From a virus, in the IMG/VR virus record IMGVR_UViG_3300028298_000021, positions 1-30,425 of that record: 30,425 nucleotides of DNA. One strand, 5' to 3'. Below the pieces are notes generated by a model, which saw only the letters and a list, made by a program, of their open reading frames with translations, was not told the origin of the DNA and ran no database searches. The stretch's first letter is position 1, and every line of letters starts with the position of its first letter. This document shows positions 1 through 30,425 of the stretch, piece after piece. The translations under genes and the position numbers were made by a program.

Positions 1-220
1 CAGCACCGCTCAAGGATCTGTATTTTTTAGCGCCGATCGAGACATACTCTAGATCTCTCGATACGACTGTCGACCCGTCTGCACATTTTCGCGAAAAAAG
101 ATTCCAATCGTTGGCAGCAGCATCCTCCGTCCTTTGACATATAAAAAAACCTCCGCTATTCAGTTCTTGCGCAATTACTATCGGCGCAATCTCTCTTGCT
201 ATCGCGATAAAACGCTTCAT
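1..220 (-). CDS. Partial leftward ORF, unknown function
   Basis: Reading leftward from the ATG at 220-218, the frame stays open for 73 codons and leaves the window without a stop, so this may be the N-terminus of a divergently transcribed gene. The peptide starts MKRFIAIAREIAPIVIAQEL and I recognise no family. A TTGTCA hexamer at about 275-270 and AT-rich hexamers (GATATA/TATATT) in 243-253 could serve as a leftward promoter. A competing 37-codon ORF in another frame, complement 27-140, has a much stronger GGAGG ribosome site 8-9 bases before its ATG, and only one of the two is likely to be real. A divergent gene beside an operator-like repeat would suit a regulator, but that is positional guesswork. 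Confidence 0.3.
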   Translation of the reverse strand, partial: MKRFIAIAREIAPIVIAQELNSGGFFICQRTEDAAANDWNLFSRKCADGSTVVSRDLEYVSIGAKKYRSLSGA

Positions 221-294
221 AGTTGATCTCTGTTTATATTAATAATATATCTTACTGACTCCTTACAATGACAATATACTATCTTTTATTTTGT

Positions 295-312
295 TGTCAA
301 TAGCAATTGACA
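295..312. promoter_or_regulatory. Operator-like inverted repeat overlapping a -35-like TTGACA
   Basis: TGTCAAT and ATTGACA form a perfect 7-bp inverted repeat with an AGCA spacer. The right arm overlaps a TTGACA hexamer at 307-312, which is followed 17 bases later only by the weak -10 TGTTAC. The arrangement suits a repressor site controlling rightward transcription towards 458, and perhaps leftward transcription as well. The rest of 221-457 is AT-rich, with poly-T and poly-A runs at 391-430 and no gene that I can support. Confidence 0.35.
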
Positions 313-457
313 TTTATTTTTATTTACCCTGTTACTGCAAATTCCATGCCAGACCTGAAAAGCCGCGCCAGGACTCACTATGCGGGCAAAAATTTTTTTT
401 TATCTTTTTTTTGGTAACTTAAAAAAAAGAACGAAAAAGATCAAAAAAGGAGACACT

Positions 458-1057
458 ATGGAGGCAATCGCAATAAAATTGACGCCGGCTCAGTACGCCG
501 AAAAAGCGAGGGAGGGGCTGACAAGAAAGAAAGAAGAAAGGCAAGAATTATTTTTGGCGGGGTATGATGTAGCGATACCTCTTATCGATAATCTTAAAGA
601 GTCCGGCGTAAGATATAGCGCTTTTTATGCTTGGCTTGAGGATTTAAATTTTAAAGTAAGGTACGATCAAAAACGAAAAGAATCGTTAGAACTTGCGATA
701 CAAAGAGTCGAGGACGTAGCTTTTAGAGCTGCTACGGGCGAAGTATACATCACGACGCGATACTACAAAACGATCACTGATGAAGTCACAGGAGAGGTGG
801 TCGAGACGCCATCCGGTAAAGCTGTATACCAGCAGCCTCCGAGCTTCAAGCATGCGGAAATGATGCTGAAAGCTCATGCCTCTGATATCTACGGGCGCAA
901 CGATCAAGGTGCAAGCGGTGCGATAACGTTCAATCTGAACATAACCGGCGGCGCGGATCAAGCGTTAGAGATCAAGGCTATAGACATCACTGATATGCAG
1001 CAGCACGAGAGTAATGCGCTAAATAGAGGTATATCGCCGGATAATCATATAGAGTAA
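458..1057 (+). CDS. Probable terminase small subunit
   Basis: This 199-residue protein is probably the DNA-recognition subunit that selects phage DNA for packaging by the large terminase at 6256. The start at 458 is preferred over an upstream in-frame ATG at 380 because AAAAAGGAG lies 5 bases before it, and the upstream extension is encoded by poly-T/poly-A runs. Residues about 35-65 form a helix-turn-helix-like segment (SGVRYSAFYAWLEDLNF), followed by an amphipathic helix with R/E-rich heptads. This is the pattern of phBC6A51-type homeodomain small terminases. A PPSFKHAEMMLKAHASDIYG segment near residues 125-145 is also typical of these proteins. The gene lies about 5.2 kb from the large subunit, with the putative origin and replication genes in between, which is unusual. 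It could instead be another DNA-binding protein. Confidence 0.65.
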   Translation: MEAIAIKLTPAQYAEKAREGLTRKKEERQELFLAGYDVAIPLIDNLKESGVRYSAFYAWLEDLNFKVRYDQKRKESLELAIQRVEDVAFRAATGEVYITTRYYKTITDEVTGEVVETPSGKAVYQQPPSFKHAEMMLKAHASDIYGRNDQGASGAITFNLNITGGADQALEIKAIDITDMQQHESNALNRGISPDNHIE

Positions 1058-1115
1058 CACTTTACGGCCATTAACAGTGTTTACTTTACATAATGTATAT
1101 TATACAACAAACCAG

Positions 1116-1146
1116 CAGTGGCGCGGCTCTTCGGGTGCGCTGTTTT
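1116..1146 (+). terminator. Possible Rho-independent terminator after the small terminase
   Basis: A GC-rich imperfect stem pairs the left arm starting CAGTGGCGC with GTGCGCTG around a loop containing TTCG, and is followed directly by TTTTATTG. It lies about 60 bases after the stop at 1057. The stem needs a bulge and wobble pairs, so the call is tentative. Confidence 0.45.
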
Positions 1147-1158
1147 ATTGTGTGGATG

Positions 1159-1200
1159 GCTATCCATTATATCCACTGCTTATCCAGTCTCATGGATAGC
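1159..1200. repeat. Inverted repeat GCTATCCAT / ATGGATAGC
   Basis: A perfect 9-bp inverted repeat (1159-1167 and 1192-1200) encloses 24 bases. It lies in the 900-bp gene-free stretch 1058-1970. No function is evident. It could be a protein-binding dyad or an RNA hairpin. Confidence 0.4.
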
Positions 1201-1317
1201 GCGTATCTGGCACACCATCCTCATCGATCCCGTCCAGCAGCTCGCGCGTGGGTAATGGTGTCATCAGCACCTGAGCAATGAGCGCAGGGGATTGATCAGT
1301 TTGCATGGTGTGGCGTA

Positions 1318-1360
1318 GGGGAGGGGAGGGGGTACCCGCCAGCCAAGCACCCACCCACCC
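1318..1360. other. G-tract followed by C-tract block
   Basis: The + strand carries GGGG, GGGG and GGGGG separated by single A residues at 1318-1332. It is then followed by CCC runs at 1335-1337, 1350-1352, 1354-1356 and 1358-1360, so the - strand has four G3 runs with loops of 1, 1 and 12 bases. This composition is unlike the AT-rich surroundings. The block could form a quadruplex, a strong hairpin, or a site for packaging or replication proteins. Stretch 1201-1437 has no gene that I can support. Confidence 0.4.
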
Positions 1361-1460
1361 TGAAGTATCTATATCCCACCACCAGACAAATTCAAAAATC
1401 CCAGATACGTATTTCATTACATTACCATAACTAACCTATCATTCAGCATAAGAGTGTCCG

Positions 1461-1752
1461 GTTACAGTACACCCAAAAAGTTACACTTCGTTACACTATC
1501 AGCAAAAGTAGTGTAACCGTTATATTATATAGCGTTACAGTTAAAGTTACACTACTTTTAATAATTAATAATAATTAAACAATAAGGGGTATATGTATAC
1601 TATATGTATTAATGTATTACGTATATAGAATAGTCTTAAAGTTATAAAAAGTAGTGTAACAGTGTAACCGAAACCGCTAAAGTGTTGTTAGCGTGGTGTT
1701 TACGGCGGTTACACTACTTTTGAAAGTGTAACATTTTTTGAAAGAGTGTAAC
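1461..1752. repeat. Iteron cluster AGTGTAAC / GTTACACT
   Basis: Nine perfect copies of the 8-mer occur in 273 bp: + orientation (AGTGTAAC) at 1510, 1653, 1661, 1725 and 1745, and - orientation (GTTACACT) at 1480, 1490, 1546 and 1708. Relaxed copies (GTTACAGT) lie at 1461 and 1534, and GTTACGGT at 1773. Four copies carry the longer box AAAAGTAGTGTAAC, at 1504 and 1646 in + orientation and ending at 1559 and 1720 in - orientation. They form two head-to-head pairs that flank an AT-rich core. Nothing similar was noticed elsewhere in the window. This is the pattern of sites for a replication initiator. Confidence 0.85.
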
Positions 1753-1780
1753 CGGTGATTGTGTGTTTGGAAGTTACGGT
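1461..1780. other. Candidate phage replication origin
   Basis: The iteron cluster encloses a highly AT-rich segment at about 1557-1650 (runs such as TTTTAATAATTAATAATAAT), a plausible DNA-unwinding element. The region sits directly upstream of the primase-helicase and SF2 helicase genes, and its right edge abuts the promoter of that operon. Iterons, an AT-rich core and adjacent replication genes together are the usual signature of a theta-type origin. No DnaA box was identified, so recognition by the phage-encoded primase-helicase or an unknown initiator is inferred. Cumulative GC skew and an autonomous-replication assay would test it. Confidence 0.6.
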
Positions 1781-1789
1781 ATAATTTTG
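1758..1789 (+). promoter_or_regulatory. Candidate promoter of the replication operon (Bacteroidota type)
   Basis: ATTG at 1758-1761, a 20-base spacer and TAATTTTG at 1782-1789 match the Bacteroidota consensus (TTTG, 19-21 bases, TAnnTTTG) with one mismatch in the -33 box. A TATAAT hexamer at 1780-1785 overlaps it. The last iteron-like box touches the promoter, which would allow an initiator protein to repress its own operon. The predicted transcript has a leader of roughly 175 bases before the ATG at 1971. Confidence 0.5.
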
Positions 1790-1851
1790 TAGACTAAGGT
1801 AGTTGAAGCTGTAGCAGGCTTAAAGGTAAACGGAAATAAACACAGAATTAT

Positions 1852-1936
1852 GATAGCTCCATTGTGCAGCAGGGTTTTTTACCGACATCCCCGTTGGTTC
1901 GTTTCGCCCAATTGCTACCTGCATGGTGGAGCTATC
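1852..1936 (+). promoter_or_regulatory. Long-stem hairpin in the leader of the replication operon
   Basis: GATAGCTCCATTGTGCAG (1852-1869) pairs with CTGCATGGTGGAGCTATC (1919-1936). The outer 10 pairs and the inner 5 are perfect, separated by three central pairs that include mismatch or wobble. The 49-base loop holds a GGGTTTTTT run and a CCGTTGGTTCG segment. It lies wholly between the promoter and the start codon, so it could be a cis-regulatory RNA, a priming site or a protein-binding dyad. I do not recognise a known riboswitch. Confidence 0.5.
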
Positions 1937-1970
1937 ACTATTTTTGGTAATTGGTTTGGTCGGGACTTAA

Positions 1971-4208
1971 ATGAAGGTTAATAGCATGGGGAACACTGTA
2001 TCAATCTATAAGACGTGTTATCAGACGCGCCCGGTTGAGAGTTTAGAGTTTATTGATGTGCTTGATAGGCTGCGTTGCGGGTATTGGCAGGATGCCTACT
2101 TGCAGTACAAGAATGGAAAAATAAAGAAAACGGATGTTCCGTGTTTTACAACTGCGGGAATGTTTGGTGAAGAGAGGAAGATCAAGGGACTGCTTGAGCA
2201 TAGCGGGTTTATATGTATTGATATAGACGGGAAGAATAATACAGGCGTGGACTTGCTTGGAATGAAGGATACGCTATACGGGGATAGGTATTCGTATGCT
2301 GGCCATTTGTCAATTTCTGGAAGCGGAATTGCGCTGTATGTGCGGATCAATGGGGAGAAGCATTTTGAGAGCTTTTTGGGACTTGAGAAGTATTACGCGG
2401 ATGAGTACGGGATAATTATTGACCCGTCAGGAAAGGATGTGACGCGGTTGCGGTACGTTGTGTATGATCCTGACCTGCACTTGAATGAGAAATCGAAGAA
2501 GTTTACGGACATAGCGAAAAAGGCAGAAGTAGAGTTTGTCAGGAAGGAGTTTGTGTTTGGCGGACGAGCGGATATGGAGTATATCCTTGAGCAGATTGAG
2601 AGTAAGGGATTGGACTTGACTGGATCGTACCATGAGGGAGTGAAGATTGCTTTTGCATTGAACAAAGAGTTTGGTGATGATGGGGAACGATACTTCCAGA
2701 GGATATGCCAGTTCAGGAAAGGGTATAACCCTGAAAAGACGGCGTTGAAGTACACTCAGTGCCGAGGATCGGAAGCGGTGACGATAGCTTCTTTTTTATG
2801 GATAGCGAAGAATGCGGGACTGATGATTAACGCCCCGATGACGAAATCGGTTGTCAAGGCAGCAAGGTACGCAAAGAAGTCGATAGCTGATGGGACGTTT
2901 ACGTCTGAAAGTGCCAGGCAGTCAGCGATGAAGGGAGCTGTTGAGATGGTTGGCATGGATGCGAAGGACGCGGAAAAGGTTGTTGATGCGGTATTTTCAG
3001 GAAAGGATGATGCGGTTTCCGGAGAATCGAAGGATGAGGTGTATGAGTTTTTGACAAAAGACATTGCCGCGCTTGGGTTGCAGTACAATTTGATTGAGGA
3101 CTGTGTTGAATGTGATGGGGATCCGTTGGCGGATCGGTTTGTTGATAAGTTTACCGTGAAGAGTAGGACAAGGTACGGGTCGAAGAATATCATGAAGTCG
3201 CACATAGAGGAACTGATAAGTTCTTCAGCGAAAGATTTTAATCCGATTGAAGATTTTATTGCAAAGAATAAAAGTAAGAGACCAAAAGGATGTATTGATG
3301 CGGTTATTGACTCCATAAAAGGAGATGTATTTGGATTGACTGAGACTGAGGCCGTGCAGTTCAGGAGGTACTATATACGGAAATGGTTGATTGGTGCAGT
3401 AAGCGGATGGGTTGATAAATATTCATTGTTGACCCTTATTTTAGTTGGCGAGCAGATGATAAATAAGACTAATTGGTTCCGGTTTTTGCTCCCCGAATCG
3501 CTTCGTAGGTACTACGCTGAGAGCAAAATGGATGGAACGCCGGATCACTTGGTTCTGATGACGACCAAAGCGATCATAATGGACGATGAGTTTTCAGGAA
3601 AGAGCCGTAAAGAGTCAGCTTTACTGAAAGAGTTGTCTTCAAAACAGGAAATCACGCTTAGGAAACCTTACGCGAGAAGGGCTCAAACTCACAAAAGGAT
3701 TGCAGCTTTGTGTGGGACTACAAATGATGATACGATTCTTAATGATTTGACTGGAAACCGAAGGATCATTCCTATAAATGTAACAGGAATTGATTTTGCC
3801 GCGTTCAATGCTGTTGATAAGGATGATTTATGGATTGAAGTATACCATGAGTTGATGGAAGGAGGTGATTCATGGATGATGACGAAGGAAGATGTATTGG
3901 TTCTTGATAACGCTTCGGAACGGTTCAAGGAACCATGCTCAGAAGAGGAGTTGTTACTGAAATATTTTGCTCCGGCCGTACAGGAAAACGCTTTCCCGAA
4001 TTGGATGACGAACACGGAAATACTTGTTGGGATTGAAAGCAAGTTGAATGGAGGATCGATCCGGTTGACGAAAAACAAGCTTGGATCAGCACTGAAGTTG
4101 CATGGATACGCTCAGGTTATTAAGAAGTTTGACGGAATAACTAAGAGAGTGTATGATATACAGTGGAAAAATGAAAGCGTTTTGTCAACTCAACCAACTC
4201 CATTCTAA
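1971..4208 (+). CDS. Primase-helicase, BT4734-like N-domain plus VirE/VapE-type ATPase
   Basis: This 745-residue protein probably primes and unwinds phage DNA at the adjacent origin. Residues about 40-180 resemble the BT4734/VirE N-terminal domain (CFTTAGMF, then FICIDIDGKNN). The middle resembles a primase C-terminal segment. Residues about 450-690 are a VirE/D5-like P-loop ATPase: Walker B as IIMDDE with D538, D539 and E540, a sensor GTTND, and GNRR (595-598) as the arginine-finger region. The Walker A is odd: GEQMINKTN (493-501) keeps K499 and T500 but has Asn where the family normally has Gly before the Lys. The C-terminal 100 residues look like a winged-helix region. The stop overlaps the next gene as TAATG, implying translational coupling. 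Domain identities are read by eye. Helicase activity is inferred. Confidence 0.8.
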   Translation: MKVNSMGNTVSIYKTCYQTRPVESLEFIDVLDRLRCGYWQDAYLQYKNGKIKKTDVPCFTTAGMFGEERKIKGLLEHSGFICIDIDGKNNTGVDLLGMKDTLYGDRYSYAGHLSISGSGIALYVRINGEKHFESFLGLEKYYADEYGIIIDPSGKDVTRLRYVVYDPDLHLNEKSKKFTDIAKKAEVEFVRKEFVFGGRADMEYILEQIESKGLDLTGSYHEGVKIAFALNKEFGDDGERYFQRICQFRKGYNPEKTALKYTQCRGSEAVTIASFLWIAKNAGLMINAPMTKSVVKAARYAKKSIADGTFTSESARQSAMKGAVEMVGMDAKDAEKVVDAVFSGKDDAVSGESKDEVYEFLTKDIAALGLQYNLIEDCVECDGDPLADRFVDKFTVKSRTRYGSKNIMKSHIEELISSSAKDFNPIEDFIAKNKSKRPKGCIDAVIDSIKGDVFGLTETEAVQFRRYYIRKWLIGAVSGWVDKYSLLTLILVGEQMINKTNWFRFLLPESLRRYYAESKMDGTPDHLVLMTTKAIIMDDEFSGKSRKESALLKELSSKQEITLRKPYARRAQTHKRIAALCGTTNDDTILNDLTGNRRIIPINVTGIDFAAFNAVDKDDLWIEVYHELMEGGDSWMMTKEDVLVLDNASERFKEPCSEEELLLKYFAPAVQENAFPNWMTNTEILVGIESKLNGGSIRLTKNKLGSALKLHGYAQVIKKFDGITKRVYDIQWKNESVLSTQPTPF

Positions 4209-5668
4209 TGTTTGAGCTAAGAGAATATCAGAAAAAACATATTCATGCGTTGCGGATGCTTTTTGCTCAAGGAAAGAAGCGAATTGTGTACCAACAGCCG
4301 ACCGGCGGAGGAAAAACGGCGGTATTCAGCGAAATCACGCGTCTTGCTGCACAAAAAGGAAATAAAGTTTTGATCGTTACTGATCGGAAAGAGCTTCACA
4401 AGCAGGGAAGTGATGCTTTGGTGCGGATAGGTGTTATCAGCCGTGAACTTACGGCAAAAACAAAGAAGATTCCTGATGCGTCAGTGTGTGTCTCAATGAT
4501 TGAGACATTAAAAAGAAGGCTGAAACGACCTGATTATATTGAGTTTGTCCGGGGGTTTGACCTAATTGTTGTTGATGAAATCCATAAATGCGCTTTCAAT
4601 AACTTGTTTGATGCGTTGGATCCCGTTCAACTTGTGCTTGGAGTATCGGCAACTCCATTAAGGACGGGCAAGATGCGAGAATTGAAAATTGACTTTGACG
4701 CTATATACCGAGGTTCAACTATTAAAGAACTGATTGATGAAAAGTTTCTTGCTCCAGCAACTCATTTTGGTGTGATTGTTGACCTTTCTTCTGTTAGAAT
4801 AACAGCTGGAGAATACAATGAAGGCGACCAGGGAAAAGTGTATGGAGATTCAAAACTGTTTGATGGAGTGATTGAGAATTGGGAAAAAAGGGCGAAAGGA
4901 AGGAAAACTCTTTTGTTTGCAGCGACCGTTCAGAACAGTAAGGACATGTGCTTGAAATTGAGAAACGCAGGAATAACTGCTGAACATGTTGATGGAGAAA
5001 CGCCTGATTTGGAACGTGAAAGGATATTCAAAGAGTTTGAAAGTGGGAAGTATGATGTGCTTTGCAATTGCGGTATAGCGACAACGGGGTATGACTGCCC
5101 TTCGGTATCTTGCATTGTGTTGTACCGAAAGACCAAATCGCTTCCGCTTTACTTGCAGATGATCGGGCGAGGAAGTCGAAATTGTGCAGGAAAGAAAGAT
5201 TTTATTGTTCTTGATTTTGGGCAAAATTGGGAAGAGCATGGGTTTTATGACGATGAACGGGAATGGGGGCTGTCAAATCCTAAAAAAAGGAAAAAGACCG
5301 ATACGTATGCGGTAAAAAGTTGTCCGGAGTGTGAGAGACTGCTTCACGCTTCAGCAAGAGTTTGTGCATATTGCGGGTATGAGTATAAGAAATCAGAAGA
5401 AGAAGTTGAGGAAGAGCGGATAGTAGTCATGCTTCAAGAATTGTCGAACTCCGCCTTCCGAAACTTTGTTGCGTCCGCATCTTTGAAAGAGCTTGAGACA
5501 ATACGGAAAATCAAAGGGTATAAAATTGGCTGGGTTATTCATCAACTTCGGACGGTTAAAGAATTGGTTGAGTTTGAAAAAAAGATGAAATACAAAAAAG
5601 GATTTGCTTTGAGAAAAGCAAACGAAATGTTTGGTAAAAGGTTGACCTGGGGAGAGTGTTATGGGTGA
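4208..5668 (+). CDS. Superfamily 2 DNA helicase with C-terminal zinc ribbon
   Basis: This 486-residue ATP-dependent helicase has the full SF2 motif set: an N-terminal Q-like ELREYQ, motif I TGGGKT (32-37), motif II DEIH (123-126), motif III SAT (147-149) and motif VI QMIGRGSR (317-324). A four-cysteine zinc ribbon follows, with C372, C375, C386 and C389. Architecture and length match the RadD/YejH and phage SSL2-like group, which remodel branched or stalled DNA during replication and recombination. It starts within the stop of the primase-helicase gene (TAATG) and overlaps the VRR-NUC gene by 8 bases. The three genes therefore form one tightly packed replication operon. The exact DNA substrate cannot be told from the sequence. 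Confidence 0.9.
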   Translation: MFELREYQKKHIHALRMLFAQGKKRIVYQQPTGGGKTAVFSEITRLAAQKGNKVLIVTDRKELHKQGSDALVRIGVISRELTAKTKKIPDASVCVSMIETLKRRLKRPDYIEFVRGFDLIVVDEIHKCAFNNLFDALDPVQLVLGVSATPLRTGKMRELKIDFDAIYRGSTIKELIDEKFLAPATHFGVIVDLSSVRITAGEYNEGDQGKVYGDSKLFDGVIENWEKRAKGRKTLLFAATVQNSKDMCLKLRNAGITAEHVDGETPDLERERIFKEFESGKYDVLCNCGIATTGYDCPSVSCIVLYRKTKSLPLYLQMIGRGSRNCAGKKDFIVLDFGQNWEEHGFYDDEREWGLSNPKKRKKTDTYAVKSCPECERLLHASARVCAYCGYEYKKSEEEVEEERIVVMLQELSNSAFRNFVASASLKELETIRKIKGYKIGWVIHQLRTVKELVEFEKKMKYKKGFALRKANEMFGKRLTWGECYG

Positions 5669-6002
5669 TATATCAGAAGGCCGACTGCAAGAAGACTGTT
5701 TTCTTTGGAGTTGGAACGAGTTACCTGAAACGCGAGGGCTAATATGTTATAACCTGAGCAACAGTAAAAATAAAATTGATGGGAACCTAAATAAAGCAAA
5801 GGGACTGCAAAAAGGGCGGAGTGATTTAGTTTTTTATTGGAACAAAAAAGCACTGATGATTGAGCTGAAAGAAGACATTGGCGGAGTGCAAAGCAAGGAT
5901 CAATCAAAGTGGCAAGCAATTGTTGAGGCTCAAGGGTTTGAGTATGTAATATGCCGGACGCTTGAAGATTTTAAAAACACAATAATCGGAGCGATGAAAT
6001 GA
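5661..6002 (+). CDS. VRR-NUC domain nuclease
   Basis: This 113-residue protein is a minimal stand-alone VRR-NUC nuclease of the PD-(D/E)XK superfamily. Visible active-site residues are E11 in the first helix, D55 in GRSDL, E68 and K70 in IELK, and Q81 in SKDQSKW, in the family order and spacing. Phage VRR-NUC proteins are thought to cut branched or structured DNA and usually sit beside SF2 helicases, as here. The ATG at 5661 overlaps the helicase stop by 8 bases, with GGGGAGAG just upstream as a ribosome site. A role as resolvase or flap nuclease in replication, recombination or packaging is inferred. A restriction-like role is less likely given the operon. Confidence 0.88.
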   Translation: MGDISEGRLQEDCFLWSWNELPETRGLICYNLSNSKNKIDGNLNKAKGLQKGRSDLVFYWNKKALMIELKEDIGGVQSKDQSKWQAIVEAQGFEYVICRTLEDFKNTIIGAMK

Positions 6003-6094
6003 GAATTAATTTGAACCTGTTTAAGAACAGTCGAAAAGAAAAAGAAACGCATCCGGATTATAGGGGTGACGGCAAAGACGACCTACCTTTCTGA
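5999..6094 (+). CDS. 31-residue peptide with SSB-like acidic C-terminal tail
   Basis: The ATG at 5999 overlaps the VRR-NUC stop, and CGGAGC about 7 bases upstream acts as a ribosome site. The peptide runs through a basic LFKNSRKEKE segment and THPDYRG, and ends KDDLPF before TGA. A D/E-rich tail ending in Pro-Phe is the hallmark of bacterial SSB C-termini, which recruit helicases, primases and nucleases. The LFKN...HPDYRG segment recalls the N-terminus of small phage and bacterial proteins that also end in DDIPF-type tails, but the ssDNA-binding core seen in longer proteins is missing. It may be a bona fide micro-protein that docks on SSB-binding partners, or the fused ends of an internally deleted gene. 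The family resemblance is from memory and needs a search. Confidence 0.6.
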   Translation: MRINLNLFKNSRKEKETHPDYRGDGKDDLPF

Positions 6095-6096
6095 TA

Positions 6097-6249
6097 ATGC
6101 AAACTATTGATTCTTGGCTAAATGGAGTAAATCTCCAATGGGATAAAAAATGGAGAGTAAGTTTTGCATTAGTTGAAATTCATTTCCAGTGTATTGTTCC
6201 TGAGATTAATGCAATTGCAATTGTTAGCGGGTTTCGGTGTTTAAATTAA
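6097..6249 (+). CDS. Possible 50-codon ORF before the large terminase
   Basis: An open frame of 50 codons begins 2 bases after the stop of the acidic-tail peptide and ends just before the terminase ATG at 6256. It contains WDKKWRVSFALVEIHFQC and resembles nothing that I know. There is no convincing ribosome site. The same bases can fold: AATGCAAACT near 6096 pairs with AGTTTTGCATT near 6164, and CTCCA at 6133 can pair with TGGAG at 6123 or at 6151. The stretch may therefore be a structured leader rather than a gene. Confidence 0.25.
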   Translation: MQTIDSWLNGVNLQWDKKWRVSFALVEIHFQCIVPEINAIAIVSGFRCLN

Positions 6250-6255
6250 ATCTTA

Positions 6256-7653
6256 ATGTCCGATAAACAGAACGTTGTTGACTTAAACATCAAGTACGTG
6301 CCTGCGCTGGCAAGTACGATATTCCATCCGCAAGAGAAATCACTTGTTCGGTTGCTGTCAAAAGGGCGTAGGCTTGGGTTCACAAGAACGTCAAAAAGTT
6401 TTTTGACGCAGAAAATGCTGGACGCTCGGCTTGAAAAACGCAAGCTGCAAATACTATGGGTTGATACGCTGAACCGGAACATAGAGGCTTATGTGCAGCG
6501 GTACTTTATGCCAATACTCAAGCAGTTGCCGCAAAGTATATGGGCATGGCAGAAGCAAGACAAGGTTTTGCACCTGTTCGATTCGTACATCGATTACCGG
6601 TCGGCAGAAAGCCCGGAGGCTATTGAAGGGTTTGGATACGATATTGTGATTCTCAACGAGGCAGGTATCATTCTTGAGGATCAATACCTTTGGGAAAACG
6701 CTATCCTGCCTACGACGGTTGATAACCCTGAGTGTCTGGTGATTATTGGCGGGACTCCAAAAAACGTCAATTTATTCAAGAACCTGCACGACAAAGGAAA
6801 AGAAGGTGGGCTTGAAGGGTGGAAGTCCTGGACGCTTTCGACCTACTACAACCTCAACACGTTGCCTTTTCCTAACGGGTTCCTGACTGCAAAGGGCATT
6901 CAGCGGCTTGTTGATGCGTATGGAGGCAATGAAGCTCTTATTCGGCAAGAGATATTTGGAGAGTTTGTTGATGGAACGGAAAACTACCTTATCCCGTTCA
7001 CGAAGATAACGGACGCTATCAATCGGGTAAGCGTAGATGAAAGGGTAGAAAAGATATGGAGCCTTGACATTGGAGCGCACGGGGCAGACCCGTCAGTGTT
7101 GACAAAAAGCACGGGGTGGGATAGTTCAGAGCAAGTGCAGGTGTGGATTAAAGACGGTGACGAACTTGCTGAGTGGGTGTTTAAACAGTGGGAGGAAGAA
7201 TGGAGTAAGCCTGACGCGGTTATTGTCGAGTACAACCCTGTAGGATGGACGATATTTTCTCTGTTGCAGAAAAAAGGAATTACGGGTTTGGTGAAGGGGG
7301 ACACTGGAAGCAGGAATGTCCGGAACAAGAAGATGTTCAACAAACGGGCGGAAATGTACCAGGACTTGGCGGACAATATTCATCGTATGAGAATACCGAA
7401 TGATTCTTTGCTGCGTGAAGAGTTGTCAAAGATTCAGTTTGAGGACAGAGAAGGAGTCCGCCGGCTTCCTCCAAAAGAAAAAATGAAATCCTTGCTTGGG
7501 AGAAGTACAGATAGAGCTGATTCATTAGCACTGCGATTTTACAATTGGAAAGGATTACTTGATTTCCGAAATAATTCTTTATATTTTGATGACTATGACG
7601 ATTACGAAGAAACAGATAGCGGGATTCTCATTCACAAACGGTTCAGTTTTTAA
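6256..7653 (+). CDS. terL: Terminase large subunit (packaging ATPase-nuclease)
   Basis: This 465-residue protein drives DNA into the prohead and cuts the concatemer. The N-terminal ATPase has a P-loop GFTRTSKS (41-48), in which Ser replaces the usual second Gly, and a Walker B VILNE with N134 and E135 in place of Asp-Glu. IIGGTPK is the coupling motif. The C-terminal RNase H-like nuclease shows three acidic positions: D271 (SLDIGAHGADPS), E325 (VIVEYNP) and D419/D422 (STDRADS). Length and motif order fit terminase_6-type large subunits. No clear Shine-Dalgarno precedes the ATG. The portal gene follows after 3 bases. The small terminase candidate is far upstream at 458. Confidence 0.93.
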   Translation: MSDKQNVVDLNIKYVPALASTIFHPQEKSLVRLLSKGRRLGFTRTSKSFLTQKMLDARLEKRKLQILWVDTLNRNIEAYVQRYFMPILKQLPQSIWAWQKQDKVLHLFDSYIDYRSAESPEAIEGFGYDIVILNEAGIILEDQYLWENAILPTTVDNPECLVIIGGTPKNVNLFKNLHDKGKEGGLEGWKSWTLSTYYNLNTLPFPNGFLTAKGIQRLVDAYGGNEALIRQEIFGEFVDGTENYLIPFTKITDAINRVSVDERVEKIWSLDIGAHGADPSVLTKSTGWDSSEQVQVWIKDGDELAEWVFKQWEEEWSKPDAVIVEYNPVGWTIFSLLQKKGITGLVKGDTGSRNVRNKKMFNKRAEMYQDLADNIHRMRIPNDSLLREELSKIQFEDREGVRRLPPKEKMKSLLGRSTDRADSLALRFYNWKGLLDFRNNSLYFDDYDDYEETDSGILIHKRFSF

Positions 7654-7656
7654 CTG

Positions 7657-9438
7657 ATGGCAATATCCTCCGAAGCGGAAAGATACGAGCTTGAGAAGCT
7701 CACGACCCTTGTCCTGAACAGCGAAAAAGTGTTCCGCTCTTCAATTGATGAGGGGGTTAAAGCTCTTGACCTGTTTCACGGTCGAAACCATTTGGACGCT
7801 GCGCAGATCACGGCACTTGAGCTTCGAGGACAGCCAAAGCAGATCCACAACATCATTCGTGAGTTTGCCATGAAGCTGGCAGGGTACTTGTCTGCAACAA
7901 GAAAAGAGATTGACGTTAAGCCTACCGCTCAGGACTACTCTTCAGTCGCAAACGTAACAACAGACGTTATACGCACAATCCACCAATGGAACGATATTGA
8001 GCAGCTTCATTTTCACGGAGTGCTGAAACTTTTGCTTACAGGCTTGAGTGTCGTGGAGTTTTCCGTTAAAAAGAATGGGAAAAAGGACAAATACGGCCGC
8101 CCATACTACGACATTTCAAACGACCTTGTTCCGCATTCTGAGTGTTACCCGGACCCTTGGAGCCGGAACACGATGTACAAGGACGCAAGCATGTTCTCCC
8201 GTAGGAAGTGGACGGGGTACTATGATTCGGTTCGGCTGTTTGGAGAAGATAAGGTAAAGATGATGGCCCCTTATGAATCGGTGTTTTCTTACACGTCAGG
8301 GTACGACATTCCGCAAGACGCAAAAACAGACCTTTCCGTAAAGGAAAGTGTGATGTACGAAGTGATTCACACGGTACTTCGAGAAGGCGACAAGACTATT
8401 TCGTATCATTGGAACCATAGCGCAGGCATCCTCAAGAAAGAGGATATGATCTACAAGAACATCAAGTTTCCGTACATGGTGCAGCGGCTGTTTCCTGTCG
8501 ATAACATGCAAGAGTACTACGGTGTGTTCAGGGATTTGTTCGGGACGCAGGACGCTATTAATCACAGCATCATTTCGATGCAGCACATGTTAAACACGAG
8601 CAAAGTGCTTATCGAAGAAGATGCGGTCAAGAACGTGCAGTCGTTTATCAACGAGTATAATGCAATCAACGGCGTGGCGGTTGTTCAGTCTGGCGCGTTG
8701 AAGGATGGGAAAATCAAGATTCAGACGTTCACGCCTGACCTGACGAATTACCAGAACAAGGTACAGCAGGATATTGACAGGGCGCAGCGGTCAATCCCGA
8801 TTAACGATGCATTTCAAGGCCTTGCTCCGGCTTCGGATAGCGGACTGAAAGTGCAAATTCAGCAGCAATCAGTTATCACAGGTCAGACATACGCTGTCAT
8901 AGGTTCGGATTCTTTGTTGAAGCAGATAGCAATAGGAAACCTTGAGCTTGTCAAGCAGTACTGGACGGCAGAGCAGATCATTCGAGTGACTGACGGTCCG
9001 GACAGGGATAGGTGGGTGCAGGTAAATAGTCCTGTTGTTGATCCGTTAAGCGGGGATATGATTTTTCAGGTTGTTCGTGATCCGGATACGGGAAAGCCAG
9101 TGAAGGATGAGAACGGAAAGTTCCTTATGGCTCCAATGGTGAACAGCGACAACACGATTGGTGCGGGTGAGTACGAAATGATTGTCAAAACACGTCCGAG
9201 CGGCATAGGATTACAGGAAAACGAAGAGATGATTATGATGGCAATACAGGGAACGGGCCAGATAATCGGGCAAATAAATCCGGCTGATGTGCTGAGTATG
9301 TATGCGTATCTTATTAGAGGCAAGGACGCAAAGAACAGCGAAGATATAGCCAAGATTATTGAGCAAAACGCAACAATACTAAGGAACAGACCTCAGCTTG
9401 CTGCGCCTCAAGGAAGTTCCGAGCCTGTCGCGGCATAA
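7657..9438 (+). CDS. Portal protein, P22-like
   Basis: This 593-residue protein forms the dodecameric ring at the head vertex through which DNA enters and leaves. It begins 3 bases after the terminase stop, the standard terminase-portal order. N-terminal helices (FHGRNHLDAAQITALELRGQ) are followed by a segment with the hydrophobic LLLTGLSVVEFSV and then YYGVFRDLFGTQDAINHSI near residues 287-305, the conserved portal stem region. A Gln-rich helix (VQIQQQS) follows. These patterns and the length suit the P22 portal family (PF16510-like). The C-terminus is helical and ends in a Pro/Ser tail without the long barrel extension of P22 itself. Recognition is by pattern and position. Confidence 0.88.
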   Translation: MAISSEAERYELEKLTTLVLNSEKVFRSSIDEGVKALDLFHGRNHLDAAQITALELRGQPKQIHNIIREFAMKLAGYLSATRKEIDVKPTAQDYSSVANVTTDVIRTIHQWNDIEQLHFHGVLKLLLTGLSVVEFSVKKNGKKDKYGRPYYDISNDLVPHSECYPDPWSRNTMYKDASMFSRRKWTGYYDSVRLFGEDKVKMMAPYESVFSYTSGYDIPQDAKTDLSVKESVMYEVIHTVLREGDKTISYHWNHSAGILKKEDMIYKNIKFPYMVQRLFPVDNMQEYYGVFRDLFGTQDAINHSIISMQHMLNTSKVLIEEDAVKNVQSFINEYNAINGVAVVQSGALKDGKIKIQTFTPDLTNYQNKVQQDIDRAQRSIPINDAFQGLAPASDSGLKVQIQQQSVITGQTYAVIGSDSLLKQIAIGNLELVKQYWTAEQIIRVTDGPDRDRWVQVNSPVVDPLSGDMIFQVVRDPDTGKPVKDENGKFLMAPMVNSDNTIGAGEYEMIVKTRPSGIGLQENEEMIMMAIQGTGQIIGQINPADVLSMYAYLIRGKDAKNSEDIAKIIEQNATILRNRPQLAAPQGSSEPVAA

Positions 9439-9492
9439 TTATCGGCTGCGATATAGCCTTGGACGGGCTTTGTAAAATCCACAAAAAATAAT

Positions 9493-9684
9493 ATGAGCGA
9501 TTTCAAAACACGGTTAGAAACCGAAAAAGTAGAATTGACGGAAAAGCTGGACAAATTAGATGCTTTTCTTGTTTCGGAAAAAGTGAAAGAGGTTGATGAT
9601 GTTCAAAAAGCTCTTTTACAAGTACAGGCAACCGCAATGAACACTTATTTGCAGTGTTTAAAAGAACGAATTGAGCGGTTGTAA
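9493..9684 (+). CDS. Small helical phage protein, crAss001_48-like pattern
   Basis: This 63-residue protein is predicted to be two helices. It has the pattern FKTRLETEKVELTEKLDKLD, then AFLVSEKV, then LLQVQATAMNTYLQCLKERI. The same layout (F..R...E...L..K...L..F, then a Q-rich helix ending in L..RI) recurs in a widespread family of very small phage proteins, annotated in some phages as crAss001_48-related. No biochemical function is established to my knowledge. It sits between portal and scaffold, 54 bases after the portal stop, with A-rich sequence rather than a Shine-Dalgarno before the ATG. Family assignment is from memory. Confidence 0.65.
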   Translation: MSDFKTRLETEKVELTEKLDKLDAFLVSEKVKEVDDVQKALLQVQATAMNTYLQCLKERIERL

Positions 9685-9696
9685 AAGTTTAGGGTT

Positions 9697-9726
9697 CGTA
9701 AGGCTGTTCTTCTGAGCGGTCTTACG
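9697..9726 (+). other. Intergenic hairpin
   Basis: CGTAAGGC (9697-9704) pairs with GTCTTACG-type sequence (9719-9726) over 8 pairs including one G-U, with a 14-base loop. No U-run follows, so it is not a classic terminator. It may mark an mRNA processing or stability site between the two small genes. Confidence 0.3.
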
Positions 9727-9759
9727 GTTGCCCATAACATAACCATAAAATTTGGAATT

Positions 9760-9987
9760 ATGATACAAGATAAATTAGTAATTGTTGTTGATACATCTAA
9801 CTACAAAGCGACCTATAGTGAAGAGGTACCATTTAAAGCAGTTGTAACAAAAAAACTTGATATAACAATATGGGTTAAGTCAATAACAACAGGTAAAGAA
9901 TATGAACTATACTATAATCAAATCTTAGAAGAACTTGATATAGAAGATATTGCCAAGTTGATAGATTTATCTAAGTATGGTACATAA
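9760..9987 (+). CDS. Small protein of unknown function
   Basis: This 75-residue protein begins MIQDKLVIVVDTSNYKATYS and has alternating hydrophobic strands followed by an acidic helix (LEELDIEDIAKLIDLSKYG). That suggests a small alpha/beta or beta-barrel fold. I recognise no family. Its codons are much richer in A and T than those of the portal and scaffold genes on either side, which suggests recent acquisition as an extra gene in the structural operon. A role in virion assembly is suggested only by position. It could equally be an anti-host accessory gene. Confidence 0.6.
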   Translation: MIQDKLVIVVDTSNYKATYSEEVPFKAVVTKKLDITIWVKSITTGKEYELYYNQILEELDIEDIAKLIDLSKYGT

Positions 9988-10013
9988 CAACCAACAATAA
10001 AACGGAGAAACGC

Positions 10014-10802
10014 GTGAGTAAAAAGGAAGAAGAAGTCGCTGAACCGGTTGTTCCTGAAGTGGAGTTAAAGCCGGATGCGTGGTTTGATCCGCCAAAAGAG
10101 GAATCCGCGCCGGAACCGCCCGTAGTGCCGGAAGAGAAAAAGGAAGACCCGAAACTTGAGCCTAAACCGCTTGACAAAGCTGAGAAGCGGATAGCAGACG
10201 CTCAAACGCAGATGCACCTTGCGAACAAAAAAGCAAGGGAGCTTGAAAAACAGAACGAAAAGATGAAGGTCGCTTTTGCGGAACAAGCTGAAAAACAAGG
10301 CGTAACGCTGTCTGACGAAGACAAAGAGCTTGCCGACGTTGATCCGGTTGCTTTTGCAACAATGTACGCTGAGAGGCTTGTTGCTGTGAGGGAGGCAGCA
10401 AACAAAGTAGGCGATTTGACGGCAGAAGAAAAGCAGGAGATTGAGGCAGAGGCGCAGGCTGAAACAGACAAACTGAATGATCAGATAGTAGAAGATGCGT
10501 TTCTTGCGTTGAAGACCGAGCTGATCGACATTGATACAGTTATTACAACTGAGAACATCAACAGGTTTTTGACCGGAGAAGATCACGAAGAGCTTTCCAA
10601 GTGCCAGACACACAGTGAGAAGTTCCGAATGGGGTACGACAAAATCAAGGCGTATCTTGACGGAATTGACGCGGCAAAAGGTAGAATGAAAGCTGGCGAA
10701 CCTGTTCCTGCTGTCCCGAGCTTGTCTGAAGTTGGTGTTGCCGATCCCGGCAGTCCGGCCGGTATTGAGGCGCGTTTAGTGGATGACTGGAAAAAATGGT
10801 AG
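10014..10802 (+). CDS. Probable capsid scaffolding protein
   Basis: This 262-residue, strongly charged protein lies just before the capsid gene, where tailed phages encode scaffolds that template prohead assembly and then leave. The start is GTG at 10014, with CGGAG about 7 bases upstream. Residues 1-55 are a Pro/Glu-rich disordered tail. Residues 55-95 and 120-160 are heptad-rich coiled coils (KAEKRIADAQTQMHLANKKA; LTAEEKQEIEAEAQAETDKL). A short C-terminal segment ends VDDWKKW, and a compact basic or aromatic C-terminal end is typical of scaffold contacts with the capsid. No protease domain is visible. Function rests on composition and order. Confidence 0.75.
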   Translation: MSKKEEEVAEPVVPEVELKPDAWFDPPKEESAPEPPVVPEEKKEDPKLEPKPLDKAEKRIADAQTQMHLANKKARELEKQNEKMKVAFAEQAEKQGVTLSDEDKELADVDPVAFATMYAERLVAVREAANKVGDLTAEEKQEIEAEAQAETDKLNDQIVEDAFLALKTELIDIDTVITTENINRFLTGEDHEELSKCQTHSEKFRMGYDKIKAYLDGIDAAKGRMKAGEPVPAVPSLSEVGVADPGSPAGIEARLVDDWKKW

Positions 10803-10804
10803 TA

Positions 10805-10836
10805 TTTGCAGAATAAATTCTTGTTCTGTATATTTG
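10805..10836 (+). promoter_or_regulatory. Candidate late promoter, exact Bacteroidota consensus
   Basis: TTTG at 10805-10808, exactly 20 bases, then TATATTTG at 10829-10836 match the Bacteroidota primary-sigma consensus TTTG-N19-21-TAnnTTTG without mismatch. It starts 3 bases after the scaffold stop. Transcription would begin near 10843 and carry the tRNA and the capsid operon. This would let capsid be made in excess over portal and scaffold. Confidence 0.65.
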
Positions 10837-10868
10837 TGTGTTGGTAAAGAAAGGTTGTTGATTCAGTA

Positions 10869-10896
10869 GGGCGGGGGGTGCGGTGACACCCTGCCC
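10869..10896 (+). other. GC-rich hairpin in the capsid leader
   Basis: GGGCGGGGGGTG folds onto CACCCTGCCC with a small bulge and a CGGTGA loop. It is followed by GAAATTATAAG rather than a U-run, so termination is unlikely. It sits 9 bases before the tRNA and may direct processing of the tRNA 5' end or protect the transcript. Confidence 0.45.
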
Positions 10897-10904
10897 GAAA
10901 TTAT

Positions 10905-10977
<73 letters not shown>

Positions 10978-11130
10978 CAAACATAACCGCCCTGAAAAGG
11001 ATTCCGGTATTGTAAACGCATAAGACTCCGCAGTCAATTCCACTCAAGTAGGCCCCGCAAGGATTCGCCGAAAGTTTGCTGAACTGAGGAAAAAGGTAAA
11101 ACTTTTACTCACAAGAAAACTTTTGGCAAA

Positions 11131-12267
11131 ATGGCAGGTGCAAACCCTTCATATCTTGTCGATTCGACCTCAAACCTCAAACGCCTTGAATGGGTTGGAG
11201 CAAGGTTGCGTCAGACAAAGCTGTCCGATCCCTTTGCGGGATTGATGGGCAGTGACCCTACCGGTTCTATTATCTTTGAAAAGATGGACGTGAACGCAGG
11301 CAAGGGTAATACGGTTATTTTTGACTACGACGGATTTCTGACCGGTGGCGGGACTGTTACTGGTAAGACTGGCGTTTCTGGTAAAGGCGAAGAAAAACGC
11401 CTGTTCAGCGACACCATAACCTTAGAGCGAGTCCGGATTCCTGTCAACAATGGTGATCCTTTTGATGCCCGTAACATAGGTCGCAGCGATGCAGAACGCC
11501 TTCAGGATAGCGGAACAAAACTTGCTGACGCTCTTGACTTCAAGCGTAAGCAGAATTTCATTGACGTTATTCAGGGAACACTGAACACTGCAACCCCGAC
11601 GCACGTTATTCGTCCGAACAGCAGGGCAGCAAAAGCAAACCTTGTTGCTGGCGACGTAATGGACTTGACTGTTCTTCAGCGTATTTCGCTGGCAATGGTT
11701 GAGGGTGCTACGTTTGATACCGGCGCTGACAGAATGCCGCTTTTACCGTACAGGCTACAGGACGGTCGTGCCGTGTACCTTGCATACCTTGACCCGATTG
11801 ACATGTTCAATCTTCGCAAGGATGCCGACTGGTCGAGCGCAGTTCAGGCCGCTGATGTGCGCGGCATGGAAAACCTGTTCTTCACCAAAAGGGCGTTCCA
11901 GTTTGAGAACCTGATTATCTCTGAACTGCCAAGGTTTAGCGGTGATCCAACGGTTCTTGACGGTTCAACGATGGCCGGTTCGGAAGTGATTGTCCCTGGT
12001 GCAAGGCTATTTGCCTCTGGTTCCGGAACAATCAAGCACACCCGTTCATTTATCCTTGGTGCCGGTGCTGTTTGTTATGCCAAGGGTTCTGCTCCGGTCG
12101 TTACGACTGAGGTTAAGGATCACGGCACGTTTAGCGAATCGGTTATCACGGTTCACCACAACATGAAGAGGACAAGACTTACTCCCGAAGGTGCGGATTA
12201 CTCGCCTGTACTCAAGGATATTGACCTCGGTATCGTAACTGTCGAGTGCTACGGGAGGGCTTCATAA
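11131..12267 (+). CDS. Major capsid protein, N4 gp56/DUF4043-like
   Basis: This 378-residue protein is the best capsid candidate by position (after the scaffold), length and pattern. The GKGNTVIFDYDGFLTGGG segment near residues 58-75 and GEEKRLFSDTITLERVRIPV near 95-115 resemble the N4/DUF4043 group of HK97-fold capsids. An N-terminal helix (SNLKRLEWVGARLRQTKLSD) and a C-terminal strand-rich region ending IVTVECYGRAS are consistent with this. The ATG is preceded by A-rich sequence without a Shine-Dalgarno. The start codon of the next gene overlaps its stop as TAATG, suggesting coupled synthesis of capsid and decoration. A strong separate promoter and leader precede it. Identification is family-level. 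Confidence 0.85.
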   Translation: MAGANPSYLVDSTSNLKRLEWVGARLRQTKLSDPFAGLMGSDPTGSIIFEKMDVNAGKGNTVIFDYDGFLTGGGTVTGKTGVSGKGEEKRLFSDTITLERVRIPVNNGDPFDARNIGRSDAERLQDSGTKLADALDFKRKQNFIDVIQGTLNTATPTHVIRPNSRAAKANLVAGDVMDLTVLQRISLAMVEGATFDTGADRMPLLPYRLQDGRAVYLAYLDPIDMFNLRKDADWSSAVQAADVRGMENLFFTKRAFQFENLIISELPRFSGDPTVLDGSTMAGSEVIVPGARLFASGSGTIKHTRSFILGAGAVCYAKGSAPVVTTEVKDHGTFSESVITVHHNMKRTRLTPEGADYSPVLKDIDLGIVTVECYGRAS

Positions 12268-12701
12268 TGGCCACGGTTAATATGACTGAAAAAGGCGGGA
12301 ACAACATTCCGCGTACAGTGAACGTGAACACGATCAAGCTCAAATGGGATAACAGAAGCGACGGGAATGTTGTAACTACGGCAGATATTATTCAATCGCT
12401 GTCTTTACCCGCCGGAGCAAAGGTCGTAAGGACTTACGTAACTCCAATTGTTGCGTTCAACTCAAGTTCAACTGCGGTTATCAGTGTTGGTGACGGTGTT
12501 TCTTCAACAAGGTATCACAGCTCTGTTGATATAAAAGGAAGCACCCTTAACATCCCGATAGCAGGAACGGTAAAATGTCGTTATGCTTCGGCTGATACTG
12601 TTGACGCTATCATTACTCTTGGCGCAAGCGATTGTTCCGCCGGAGAGGTTGATGTTGATATTGAGTGGATCAACTCAAATGCAAAACAGCCGTATGCTTA
12701 A
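12267..12701 (+). CDS. Probable head decoration or minor structural protein
   Basis: The 144-residue product, starting at the ATG that overlaps the capsid stop (TAATG), is almost entirely predicted beta strand. It includes TADIIQSLSLPAGAKVVRTY and CSAGEVDVDIEWI and has no charged catalytic cluster. Such small beta-sandwich proteins immediately after the capsid gene commonly decorate the head. An in-frame ATG 21 bases upstream lies inside the capsid gene and is less likely. No family is recognised with confidence. Confidence 0.65.
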   Translation: MATVNMTEKGGNNIPRTVNVNTIKLKWDNRSDGNVVTTADIIQSLSLPAGAKVVRTYVTPIVAFNSSSTAVISVGDGVSSTRYHSSVDIKGSTLNIPIAGTVKCRYASADTVDAIITLGASDCSAGEVDVDIEWINSNAKQPYA

Positions 12702-12709
12702 AAGGAAGA

Positions 12710-12727
12710 GGGGGGAGAAATCCCCCC
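12710..12727 (+). other. Perfect GC hairpin with GAAA tetraloop
   Basis: GGGGGGA and TCCCCCC pair over 7 bp around the GNRA tetraloop GAAA, between the decoration gene and the next gene. AAACCCTTA, not a U-run, follows. It may be a 3' stabiliser for the capsid-decoration mRNA or a weak attenuator separating abundant from less abundant products. Confidence 0.5.
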
Positions 12728-12752
12728 AAACCCTTAACTAAAAAGGGGAAAT

Positions 12753-13205
12753 ATGTTTAAATTGTCGATGAACGGCGAAGTTGAAGTTTTGTTCGATTTC
12801 GCTTTTGTTGTTTATACGGGGCCTGACCCCGAAAGAATTGAAGGGTTGATTGCCGGAAAACCCGTCATGAAACGCGGAGTTCCGGTTATGGTGCTGAAAA
12901 AAGATGCAACCAAACTTATTCGATACCCGTTCTATCAGCCGTTTGAGCCTATGCCAAGCGATGTAACTTACAATATTGATACGGAAGTGAACGCGGTGCA
13001 TATTGATTACCCTGTAACTGAAGAAGTGCTGATAATCCCCGAGCCTGACGCGCCTATTGATGTAGAGTATAATGTGACCAATGATCTTGAGATTGCAGGC
13101 CTTGAGCTGGTTATTGCGCAGGAAAAGGAAAAGCCAAAGCAGACAAGAGTTCGCAGAAAAGAAGTGAAACCAAGAAAACCAAGAACCAAGCGAAATGCTG
13201 TTTGA
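12753..13205 (+). CDS. Virion-region protein with basic C-terminal tail, unknown
   Basis: This 150-residue protein begins MFKLSMNGEVEVLF and has a beta-rich first half and an acidic linker with PEPDAPID. A strongly basic tail of Lys, Arg and Pro (RVRRKEVKPRKPRTKR) follows. AAAAAGGGGAAAT just upstream gives a ribosome site. The basic tail could contact DNA or the acidic scaffold, but this is a guess. It overlaps the adaptor gene by 11 bases. No family recognised. A head-completion or connector-linked role fits the position. Confidence 0.65.
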   Translation: MFKLSMNGEVEVLFDFAFVVYTGPDPERIEGLIAGKPVMKRGVPVMVLKKDATKLIRYPFYQPFEPMPSDVTYNIDTEVNAVHIDYPVTEEVLIIPEPDAPIDVEYNVTNDLEIAGLELVIAQEKEKPKQTRVRRKEVKPRKPRTKRNAV

Positions 13206-14235
13206 GAAAGTAGCCGCTCATGGCGGGGTAGCGTATCAGTGCCTCCTTTTTGATAACGTCACGGTTGCTCCGGAAGAGTATCTTGACAGTGAAGCGTTCC
13301 CTATGCCCCCTGCTTCCGGTAACTACAGCGTACAGATCAGCGGTGTATCTGATGACGGGACGGCAAGTCTTGTGATGTCAGGAAGCAACATTCCGGGTGA
13401 TGATAACATTGCCGAGGTGTCCGGAGGATCAATACAGACGGGCATTACCGCTATAACGGGCGATGCACTCTATACGTTCTCTTTGAACGGAGTTGTTTAT
13501 CCTCGTGTGAGGATCAAGAACACCTCAACAACTGACCCGATAACGCTCACGGTATGGCTTGGCATTGAGGCGCAAGAAGGAAACATTGACCCGTCCGACT
13601 ACACGACACACATCCCTTGCTCCGTTGTGCAGAGAAAGGTAAAGCACAAATACAGAGACGACGTGTCAGAAATTCGGCTTCTTGATGCCATAAACGACTG
13701 CTTACGCGATATTGCTACGGATACGGAGTATTTCAGGGACAGCGTTGTTTTATCACTCTCAACCACTACAGACGAGTACAAGATTGCTGATGATCTTGTG
13801 TCTATCTCGGAAGTATACGCTGGAAACGGCGTGAAGCTTGAGCCTATCACAAAAAGTAAGGCAGCGGAAGGCGCAAGTGTCGGATGGGAAACAGAGCAAG
13901 GTACGGTTGAACATTTTATGACTGAAGGCGTGACGATTGGAAGCATAAGGCCTTACCCGTTGCCGGACACGGAAACACAGTCATTGACGGTTCATTATGT
14001 CAACTCTCCTTCACCTGTTGAATATTTGACAGAGTATATCCCTGTTGACCGGATATACACAAAAGCTATTGTTGATTACGTGGTAGCGCAGTTGTACGGT
14101 GACGATAACGACATGTACGACCAAAGGAAAGAGCGTGACCGGCTTGCAGAATACTTTCAAGGGAAGAGTAGGATTACGGCACAAGCAGCAGTTAACAGTT
14201 ACGCCACAATAACCATGCCATACAGGGTGATATAG
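13195..14235 (+). CDS. Head-tail adaptor protein with N-terminal beta domain
   Basis: This 346-residue protein appears to have two parts. Residues 1-140 are beta-rich and resemble a head-decoration module (SGGSIQTGITAITGDALYTF). Residues about 144-346 resemble phage neck adaptors such as P22 gp4 or DUF6682-type proteins. They include RLLDAINDCLRDIATDTEYF, then SLSTTTDEYKIADDLVSISEVYAG cut by strands, and a helical end KAIVDYVVAQLY with RKERDRLAEYF. Adaptors form the ring beneath the portal that joins head to tail. A separate decoration domain fused to an adaptor is unusual. The start overlaps the previous gene by 11 bases. Confidence 0.72.
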   Translation: MLFEKVAAHGGVAYQCLLFDNVTVAPEEYLDSEAFPMPPASGNYSVQISGVSDDGTASLVMSGSNIPGDDNIAEVSGGSIQTGITAITGDALYTFSLNGVVYPRVRIKNTSTTDPITLTVWLGIEAQEGNIDPSDYTTHIPCSVVQRKVKHKYRDDVSEIRLLDAINDCLRDIATDTEYFRDSVVLSLSTTTDEYKIADDLVSISEVYAGNGVKLEPITKSKAAEGASVGWETEQGTVEHFMTEGVTIGSIRPYPLPDTETQSLTVHYVNSPSPVEYLTEYIPVDRIYTKAIVDYVVAQLYGDDNDMYDQRKERDRLAEYFQGKSRITAQAAVNSYATITMPYRVI

Positions 14236-14236
14236 T

Positions 14237-14431
14237 ATGATGGTCATTGACAATAAATATGAGCTCGGGCAGCTTGTTTATGTAAAAGTTGAAGGGCAAC
14301 GCCCCGTAATGGTGATTGAAATATCAGTTGTTCAACATGGGCTTCTTTATCGTTGTGGTCGGGCTGATGGTGAAGCCAAGACGTTTTATGAGTGTGAGCT
14401 TTCTGAAACTCGGCAAGAATATGTAATTTAA
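14237..14431 (+). CDS. Small beta-barrel-like phage protein
   Basis: This 64-residue protein begins at 14237, one base after the adaptor stop, with a second ATG one codon in. The sequence KYELGQLVYVKVEGQRPVMV followed by YRCGRADGEAKTFYECEL resembles small SH3-like barrels found in many phages next to structural genes. No function is established. Its stop overlaps the next start as TAATG, so it is translated together with the large tail protein. Confidence 0.65.
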   Translation: MMVIDNKYELGQLVYVKVEGQRPVMVIEISVVQHGLLYRCGRADGEAKTFYECELSETRQEYVI

Positions 14432-17400
14432 TGGCAGAAGTCTTACGCTCACAGACGCGTAACTTTCTCGGAAGCAAGGTTACAAGACTTCAAGAACACC
14501 TTGTTGTTTCCCCTGATTACGTTGAATTGATTAACGCTGACGTATCAAGCGGTTCTGTTGTTCCGATAAAGGCCGATACTCTTGTTGACGGCTCAGTGCA
14601 GAAATCGTTCTGCAAATACAATGATGATTGGGTAAGCACTGATGCTGATGCAGAATATCTTGAGCACAACGGAAAGCTATATCTGACAGACGGACGCATA
14701 CCTAAAAAAATATACTCTTACCTTGACGTTGAATACACGGAAGATCTAGGTATAAATAAGCCTGGAACGGAAGACACTGCGACCCCTTTTTACTACGGTT
14801 CAATCCACACGCATCCTTATATGGACGCATGGTTTTTTGACCCGCTTGTGTTTGGGTTAAGAGGGACTGATACTTCGTCAGCAGGAACAGATGTTGATGT
14901 TTATAAATACTCTGACGCAGGGGCAACACTTCTTCAGACATATCACTTTTCTACGCCGCACGGGACAAAGTTGTTTGTCGGAGTTGTTGACAGCTCAACC
15001 GTCGCTGTGTTTGTGATGGGATCAGCCGCTATTAAATGGTTCAAATACTCTCTTGCCGCGAACACGTTTACGGCTCAAACGAACATAACGCTTACCGGAG
15101 GAGATACTTTTAAAAGCATTACCGGTGACCATACAACGTCTCAGGATGGGCAGTGGATGAGCGGGGCGCAGTCAGGTAGCCGGTGGGATAGCGGATGGTG
15201 TTTGGCTACATCAGCAACTCAATTAACCGATGGGGGCAATGCGTGGTACAACACTGCCAACATTTACACTAAAGACACCACAAACGCTACGTCAGGAGAT
15301 GTTGATACTCCTGAAACGCCACTTAAAAGCTTGCTTGCAGGGTTTACGATACCAACCCCACCGGAAGGGATAGAAAATTTTTACGTGTCAGTTCGGTGCG
15401 CTTACTCGTGGGCAAGCGGGACTGATTGGCGATGGAACACTATTAACAGGCTTCAGCTTTATAATGGGGGATGGATTGGAAACAACTATGCTCCAGTCGG
15501 AATATACCAAACTCAAACAGGAGCATTTGACGGGATTATATCTACAGGTGATTTTGGTGTGATAAACGGAATCACCCGCGCCATGATAACGGACGGAACC
15601 CTTAAGTTCGGGCTGAACTTTCAGTCTGGAAATAACGGAGATTGGTCGGTTAACTATGTTGAGATTCGTGTGTTTGGGCTTATTCCTTCGGTCGGGACAG
15701 GAGAAGATAAGTTTGAGCTATTTGCAGGGACGACGGATGGGCTGAAACGGTATTTGTTTAATTCAACAACAGGCATTACTCTTGTTGATACAACCTATGC
15801 AGGAAAAACCGTGCATAGTTGCTATTGGGATTACAGTAATATATCTGTTGCGTACACGGATGCAGGGGGAACGGCTAACCCGAAAATGGCATTGCTTAAT
15901 AGCTATACGCTTGGAGGGGCTCTTGAAACTGTTGTTTCTGCTTCTGTTTGCGAAGTCCCCGCCATGATATGCCACGACCCGTACAACGAGCTTTATGTTG
16001 CTGTTGACCCTGATTTATCTGATTCAGGTGATGGCGAGGTAGTGTGTTACGACAACATTACAACACTTGAGCTTGACAGAGTTGAGCTGCCTGATGTTGG
16101 AACTACGTTTCCTTCTGGGCTGTGTGCGGATGATTACAGGGTGTACACTTCTGACTTGCTTGGTTCGTATTCGTATATCAAAACATACCTGAACAGAACG
16201 CTTGAGTCAAGTGGCGATATATCCGGAGTATATGATTCCGCAAACTCTGGCAATTGCCGGTCAATAAGAAAATGTGATTCATATATTGTGGCTGCAACAG
16301 GATCAGCCGACCCGAACACTTTTAGCGGAATATGGATATACCACAAAAACAGTGAAGTGGTGCCAACAATAAGCCACTACACGCCGTGCCGAAGCAATAT
16401 GAACGGGGTGTATTCGTATGGGTTGACGTTTTACAACGAAAAAGACGGGACTGAGAGCGAAATGCTTTTGTTTGTCAGCGATGCTTACGTTGTAAACGGA
16501 TTAATTGAACTGAAAAATATACCGGAGCCAACTGATACTCAGGTAACAAAAAAACGGATTTGGAGAGTTGGAGGAGCGTTAAGATCATTTTCTCTTATTA
16601 CTGAACTTGATCTTGGAGTAACAAGTTACAAAGACTTGATTCCTGACAGTGAGGCAGGTGAATCAATTAGCCTTCTTGGCCGCAACAAACCGCCTCTTGA
16701 TTTGCGATATATCACGGAAGTGTTTGGGACATTCTTTGGGATAAGCGGGAATTATCTGTACTACACAACACAGGCAAACGCAAACTATTGGACGCTGTTT
16801 CCTCTCGATTTAGGAAAAGCAGGGACAGGGCTTGCTGTATGCGGACAGGGCTTGATTGCTTTTACTGCAACCAGGTCATATTTTTTATCTGGAACAACTT
16901 CAGACACGTTTCAGCTATACCCGCTATCAAGAACTCAGGGATGTGTTAACGGAAAAAGTATTCAAGAAGATATTGGTGGCGGGGTAAGGTGGATGAGTTC
17001 TGACGGGCTATGCTTCAGCAATGGAGGCAAACCTGTTGTGCAAAGCAAAGAGATTCTTGGCAAAATAGGATTCTCAGGGATAACATCTTCTGCCTTGTAC
17101 GATGATGTGTATTTTATGTCTCATGCTGACGGTGTGTTCATTGCTGATTTCAGGTATAATAACACAATACGGTTCAGCGATTTGTCAGACACTGACATTG
17201 ACGGTATGGGTGTCTTTGATGACTCACTGTATTTTATCCGTTCTGCGGGGCTGTATGGCGCATTTAACGCAACAATAAACCGCAAAGTTATCCTGAAAAG
17301 CGGAGTTGATGTTTCTACCGACCCGCTTGCTGTGAAATACTACAAAAACATCAGGGTGTGGTATAAAGGCAGACCGACAATCAAAGTGTATCTTGATGGT

Positions 17401-17568
17401 GTGCAATACGGAAAATCTCATGTATTAGACGCGGCGACAGTGGTGACAACAAAAGAGATAAGCCTTGAAGATTCGCCGCTGGCAAGGCATATTCAGTATC
17501 GCATAACAGGGGATTTTGAGTTACATTACATTGAGTATGTTTATGACGGGAACAAAAAACTAAGCTGA
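14431..17568 (+). CDS. Large beta-rich tail protein, hub/stabilisation type (P22 gp10-like)
   Basis: This 1,045-residue protein is dominated by predicted beta strands with propeller-like blades, for example FFGISGNYLYYTTQANANYW and VRWMSSDGLCFSNGGKPVV. In P22-like phages the corresponding slot encodes the gp10 packaged-DNA stabilisation protein, which plugs the neck. This protein is about twice as long. Residues about 215-420 look like an inserted jelly-roll domain containing NTINRLQLYNGG and WSVNYVEIRVFG. It matches the layout of the stand-alone protein at 27159. The C-terminal 100 residues (KYYKNIRVWYKGRPTIKVYL) form a beta-sandwich-like end common in phage tail proteins. Overlapping start and stop codons link it to both neighbours. 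The precise tail role is inferred. Confidence 0.72.
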   Translation: MAEVLRSQTRNFLGSKVTRLQEHLVVSPDYVELINADVSSGSVVPIKADTLVDGSVQKSFCKYNDDWVSTDADAEYLEHNGKLYLTDGRIPKKIYSYLDVEYTEDLGINKPGTEDTATPFYYGSIHTHPYMDAWFFDPLVFGLRGTDTSSAGTDVDVYKYSDAGATLLQTYHFSTPHGTKLFVGVVDSSTVAVFVMGSAAIKWFKYSLAANTFTAQTNITLTGGDTFKSITGDHTTSQDGQWMSGAQSGSRWDSGWCLATSATQLTDGGNAWYNTANIYTKDTTNATSGDVDTPETPLKSLLAGFTIPTPPEGIENFYVSVRCAYSWASGTDWRWNTINRLQLYNGGWIGNNYAPVGIYQTQTGAFDGIISTGDFGVINGITRAMITDGTLKFGLNFQSGNNGDWSVNYVEIRVFGLIPSVGTGEDKFELFAGTTDGLKRYLFNSTTGITLVDTTYAGKTVHSCYWDYSNISVAYTDAGGTANPKMALLNSYTLGGALETVVSASVCEVPAMICHDPYNELYVAVDPDLSDSGDGEVVCYDNITTLELDRVELPDVGTTFPSGLCADDYRVYTSDLLGSYSYIKTYLNRTLESSGDISGVYDSANSGNCRSIRKCDSYIVAATGSADPNTFSGIWIYHKNSEVVPTISHYTPCRSNMNGVYSYGLTFYNEKDGTESEMLLFVSDAYVVNGLIELKNIPEPTDTQVTKKRIWRVGGALRSFSLITELDLGVTSYKDLIPDSEAGESISLLGRNKPPLDLRYITEVFGTFFGISGNYLYYTTQANANYWTLFPLDLGKAGTGLAVCGQGLIAFTATRSYFLSGTTSDTFQLYPLSRTQGCVNGKSIQEDIGGGVRWMSSDGLCFSNGGKPVVQSKEILGKIGFSGITSSALYDDVYFMSHADGVFIADFRYNNTIRFSDLSDTDIDGMGVFDDSLYFIRSAGLYGAFNATINRKVILKSGVDVSTDPLAVKYYKNIRVWYKGRPTIKVYLDGVQYGKSHVLDAATVVTTKEISLEDSPLARHIQYRITGDFELHYIEYVYDGNKKLS

Positions 17569-17738
17569 TGGCAGACGAAGGACTTAATAGGGTGACAGAT
17601 ACAACTGATTCCGTGCAATTGTCTCGGTATCTTGAGCAGGTTCTTGTTAAGTTTCGGTCACTTGAAGCGAGAATGTCTGCCGCAGAAATAAAAGAAAGTT
17701 CGCTTGACGCAAGAATAACCGTATTGGAGGCTCCTTAA
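17568..17738 (+). CDS. Small coiled-coil protein
   Basis: This 56-residue ORF is linked to both neighbours, starting at TGATG on the tail protein stop and ending at TAATG on the next start. The sequence SRYLEQVLVKFRSLEARMSA followed by AEIKESSLDARITVLEA is a heptad-rich helix, likely a coiled coil. The tight coupling on both sides is strong evidence that it is translated. GGAGG near its end also serves as the ribosome site of the next gene. Function unknown. A trimeric tail or ejection component is possible. Confidence 0.75.
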   Translation: MADEGLNRVTDTTDSVQLSRYLEQVLVKFRSLEARMSAAEIKESSLDARITVLEAP

Positions 17739-18397
17739 TGGCACTATTAGCAGCACTATCAGCAGGGGTAAGTATTGTCAGCGGCATTGCTGGATTGTTT
17801 GGCAGTGGTGGGGCGGACTTAAAAGCAAGGCAGCTTGCAAGTGATCAACTTGCTACTCAAAGGGAAAGTCTTGGCTTCGCCATGACGCAGTACGAAGACT
17901 GGAAGAAAACGTATGGCGTTGTTGAGAAACAGATGTCAGATTACTACGTGAGCAGTAATGGGCAGATGCAGATGGATGCTGCGGCAAACATGATCGAAAC
18001 CTCGTTCCGAAACGTCCCGACTGATATTAACAGAATTGCTGAACAGCGAGGACTCGGTGAAGGACAGAAAGCTGCAATGCTTAGCGAGGCTCTTGTATCA
18101 AAAGCGGAGAGCAAAGCTCTTGGCCGTATCAACGCAGGGACTCAGTTCAGGTCAGAGAAAGCCGGTTTTGTCGCAAGCGGTCAAGATGCCAAAGGTCAGG
18201 CTACTACGGGAGTGTTGAACAGTTATAACCAAATGGCGCAGTTGCTTGGTCAGCAATATCAAGCCATGCAAGGGCAGGCTTCTTCAGGATCAACAGCAGC
18301 AGGGAGCGCTATATCAAGCGGAATAGCATTGCTTGCGTCTGGACTTGGTGGCGGAACAAGTTCGGCAAGTACAAGTAAAATGGGAACACCACTATGA
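17738..18397 (+). CDS. Probable DNA-ejection/internal virion protein
   Basis: This 219-residue protein has a hydrophobic, small-residue N-terminus (MALLAALSAGVSIVSGIAGL). A helical Gln/Ala-rich body follows, with SFRNVPTDINRIAEQRGLGE and many AAG/SSG segments, and then a Gly/Ser-rich hydrophobic C-terminus (AISSGIALLASGLGGG). This is the layout of podovirus ejection proteins such as P22 gp7 or N4/T7 internal core proteins. These enter the host envelope with the DNA and help form a trans-envelope channel. GGAGG lies about 9 bases before the ATG. It is followed by a coupled small Lys-rich gene and two more candidate ejection proteins. Family assignment is by composition and order. Confidence 0.7.
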   Translation: MALLAALSAGVSIVSGIAGLFGSGGADLKARQLASDQLATQRESLGFAMTQYEDWKKTYGVVEKQMSDYYVSSNGQMQMDAAANMIETSFRNVPTDINRIAEQRGLGEGQKAAMLSEALVSKAESKALGRINAGTQFRSEKAGFVASGQDAKGQATTGVLNSYNQMAQLLGQQYQAMQGQASSGSTAAGSAISSGIALLASGLGGGTSSASTSKMGTPL

Positions 18398-18540
18398 CAC
18401 CTGCGGGATTAGCGGATGCGCTCACTCAGCAACTGGCAAAGAAGTTTAAGTTGCCGAAAAAGAAAAAGGATGAGGAAGAAGATGACTGCGATACATCTAA
18501 GACAAAAAAACCGGAAGTGAAACCTAAACCGAAAAAATAA
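18394..18540 (+). CDS. Small lysine-rich protein
   Basis: This 48-residue ORF starts at an ATGA overlap with the previous gene and ends one base before the next ATG. A short helix (AGLADALTQQLAKKFKL) precedes an alternating Lys and Asp/Glu tail ending KPEVKPKPKK. The overlap on one side and single-base gap on the other argue that it is real. It may be a small virion or DNA-interacting protein. No family recognised. Confidence 0.65.
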   Translation: MTPAGLADALTQQLAKKFKLPKKKKDEEEDDCDTSKTKKPEVKPKPKK

Positions 18541-18541
18541 A

Positions 18542-19216
18542 ATGGGCGCACTTGAGTTAGGAAAAGCACTTGGCGGAGTAGCGGAAGGGTATATGCGCGG
18601 CATTAAGATCAAGGAAGAGCAAGCTGCAAAACGCCTTGACCAACTTATGACTGAGCAGACATTAGCCAAAAACGAAATGTTGTTGAAGAAGTCACGGGAA
18701 GAAGACATGAAAGATAAGGCTGCAAGTGAAATAGATGCAGAGTTGTGGAAAGCAAAGACTACCGGAAATCTGGCGGAGTTTAAAGATAGTTTTGGAAAGA
18801 TTCACTCTCCGTTCACGGTTGGAACAATGGTAAACAAAGACGGGACGGTTGATATTGTAAGTTCGATTGATGGGTCAAAACTCAAAACCGTGACGTTTGG
18901 TGAGTTTTCCAATGCTGTTTATCGATCAGTGGCAGGTAAAGACCATGAGCTATATACTGAAGAAGTAAAAGCGCGGTCAATGGAAATCAAAGACACGCAA
19001 GAGGCTGAACTTATCAAGCTAAGACAAAAAGAAGAGCGGATCACAAAGCAGACACCACCCGGAGAAAACCCTAATGTGACTGCGCGGGAAAACAAGGCAC
19101 TTGAACTAAAAAAATCATCGACTGCCGCTTACATCGAATCTCTTCGTAAAGGAAAGGAGGGTGAACCGGCTCCGCAACCCCCAAGTGCAGGAAGCGTGTT
19201 TGGTGTAAAAAAGTGA
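18542..19216 (+). CDS. Probable second internal virion/ejection protein
   Basis: This 224-residue, mostly helical protein begins MGALELGKALGGVAEGYMRG, continues with a long charged helix full of Lys, Glu and Gln (residues 20-70), and contains one compact beta segment (GTMVNKDGTVDIVSSIDGSK). It ends in a Pro/Gly-rich tail (PAPQPPSAGSVFGVKK). It sits between the ejection-type protein at 17738 and the giant ejection protein at 19359, and is the last gene before a strong terminator. Function in genome delivery is inferred from position and composition. No family is recognised with certainty. Confidence 0.65.
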   Translation: MGALELGKALGGVAEGYMRGIKIKEEQAAKRLDQLMTEQTLAKNEMLLKKSREEDMKDKAASEIDAELWKAKTTGNLAEFKDSFGKIHSPFTVGTMVNKDGTVDIVSSIDGSKLKTVTFGEFSNAVYRSVAGKDHELYTEEVKARSMEIKDTQEAELIKLRQKEERITKQTPPGENPNVTARENKALELKKSSTAAYIESLRKGKEGEPAPQPPSAGSVFGVKK

Positions 19217-19294
19217 ACCAATTTTGACCCGTTGGGTAAAGGGGACTCCGCCCTTGTTGCCGGTCAGCATCCATGAATCAAAGTTGGTTATTAG

Positions 19295-19318
19295 GCCGGT
19301 AGGAATACCGGCTTTTTT
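19295..19318 (+). terminator. Strong Rho-independent terminator
   Basis: GCCGGTA pairs perfectly with TACCGGC around a GGAA loop, and six T residues follow. It lies about 80 bases after the stop at 19216 and closes the capsid-tail-ejection operon. The giant gene at 19359 would then need its own promoter or readthrough. Only weak AT-rich candidates (TATATTTT at 19324) are seen before it. Confidence 0.9.
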
Positions 19319-19358
19319 ATTAGTATATTTTCGTATCTGACAAGTAAAACCAGAACAC

Positions 19359-22300
19359 ATGCCGACCATTACAGACAGCCTTTATGATTTCCTTGTTCAG
19401 CACGCTTCTGATATGCCGGATAAGGTTACGTTCAATAAGACTCTTCAGGACAAAGGAAAGCGAGAAGAGCTGCACAAGTTTATGAATCAGCACTTCGCTG
19501 ATGTTCCTGACTTCCAGACATTCGATACACTACTTGGTTCAAGGGACATGACGTTCACGGAGAACGCAGGTCGGGTAATCGGGGAAGTAGTGCAGACTGT
19601 TCAGAAAATTCCTGAGCTTGCTCAGCATGGGTGGACACAAGGGCAGATTGACTCAGAGATAAACCGCGCAGTACCGGACGCTGAAAAAGTTGCTACGCTG
19701 ATTGATCAACAAAAAGACATTAAGCCTACAAAGACACAGCAGAGGGCGCAAACTCCGAGCGAGACTATAATCCCCGGCGGGTTTATAGAAAACCCCGTGT
19801 CGTGGCTTACAGAGATGTCTATTACTTCGGCATCAACCATGCTGCCGCAGGTACTCGAACGTGCTCCTGAAAATCTTGCTCTAGGAATGGTTGCGGGTGC
19901 GGCTATAGGCACGGCATATGGAACGCCTGTGCTTGGCTTTGGTGCATTGCCTGGTGCTATAGCTGGGGTAGTATTAGGCGCAGGAACAGCTATCCCTATA
20001 TCTCTTGCTCAAGCAAGCAAAGTACAAGCGCAGTCTGAGTTGTTGTTAGGCAAACTGAAAGACGTGTACGGTGTTGATATAAATAATCACGACGAACTTG
20101 TTGCCGCGCTGAGCGATACAAAGCTAATCAATAAGATCAAGGGCGACGTTTATTTTGCCGCAGAGACACAAGGGTTTTTTGACGGTATAGCTGCAACGTT
20201 TGGTGGAGGGATAGCAAAGACAGCCATAAAAAAGTTTGGTTCCGGTTTTGCGGCAAAAGTTGTCGGTGAGACGGGTGAGTTTGCTTTTCAGGCCGCTTCC
20301 GGTATGGCGGGAGAAGCAGGGAAGCAGGTCATTACGTCAGGGAAAGTAACAAGTCCCGCTGATGTTGTTGCTGAAGGGCTTGGTGAAATGCCTTCGGTCG
20401 GCATTCCTGCGCGGGTTGGAAAAGCCGCAATCCGTAAGGTAGGAGAATCAATAATGTTTACGTCAAACACAGGAGATCAAGCGCACTTTAATCGCCTCAA
20501 TCCTGACTTCCGCACTCGGTTTGAGGCAATGGCGGAAGAGTACAAGCAAAAGACAGGCAAAAAATTGCAGGTGAACAGTGCGGCTCGAAGCAATGCTGAA
20601 CAGCAGGCAATATATGATTCTGGTGTGCGCCCTGCGGCAAAGCCGGGCAAAAGCAGGCACAACAGAGGCGCGGCGGTGGACGTTGGCCGGCAGAATGTCG
20701 CTGACCTGTCAAGCTTAGGGCTGCTTGAAAAGTACGGATTTGAGACGGGCGCGGCGTTTGGTGATCCGAACCACATACAGGACTCAGGCGAGACTGTTGA
20801 CGTTCAATCACTTGACATGTTGCCGGATGACTTGAGAGCGCAGTACGAAGAGACTGACGCAGTTGTGAACCCTGCTCCTGAACCCGTTCCGGCAGAGCCG
20901 ACAGCAATGGAGCAGTTGCAGCGTGAGTTTGTGGATGCGAAGCCATTGGAGAGCGCGCCTGAACCGGCCCTGAATCAGCCTGAAGTGGTGCAAGATGCGG
21001 AGGTCGCTCCGGAGAACCCGCAGGTAGCAGTGCAGCCAGCGGCAAAACTAACTATCAAAGAGGCCTTGTTAGCTCTAAAAGCTATCAAAGAATCCTTGTC
21101 AGCTCAGGATAATGTTGCGCCCCAAGATGCGGAGGTCGCTCCGGAGGCAGTGGTAAACCCGTATTATCGGTCAACTCAAACGACATCTTTCCAGAGTGAT
21201 CCGGATGCAGTGGTAACCCCTGAAACTCCTGCCAGGCAGGAAAATGTTGCGCCCCAAGTTGCGGAGGTTATTTCGGAGACCCCGCAAGTAGCGGTGCAGC
21301 CAAAGGCAAATCCAACGATCAATGAATCCTTGTCAGTTCAGCAAAACGTAGTACCTGACGAAGTGAAATCAATAGAGAAGAAAGAGCCGTGGCAGATGAC
21401 GAAAAATGAGTTTGATCTTTCTGGAATACTTCCTGATGATTCCGTGTTATCTGAAATAGAAAGCAGAAAGCCGAAAAAGAGAAGAGGTATTTCAGGAAAT
21501 CTTCCTGCGTTGTCAGCATATGAAAATTCTTTAAGGAAATGGGTTACGGAATATAAGCAAGCGTTAAAAAGCCAACACAAAAGAATAGTTGAGCAAGCTA
21601 TTGACGAAGGGAAACCTGTTCCAGTGGAAGTCCTTGTTGATTACCCTGAATTGCAAAGCTCAATGCCTTCGGTTTCGGCACAGCCTGAAAGCATAACGGT
21701 GGACGACCAGAACCTTGGCCGACCTGGAGCAAGCACGTACTCTCCTGACCAACAGCAAGGAGATTCAACGGGCGCATTGACAAACCAAGAAGACTTGTCT
21801 GGGTCGTTCAAAAAAACAACAAAATCAACAACGTATAGTATATCTGATTCCGTCCCAGATCAAAATCAAGCAACCGCTGGCACGTTCAATATGGTTGACA
21901 GGGTTCTTGCGCTTAAGGAGAAATACGCAAAACGTATCAGTGAAAAAGGTGCAGGAAGGTATCGCGGCAAATATGATACAAAAACAAAAAGCATCATGGT
22001 TCGCTCATTGCGAAACCTTACCGATACGGCCCATGAAATATCGCACTACATAACAGACAAGTACAGTATCGACAAAAAAGTTCTTAGCGGAAATTACGGG
22101 AAGATTGTTAATGAGATTATCAATGTTTATGAGAAGTATTACGGAGATTCTCAGCCACTCCTTACTAACGACAGGACAAAAGTTGTTGAAGGTATATCAA
22201 CATTTATTGAGGCATACATTATTGATCCGGTATCCGCAAGAAAAGAGTTCCCTGAATTAACAAAGGCAATAATTTTAAACGAGGGCGCGTTCAGTGATGG

Positions 22301-25034
22301 CATTCTTTCTGATTTCTTGAAAGACGCAAGGAAAATAGTAAACGATTATCACGCACTTGATTCAAACGGAAAAATAGGATCAGCAGTAACGAGTAATAAC
22401 AGGAAAGTTGGCGGGAAAGCTATTTTTTCTTGGTTTGAAAACATAGGGAAAGAGATTGCTGATAACATTTCTCCTATTGAAAGGATTGGGAAAATAGCTG
22501 GTACGGCATGGTCAAAAGCTGATCCGTCTTTGCATTTAAGACAATTTCTGAACATCAGTAGGTACGTGCTTCATAACATAAAGGACGGAATAACTTTTAT
22601 GGTGTTTGAGAACGGTGATCTTGTTGAGAAAGAGCAGTTCAATTACGGAACGCTTGGAAAAGAGATTGAGAAAGCCGGTGACATGGCTGAGTTTGATAAT
22701 TGGCTTGTTGCTCGCCTGCACGTTAAAGGTCGTGAATTGCTTGGAAAAATGATTGCAGAGTACAACCAGTCTTTATCAGACATTCAAAGTATTCTCAGCT
22801 CTGGAATAGGCAATGCAAAAGAAAAGTTTGATGAAGCGCAAGCGTTCATTGATGGGTACGACAGGTTAAAATCCGTTCTTGATAATGATGATATTGACAT
22901 AGAGGTTGCTATAGATGCTTACAATAAGGATGCGAAGCGTTTCAAACATTATGCAGATAAATTTGACGCATTGCAGAAAGCAACAAATAACATGATGGCT
23001 GACGCTGACATTCAATTACTTACTCCTGAGCTTAGAGATTTGTATGCCGAAAGTGAAGGGTATGTGACTATGAAGCGGTCGATGTATGATGAGATTGGTG
23101 GAGAGCCAGGAGAACCGACAACACTTGGTGGAACAAGCAGGGTTTCATCATACTTGACAAGGACAGGTTCAGGAAAGGAGATTATCAGTCCGTTTTATTC
23201 AACGATCAAAAACCATGCTGAGGCGTTTCGGAAAGGAATGAAGCAGGTGGTTTATAATAAGCTCGGTGATATATTCGAGAAAAACCCAGAGTTGTTCCCT
23301 GCACAAAAAGAAGAAGGGGACGCAAGGTTATTCGCTAATAGCAAGGACCATATCATTGCTATGGATAATTATACACCCGTAGCATGGAAGGTTGGTCGAG
23401 AAATAAAGGACGTGGTAGACCAGACCCTTGACTATAAAAAAGTTCATAAGGTCGAGTCAGTATTAAGGGCTTCAAATAGACTATTTCAGATGGGGACTAC
23501 AGCAATGTATGTTGCTTTTGCCGCAACAAATATTGTTATGGATCAGTTTGTGGCAACTATGAACAGCCGGACGGGTGTATATGTACCGTTACTCACGCCA
23601 ATAAACATTCTTGTCCGTAGGTTTGCGAACCATTCTTCTCCGGAAGCCGTCTACGCAAGAGAGTATTTTTTGCTTGGTGGAGAAAGACAGACGTTTGCGC
23701 ATTGGCAAGACTTAAGCCCATCCGAGTTCTTTGATAAGGTGTATAAGGAAAAAAGCGCTTTCAAACATGCCGCAACAATGGTTTGGAAGTATTCTGGCGG
23801 TGGAGTTGTTAATACTCTCAAATGGCTTGGAGAAAAAAGTGAAATTATGACACGTTCTGCTGAATACGTTAAAGCTCGAAAACTTGGGTATCCACAAATA
23901 GCGGCACTTGAACTTGCTGGACGTGTTACAACTCCATTTCATCATACAGGAAGGCTCGGTGGAGGGACTGTTGGAGAGTCAGCAATACGAAGTATCACGT
24001 TCTTCAATCCGCAGATACAAGCTCTTGCTCAGTTTACGGATACGCTGTCTCGGCCAGATGGAAGAGCAAAAGTTGCTTTTGTCACTGCGGCTATAACCGT
24101 TGCAGGTGTTTCGGGCGTTCTTGCTATATGCGGTGGTGGCAGTGATGAACAAAAGCGGATTCTTAAAGGAAAAACACCGGAAGAGTTGGCAATGTATATG
24201 TACTTTCCGCACCCAACTGACCCGAACAAAGTTGTTAATATCCGTGTTCCCCAGGAAATCAACACCATAGCGACCATGATAAACATGGTTATGATGAATG
24301 ATATGATTAACTCACGATACACAGCAGGAGAGTATCTTGACGGTGCAACAGCATGGATTCCGGATCAACTCAACCCATTAGACCCGACGCGGCAGTTTTT
24401 TTCTCTTATGCCGCAAGCAATAAAAACAAGCGTTGAGCTTTCGACAAACACAAGGACGTTTCCGAAAGTCATGCCAATAGATACGTATTGGGAAGAACGA
24501 TATAAAGAACCTCGGTTCAGAACGACAGAACGGACAAGCGAAATAGCAAAATACGTTGGAGCTAAATTCAATGTATCGCCAAAAAAAATAGATTATGCCA
24601 TACTTGGGTATGGATCACGTGGCCTTACTCAGTTTTCTCTATCTAACATACGAAACCCGTTTGAACGCGAGTTGTATATGGGTGGTGTTCGGCAAATGCA
24701 CGTGTTTTATAACGAATCAAGAAAGTTTGATGAACTGAAAAGTTCAATAAAAAACGGATGGCGCGTCCCTGCTGATGAAGCATTGATGAAGCAAACCGAG
24801 AAACAAATAAAATCAGTTAATGATGCTATATCCGAATACTCAAGAGTGCCGACAGCAAACAAAGAACGGTTAAAAGAGGCAAGAGCAAAAGTTCTTGACG
24901 CTATCGACACAGTTGATTATACCGCTATAGGCAAAATAGAAGAGTCAGCAAAAGTGATTGATATGCCAGAGTACAAGAAACCGGTAAAAGAGAAAAAGAT
25001 AAATCAAGTCCGCATCCCAAAACCTCCGGGATAG
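19359..25034 (+). CDS. Giant polyvalent ejection protein: M15 peptidase, HExxH motif, LPD38-like domain
   Basis: This 1,891-residue virion protein is likely packaged and injected with the DNA. Residues about 173-220 form a small-residue hydrophobic segment (GMVAGAAIGTAYG...) suited to membrane insertion. Residues about 375-475 are an M15/VanY-type peptidase: SRHNRGAAVD (432-441) gives ligands H434 and D441, and DPNH (469-472) gives D469 and H472. It should cut peptidoglycan peptides during entry. Residues 520-680 are a Pro/Ala/Glu-rich linker with 44-residue repeats. AHEISHY has an HExxH zinc motif (892-896), suggesting a second metalloprotease. Residues about 1370-1755 resemble LPD38, a domain of phage polyvalent proteins, with hydrophobic stretches such as AAITVAGVSGVLAICGGG. 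No polymerase domain is visible. Domain calls are by motif. Confidence 0.82.
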   Translation: MPTITDSLYDFLVQHASDMPDKVTFNKTLQDKGKREELHKFMNQHFADVPDFQTFDTLLGSRDMTFTENAGRVIGEVVQTVQKIPELAQHGWTQGQIDSEINRAVPDAEKVATLIDQQKDIKPTKTQQRAQTPSETIIPGGFIENPVSWLTEMSITSASTMLPQVLERAPENLALGMVAGAAIGTAYGTPVLGFGALPGAIAGVVLGAGTAIPISLAQASKVQAQSELLLGKLKDVYGVDINNHDELVAALSDTKLINKIKGDVYFAAETQGFFDGIAATFGGGIAKTAIKKFGSGFAAKVVGETGEFAFQAASGMAGEAGKQVITSGKVTSPADVVAEGLGEMPSVGIPARVGKAAIRKVGESIMFTSNTGDQAHFNRLNPDFRTRFEAMAEEYKQKTGKKLQVNSAARSNAEQQAIYDSGVRPAAKPGKSRHNRGAAVDVGRQNVADLSSLGLLEKYGFETGAAFGDPNHIQDSGETVDVQSLDMLPDDLRAQYEETDAVVNPAPEPVPAEPTAMEQLQREFVDAKPLESAPEPALNQPEVVQDAEVAPENPQVAVQPAAKLTIKEALLALKAIKESLSAQDNVAPQDAEVAPEAVVNPYYRSTQTTSFQSDPDAVVTPETPARQENVAPQVAEVISETPQVAVQPKANPTINESLSVQQNVVPDEVKSIEKKEPWQMTKNEFDLSGILPDDSVLSEIESRKPKKRRGISGNLPALSAYENSLRKWVTEYKQALKSQHKRIVEQAIDEGKPVPVEVLVDYPELQSSMPSVSAQPESITVDDQNLGRPGASTYSPDQQQGDSTGALTNQEDLSGSFKKTTKSTTYSISDSVPDQNQATAGTFNMVDRVLALKEKYAKRISEKGAGRYRGKYDTKTKSIMVRSLRNLTDTAHEISHYITDKYSIDKKVLSGNYGKIVNEIINVYEKYYGDSQPLLTNDRTKVVEGISTFIEAYIIDPVSARKEFPELTKAIILNEGAFSDGILSDFLKDARKIVNDYHALDSNGKIGSAVTSNNRKVGGKAIFSWFENIGKEIADNISPIERIGKIAGTAWSKADPSLHLRQFLNISRYVLHNIKDGITFMVFENGDLVEKEQFNYGTLGKEIEKAGDMAEFDNWLVARLHVKGRELLGKMIAEYNQSLSDIQSILSSGIGNAKEKFDEAQAFIDGYDRLKSVLDNDDIDIEVAIDAYNKDAKRFKHYADKFDALQKATNNMMADADIQLLTPELRDLYAESEGYVTMKRSMYDEIGGEPGEPTTLGGTSRVSSYLTRTGSGKEIISPFYSTIKNHAEAFRKGMKQVVYNKLGDIFEKNPELFPAQKEEGDARLFANSKDHIIAMDNYTPVAWKVGREIKDVVDQTLDYKKVHKVESVLRASNRLFQMGTTAMYVAFAATNIVMDQFVATMNSRTGVYVPLLTPINILVRRFANHSSPEAVYAREYFLLGGERQTFAHWQDLSPSEFFDKVYKEKSAFKHAATMVWKYSGGGVVNTLKWLGEKSEIMTRSAEYVKARKLGYPQIAALELAGRVTTPFHHTGRLGGGTVGESAIRSITFFNPQIQALAQFTDTLSRPDGRAKVAFVTAAITVAGVSGVLAICGGGSDEQKRILKGKTPEELAMYMYFPHPTDPNKVVNIRVPQEINTIATMINMVMMNDMINSRYTAGEYLDGATAWIPDQLNPLDPTRQFFSLMPQAIKTSVELSTNTRTFPKVMPIDTYWEERYKEPRFRTTERTSEIAKYVGAKFNVSPKKIDYAILGYGSRGLTQFSLSNIRNPFERELYMGGVRQMHVFYNESRKFDELKSSIKNGWRVPADEALMKQTEKQIKSVNDAISEYSRVPTANKERLKEARAKVLDAIDTVDYTAIGKIEESAKVIDMPEYKKPVKEKKINQVRIPKPPG
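20991..21360 (+). repeat. 132-bp period repeats in the giant protein linker
   Basis: The 24-base block starting CAAGATGCGGAGGTCGCTCC occurs identically at 20991 and 21123, and in diverged form at 21255, an exact 132-base (44-codon) period. The 16-mer AATGTTGCGCCCCAAG is also exact at 21111 and 21243. The middle of the second unit is unrelated to the first, so the linker has grown by duplication followed by replacement. The protein equivalent is a QDAEVAPE...NVAP unit. Confidence 0.85.
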
Positions 25035-25103
25035 ATTGTTTTATTTGAGGAATATGTATATTAACGGTGTGGCTTTTATTTATTCAAACAAAATCACTTC
25101 TCA

Positions 25104-25511
25104 ATGAAAAGGATTTTCTCTATTCTACTCGGTGTACTGTTCTCTGTTCAGGTCGCACAGGCGGCAAACATCACAGCAGCACAGGCTGATAGCAGCCCTA
25201 AGATGCACCGTATATCTCATGGCGCAGTTGTGGTCAATACAGCAACTCCGGCAGGCAGTGTTATGGTTTCCTCGGCAGGGCAGCTACAGGCAAAGACTGG
25301 TTTGGCTGTAACGGGTGCGGCTACGGTATCAACTACGCTTGGTGTAACCGGTGTTGTTACTGGTGCGTCTTACAAGGTGGCGGCACTTGGCACGGCTCCT
25401 ACAACGGCGGCGGCGGCCGGAACTGCTGGAACGATTGTGTTCGCGGCAGATGCAATTTATTTTTGTGTCGCGACTGATACGTGGAAGAAGATTGCTATTG
25501 CAACATGGTAA
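25104..25511 (+). CDS. Fibre-region protein with signal peptide-like N-terminus
   Basis: This 135-residue protein has a textbook signal peptide: MKR, then hydrophobic IFSILLGVLFSVQV, then an AQA cleavage site before residue 21. No lipobox Cys is present. The rest is rich in Ala, Gly, Thr and Val with repeated VTGAATVST and GVTGVVTGA motifs. It ends in GTIVFAADAIYFCVATDTWK, a beta motif common at the ends of phage tail fibres and appendages. A Sec signal on a structural-looking phage protein is unusual. It may be exported or anchored in the host envelope, or the N-terminus may simply be a membrane-active segment. It lies 69 bases after the giant gene and 10 bases before the collagen-like fibre. 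Confidence 0.6.
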   Translation: MKRIFSILLGVLFSVQVAQAANITAAQADSSPKMHRISHGAVVVNTATPAGSVMVSSAGQLQAKTGLAVTGAATVSTTLGVTGVVTGASYKVAALGTAPTTAAAAGTAGTIVFAADAIYFCVATDTWKKIAIATW

Positions 25512-25521
25512 ATAACTGAAC

Positions 25522-27159
25522 ATGGCTCTTGCTGTAACGACCATAACGAACTACGGTGGGAACACCTATGTCTGCACTCCGTTCTCTTCTGTCACGCTGG
25601 CTGCGGGCGGAAACTCTGTCTCTGACGTTATTGATATAGCGCAAAGCAGTTTTTCCACTCAGGTTAGTGACTACTCCGGAACAGGCACTATTACCCTTCA
25701 AGTCCTTGTTGAGAACTTTGATGCTGAATCTGACGGGGTTGTTCCGTCTGGACTGGCAAACATATTTACATCTATAAGCGCAAACGGGACGTACACGTTC
25801 ACGATGCCTTCTGGTGTATATAAGAGGCTCAAGGTGACAGAAACGGGCGGGGTGTCGAGTGCTACGTTCACGATCACTCTTGCTGGCACAGGGAAGGATG
25901 TAGGAGAAAAAGGCGACACCGGCGATACCGGTGCTGATCCTGAACTACGGGAGTATGACGGGTACTTGCAGTGGAACGATGCGGGGGTGTGGCGCAACCT
26001 TGTGAAATGGTCTGAGGTTTTGATAGGTGAGGTTGTTCCGGCAGATTTCCGCGTATATGAAGGGTATATTCAGTGGTCTGATTCTGGCGGGAACTGGACT
26101 GATCTTGTGTTGCTGAGTACGTTGAAAGGGGATACAGGAGCGACAGGCACACAAGGCCCTGCTGGCCCAACAGGAGCAACAGGAGCACAAGGCCCTACTG
26201 GACCAACAGGAGCAGCGGGCCCTGCGGGAAGTGGAAGCGGAGATGTGCTTGGCCCTGCGTCAAATCACACTAATTATTTGCCACAATGGAACGGAGCGAA
26301 CAGTAAAACGCTGAAAGACGGGTACCCTGTATCAGCAACATCAGGAGCAGGAACCGTTCCTGTATCCGATGACAACGGGAAAGTAGATACTTGGGTTACG
26401 GACTCAAGCGCAACAACAAAGGGCAAGGTAGAGCTTGCGACAAACGCTGAAACAATAACAGGTACGGACTCTGCGCGAGCGACAACTCCCGCGAACATAG
26501 CGGCGGTGCTTGCTGATAAAAGTACAGCAACACCTACGGCAAGTAAAATCCCCATTGCCGACGGCAGTGGGAAGCTGGATACTTGGGTAAGTGATTCAGG
26601 CGCGACAGTTAAAGGAAAGGTTGAGTTATCCACTGATGCCGAAACGATTACCGGAACAGACGCTGTTAGAGCAACTACACCGGCAAACATTGCCGCGCTT
26701 CTGGCGAACAAGTCAACAGCAACTCCGACAGCAAGCAAAATCCCGATTGCGGACGGCGATAAACTTCTTGATGGGTGGATTACTCGGTCTGCTTTTTGCC
26801 CTGTAGCGGCTATAGGAGGATCAGTTGCTACAGGTGACGGTAAAGGATACGTCCCTATGCCTGCGGAAGTGAACGGATTTAATCTTATAGGTGTTGTGCT
26901 GAATCTTGCCGTTGTAAGTTCAAGCGGATCACCTACCTACCAACTCAGGCGCAAAAGAGGCGGTACAGACGCAGATATGTTATCGACGAAGGTTACATGT
27001 GATATAAACGAGCTAACGTCAGCGACAGCCGCGACAGCCGCAGTTATTAACACGTCAAACGATGACATTCAGACAGGTGATTACATCTACTTTGATAAGG
27101 ATGCCACAGGAACAGGAGAAAAAGGCGATGCAATAACGCTACGATTCCGTAAAGCATAA
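25522..27159 (+). CDS. Collagen-like tail fibre
   Basis: This 545-residue protein is a probable trimeric fibre. A beta-rich head-binding domain fills residues 1-125. A short GEKGDTGDTGA stretch follows at about 128-138, then two related beta motifs (GYLQWNDAGVWRNLV and GYIQWSDSGGNWTDLV). About twelve Gly-X-Y triplets occupy about 203-240, expected to form a collagen-like triple helix. Residues 288-420 carry two full 64-residue repeats plus the start of a third (TKGKVELATNAETITGTD..RATTPANI), the tail-fibre repeat family that often precedes the receptor tip. The C-terminal 120 residues are a beta-rich tip. Overlapping TAATG links it to the next gene. Receptor unknown. Confidence 0.82.
   Translation: MALAVTTITNYGGNTYVCTPFSSVTLAAGGNSVSDVIDIAQSSFSTQVSDYSGTGTITLQVLVENFDAESDGVVPSGLANIFTSISANGTYTFTMPSGVYKRLKVTETGGVSSATFTITLAGTGKDVGEKGDTGDTGADPELREYDGYLQWNDAGVWRNLVKWSEVLIGEVVPADFRVYEGYIQWSDSGGNWTDLVLLSTLKGDTGATGTQGPAGPTGATGAQGPTGPTGAAGPAGSGSGDVLGPASNHTNYLPQWNGANSKTLKDGYPVSATSGAGTVPVSDDNGKVDTWVTDSSATTKGKVELATNAETITGTDSARATTPANIAAVLADKSTATPTASKIPIADGSGKLDTWVSDSGATVKGKVELSTDAETITGTDAVRATTPANIAALLANKSTATPTASKIPIADGDKLLDGWITRSAFCPVAAIGGSVATGDGKGYVPMPAEVNGFNLIGVVLNLAVVSSSGSPTYQLRRKRGGTDADMLSTKVTCDINELTSATAATAAVINTSNDDIQTGDYIYFDKDATGTGEKGDAITLRFRKA
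26383..26781 (+). repeat. 192-bp fibre repeats
   Basis: Two complete 192-base units begin at 26383 and 26575, and a third start is recognisable at 26767 (LDTWV, LDTWV, LDGWI). The encoded 64-residue units are nearly the same protein, but the DNA differs at many third positions. This indicates an old duplication held by selection, not a recent slippage event. Confidence 0.8.
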
Positions 27160-27731
27160 TGGCTACGTATGATTCTGGATTGGTCTACTGCACGGGGTAT
27201 GCTCATTCAGGCAGTGGGAGTGATTTTACAAACCCAGACAGGATAACAGCCAATGATAACAGTTACGCCACAAGGGTTATCGGGTTTATTTCTGACGGGC
27301 TTATATTTGCAACGTTTTCTTCGTTAGCTTTGGCAAGTTTGCCGGATTTAGCTACAGTTACGGGGGTTGAAGTGTATGTCGGAAGAAAAGCGTCGAGTGA
27401 ATACACTATGGCAACAGGGTCCCTCGACGGTGCGACTTATTATTATTATCCTGGGGTGTACTTATACAATGGGCCGGCCTATGGAAGTGGGAGGCCTATT
27501 ACTTTTCCTGCGTATTGGACGACAAGCGAAGCGCAGGAAATACACGGGGGGGTGTCTGATTTGTGGGGAATGACAATTACGCCGAGCATATTAAAGAGCG
27601 GCAATTTCAAAGTACGTTTCGCGTGCACGAGTTTCTGGGGCGCGACAACAACCGCGTCCATTGATTACATAGCCGTGAGAATTTACGCAACATACTCGGA
27701 TGATTTTGTCCCGACTGCGGCTTGGTTTTAA
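27159..27731 (+). CDS. Jelly-roll fibre-associated protein
   Basis: This 190-residue protein begins at the TAATG overlap with the fibre gene. Pattern ATVTGVEVYVGRKA, then GVYLYNGPAYGSGRP, then WGMTITPSILKSGNFKVRF, then ASIDYIAVRIYATY is a beta-sandwich jelly-roll seen in phage appendage proteins. The same arrangement appears as the insertion in the large tail protein at 14431 (residues about 215-420). It may be a fibre tip, carbohydrate-binding module or fibre chaperone. Coupled translation with the fibre favours a physical partner. No catalytic residues are evident. Confidence 0.65.
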   Translation: MATYDSGLVYCTGYAHSGSGSDFTNPDRITANDNSYATRVIGFISDGLIFATFSSLALASLPDLATVTGVEVYVGRKASSEYTMATGSLDGATYYYYPGVYLYNGPAYGSGRPITFPAYWTTSEAQEIHGGVSDLWGMTITPSILKSGNFKVRFACTSFWGATTTASIDYIAVRIYATYSDDFVPTAAWF

Positions 27732-27797
27732 TCGTTCTTATTACATTGGTTACGGGCGTGAAATAATTTGCAAATCCCCTCTATAAAATGAGTATAA

Positions 27798-28199
27798 ATG
27801 CAATACAACCAATCAATGCCGATGCCTCTTAGGATACATCATTTGACGGAGGCACTGCTTATATCTATGTCGTGGTTTGGGTTTCAAACTGCGTGGGGTA
27901 TGTCGCTTATTAACCTTGCAGAATCCGTGTATTATGGCGGGTTGACGCATGTAACAATTTCGCTTATGTCGGGCATTGCTCCGCAGATTGTTGTACCTGC
28001 ATGGATACCTGTTTGGCTTGGTGTTCTTTTGTGGACGCTATCGGCACTTGCGCTTATTTTCAAGCTTGTTGCATCAGGGATAGGTATTATATTAGAGAAA
28101 TGGGCAAAGGTTGTCGAAGCAAAAACAAACCGGTGCAAAGGCATGCAGTGTCAGTATTGGGTTATCGCTAAAGAACGACTTGAAGGGGAAATAGAATGA
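27798..28199 (+). CDS. Small membrane protein, holin candidate
   Basis: This 133-residue protein has hydrophobic segments at about 18-40 (ALLISMSWFGFQTAWGMSLI) and about 70-98 (WIPVWLGVLLWTLSALALIF, then KLVASGIGIIL). A charged C-terminal tail with Cys-x-x-x-x-Cys (RCKGMQCQYW) follows. It ends in an ATGA overlap with the M15 endolysin gene, the usual place for a holin that opens the inner membrane. The start at 27798 lacks a clear ribosome site, and Met codons at 27816 and 27822 are alternatives. The protein at 28609 is a competing holin candidate. The two may act as holin and antiholin. Confidence 0.6.
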   Translation: MQYNQSMPMPLRIHHLTEALLISMSWFGFQTAWGMSLINLAESVYYGGLTHVTISLMSGIAPQIVVPAWIPVWLGVLLWTLSALALIFKLVASGIGIILEKWAKVVEAKTNRCKGMQCQYWVIAKERLEGEIE

Positions 28200-28606
28200 T
28201 CAACAGCCGAAAAATTGAGGATTTATTGCCTGCCGTTCAGACAAAATGCAGGTTGTTTCTTGCAGAGTGTGAGAAGTTAGACGTTGACATCTTGATTACA
28301 AGCACGTTCCGTGATAATGAAAGCCAGAACGCTTTATTTGCGCAGGGCCGGACAAGGCAGGGCAAGATAGTGACAAACGCCAGGGGCGGGCAAAGTTTTC
28401 ATAATTGGTGCGTTGCGTTTGATGTTGTGCCATTGCTACACGGGAAGCCTGATTGGGATAATATGCTGCTATGGGATAGTATTGGCCATATCGGCAAAGC
28501 GTGTGGGCTTGAGTGGGGTGGCGATTGGAAGTCTGTTGATATGCCGCATTTTCAGTTTACAGGCGGGTTGACTTTAAGGGATTTGCAGAACGGGAAAACG
28601 ATATAA
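28196..28606 (+). CDS. Endolysin, M15-family L-Ala-D-Glu-type peptidase
   Basis: This 136-residue compact peptidoglycan peptidase is probably the lysis enzyme. Motif SFHNWCVAFD gives zinc ligands H69 and D76, and DMPH gives the catalytic D115 and ligand H118. TSTFRDNESQNALFAQGRTR is the conserved Arg-containing region before the first ligand. Length and layout match T5 or Ply500-like single-domain endopeptidases, without a binding domain or signal peptide, so it depends on a holin. The family's Gly after the first ligand (SxHxxGxAxD) is Cys72 here. The gene overlaps the upstream membrane protein by 4 bases and is followed by a second small membrane protein after 2 bases. Confidence 0.9.
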   Translation: MINSRKIEDLLPAVQTKCRLFLAECEKLDVDILITSTFRDNESQNALFAQGRTRQGKIVTNARGGQSFHNWCVAFDVVPLLHGKPDWDNMLLWDSIGHIGKACGLEWGGDWKSVDMPHFQFTGGLTLRDLQNGKTI

Positions 28607-28608
28607 CA

Positions 28609-28818
28609 ATGCTGAAATCAATTGACTTTGAACTTGTGCTTAAATGGATTGCGGAGCGGTGGGCGGAACCATCGACGAAGAGAAGCGTCCCCGCCTTTGC
28701 TATAGCGACGATTGCTATTGTGTACGCTGTTATAAAGGGTGAGCCATCAAGCGCTATCCTTGCGGCTGGCGTTATGCTTTACACGTTTCTCAATACCGTT
28801 ACTTCGGAGGGCAAATGA
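28609..28818 (+). CDS. Small two-helix membrane protein, holin candidate
   Basis: This 69-residue protein has two short hydrophobic segments, VPAFAIATIAIVYAVI (residues 27-42) and SAILAAGVMLYTFLNTV (48-64), joined by a KGEPS turn. That hairpin topology and size suit class II holins or antiholins. It starts 2 bases after the endolysin stop and overlaps the Rz-like gene by ATGA. With the 27798 product there are two membrane candidates in one lysis cassette, and the sequence alone does not say which is the pore. Confidence 0.65.
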   Translation: MLKSIDFELVLKWIAERWAEPSTKRSVPAFAIATIAIVYAVIKGEPSSAILAAGVMLYTFLNTVTSEGK

Positions 28819-29486
28819 TCAATCTTAAAAAAATCGACTGGTTCAAAACTGCTATTCTTGTCTTTGGTGTTCTTTTTGTGTTGTCATGGTGGTCAGGCAG
28901 ACAGCAGGACAAGACCGATACAGCGCAGCTTATCAATGCGCTGGAGGACACTGTTAAAGTGAACATCGACAAGTACGGCGACAAAGTGAGCCAGATCAGC
29001 CAGATCAGGACGGACAGACCGCAAACTTTTCTCGCGATCAAAAGTAATGATGCAGAGATTCAGCGACTTCAGGAAGAGGTAAAAAAATACAAAAACCAGA
29101 TCAAAAACGGCTCTGTAACGGTTTTTAACTCGTCGGTAGCTGTTGATACTACTTTATCCATAGTACACCGCTACGACGGGGCTATAGCCGCTTCTGCTGG
29201 CGATGGTGAGTGGTACAAGATCAGCAACGTCATAAACAAGGACGGCACAGGCAGGACTTCGCTGTCTGTCCGGAATGAATACACCGTCGCTCTGGTCGAA
29301 GAAAAAGGGCGCGCTGTTGTGAAGGTGAAGAACAAAAACCCGTACAGCACTGAGGGCGAGATACGAACATACGCACCTCTACCGAAAGATCAGAAACGAT
29401 GGGGTGTGGGACCTTACGCAGGGGTAGACGCTACAGGAAAAGTATCAGCTGGCGCAGCGGTGTCATGGCATTTATTTGAATGGTAA
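28815..29486 (+). CDS. Rz-like spanin, DUF6808-type
   Basis: This 223-residue protein has one N-terminal membrane helix (WFKTAILVFGVLFVLSWW, residues 9-26). A periplasmic coiled coil follows at about 75-98 (SNDAEIQRLQEEVKKYKNQI), then strands, and the C-terminus ends KRWGVGPYAGVD...AVSWHLFEW. Proteins with this layout close lysis cassettes in Bacteroidota phages and are annotated as DUF6808/DUF6549 or Rz-like. An inner-membrane anchor and coiled coil fit a spanin that disrupts the outer membrane after the endolysin has acted. The Gly/aromatic C-terminus ending in Trp resembles the last strand of an outer-membrane barrel. No separate outer-membrane lipoprotein spanin is seen. The start overlaps the holin candidate by 4 bases. 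Confidence 0.65.
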   Translation: MINLKKIDWFKTAILVFGVLFVLSWWSGRQQDKTDTAQLINALEDTVKVNIDKYGDKVSQISQIRTDRPQTFLAIKSNDAEIQRLQEEVKKYKNQIKNGSVTVFNSSVAVDTTLSIVHRYDGAIAASAGDGEWYKISNVINKDGTGRTSLSVRNEYTVALVEEKGRAVVKVKNKNPYSTEGEIRTYAPLPKDQKRWGVGPYAGVDATGKVSAGAAVSWHLFEW

Positions 29487-29505
29487 CTATTAAATAGAAA
29501 ACATT

Positions 29506-29955
29506 ATGGCAAGCACATCTTCCATTTCTGCAATTTCAACCGTTGCAAACGGTACCCTCAAGATCATTGAGTTCACTTATGCAATCGACGCGTCGGGAAC
29601 CGTTTACTTTGAGCCGGAGTTTGACAACACAGAAGGCGATACAATAGACTTCTCCGGTTACGCATCCATGCAGCTAATCAATACGGGCGCGGCAAACTCT
29701 ACGCTGACTGTGCAGGTGTACGTAAGCAACAACCTGGTTGACGCTGACTTTTTGATTCCGTGGGATCCTGACGGGGTTGTTCATCCAGCAATGTGTACGG
29801 CACTTGCGTTTTCGACTACTCCAAAAAAGATGTTTGAGAACATCAGGATACCGCTTGCAAGGCGCGTCAGGTGGGCATTTACTGAAGCTTCTGGCGCTGC
29901 TGCCATTACAGGAAAAGCACAGCTTGCCTTATCAATCGCTAAAGTAAAGGGCTAA
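29506..29955 (+). CDS. Beta-rich structural protein, unknown
   Basis: This 149-residue protein is composed of predicted strands: IIEFTYAIDASGTVYFEPEF, SMQLINTGAANSTLTVQVYV, and IRIPLARRVRWAFTEASGAA. It lacks catalytic clusters or a signal peptide. The sequence type is that of small virion-surface or fibre-associated proteins. It overlaps the next gene's start at TAATG. Its placement after the lysis genes with a putative receptor-binding gene suggests a second appendage block. No family recognised. Confidence 0.55.
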   Translation: MASTSSISAISTVANGTLKIIEFTYAIDASGTVYFEPEFDNTEGDTIDFSGYASMQLINTGAANSTLTVQVYVSNNLVDADFLIPWDPDGVVHPAMCTALAFSTTPKKMFENIRIPLARRVRWAFTEASGAAAITGKAQLALSIAKVKG

Positions 29956-30425
29956 TGCCATACGGAGCTATAGGGCCTTACGGCTCAACAGGCGCATACG
30001 GGTCGCGTGGGCGGTTTGGAGTAGGTGCTTATGGAACCCTCACGATCAGCCCCGGAGCCTTATCTTATACGATTGGGTTGGCGGCTTACGCTTCGGTATT
30101 AGTCGATTGGGGCGACGGCACAACTACGGCGGTATCGTATACAGGGTCAACGTACCAATACTACACAAAAACATACGCCTCAGCAGGTGCATATACTATC
30201 CGGATTATCGGATCGGTAAAAAGCCTTCGATTGATAGACGCGCGGTTAGCGATGTCGATAACCGGTATGGCGCTGACCTACCTTTACTTGAACGGCACAG
30301 GAAGCTCTGTTACTGGTGTAATAACCGGTATGGCGCTGACCTACCTTTACTTGAACGGCACAGGAAGCTCTGTTACTGGTGTAATAACCGGTATGGCGCT
30401 GACCTACCTTTTATTGGTCAACATA
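29955..30425 (+). CDS. Partial receptor-binding candidate: PKD-like domain then leucine-rich repeats
   Basis: The frame is open from the ATG at 29955 to the window edge (157 codons, no stop). A Gly/Tyr-rich N-terminus (MPYGAIGPYGSTGAYGSRG) precedes a PKD-like beta-sandwich. VDWGDG is the domain hallmark, and YASAGAYTIRI is its last strand. Next come near-identical 21-residue units reading ITGMALTYLYLNGTGSSVTG, resembling the BspA-like leucine-rich repeats found in Bacteroidota phage fibres. Such repeats usually form an exposed solenoid for host-surface binding. Start overlap with the upstream stop (TAATG) suggests one operon. The true length is unknown because the repeats run into the end. 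Confidence 0.75.
   Translation, partial: MPYGAIGPYGSTGAYGSRGRFGVGAYGTLTISPGALSYTIGLAAYASVLVDWGDGTTTAVSYTGSTYQYYTKTYASAGAYTIRIIGSVKSLRLIDARLAMSITGMALTYLYLNGTGSSVTGVITGMALTYLYLNGTGSSVTGVITGMALTYLLLVNI
30258..30410 (+). repeat. Perfect 63-bp tandem repeats
   Basis: Units at 30258-30320 and 30321-30383 are identical. A third starts at 30384, matches for 27 bases and then diverges over the last 15 bases of the window. The unit is 21 codons, so copy-number change keeps the frame. Perfect identity points to very recent expansion. The sudden divergence at the edge may be a genuine variant or an assembly artefact of a collapsed repeat. Confidence 0.9.

What the first reader, a model, noticed from the sequence alone, without database searches (positions are those of the whole stretch)
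19359..25034. 1,891-residue protein joining M15 peptidase, HExxH motif and LPD38-like region
One virion protein appears to carry an entry peptidase (H434, D441, D469, H472), a second putative metalloprotease site (HEISH 892-896), membrane-active segments and a polyvalent-protein domain. Polyvalent proteins are thought to act in the cell right after injection. The function of LPD38 is unknown, so the HExxH part could act on host defence proteins or process the giant protein itself.
Basis: partly seen in the sequence, partly recalled or inferred. Interest (0 to 1): 0.7.

Follow-up and report, generated by a model that had tools for sequence, protein, structure and literature searches.

The report
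Two-protease phage ejection protein (M15, zincin, LPD38)
A virus of bacteria encodes a giant protein, probably packed in its head and injected at infection, that joins a cell-wall-cutting peptidase to a conserved 1,000-residue tail end made of a second, probably active zinc protease and a membrane-inserting domain; related viruses keep that tail end and carry different parts in front of it.

Summary
The 1,891-residue ORF is real and has significant M15/VanY and LPD38 Pfam matches. HEISH is not a chance match: H892, E893 and H896 are invariant in all 16 aligned relatives, and so is E944, 48 residues after H896. AlphaFold places HEISH and E944 in two core helices of a zincin fold (isolated domain pLDDT 86); its nearest solved structures are all zincins (lethal factor catalytic domain, PPEP-1, IrrE, ArdC).

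The zincin and LPD38 form one conserved ~1,000-residue C-terminal block. HExxH lies 931-1047 residues from the C-terminus in 14 proteins of 1,128-3,399 residues, while the N-terminal cargo changes: M15 here, elsewhere a 2H phosphoesterase, ADP-ribosyltransferase, helicase plus methylase, or RadC plus GGDEF. A conserved hydrophobic segment precedes LPD38. The gene follows a DNA-ejection-like gene and precedes a tail-fibre gene. The JC1 relative was found in virions by others.

Most likely it is a podovirus ejection protein: M15 opens peptidoglycan, hydrophobic segments enter the inner membrane, and the zincin processes the protein. The zincin substrate is untested. No other sampled protein combines M15 with zincin-LPD38. 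New variant of a known kind.

The parts
19359..25034 (+). ORF of the 1891-residue protein
19890..20432 (+). residues 178-358: Gly/Ala-rich hydrophobic N-terminal domain shared with L045, L046, L029
   Evidence: first hits 1.7e-9 for L045, 9.7e-23 for L046, 3.8e-16 for L029; hydrophobic peak 187-220
20481..20801 (+). residues 375-481: M15 (VanY/LdcB-like) peptidase domain; H434, D441, D469, H472
20973..21349 (+). Pro/Ala-rich linker with three diverged copies at 132-nt (44-residue) spacing between M15 and zincin
21873..22382 (+). residues 839-1008: zincin metallopeptidase domain
22032..22046 (+). HEISH motif, residues 892-896
22188..22190 (+). E944, invariant, predicted third zinc ligand in the second core helix
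22431..24812 (+). residues 1025-1818: conserved C-terminal module, of which LPD38 is the end
   Evidence: held-out JC1 gp69 matched at 3.2e-91 over almost the whole profile
24072..24128 (+). residues 1572-1590: conserved hydrophobic segment just before LPD38
   Evidence: most hydrophobic stretch of the module in 22 of 26 rows at the same alignment columns
24210..24641 (+). residues 1618-1761: LPD38 (PF18857)
17738..18397 (+). 219-aa gene, DNA ejection family phrog_21132
   Evidence: E 1.4e-15
18542..19216 (+). 224-aa gene, weak virion structural match; candidate second ejection protein
   Evidence: E 0.0042
14431..17568 (+). 1045-aa gene, phrog_511 (internal virion protein); C-terminal third resembles short-tail proteins
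13195..14235 (+). SU10-type head-tail adaptor
   Evidence: E 1.5e-14
25522..27159 (+). collagen-like tail fibre gene downstream

Best explanation
This is the large internal (ejection) protein of a podovirus of bacteria with a peptidoglycan-containing envelope. Before infection it sits in the head with smaller ejection proteins. On infection it is expelled through the short tail. The M15 domain (residues 375-481) cuts peptide bonds of peptidoglycan so that the ejection channel can cross the wall. The hydrophobic segments (178-220 and 1572-1590) insert in the inner membrane, and the C-terminal module (1025-1818) is the conserved packaging/ejection chassis. The zincin (839-1008) is an active zinc protease with ligands H892, H896 and E944 and general base E893. 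It most likely cleaves its own polypeptide, in or near the linker between the M15 part and the chassis, during head maturation or after ejection, separating the periplasmic from the membrane or cytoplasmic part. Shown computationally: domains, motifs, fold, conserved coupling, gene position. Inferred: virion location, ejection, membrane insertion, catalysis by both domains. Least certain: self-cleavage (about 0.5 on its own).
For: M15: Pfam and PHROG matches; nearest solved structures are LdcB/DacB peptidases; nearest database relatives lie in phage tail or baseplate proteins, e.g. Vibrio phage phiKT1024 beside baseplate genes. Zincin: invariant HExxH plus Glu, AlphaFold pLDDT 86 and pTM 0.82, VIA-align Z 8.2 to the lethal factor catalytic domain, 6.9 to PPEP-1, 5.8 to IrrE/PprI, 4.9 to ArdC, MtfA by sequence at E 0.002. 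Coupling: HExxH 931-1047 residues from the C-terminus in 14 proteins with complete C-termini; relatives fetched with the zincin alone and then scanned (L041, L044-L046) also carry LPD38. Membrane segment. Ejection context; pelagiphage HTVC204P gp40, an LPD38 protein, sits between internal virion protein genes and the tail fibre gene. Virion: JC1 gp69, with an HExxH motif and LPD38, was found by mass spectrometry in purified virions with 51 unique peptides (PMC9144972).
Against: No measurement on this phage. The usual M15 catalytic Glu is Asp (D469), although eight M15 relatives share the D-x-x-H form. The zincin-LPD38 block also occurs without a recognised N-terminal enzyme (L030, L032, L036), so cargo release is not its only possible role. 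LPD38 proteins without the zincin exist (HTVC204P and relatives). No sequence relationship to T7 gp16 was found. N4 vRNAP, which also has an HExxH domain, is packaged uncleaved (PMC5512222).
Confidence: 0.6

Rival explanations
1. The zincin is an effector that cuts a host protein, such as a restriction or other defence factor, after injection; the chassis only delivers it.
For: The fold neighbours are specific proteases (lethal factor, PPEP-1) and the plasmid antirestriction protein ArdC. Relatives carry other conflict-type cargo such as a 2H phosphoesterase, ADP-ribosyltransferase, and helicase with methylase. Iyer et al. list this option (PMC5512222).
Against: An effector should be exchangeable, but here the zincin is fixed to the C-terminal module while the N-terminal cargo is exchanged.
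Confidence: 0.22
2. The zincin fold is kept for structure or packaging, and proteolysis is minor or absent in this phage.
For: N4 vRNAP has an HExxH domain, is packaged uncleaved, and the region around that domain is needed for encapsidation (PMC5512222; structure in PMC12633501).
Against: All three putative ligands and the general base are invariant in 16 sequences that are otherwise down to 16% identical to the window, which is hard to explain without metal binding or catalysis.
Confidence: 0.15
3. The M15 domain is the lysis endolysin or a decayed passenger, not an entry enzyme.
For: PHROG names the family endolysin; the catalytic Glu is Asp.
Against: It lies inside a 1891-residue protein among head and tail genes; its nearest relatives are in large virion-type proteins; eight relatives share D-x-x-H, and both His and the Asp ligand are kept.
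Confidence: 0.08

Closest known systems
Phage polyvalent proteins with zincin-like MPTase and LPD38 (Iyer et al. 2017, PMC5512222)
   Same: Giant phage protein with several unrelated domains, a zincin with HExxH plus a Glu in the next helix, LPD38; predicted delivery at infection
   Different: M15 is not mentioned in that paper; here LPD38 is shown to be the end of a ~770-residue module coupled to the zincin at fixed spacing
Burkholderia phage JC1 gp69 (DarB-like, 4515 aa)
   Same: Wall-degrading domain near the N-terminus, HExxH (HEAFH 3465) before the same C-terminal module (3.2e-91), LPD38; found in virions
   Different: SLT transglycosylase instead of M15; carries DNA methylase, helicase and LPD3; its HExxH region was not matched by our zincin profile
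T7 gp16 and other podovirus ejection proteins
   Same: Likely gene position before the tail fibre, wall-degrading domain, membrane segments near both ends
   Different: No detectable sequence relation to the C-terminal module; M15 instead of SLT; extra zincin
N4 virion RNA polymerase C-terminal part (PMC12633501)
   Same: HExxH subdomain followed by a large, mostly helical ~1100-residue region
   Different: No convincing profile match (E 0.16); N-terminal part is an RNA polymerase
Lethal factor catalytic domain / PPEP-1 / MtfA zincins
   Same: Fold and HExxH plus downstream Glu
   Different: About 15% identity; different protein, no targeting domain in common; sequence cut-offs of those families not reached

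Membership tests
M15 peptidase (VanY/LdcB-like, PF02557) | Profile match above the curated cut-off | tested here: met
   29.2 bits vs 25
M15 peptidase (VanY/LdcB-like, PF02557) | Zinc ligands H, then D seven residues on, and a later H | tested here: met
   H434, D441, H472
M15 peptidase (VanY/LdcB-like, PF02557) | Acidic base three residues before the last His (Glu in the LdcB type) | tested here: inconclusive
   Acidic residue present but D469, not Glu; eight relatives also have Asp
M15 peptidase (VanY/LdcB-like, PF02557) | Peptidoglycan hydrolysis | not testable with these tools
   needs protein
Zincin metallopeptidase with HExxH plus Glu | HExxH in a helix | tested here: met
   model helix 58-72 holds HEISH 63-67
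Zincin metallopeptidase with HExxH plus Glu | Third ligand Glu in the following core helix | tested here: met
   E944 (model 115) invariant in 16, in helix 109-126; distance to zinc not measured
Zincin metallopeptidase with HExxH plus Glu | Fold similarity to solved zincins | tested here: met
   VIA Z 8.2 to 4.6 for lethal factor, PPEP-1, IrrE/PprI, ArdC; zincin-type entries fill the list down to about Z 4; Foldseek E not significant
Lethal factor / M34 family or MtfA / M90 family | Profile match above cut-off | tested here: not met
   window zincin: no Pfam match; ATLF and M90 only weakly in a few relatives
LPD38 (PF18857) | Profile match above the curated cut-off | tested here: met
   48.8 bits vs 27
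Phage polyvalent protein | Several unrelated domains in one phage protein, including MPTase or LPD | tested here: met
   M15, zincin, LPD38
Phage polyvalent protein | Delivered with the virion | not testable with these tools
   virion location shown for JC1 gp69 only (PMC9144972)
T7 gp16 family | Sequence homology to gp16 | tested here: not met
   hhalign probability 0.1, E 0.54; not matched
T7 gp16 family | Gene position shortly before the tail fibre, after other internal/ejection genes | tested here: met
   window and HTVC204P

The most novel reading that the evidence does not exclude
The zincin-LPD38 block is a general self-processing delivery chassis: any N-terminal cargo fused to it is packaged, ejected through the tail, anchored at the inner membrane by the conserved hydrophobic segment, and cut loose by the zincin. 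This phage used it to carry a wall peptidase.
Probability: 0.3. Interest if true: 0.72.

Novelty: new variant of a known kind. Interest (0 to 1): 0.48.

Why it matters
In the source paper the function of LPD38 is left open, and its Pfam model covers only 189 residues. Here it is the end of a ~770-residue module coupled at fixed spacing to a zincin, with a conserved hydrophobic segment and interchangeable cargo in front. That makes a specific hypothesis testable: a common chassis for packing and ejecting proteins into bacteria. The M15-zincin-LPD38 combination was not found in any other protein sampled.

Tried and rejected
Homology to T7 gp16: no match by HMM search of single proteins or profile-profile comparison with five gp16 proteins. 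Homology to the N4 vRNAP C-terminal part: only the HExxH stretch lines up, E 0.16. A PDB relative of the C-terminal module: Foldseek gave nothing significant, and VIA-align mostly returned long-helix matches; absence is not proof. Plasmid relatives of the zincin: none. Relatives in bacterial genomes with the four-sequence alignment: none. Whole-protein search of IMG/VR returned only an M15 relative. The zincin-only single-sequence scan returned nothing; the alignment-based scan worked. The idea that the zincin occurs only when an enzyme cargo is present was dropped: L030, L032 and L036 have it with no recognised cargo. HExxH as chance: 2.5% per protein of this composition, rejected because of conservation. 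PHROG names for neighbours of the relatives in L024 and L028: no matches, so their gene context stays open. Rfam and tRNA scans gave only a tRNA-Trp outside the gene.

Full report
Observation. The gene is an uninterrupted ORF of 1891 codons at 19359-25034 on the + strand. The record is a 30,425-base virus contig, possibly a fragment. Pfam gives VanY/M15 at 379-448 (E 9.1e-7) and LPD38 at 1618-1761 (E 1.1e-12), both above the curated cut-offs. The HExxH region matches no Pfam or NCBIfam family above cut-off, so it had to be tested by relatives and fold.

Relatives. tblastn against GenBank phages found only M15-type matches for the whole protein. The C-terminal half gave two weak hits, Burkholderia phage JC1 gp69 and pelagiphage HTVC204P gp40, both with strong LPD38. 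An alignment of these with the window pulled 18 loci from IMG/VR, one of which (L005) is 31% identical from residue 870 almost to the C-terminal end. Iterating brought L023 and L024 (31-32% identical over ~1000 residues) and a wider set with the zincin.

Zincin. In 16 aligned proteins, H892, E893, H896, E944 and G945 are invariant. The consensus reads G-x-Y...AAHE[IV]AH...EGFAEF. AlphaFold of residues 840-1891 with 26 sequences (pLDDT 73) and of residues 830-1010 alone with 16 sequences (pLDDT 86, pTM 0.82) both give helix, three strands, helix with HExxH, further helices, then the helix with E944: the zincin core described for polyvalent MPTases (PMC5512222). VIA-align places the lethal factor catalytic domain first (Z 8.2, 133 residues), then PPEP-1 (6.9), IrrE/PprI (5.8) and ArdC (4.9); entries that are clearly not zincins start at Z 4.0. 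Foldseek itself reached no significant E-value, so the fold claim rests on the agreement of the ranking, the sequence motif and the weak MtfA profile match (E 0.002). Zinc distances were not measured.

M15. The domain has H434, D441, D469, H472 and aligns with M15 domains of other phages; its nearest solved relatives are LdcB/DacB peptidases. The position of the catalytic Glu is Asp here. Among 44 IMG/VR M15 proteins, eight share D-x-x-H (L056-L060, L062, L063, L070) and most others have E-x-W-H, so Asp is a natural variant. Database relatives sit in large phage tail proteins, for example next to baseplate genes in Vibrio phage phiKT1024, which fits a role in entry. None of the 44 M15 proteins, some of which are cut off by contig ends, matches the zincin or the C-terminal module.

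C-terminal chassis. A profile of the module (window residues 1025-1818) matches the held-out JC1 gp69 at 3.2e-91 over nearly its whole length; LPD38 is only the last part of this module. HExxH lies 931-1047 residues from the C-terminus in the 14 proteins with complete C-termini, whatever their total length (1,128 to 3,399 residues, the shortest being 5' truncated). Every relative with this zincin that was scanned with Pfam also has LPD38. In front of this block the cargo differs: M15 (window); 2H phosphoesterase (L023, L024); ADP-ribosyltransferase (L044); RadC and GGDEF (L029); SNF2 helicase and methylase (L038). In 22 of 26 aligned modules the most hydrophobic 19 residues lie at the same columns just before LPD38 (window 1572-1590). 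BFVD holds many predicted structures of the same fold, named LPD38 or uncharacterised (77 with E <= 0.001).

N-terminal part and linker. Residues 178-358 are a Gly/Ala-rich hydrophobic domain shared with L045, L046 and L029. Between M15 and the zincin lies a ~350-residue stretch, Pro/Ala-rich in its first part, with three diverged 44-residue repeats, as expected for a flexible tether and a likely place for cleavage (inference).

Context and mechanism. Upstream are terminase, portal, major capsid, SU10-type adaptor, a large tail or internal protein, and a DNA-ejection family gene; downstream is a collagen-like tail fibre. HTVC204P has its LPD38 protein in the corresponding position. In SU10 the ejection proteins include a transglycosylase proposed to open peptidoglycan (PMC9509320); in T7 gp16 the wall enzyme, membrane segments and cytoplasmic part lie in one protein (PMC8954989). 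JC1 gp69 is a virion protein by mass spectrometry (PMC9144972). The best-supported reading is an ejection protein with M15 in place of the usual transglycosylase. There is no sequence relation to T7 gp16, so 'works like gp16' is an analogy, not membership.

What the zincin cuts. Nothing here identifies a substrate. The fixed coupling to the chassis with changing cargo favours processing of the protein itself, as proposed for polyvalent proteins (PMC5512222). The presence of the block without recognised cargo (L030, L032, L036), LPD38 proteins without the zincin, and N4 vRNAP being packaged uncleaved keep a structural role or a host target open.

Novelty. Zincin plus LPD38 in phage polyvalent proteins is known. 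New here, within what was sampled, are the M15 fusion, the extent of the C-terminal module beyond Pfam LPD38, its fixed spacing to the zincin, and the conserved hydrophobic segment. It is a new variant of a known kind.

Noticed in passing
L023:6223-11967 residues 622-716; L024:6003-11966 residues 610-712: Relatives carry a 2H phosphoesterase (2_5_RNA_ligase2, E 8e-10 and 1e-10; weak match to anti-CBASS Acb1, about 2e-5, below cut-off) in the same chassis; L023 also has a weak ParB_N match. A possible virion-delivered nucleotide-signal or RNA enzyme.
   Followed up: partly
L029:160-10356: 3399-aa LPD38 protein with RadC and GGDEF domains before the zincin.
   Followed up: no
L038:475-10476: 3334-aa LPD38 protein with Eco57I-type methylase, SNF2/helicase and a SecA cross-linking-domain match.
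   Followed up: no
L009:1863-9263 residues 1068-1157 and 1402: LPD38 protein with two HExxH motifs, one matching the lethal-factor-type ATLF Pfam domain (E 1.5e-5), plus a ddrB-ParB domain.
   Followed up: no
L056, L057, L058, L059, L060, L062, L063, L070: A phage M15 subgroup with D-x-x-H instead of E-x-W-H at the catalytic position.
   Followed up: partly
window 10905-10978: tRNA-Trp (cca) gene inside the structural gene cluster, just before the major capsid gene.
   Followed up: no
window 20973-21349: Three diverged 132-nt repeat units encoding a Pro/Ala/Val/Glu-rich linker; copies are 71-86% identical to the reference unit over 42 nt.
   Followed up: partly
L004:178-13722 residue 3465: JC1 gp69, annotated DarB-like antirestriction, carries an HEAFH motif with a downstream Glu, before the LPD38 module.
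   Followed up: partly
window 14431-17568: 1045-aa protein whose C-terminal third matches short-tail or stabilization proteins of podoviruses; in the listed tblastn hits nothing matched the N-terminal 650 residues.
   Followed up: no
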